Assembly: GCA_003557545.1 (NCBI GenBank)
Contig: PWOD01000165.1
Coordinates: 1 to 11,249 of the forward strand
Source: a bacterium
Lineage (GTDB): Bacteria; T1Sed10-126
Length of the DNA: 11,249 bases
Reading direction: 5' to 3'
In this document: positions 1 through 11,249 of the stretch, in pieces
How positions within the stretch are numbered: the first letter of the stretch is position 1
How the letters are laid out: each line of letters begins with the position of its first letter
The notes under the pieces: generated by a model
Database searches by the model: none
Seen by the model: only the letters and a program-made list of their open reading frames with translations
Told to the model about the DNA's origin: nothing
Program-made: the position numbers and the translations under genes

Positions 1-140
1 AAGAAGAAAAAAAGAAAACTAATCCCATCCCTGATAAAATTTAGTTTCGGCAAATTTTAAACATTAATTCAGGATTGAATTTTTTCATTGGAAGGTTCTG
101 ACTGCTTATTTTTGTTATTCCCCAGGGTATTAACCTGTAA

Positions 141-381
141 TTCAGATCGCAGTTGGAGGTGATACGAATATTTTCAAATGACTCTTCAATTTACCGGTTA
201 GTAAAAGCAGTACTGCTGGAAAAACACGAAGAGTGGATGACCGGGAGGAGGTATTTTAACTTGTCTGAATATTATCAATGTAAAGCGAACCAGAAAAAAG
301 AAAAAACGATCCTGAAAAAATCAAAACAGCTTAATGATGCTTTTGCCGGAAGACACTTTTACACAATATTTCGAACTTGAC
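141..381 (+). pseudogene. IS256-family (Mutator-type) transposase, C-terminal remnant
   Basis: Only the last ~75 residues of a DDE transposase remain. The stretch RLVKAVLLEKHEEW followed by TGRRYFN matches the conserved C-terminal block of IS256-type transposases, which usually reads F-P-N-x-x-S-x-x-R-L-x-x-A-x-L-x-E-x-x-E-E-W-x-x-x-R-R-Y; here the first part is IFSNDSSIYRL. The readable frame begins after a stop codon at 138-140. No catalytic DDE core is visible in bases 1-140, so the element is broken and cannot move by itself. The stop codon (378-380) sits in ACTTGAC, and the AT-rich end TTTACACAATATTTCG just before it resembles the end of such elements, so the right terminal repeat is probably near 355-381. 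Family assignment is fairly sure. The exact element boundary is not known. A TTG at 153 preceded by no real gene start is only a chance start. Confidence 0.75.
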
Positions 382-468
382 TCATCTTTTAACCTTCTCA
401 TAAAATTATTATACATTTTCTCTTCTGAAGAGACTAAAATCTACATACCCCCCTGGTACAAGATTTTG

Positions 469-529
469 GGTCAAGTTCCCTTATGACTTTCTATGAAAGA
501 TGAAAAAAAGCTATCATAGTCACTTGACC
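469..529. repeat. Nested inverted repeat / possible folded element
   Basis: Three nested self-complementary pairs are visible. The outer arms are GGTCAAGT (469-476) with ACTTGACC (522-529). The middle arms are TATGA (482-486) with TCATA (514-518). Inside these lies a small hairpin CTTTC (487-491), loop TAT, GAAAG (495-499). The outer-arm core ACTTGAC also occurs at 375-381, at the end of the transposase remnant, so this may be a leftover of the same insertion element or a miniature derivative. It lies just past the 3' end of the minus-strand operon and could fold in its transcript. It is not a standard intrinsic terminator because the T-run (complement of 503-509) lies inside the structure. 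Confidence 0.45.
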
Positions 530-586
530 ACACTATTTAAATCATATTTTTTCAATTCAAAGAATGAACATCTATTTCTTGTTCTT

Positions 587-1336
587 TTATCTTTGATACA
601 TTCTTTGATAGCGCTTATTGCTGAAGAGGCTAATCGGAGAAATAAGCTCGTCTTTCTCCATCTTCTGCTCCAAGGTTTTCTGGACTCTCACCTCATATAT
701 CCTAATATCTTCACTCTCAATTCCTTCACGAATCATTTTGTAGACGGCTTCTTCTGGTTTACTGCGTTCTACTTCATAATATTCAGATAAAAATTCATAG
801 AGAACTAGTTCACCACGCAAAATCCCCGATATTAAAAGTGCCCTTATTTCTTCTTCGTGTTCAAACTTTCTGGGAGTATCCAATGATTCCTGATGTTCCT
901 TAATTCTTTTCTGACTATCTTCTTTCATTATCCGATATTGATCTGTATCATATTCTCCTTCCTTGAACATTCTTTCTGCTCTTTCTATGTGGCGTTCATA
1001 TCTGTTAATCCATTTCTGTATCTCATCATCTTCAACTTCTTGCCTATCACCAACCTCTTTACCGGTAAGCTCACTTATCAATGCAAACGGAACTTCTTTT
1101 AGTATCTCCCAGAAAACCTTTTGGTCAATAACTTTTTGTATCAGCAGATTAATAGCCTTTTCTTTTTCCTTATCCCCTAACGGTGTCATAAGCTCCCAGC
1201 TTGCTTCAACGGTTTGCCAGCGAGTGATTTTTTCACCATAAACCTCCGCCAGCAAAATGGAATTATAAAACATATATGCCCCTATTATCACCAGCAGCAC
1301 CAATACTCCCAAACTACCAAGTAGCCATTTCTGCAT
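587..1336 (-). CDS. Membrane-anchored SurA/PrsA-type chaperone-like protein (no PPIase domain)
   Basis: This is a 249-residue protein with an N-terminal membrane anchor (about residues 4-24) and the rest probably outside the membrane. After the anchor, AEVYGEKITRWQ followed by a helical KEKAINLLIQKVIDQK segment resembles the start of SurA N-terminal domains (a 'V-N-G-x-x-I-T' strand, then helices with a conserved 'L-I-x-x-x-I' core). Such domains hold unfolded secreted proteins. The middle (about 100-160) is highly charged and helical, likely coiled coil. No parvulin-type isomerase domain is seen, which in PrsA or SurA would follow. Its ATG shares one base with the TAA of the phospholipase A2-like gene (TAATG), with GGAGG about 12 bases upstream, so the two are translationally coupled. 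This suggests that it helps fold or export that product or the cysteine-rich one. The link to SurA rests on a short motif and could be wrong. Confidence 0.6.
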   Translation of the reverse strand: MQKWLLGSLGVLVLLVIIGAYMFYNSILLAEVYGEKITRWQTVEASWELMTPLGDKEKEKAINLLIQKVIDQKVFWEILKEVPFALISELTGKEVGDRQEVEDDEIQKWINRYERHIERAERMFKEGEYDTDQYRIMKEDSQKRIKEHQESLDTPRKFEHEEEIRALLISGILRGELVLYEFLSEYYEVERSKPEEAVYKMIREGIESEDIRIYEVRVQKTLEQKMEKDELISPISLFSNKRYQRMYQR

Positions 1337-2055
1337 TATGATTCTTCGCCTCCGTTTTCTTCTTCATAACAGCAGTCGTTACCCTGTGCAGCATCGTAAT
1401 GACCCTCACTTTCGGCCCAAGAAGCATATTCTTTAGCTATTTTCATGCAAGTATCAAATTCTGCATCCGTGTATTCTGACCTGTTGGAAACACACACATT
1501 TCGCATATCAAACAGAAAATCCGTATTACATTTATCAAAATGATCATCATCCTCGGCGCAAGTTGCAAAACAAATATCGTGCCCGTCACAAGCGGCTCCG
1601 AAATCACAGCTATCAGGCATTTCCTCATCATATATCCACAACAACCATTTCCCAAGAATCTGTGTCCAACTATCGTCTTCAGCACACGGATCATCGGCAA
1701 CTTGCGTATTTTCTCCTCCACACCCATTAGGCTCCTGTTTTACCGGATCATCCGGGCAATCAGTGCAATAGGGTAGATTTTCTGGCCAAATCCAATTTGT
1801 CTTAACTCTTTTACAATATTCATCATTTTCACAACAAACATCACCACATATTTGTTCTGGAGAACAACATGCATCATTTATACAGCCTTCTTCATCTTCA
1901 CAACACTCATTATCACATACATTTGCTTCTAAGCAACACTTGGAACTATGAGCTTCACTATACGTCCCGAATAAAAGAAATATACCTCCTATAACAATTA
2001 AAGCTGCTAATCCATATATAATTGCAGACTTATTTTCTTGTGGCAAAACAATCAC
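1336..2055 (-). CDS. Phospholipase A2-like protein with membrane anchor and cysteine repeats
   Basis: This is a 239-residue protein in three parts. There is an N-terminal hydrophobic segment (about residues 11-30). A cysteine-repeat region (40-81) follows, with spacing CC-x5-C-x3-CC-x5-C-x4-CC-x5-C-x3-CC-x5-C. The last part is a phospholipase A2-like domain (about 108-229). The domain shows NGCGG (110-114) at the calcium-loop position, ACDGHDIC (155-162) as the active-site helix with the catalytic His159-Asp160 pair, CNTDFLFDM (176-184), and a terminal AQGNDCC block like that of bacterial and group XII-type secreted enzymes. Ala155 replaces the first Cys of the classical CCxxHD motif, as in many microbial members. 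The likely reaction is release of a fatty acid from the sn-2 position of phospholipids, outside the cell. The annotated start is GTG at 2055. A TTG at 2046, eight bases after AAGGTG, is at least as likely. It ends overlapping the SurA-like gene. Confidence 0.7.
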   Translation of the reverse strand: MIVLPQENKSAIIYGLAALIVIGGIFLLFGTYSEAHSSKCCLEANVCDNECCEDEEGCINDACCSPEQICGDVCCENDEYCKRVKTNWIWPENLPYCTDCPDDPVKQEPNGCGGENTQVADDPCAEDDSWTQILGKWLLWIYDEEMPDSCDFGAACDGHDICFATCAEDDDHFDKCNTDFLFDMRNVCVSNRSEYTDAEFDTCMKIAKEYASWAESEGHYDAAQGNDCCYEEENGGEES

Positions 2056-2073
2056 ACCTTATTTTCAAATTTT

Positions 2074-2493
2074 CTATACCTGCCCCAAGCAAACGTAACC
2101 CTCAGGACAACATTCATCACCACAAGCTCGATACTCCGGACAACATTCATCGTCTATACATTCCTCGTCATCATCGCAGCAAACATCGTCGCAGGCTCTT
2201 TCCGATGGACAACAATCGTCGTCTATACATTCCTCGCCTGCAGCGCACACATCCGAGCAACCCAGTTCCACAAATGGTTTGTCCGGATACTGGTCCGTGC
2301 ATTCCTGGCAGGGACCGCAATCTGCATCAACACTGCACTCATTTGCTGGCTGCGCATGGCTTAAACTCCCACTATAGTAGCTTCCCACGCCCATCAGCCC
2401 CAATATCCCTATTAGAACAACTGTAAACGCTATTGTAACGTCTCGAATTGATTCCGGTGAAATTCTCGAATTAAGCCCGCTCTTATCTCCCAT
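2074..2493 (-). CDS. Membrane-anchored cysteine-rich repeat protein
   Basis: This is a 139-residue protein of unknown function. Residues ~19-42 form one membrane segment or uncleaved signal. After it come about 95 residues with roughly 20 cysteines and many Asp/Glu. Two clear 23-residue repeats begin ECIDDDCCPSERAC and ECIDDECCPEYRAC, each with the pattern C-x4-CC-x5-C-x3-CC-x5. The same spacing recurs in the neighbouring phospholipase A2-like protein. At DNA level the repeat is still visible: a 17-base identical block occurs at 2151-2167 and 2220-2236, 69 bases apart, which points to recent duplication. The exported part is probably held by disulfides and may bind acidic-side calcium or partner domains. 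The start ATG has a good site (GGGAGG, nine bases spacer) and overlaps the end of the upstream PLD gene by 11 bases. It ends in TAG, 18 bases before the next gene. The spacing resembles granulin-like knots only loosely, so no family is claimed. Confidence 0.75.
   Translation of the reverse strand: MGDKSGLNSRISPESIRDVTIAFTVVLIGILGLMGVGSYYSGSLSHAQPANECSVDADCGPCQECTDQYPDKPFVELGCSDVCAAGEECIDDDCCPSERACDDVCCDDDEECIDDECCPEYRACGDECCPEGYVCLGQV
2151..2236. repeat. Direct repeat inside the cysteine-rich gene
   Basis: The block CGTCTATACATTCCTCG is present at 2151-2167 and again at 2220-2236, a period of 69 bases, or 23 codons. It encodes (minus strand) the conserved start of each cysteine repeat. Flanking bases are also similar but diverged. 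This fits unit-by-unit expansion of the repeat protein by slippage or recombination. Confidence 0.85.
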
Positions 2494-3169
2494 CGACTTC
2501 TACCTCCCACATGTAACTTACGTATTCTTCTATCTGGTTTGATAACTCTCTGTCTTTCAGGTAGATTGTGCTCTCCGAGGGTCTGCCAAAACCCGATATT
2601 GTGAAGTTAGCACTTCCGCTGTATACGTGTTCATCATCAACCAGGATTGTTTTCACATGCATAGTCTCTTCCCCGCCGTAATGTTTGATCGTGAAATCAT
2701 AATCTTTTTGCAACCGACGGGCGGTTTCTTCTCCAAGCTCAGCGGGCAGTAACAGACGCACATCCACTCCTTGCTCAACCTTTTTCTGAAGCTTGTCATA
2801 GACAGAAGCCATCCGCCGGGTATCTGCTGGACTTATTGAATATGTAACTATCCATATTCTCTCTTCAGCTTCAGGTAGAATCTGCAAATATAAATGCTCC
2901 AGATAATCCCCACCACGCAGGACGCGGATGTTCTCCCCTTCCACACGAACTGTGTTTCCACGGGAAATTGAAGCGTGCAAAAGAAACGGAAGGGTGAGAA
3001 ACAGGATAGTCAGAACCAGGAGATGTGCCGATTTGTCTTTCATAACAGACACTCTGCCTGAAAAATTGGTAAACATCCGAAAAAATATGGATATAGAGTT
3101 AAAGGTTGGTTGGTTGGTTGGTTGGTTGGTTGGTGGATCAGTTGAGTGATTAGGCGATTCCTGTCCCAT
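2483..3169 (-). CDS. Secreted/membrane-anchored phospholipase D-like (single HKD) protein
   Basis: The protein belongs to the PLD superfamily with one HKD motif, like bacterial Nuc-type enzymes that pair two subunits to form one active site. The motif HVKTILVD (H171, K173, D178 counted from the first ATG) is followed by SGSANF (184-189), the usual second half of the site. Upstream, ERIWIVTYSIS and a VDVRLLLP strand match the family core. The hydrophobic run after KDKSAH (about 49-66) is a signal peptide or anchor, so the domain acts outside the cytoplasm. Substrates could be phospholipids or nucleic acid; the family allows both. Two starts compete. ATG at 3169, just behind the promoter with an AAAGGCGGGG site, adds 42 residues that include TNQP repeats. 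ATG at 3043 gives a classical signal peptide (~186 residues). The AACC repeat lies between them. It is the first gene of a four-gene operon and overlaps the cysteine-rich gene. Confidence 0.8.
   Translation of the reverse strand: MGQESPNHSTDPPTNQPTNQPTFNSISIFFRMFTNFSGRVSVMKDKSAHLLVLTILFLTLPFLLHASISRGNTVRVEGENIRVLRGGDYLEHLYLQILPEAEERIWIVTYSISPADTRRMASVYDKLQKKVEQGVDVRLLLPAELGEETARRLQKDYDFTIKHYGGEETMHVKTILVDDEHVYSGSANFTISGFGRPSESTIYLKDRELSNQIEEYVSYMWEVEVDGR
3104..3134. repeat. Tetranucleotide tract (GGTT)7GGT; AACC on the coding strand
   Basis: Seven perfect GGTT units plus GGT are read on the plus strand. On the minus strand this is an AACC tract lying inside the 5' part of the PLD-like gene, where it encodes TNQP repeats between the start codons at 3169 and 3043. 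The unit length is not a multiple of three, so gain or loss of a unit changes the reading frame. Tracts of this type (CCAA, CAAT and similar) are known slippage switches in phase-variable surface genes, for example in Haemophilus. Confidence 0.95.
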
Positions 3170-3223
3170 TTAACTGCCCCGCCTTTTGGAGTTTCTTATT
3201 TTTTATCCTGAACCCACATTGGT

Positions 3224-3253
3224 AGTATAATTCATGGTAATATATCCTGTCAA
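3224..3253 (-). promoter_or_regulatory. Sigma70-type promoter of the four-gene accessory operon
   Basis: On the minus strand a perfect -35 TTGACA (complement of 3248-3253) is followed after 18 bases by TATACT (complement of 3224-3229). Transcription would begin near 3217, about 48 bases before the ATG at 3169 and about 175 before the ATG at 3043. It lies in the 134-base gap between the two PLD-like genes, so the downstream operon can be expressed independently of the upstream one. Confidence 0.7.
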
Positions 3254-3304
3254 GTTTTATTAATTCAACAAAAAAATATCAACTATCATACCCTAATATA
3301 CTTC

Positions 3305-4024
3305 TTAACGTTTTAGAGAAAGAAATTCACGATAGTTGTCCCAGATTATATCCTTCCCCGGCTCTACCGCTTCCATTAGCAGAGATTGCTCATGGTTGTA
3401 CCCCAGCGCCGCATTTGTCCAATTGTGTGAACCCTGAAATATATATTTGCCATCTATCGCAACAAACTTATCATGTAAACTTGTCGGGGACTGATTATAA
3501 TCAACCACTACACCTCGGTTCACCAGATATTCCTTCGCCATCTTATTTGATTTTGTTTTATACGAATTGGCCTCGCTTGGACGACTCAATACAACCAATA
3601 CTTCAACCCCCCGGCGAGACGCTTCAATCAGCCGATCCAAAATCTCTTTTACATGATCTTCTCGCCAACGATCCCAACCCTCATCCTCTTCCGCCATCAA
3701 ACTGACCGGTTCAATCACATACATCGCCACAAAAATCTCTTGTCTTGCTCTTCCAATTTTCTACTTCAACTGTTTCCTGTAGCGCTCATTAAATAGCGGT
3801 TTCACTATGTAATCAGATTTCACCTCCAATCCAATTACTTTTTCTGAATGCTCTTCCACTGTTTCATCCGGCTGAAGATTGAAAACAAAATAGATAAGCA
3901 AAGCAACAAAGAAAACAACTATGAAGCTTTTAATCAAAAAAGAAAGTTTTCCTCTCTGTTTAGAACTATCCGGATAAATTACCGGCTCATCTGAATTCTT
4001 CAAACTCCAACACCCCGGTTTCAA
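3305..4024 (-). pseudogene. Second PLD-like (single HKD) membrane protein, interrupted by an in-frame TAG
   Basis: Two reading frames, 3761-4024 and 3305-3730, are in the same frame and separated by one TAG at 3761-3763 (codon 88 of about 240). Read through, they make one coherent protein. It has a short cytoplasmic N-terminus, a membrane segment (about residues 29-49, SFIVVFFVALLIYFVF), a linker, then the PLD core. The join NERYRKQLK-stop-KIGRARQEIFVAMYVIEP lies inside the core's first helix and strand, so the part after the stop is not a complete domain. The motif HDKFVAID (H184, K186, D191 in the joined count) and QGSHNW are intact. Size and layout match the neighbouring PLD-like gene, so the two are probably paralogues. 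The start is uncertain: TTG at 4024 with an in-frame stop at 4043-4045 and no clear ribosome site. The best reading is a recent nonsense mutation. Sequencing error, suppression or recoding of TAG are the alternatives. Confidence 0.75.
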
Positions 4025-4140
4025 GAAGCATTCTAAAAATGTTTATCCGATAAACCTCGGTCGAAAATAGCTCAAAAACCACTCAGGGCCTTCTCGCTGC
4101 TTATTTCACCATACCATAGCGACTGAATGGAATAAAATAT

Positions 4141-4169
4141 ATTATAACTACTTCCCAGAATATTGTCCC
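4141..4169 (-). promoter_or_regulatory. Possible promoter for the interrupted PLD-like gene
   Basis: On the minus strand GGGACA (complement of 4164-4169) is followed after 17 bases by a perfect TATAAT (complement of 4141-4146). The -35 box matches the consensus in only four of six positions. It points toward the TTG start at 4024, leaving a leader of about 110 bases. Confidence 0.4.
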
Positions 4170-4471
4170 CGCCCGGACAAATACCTATCTACCCGCCCAC
4201 AAATAAATTTTCCCGATGGTTAATTCAGGGCAGCTAATTCTTAAAATCAACAGAAGCCATGCAAAGCTGCAAAATCTCCAAAATGAATGGAAAACATAAT
4301 CGAACTAAATTGAAATGCGACTCTTTTGAATTATTTCACAAGCGCATCCTCTAAAACCGTTTTATAGTGCACCTGAAATCCTCCCCTAATACTTTTCCGT
4401 TATCTGGACGGACACAAAAGTTAGTCAATAATCAACCCCCGTCCCACAATATGACGTAGTGACTGATCCTT

Positions 4472-4488
4472 AACTTAAAGATTAAGTT
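4472..4488. repeat. Inverted repeat AACTTAA-AGA-TTAAGTT, operator-like
   Basis: This is a perfect 7-base inverted repeat with a three-base centre, 63 bases upstream of the small plus-strand start at 4551. The length and symmetry fit a binding site for a dimeric regulator. It is too weak and AT-rich to be a terminator. No regulator gene is present in the window to pair it with. Confidence 0.35.
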
Positions 4489-4550
4489 TATTCTGTAACA
4501 GTTCGATGATACTTAGGTGGGAAGAATTATTCTGATCAGGAAGTGAAAAA

Positions 4551-4652
4551 ATGAAAACTGCTGAAAGTACGGAATGGATAGAGGATAGAATCGAAAAATT
4601 GGAAAAAATTAAACAGCTTACCGAACCACTAAAAAACAAAACCCGCTCTTAA
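4551..4652 (+). CDS. Small plus-strand ORF, 33 residues, unknown
   Basis: The frame runs ATG to TAA and encodes a charged peptide beginning MKTAESTEWIEDRIEKLEK. It is almost wholly amphipathic helix, with acidic and basic residues alternating around Leu/Ile positions, and has no membrane segment or Cys. Support for it being real is the ribosome site AGGAAG seven bases before the ATG and the inverted repeat upstream. It is the only intact plus-strand frame here with such a site. It converges on deoB, whose stop lies 16 bases further on. A helix of this kind could be a small protein partner or the stub of a longer lost gene. No family is recognised. Confidence 0.4.
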   Translation: MKTAESTEWIEDRIEKLEKIKQLTEPLKNKTRS

Positions 4653-4668
4653 GCTAAATTTTCCGGTA

Positions 4669-5844
4669 TCAGACTGTAACTTCTGGTAAGAAACTTGTCC
4701 CCTCGAGGCGGGGATTCAGGTCAAAATAATCAAGAATGGTTTGACCGACATCATAAAATCCAAGACGAACCCCAAGATCAACCCCGGAATCCAGACCGGG
4801 ACCGTAAACCAGCAACGGTACCATCTCGCGGCTATGGTCGGTTCCCTCAGTGGTAGGATCATTACCATGATCAGCCGTAATAATTAAGATATCCCCCTGA
4901 CCGAGACAGTCCAACAGCTCAGCCAGTCCTGCGTCCCATTCTTCCAGAGATCTTGCATATCCCAGGGGGTCATTACGATGACCAAACTTCATATCAAAAT
5001 CAACCAGATTAACAAACACCAGACCATCCTCGTTAAAATTTTTCGCAAGATCAATCGTTTTTTCTATTCCGTTAGCGTTATCGGTTGTTTTCACCGAACG
5101 ACTGACGCCACGACCATTAAAAATATCACTGATTTTGCCCACTGCGACAACTGTATATCCAACCTTACAAAGATCATCCATAACAGTAGGTTTGATTGGA
5201 TCAAGAGAAAAATCCTTACGCCGGTGAGTTCGTTCAAAATTACCCGGTTTACCAACAAAAGGCCGGGCGATTACACGGCCCACAGCATGATCACCCGTAA
5301 GAATTTCCCGGGCCAGGTTACACATCCTGTACAGTTCAACTACCGGAATAACCTCCTCATGGGCTGCAACCTGAAAAACGCTATCACCACTGGTATAAAC
5401 AATCGGTGAACCGGTATGGATATGTTCTTCCCCAAGATCCTCAATGATTTTAGTTCCAGAAGCCGCTTTATTACCAATTACAGGGCGACCTATTGCCCGT
5501 TCAAAAGGTTCAATCACTTCACCGGGGAACCCGTCGGGATAGGTGGGAAAAGGATCAGCAACACTGACACCCATAAGCTCCCAGTGGCCAACAGTTGTAT
5601 CGGTAGCGCCTGACAGTTCAACCATTGAGCCATAATTGCCAAGCGGCTGAGGATGGGGCTCAACTCCCAGCAGAGGATAGATCTGCCCCAGGCCAAGCCT
5701 CTCCATATTGGGCAGTTCAACCCCCGCCACACCGGAAGCGGTATTAAACAGGGTATTACTATTATGAGAATCAAACCTGGCCGCATCGGGTGCAGCACCA
5801 ATTCCCACACTATCAATAACAACTAAAAAAACTCGTTTAGTCAT
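4669..5844 (-). CDS. deoB: Phosphopentomutase
   Basis: DeoB interconverts ribose 1-phosphate and ribose 5-phosphate (and the deoxy forms) in the cytoplasm, linking nucleoside breakdown to the pentose phosphate pathway. The protein is 391 residues, a normal full length, and belongs to the alkaline phosphatase superfamily. The dinuclear manganese ligands are all in place: D11 in VIDSVGIG, D284 and H289 in VDFDMKFGHRND, D325 and H326 in TADHGND, H337 in TDHSRE. T83 in ATDTTVGHWELMG is the phosphorylated threonine. The start ATG has GGGAGAG five bases upstream and overlaps the end of the CBS-domain gene by eight bases, so it is the last gene of a HEAT-CBS-deoB unit. No purine nucleoside phosphorylase or deoxyribose aldolase gene, its usual partners, is nearby. 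No clear terminator is visible after it. Confidence 0.96.
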   Translation of the reverse strand: MTKRVFLVVIDSVGIGAAPDAARFDSHNSNTLFNTASGVAGVELPNMERLGLGQIYPLLGVEPHPQPLGNYGSMVELSGATDTTVGHWELMGVSVADPFPTYPDGFPGEVIEPFERAIGRPVIGNKAASGTKIIEDLGEEHIHTGSPIVYTSGDSVFQVAAHEEVIPVVELYRMCNLAREILTGDHAVGRVIARPFVGKPGNFERTHRRKDFSLDPIKPTVMDDLCKVGYTVVAVGKISDIFNGRGVSRSVKTTDNANGIEKTIDLAKNFNEDGLVFVNLVDFDMKFGHRNDPLGYARSLEEWDAGLAELLDCLGQGDILIITADHGNDPTTEGTDHSREMVPLLVYGPGLDSGVDLGVRLGFYDVGQTILDYFDLNPRLEGTSFLPEVTV

Positions 5845-6289
5845 AATCTCTCTCCCAGTTCATATTGATCCCCAGGAGCCGGTCAAAATTTTCCGAAAAA
5901 TATTTAAGCAGATCCTGCTGAGCGACAATTCCAGCCACAGAGTTATCAGGATTGACGACCGGTATCTGATTGTTGCCCGTTTCAACAAATTTATCACAGG
6001 CTTCACAGAGAGTTGCTGCGGGGTCAAAGGTGTTTAAATTGGTAGTCATCAAATCACTAACATTAATATAGTATTCAGCGTGTCGGGGGAGAATATTTCT
6101 GGTTCGATACCGAACAATATCTCGTTCACTGACGATCCCCACGAGTTTCTCTTCCTCATCGATCACCAGCAGTGCCCGAAGATTTTTATCAAGCAAAAGA
6201 TCATAGGCCTTTTCGATTGTATCCCAGGGAAAAACAGTTGCAATATCCTTATTCATAAAATTCTCAACTCGGGGCTGTTCTTTTGACAT
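5837..6289 (-). CDS. Two-CBS-domain protein
   Basis: This 150-residue protein consists almost only of a CBS pair, a module that binds adenine nucleotides such as AMP, ATP or SAM and acts as an energy or ligand sensor. The first domain (about 8-63) begins VENFMNKDIATVFPWDTI and ends LVGIVSERDIVRY. The second (about 76-131) begins VSDLMTTNLNTFDPAATL and ends VAGIVAQQDLLKYF. Each has the usual GIVSxxDI/L ending. No effector domain is attached, so it must regulate a partner or serve as a free sensor. It starts one base after the stop of the HEAT-repeat gene, with GGGTGA as ribosome site, and overlaps deoB. Tight coupling to both makes nucleotide-responsive control of a neighbour possible, but this is inference. 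Confidence 0.9.
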   Translation of the reverse strand: MSKEQPRVENFMNKDIATVFPWDTIEKAYDLLLDKNLRALLVIDEEEKLVGIVSERDIVRYRTRNILPRHAEYYINVSDLMTTNLNTFDPAATLCEACDKFVETGNNQIPVVNPDNSVAGIVAQQDLLKYFSENFDRLLGINMNWERDYD

Positions 6290-6290
6290 A

Positions 6291-7994
6291 TTAATTCACC
6301 CGTATCCTATTTGATATGACGCTCAGATAGTCATCTTCTTCAGCTAATTTTCGGAGAAAATCAGGATTAGTAGATTTAAGAGCTGTTGCAGCAAAAAATT
6401 TGACATTCCGATCAGTATTTTCTCTCAAAATATCGGCGGCAACCCGCTCAAAAATAGGAGAAGGATTGAGAAAAAAACCTCGAAAGTAAGCAACAAGTAC
6501 CCGGGGCCTGATTTCCTCACGGGCAAGTTGAGCAGCCAGTCTACGCGCCCCCATACTATCAAGCCGGGTAAGTGCGCTGGCAGCATAGACAGCCACAACG
6601 GGACTATCATCGCGACATAACCGGCGTAAAAGATGGAGACAATCCGGACAATCCTGTCCTTCACAAACTCCCACTATGTAATAGCGTAATTTAGTATTAT
6701 CTTCTTTTAGATAACGGGAAAGATAAGAGCAGAGAGAGGCGTTACCCAGATTGCTGAGGGCCCGAATAATATTAACTTTAAGCTCGGCTTCGGCACAGGG
6801 CAAACGATCCAACAGAACCCGGCGGGAGGCTTCATCGCGGACCGCCACCTTATGCAAAGCTTCTATGGCAAAATGTTCGATCTCCTTATCCTCAATATAA
6901 GCTTTTGCCAGGAGATCCTCAATAACCCTGACATCACCGATTTCACCCAGGACATAGAGCGCCTCCTGCAGCCCCTCACGGTCAGCGGTTTCAAGGGCAC
7001 GGCGATAAGGTTTGATCACAACATCGCCAAACTCTACCAACTTATTGGCAGCCATTCCCATAACATCCGGGTCTTCATCAGAGAGCCGTTCAAGCAGTAT
7101 TTCAATCGAACGACGCGGTTCTATCCGGGTAAGGGCTGCCGTGGCATAATAGCGAACCCGGGGGTCCGGACTTGAGGAGGCCAGTTCAACCAGCTGATCC
7201 CAGCAACGATCATCTCCAAGTTTGCCCAGGGCTTCAGCAGCATAATACTGGTGAATAGGATCATCTGAATCAAGGAACGGTTTAATCAGTTCAAAAGTTC
7301 CGTCATCACCAAGTTCCCCAAGGGTTTCAATGGCAAAAACATCAAATTCAGAATCTTCCAGGAGCCGTTTCAAAACCGGAACTGCTTCGGGAAGAGGTCG
7401 TTCTTTAATAATTAAAATCAGATAATATTTAAGGGATTTAGTAAGTTTTTCCTGACGATAGAGTTTGTCCAGCTGATCTGCCAGCCATTGATTATCAATC
7501 CCACTGATATGGCTGAGAGCCCGGGCAGCATGAAACTTAATCCGATCCTCTTCATGTGCGAGATAATCGATCAGTTTTTCTTGAGCTTCAACCGCCTCGA
7601 AAAACCCTAAAATATTTATGCCAACAGAAATAAGCAGCTTGTTTTTAGTATCGTCAACCGTTTCGAGAATAATCCGACTGGTTTCCTCCTGAGCAACAGT
7701 TCCCAGTCCGATCAGAGCAAGAATCCGTTCCTGGTCAGCGGCCGAGTCGGTAATTATATCAATGAAAAAATCCTTAAGTTCCGGATCATCACGACGGGAC
7801 AGTTCAATCAGTGCTTTAAGTTTTTCCCCAAAAAACTCAGCCTCTTTATACTGGCTGATAAGCTGCTTGTTGGTAAACTCTTCATACTCATCAGAATCAG
7901 TCAACCAGCGGCCGGCTACCTGATTACGGTATACTGCAAGAAAATCTTCGGCTGATTCTGGTTCTGACGGCAGATGTTCATATTCAGTCATCAT
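6291..7994 (-). CDS. HEAT-repeat (PBS-lyase type) scaffold protein
   Basis: This is a 567-residue soluble protein built from tandem helical repeats across nearly the whole length. Typical units include YYAAEALGKLGDD, VRYYATAALTRIE, EALYVLGEIGD, IIRALSNLG and VYAASALTRL, each about 31 residues apart. That is the pattern of the HEAT_2/PBS-lyase family. Such alpha-solenoids bind other proteins and have no catalytic site. No signal peptide or membrane segment is seen. There are a few cysteines in one spot (VCEGQDCPDCLHLL, about 427-440) with a CxxC that could bind metal. Two ATGs sit in tandem at the start (7994 and 7991) and no strong ribosome site precedes them. It heads the unit with the CBS protein and deoB, behind the promoter at 8090-8118. 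Its partner is unknown. Confidence 0.88.
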   Translation of the reverse strand: MMTEYEHLPSEPESAEDFLAVYRNQVAGRWLTDSDEYEEFTNKQLISQYKEAEFFGEKLKALIELSRRDDPELKDFFIDIITDSAADQERILALIGLGTVAQEETSRIILETVDDTKNKLLISVGINILGFFEAVEAQEKLIDYLAHEEDRIKFHAARALSHISGIDNQWLADQLDKLYRQEKLTKSLKYYLILIIKERPLPEAVPVLKRLLEDSEFDVFAIETLGELGDDGTFELIKPFLDSDDPIHQYYAAEALGKLGDDRCWDQLVELASSSPDPRVRYYATAALTRIEPRRSIEILLERLSDEDPDVMGMAANKLVEFGDVVIKPYRRALETADREGLQEALYVLGEIGDVRVIEDLLAKAYIEDKEIEHFAIEALHKVAVRDEASRRVLLDRLPCAEAELKVNIIRALSNLGNASLCSYLSRYLKEDNTKLRYYIVGVCEGQDCPDCLHLLRRLCRDDSPVVAVYAASALTRLDSMGARRLAAQLAREEIRPRVLVAYFRGFFLNPSPIFERVAADILRENTDRNVKFFAATALKSTNPDFLRKLAEEDDYLSVISNRIRVN

Positions 7995-8089
7995 AAGCCA
8001 ATCTCACATCACAATTTATTCGGATAAAATAGCATCATCAGTAATGAAACAGAGTTTTCCCGAGTTCAAGAAAGAAAAATTAACAGGAG

Positions 8090-8118
8090 ATTATAGTTTT
8101 TTAGCTGAAATTTATCAA
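8090..8118 (-). promoter_or_regulatory. Sigma70-type promoter for the HEAT-CBS-deoB unit
   Basis: On the minus strand TTGATA (complement of 8113-8118) is followed after exactly 17 bases by a perfect TATAAT (complement of 8090-8095). It lies in the 160-base gap after accC, with about 90 bases of leader before the HEAT-repeat start. No convincing hairpin terminator for accC is visible in the same gap, so some read-through from accC is likely as well. Confidence 0.75.
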
Positions 8119-8154
8119 GTGATAGACTACAAGAACAGAAAATTCTTATTAATT

Positions 8155-9519
8155 TCAGCCTTTGTTAATCTCTTTCTTAAGATCAAACTTATCGAGAAAT
8201 CCAGTGTGGAAATCAGCCTGTCGAAAATCAGCATTATTAAGCAACCAGGAAAAGAACGGCAGGGTTGTCTTAAAACCTTTGATTTGCGTCTCAGAAATCG
8301 CCCTCTGAAGTCGATTCATGCAGCTCTCACGATCACTATTCCAGGCGATAATCTTCCCGATCATCGAGTCATAATAGGGTGAAATCCAGGTCCCGCTTTC
8401 CAGATATGAATCAACCCTGACCCCGGGTCCTGAAGGAAAGACAAGATGTTCAACAGTACCCTGCTGGGGTGAAAATCCGGAAGCCGGGTCTTCAGCACAT
8501 ACCCTGATTTCAATGGCATGACCCCGGTAAGATATCTCTTCCTGAGTCAGCGGCAAGCTGTCAGTTAAAGCGGTTTGAATCTGAACAGCGATTAAATCCC
8601 GTCCGGTGATCATCTCAGAGACAGGATGTTCGACCTGAATTCTGGTATTAACCTCAATAACATGGGCATCGCCCGACGCGTCCATAACAAATTCAACGGT
8701 TCCGGCGTTACCATAATTAAGTTTACCCAGTGCAGTTGTAACACGCTCAGCCAGAGAATTTCGCTGGTCATCGGTAATAACCGGTGACGGAGCTTCTTCC
8801 AGCAGTTTCTGATGGCGACGCTGAATCGAACACTCACGTTCAAAGAAATGAATCACATTACCATGGCCATCCCCCATCACCTGCAGCTCAATATGTCGGG
8901 GATTAGGGATAAATTTTTCTATGTACATCCAGTCCGAACCGAAAGCAGCCTGCGACTCAGCCTGAACCCGGGGAAACTGCTCCCTGAGTTCCTTAATGTT
9001 GTTTACTCGGGCGATACCCCGACCGCCACCGCCGGATGCAGCCTTTATCATCAAAGGAAACCCAACATCTTTTGCAACCTTTTCCGCCTCCTGGATATCC
9101 CTGAGTTTGCCATCAGAACCGGGTAAAACAGGTATACCGGCCTTCTTGAGCTGCCGGCGGGCCTCAGCCTTTTGCCCCATCAACTCGATTGTTTCAGCCC
9201 GTGGTCCGATAAATATAAAGCCAGCGTCAGCAACTGCTCTGGCAAAATCAGGATTTTCAGACAAAAGTCCGTAACCGGGATGGATTGCATCAGCTCCACT
9301 AATTTCAGCGGCAGCCAAAATAGCCTCCATATCAAGATAACTGCCACTTACCTGGGCTGGTCCAATACAGATCTTACTATCTGCCACTCGAGCAGGCAGC
9401 GTATTAATGTCGGCTTCCGAGCAGACCATAACCGATTCATGGCCCAGCTCACGACAGGCTCTGATAACTCTGAGAGCGATCTCTCCGCGATTGGCAATTA
9501 AAATCTTTTTACTACTCAT
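8155..9519 (-). CDS. accC: Biotin carboxylase (acetyl-CoA carboxylase subunit)
   Basis: AccC uses ATP and bicarbonate to carboxylate biotin on its carrier protein, the first half-reaction of acetyl-CoA carboxylase in fatty acid synthesis. The protein is about 454 residues, normal size. In order there are an N-terminal domain with ILIANRGEIALRVIRA, an ATP-grasp domain with MGQKAEA (K117) and IKAASGGGGRG (K159 and the glycine loop), CSIQRRHQK, and VIEVNTRIQVEHPVSEM with the catalytic Glu and Arg. A C-terminal domain with SPYYDSMIGK follows. All known catalytic positions look intact. The start was taken as the ATG at 9519 (MSSKK), because GGGAG precedes it by about ten bases and the family begins there. 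The frame is open eight codons further up. It overlaps the AccB-like gene by eight bases. No accA or accD is present in the window. Confidence 0.96.
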   Translation of the reverse strand: MSSKKILIANRGEIALRVIRACRELGHESVMVCSEADINTLPARVADSKICIGPAQVSGSYLDMEAILAAAEISGADAIHPGYGLLSENPDFARAVADAGFIFIGPRAETIELMGQKAEARRQLKKAGIPVLPGSDGKLRDIQEAEKVAKDVGFPLMIKAASGGGGRGIARVNNIKELREQFPRVQAESQAAFGSDWMYIEKFIPNPRHIELQVMGDGHGNVIHFFERECSIQRRHQKLLEEAPSPVITDDQRNSLAERVTTALGKLNYGNAGTVEFVMDASGDAHVIEVNTRIQVEHPVSEMITGRDLIAVQIQTALTDSLPLTQEEISYRGHAIEIRVCAEDPASGFSPQQGTVEHLVFPSGPGVRVDSYLESGTWISPYYDSMIGKIIAWNSDRESCMNRLQRAISETQIKGFKTTLPFFSWLLNNADFRQADFHTGFLDKFDLKKEINKG

Positions 9520-9925
9520 CTTTATCGCTCTCCCGATATTCAATTACAGCAAGTTTTTCGCCAAACTCAACCGGTGCAGCCGGTAGAAGCTCAGTAATAG
9601 TGCCTGATATTGGGGCTTTAACCTCAACAATCGACTGATGTTTTTCTATCTCAGCCACGGTACTATCCTCTTCAACAAAAGCATTTTCTTTAACTTTCCA
9701 GCTAATACGACCGACTGCCGGGGAAAAAATCACCCCGGGAATTTCCTTGCTGCGACCTTCTAACAGCGGGGAGGAACTATCCTGTGAACTGCGAGATAGT
9801 TTTAATGACTCCCCCTTCTGCTTGTCCTCAAACTCAAACTCTGTCAGTTTAAACCGGTTCATAAATTTCAACGCTGTTAAAAGTTCAGTTCTAATTTTAC
9901 TCGTAAGCTTCTGCTCGCGGCTCAT
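9512..9925 (-). CDS. accB: AccB-like biotin carboxyl carrier protein with Gln at the biotinylation site
   Basis: This 137-residue protein has the layout of AccB: a helical N-terminus (FKLTEFEFEDKQKGESLKL, like other AccBs), a polar Ser-rich linker (about 44-62), and a C-terminal biotinyl domain starting IFSPAVGRI. The hairpin that normally reads E-A-M-K-M-M-N carries E-K-H-Q-S-I-V instead (94-100), followed by a normal EVKAPISGTI. The residue aligned with the biotinylated lysine is Gln97, codon CAG; AAG to CAG is a single base change. Lysines at 95 and 103 are nearby but off register. As it stands the protein should not carry biotin at the usual place. It begins directly after the efp stop (TAG then ATG) with AGGTGA as ribosome site, and overlaps accC. 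It may be an inactive paralogue, a regulator of the carboxylase, or a carrier with shifted attachment. The AccB fold assignment is firm, the function is not. Confidence 0.85.
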   Translation of the reverse strand: MSREQKLTSKIRTELLTALKFMNRFKLTEFEFEDKQKGESLKLSRSSQDSSSPLLEGRSKEIPGVIFSPAVGRISWKVKENAFVEEDSTVAEIEKHQSIVEVKAPISGTITELLPAAPVEFGEKLAVIEYRESDKDE

Positions 9926-10489
9926 CTAATCACCTGACTTTCCAACGTATTTAGAGTTTTTCGTATCGACTATAATTCGTTCACCCTGATTAATAAAAAG
10001 TGGGACTTCCAGTTCCAGACCGGAGGATGTCCGGGCTTTTTTGGTCCCCCCCTGGACTGTATTACCCCGCACACCGGGAGTAGTTTCGGCCACTGTCAAT
10101 TCAACCTTGGCGGGGAGCGAAATCCCCAGAGGTTTTTCATCACAATATTGCAGCTGAAGTTCCATCTTTTCTTCTAAAAATTTAATCTTATCAGCAAGAG
10201 TATCGGGTGAAAGTTCAATCTGATCGTAAGTCTCCATATCCATGAAAACATAAAACTGATCGGAACTGTAGAGGAATTGAGCCGGACGTTTCTCGAGTAT
10301 TGCCTGCTTGAAATCATCCTCTGGACCAAAGGTCATCCTCTGGACCTTCCCTGTTTCAAGATTCCTCAAACGGGTTCTAACAAAAGCGCCCCCTCGACCA
10401 CGACGGGAATGCTCATAATCCAAAACTTGATGGAGAACCCCATCCAGATAGATTGCCATCCCAGAATTAAACTGTTTAGGTGTAACCAT
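9926..10489 (-). CDS. efp: Translation elongation factor P
   Basis: EF-P binds ribosomes stalled on consecutive prolines, between the P and E sites, and restores peptide bond formation. The protein is 187 residues, with the three expected beta domains: a KOW-like N-terminal domain, an OB domain with YVFMDMETYDQIEL, and a C-terminal OB domain with VPLFINQGERIIVDT. The family signature ELTVAETTPGVRGNT is present. The start is ATG at 10489, preceded by AAGGAG at seven bases, not the TTG six codons upstream. The loop reaching the tRNA reads HSRRGRGGAF, with Arg at position 32, where most members have KPGKG and a modified lysine. Pseudomonas-type proteins have a rhamnosylated Arg32, but in a KPGR context, and no EarP rhamnosyltransferase gene lies here. 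Bacillus uses a modified Lys32. So this loop is unusual. Confidence 0.96.
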   Translation of the reverse strand: MVTPKQFNSGMAIYLDGVLHQVLDYEHSRRGRGGAFVRTRLRNLETGKVQRMTFGPEDDFKQAILEKRPAQFLYSSDQFYVFMDMETYDQIELSPDTLADKIKFLEEKMELQLQYCDEKPLGISLPAKVELTVAETTPGVRGNTVQGGTKKARTSSGLELEVPLFINQGERIIVDTKNSKYVGKSGD

Positions 10490-10573
10490 GAATTTACTCC
10501 TTTTCAAACCACAAGATCTAAATTTGATAGTGAAGATAAAAGTATATTAAAAAAATCCAGAAAATAGAACCTC

Positions 10574-10615
10574 TCCACCCCGCCAGGGGAAAAAGCAGTC
10601 AGACAGCGGGTTGTC
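10574..10615 (-). terminator. Weak terminator-like hairpin after the Xaa-Pro peptidase gene
   Basis: Downstream of the peptidase stop, the minus strand reads AGACA-ACCCGC-TGTCT, a five-pair stem with six-base loop, then TGACTGC-like bases and TTTTT. A second short hairpin CCCC-TGGC-GGGG follows within 20 bases. Neither is the classical GC stem directly joined to a T-run, so termination may be partial and efp could also be read from upstream. Confidence 0.3.
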
Positions 10616-11249
10616 TCAGGCCAGAAGCTCAGCCCCGGCCTCCGTTATATGAACCAGATGTTCAATCCGACCGCCGCCGACCCCTTCGAGATAGATACCG
10701 GGTTCTACCGTGATCACCATACCAACCTGCAGTTTATCTTTACTGTTTTCAACCAGCGAGGGTGGTTCATGTACCTCCATGCCGATGCCGTGGCCGGGGC
10801 CGTGCAAAATACCTTCTGGATAACCAGCCTCAGAGATTAAACGTTTCGCCTCAACAGCCAGATTAGCAACCGGCAGGCCCGGTTTCATCATCTTTATCAA
10901 CTGTTCTGCTACCGCCTGCGACAGCTCATACAAACGCTCCACAGGAGGATTATGACCAGGAAAAAACTGCCGCGTCAAATCAGAACAATAACCTTCCAAA
11001 CGGAGCCCCATATCGACCAGTACCGGCTCATTTAAAACCAATTTGCGGGCATCAGCCGAACCATGGGGCCAGGCGGTTTTACTGCCAAACAGGACCAGAG
11101 GATTAAAGGCCTGGCCATCGCCGCGACTTTCCAGTTCACGTCGAATTGCTTTATGCAGCTGTTTTTCGGTAATCCCTGGTTCTATCCAGCTTTCAACCAA
11201 CTCAAATAATTGGCTTGTTTCCGACAACGCCTGTCTAATTAACTGAATT
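10616..11249 (-). CDS. Xaa-Pro aminopeptidase, M24 metallopeptidase domain (5' end outside the window)
   Basis: The enzyme removes an N-terminal residue that precedes proline, in the cytoplasm. Only the C-terminal ~210 codons are here. The frame stays open to the right edge, reading IQLIRQALSE before the first possible internal start, which matches the usual 'I-x-x-I-R-x-A' before the catalytic domain. So the gene is cut by the window and no start should be placed at 11227. The pita-bread fold residues are all visible: PHGSAD (His), VDMG and CSDLTR (two Asp), HGPGHGIGMEVHE (His), VEPGIY (Glu) and GGGRIEHLV (Glu), which together bind two divalent metals. The order peptidase then efp is common in Firmicutes, where both serve proline-related steps. 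Whether it is the pepP or pepQ type cannot be settled from this part. Confidence 0.93.
   Translation of the reverse strand, partial: IQLIRQALSETSQLFELVESWIEPGITEKQLHKAIRRELESRGDGQAFNPLVLFGSKTAWPHGSADARKLVLNEPVLVDMGLRLEGYCSDLTRQFFPGHNPPVERLYELSQAVAEQLIKMMKPGLPVANLAVEAKRLISEAGYPEGILHGPGHGIGMEVHEPPSLVENSKDKLQVGMVITVEPGIYLEGVGGGRIEHLVHITEAGAELLA

Follow-up and report, generated by a model that had tools for sequence, protein, structure and literature searches.

In this study, we found that the start region of a gene for a phospholipase D-like (PLD-like) protein contains a short AACC repeat that is prone to slippage. We interpret the locus as a leader-based translational switch, that is, a candidate tetranucleotide contingency (phase-variation) locus, and we put the probability of this reading at roughly one half. 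In our reading, the 5' leader that holds the tract has an additional start codon and is probably translated. The window analysed is the whole contig of 11,249 bp, and the host genome was assembled from a metagenome and comprises 239 contigs with a total of 2.15 Mb. GTDB T1Sed10-126 corresponds to Candidatus Busufiota, for which two genomes of 2.15-2.2 Mb have been reported from hypersaline soda lake sediment (PMC11382960). We infer that the host is one of the two genomes of this little-known soda-lake candidate phylum. The features of the start region are as follows.

3224-3253, minus strand: promoter-like site TTGACA-N18-TATACT, with 11 of 12 matches, the best in 2-4700.
3167-3169, minus strand: upstream start codon ATG (ATG3169), with the SD-like sequence AAGGCGGGG before it.
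3044-3169, minus strand: leader, or N-terminal extension, containing the tract; it encodes PPTNQPTNQPT and its codon usage is intergenic-like.
3104-3134, minus strand (GGTT on the plus strand): ACC(AACC)7 tetranucleotide tract, 31 nt, perfect, found by TRF and by direct count.
3041-3043, minus strand: start codon of the signal-peptide form (ATG3043); an SD-like site precedes it (-6.5).

Seven perfect AACC units with a period of 4 occupy positions 3131-3104 of the minus strand and are preceded by ACC. ATG3169 is located 35 nt 5' of the tract and ATG3043 61 nt 3' of it. A sequence-only reading of this DNA had placed an AACC tract between two start codons of the PLD-like gene, and the ACC(AACC)7 tract does lie between ATG3169 and ATG3043. 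The tetranucleotide, non-triplet unit and its position, just after an SD-preceded ATG and downstream of the strongest promoter-like match found there, support that reading. The tract is known from one sequence of the locus, with seven units.

The length of the tract was compared with the background of the host, taken as sampled stretches (695 kb of 2.15 Mb, with 86 kb of the sample masked as N). The longest period-4 run in this sample was the 31-nt tract itself, and the next was 14 nt. By chance, a genome of 2.15 Mb would be expected to contain about 8e-7 runs as long as this. In the sister genome (G001, MAG T1Sed10_126), the longest period-4 run was 12 nt in the 198 kb sampled. When the host genome was searched with five AACC units, the tract was the sole match. 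Only 2 of the 386 genomes searched contained (AACC)7, and the other one (G336) has a longer tract, (AACC)13, in an intergenic position 130 nt upstream of a lipoprotein-like gene. The tract is a perfect non-triplet tandem repeat far beyond chance length, which is one of the marks of an SSR-mediated phase-variable locus. Since it far outlies the genome background, it is a product of slippage or selection and not of composition. Judged from sequence, we file the locus as a strong candidate only for SSR-mediated phase variation. Two observations on the host count against a slippage switch. MutS is encoded there, and only one tract of this kind was found, whereas known users of such repeat switches carry many tracts per genome.

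We then rebuilt the leader in silico with 3-12 units and read the frames from ATG3169. With seven units (also 4 and 10), the frame was open into the PLD-like protein and gave a product of 228 aa. With eight units (also 5 and 11), a TAA directly after the tract closed a 24-aa leader, which ended 55 nt before ATG3043. With six units (also 3, 9, and 12), the leader was 41 aa long, and its TGA shared bases with ATG3043 (ATGA). The three frame states proposed earlier, namely fused at seven, TAA at eight, and ATGA at six, were therefore reproduced exactly. The fusion frame was left open by about 10% of random flanks of equal composition, and all three states were reproduced by about 1.6% of such flanks. 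The three-state geometry is only mildly surprising, since every ATG with an A behind it yields an ATGA whenever that frame is open.

The signals in front of the two start codons were then compared. Sixteen sigma-70-like sites were found in 2-4700 against 12.5 expected from shuffled sequence, and because the total is close to the shuffled expectation, the promoter-like site is suggestive only. It lies 55 nt upstream of ATG3169, and the predicted RNA start at about 3217 leaves about 48 nt before this codon. The SD duplex of ATG3169 had an energy of -6.9 kcal/mol, compared with medians of -7.0 for gene starts and -2.9 for internal ATGs; an energy as good as this was reached by 9% of internal ATGs. 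These signals make ATG3169 a plausible start. The codon usage of the leader without the tract scored -0.23 bits per codon. Of the gene N-termini, 96% scored higher, and the value falls close to the centre of the intergenic range. In contrast, the first 31 codons from ATG3043 showed coding-like usage. Since the leader is intergenic-like in its codon usage, ATG3043, at which the signal peptide begins, is probably the original start and the older of the two. For the stretch before it, recent capture as a 5' leader is more likely than an origin as an old protein domain. The fused form proposed for seven units stands as far as its frame is concerned, with 228 open codons from the SD-preceded ATG3169. 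Its leader does not look like coding sequence, and the fused form may therefore be a by-product.

The same data bear on the possibility that the tract is a microsatellite in an untranslated 5' leader with little effect, its length perhaps changing, and that only ATG3043 is used while the open fusion frame is a coincidence. We consider this account possible but rather unlikely. The intergenic-like codon usage of the leader fits it, as do the SD-like site of ATG3043 and the clear signal peptide that begins there. The SD energies of ATG3043 and ATG3169 are similar (-6.5 vs -6.9), and the gene may therefore be expressed independently of the leader. The intergenic (AACC)13 tract of G336, 130 nt upstream of a gene, and the chance of about 10% for an open fusion frame also agree with a tract of little consequence. 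However, the median-strength SD at ATG3169 and the 11/12 promoter-like site make translation of the leader likely. If the leader is translated, the length of the tract must alter what ribosomes do.

A classical ON/OFF switch, in which ATG3169 is the sole real start, the 228-aa PTNQ-repeat protein is the true product, and six and eight units are OFF, appears improbable. The SD and promoter geometry of ATG3169 suits such a switch, and the repeat unit, its position, and the PTNQ-type peptide match the CCAA genes of H. influenzae. Against it, an SD-like site stands before ATG3043 and the signal peptide starts exactly there, the 42-aa extension does not resemble coding sequence, and the ATGA overlap at six units suits a restart of translation. 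Least probable of all is action at the DNA or RNA level, through a two-layer template-strand G-quadruplex, a protein-binding array, or a length-dependent Rho loading site. The GG-N-GG pattern at 3104-3136 on the plus strand and the extreme C-over-G stretch in the RNA would favour it, but each is a consequence of the repeat unit. The folding of the leader RNA is not unusual (z=0.94), and the promoter-like site is located upstream of the tract and does not include it.

The translational switch that we favour would work as follows. The promoter-like site at 3253-3224 would direct transcription from about 3217. Ribosomes would initiate at ATG3169 and translate across the AACC tract. Replication slippage, as suggested by the purity and length of the tract, would add or remove one 4-nt unit and so put the leader in one of three frames. 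In the present state of seven units, the leader would be fused to the PLD-like protein. With six units, it would end on ATG3043, where the same ribosome could restart. With eight units, translation would stop 55 nt before ATG3043; the gene would then depend on its own modest ribosome site, and the C-rich RNA would be exposed. Expression of the PLD-like protein would likely be high, high, and low for seven, six, and eight units, respectively. Overlapping genes and possibly Rho could pass this effect to a four-gene operon.

The operon consists of the following genes.

2483-3043, minus strand: PLD-like protein of 186 aa with a signal peptide and a PLDc_2 domain (PF13091, E=2e-19; one HKD motif, HVKTILVD).
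2074-2493, minus strand: operon gene 2, Cys-rich with an N-terminal TM segment; it overlaps the end of the PLD-like gene and has a strong SD.
1336-2055, minus strand: operon gene 3, with a TM segment and a Cys-rich region; it has a phospholipase-A2-like CDGHDIC motif, a likeness at the motif level only.
587-1336, minus strand: operon gene 4, TM-anchored, with a stop/start overlap with gene 3.

The PLD-like gene had been proposed as the first of an operon, which agrees with the tightly spaced downstream genes and the overlaps at 2493 and 1336. A PF13091 profile match together with an HxKx4D motif places its product in the phospholipase D superfamily. A defence function of the DISARM DrmC or DpdK type was rejected, as the scores were 49 bits against a cut-off of 133 for DrmC and 28 against 100 for DpdK. 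A signal peptide is present, and no defence neighbours were found around the locus. The hydrophobic signal segment is strong, corresponds to residues 50-64 of the fused form, and is present in both the short and the fused forms. The proposal that secretion of the enzyme varies between cells is not borne out, since both forms hold the segment and the sequence gives no reason for secretion switching. What would switch is the amount of the protein and its N-terminus. Omp85 was found in the host, which indicates a diderm cell and therefore a PLD-like product that should be periplasmic or membrane-bound rather than secreted. A single-sequence structure model of the fused form was poor (pLDDT 50).

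Family searches matched neither operon gene 2 nor operon gene 4. The CDGHDIC motif of gene 3 (1570-1590, minus strand) is near the phospholipase A2 histidine-aspartate signature, and the gene adjoins the PLD-like gene. We rejected an assignment of gene 3 as a phospholipase A2, which had the motif alone and no Pfam, NCBIfam, or PDB match; its single-sequence structure model was also poor (pLDDT 46). A Cys-rich repeat region is common to genes 2 (2074-2493) and 3 (1813-1956) on the minus strand, with 42% over 48 aa, as if one had been derived from the other. A second PLD-like gene lies upstream (3305-4024, minus strand) and is interrupted by one in-frame TAG (3761-3763), with both halves in the same frame. 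As TAG terminates about 19% of long ORFs in the host, the split looks like a nonsense break or an assembly error and not a recoded codon.

Rho-family matches were found in both the host and the sister genome, so Rho-dependent polarity is possible when translation stops early, and polarity on the operon via Rho may follow. Among the 78-nt windows of the transcript, the one with the strongest excess of C over G lies in the leader, with 30 C and 2 G. This is no separate evidence for Rho, because the tract itself causes the C-richness. Each genome apparently has two Rho-like genes, one of full length and one shorter (L176 and L178 in G001; L177 and L179 in the host), and the Rho-like pieces of the host are located at contig ends. 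The full form of the switch, with three levels (fused, re-initiated, and decoupled) set by starts on both sides of the tract and controlling, in a free-living bacterium of this two-genome soda-lake phylum, an operon with a periplasmic PLD-like product, is offered as a tentative and somewhat doubtful model.

The locus was also compared with the sister genome. It gave the best match to the phosphopentomutase of the host, at 81%, and the order HEAT-CBS-deoB is common to both, after which synteny breaks. Around 4000-4669, the shared order ends right after deoB, and G001 has an ankyrin-like lipoprotein gene at the place of the operon. The PLD operon itself is absent from G001. A second allele of the locus was sought, and no close PLD homologue was found in the scanned genome contigs, viral contigs, or phages; a plasmid search gave matches of 29-30% identity only. 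G001 has perfect 7- or 8-nt tandem runs of 33-37 nt (TCGGTGT, GATGGGGC, and AAGTGTGA, at L231:2277, L231:7491, and L242:15432). These three runs were rejected as further switches, as they are intergenic or by the start of a histidine kinase gene and outside the main genes.

Tetranucleotide tracts in H. influenzae, CCAA included, are located at the start codon or shortly behind it (PMC2651432), and the CCAA loci (hgp genes and the NTHi_1769-type glycosyltransferase) occur many times per genome and have a proven length variation of 4-39 units. In a count in H. influenzae Rd, at least five tetranucleotide units defined a candidate locus (PMC4235727). The likeness to the Haemophilus switch that had been drawn from the letters is supported: AACC is the repeat unit of the hgp genes, CCAA, in another register. 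As in the hgp and NTHi_1769-type genes, the tract lies near the 5' end of a reading frame, and the non-triplet unit encodes a hydrophilic PTNQ peptide, as in the CCAA loci (PMC2651432). In contrast to those loci, which are many, long, and proven to vary, the present one is a single seven-unit tract known from one sequence, and it belongs to a different enzyme in an unrelated phylum. The CAAT tracts of lic1A and lic2A have several initiation codons and give graded rather than plain ON/OFF output (PMC4019658; PMC4235727, citing Dixon 2007). As in these genes, the tetranucleotide tract of the present locus is accompanied by more than a single start codon. Their alternative starts are upstream of the tract in different frames, whereas here one start is upstream and one downstream. 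The predicted ATGA stop-start overlap at six units and the overlapping genes of the operon resemble bacterial uORF or leader coupling, although slippage of a repeat does not control ordinary uORFs.

Repeat-slippage switches are known mostly from host-associated pathogens. With a fixed repeat number, the locus would be no more than an unusual 5' leader microsatellite. A 2025 review asks whether multi-locus phase variation is truly confined to pathogens or whether this reflects database bias (PMC11868660), and a convincing example from an uncultured haloalkaliphilic lineage would be relevant to this question.
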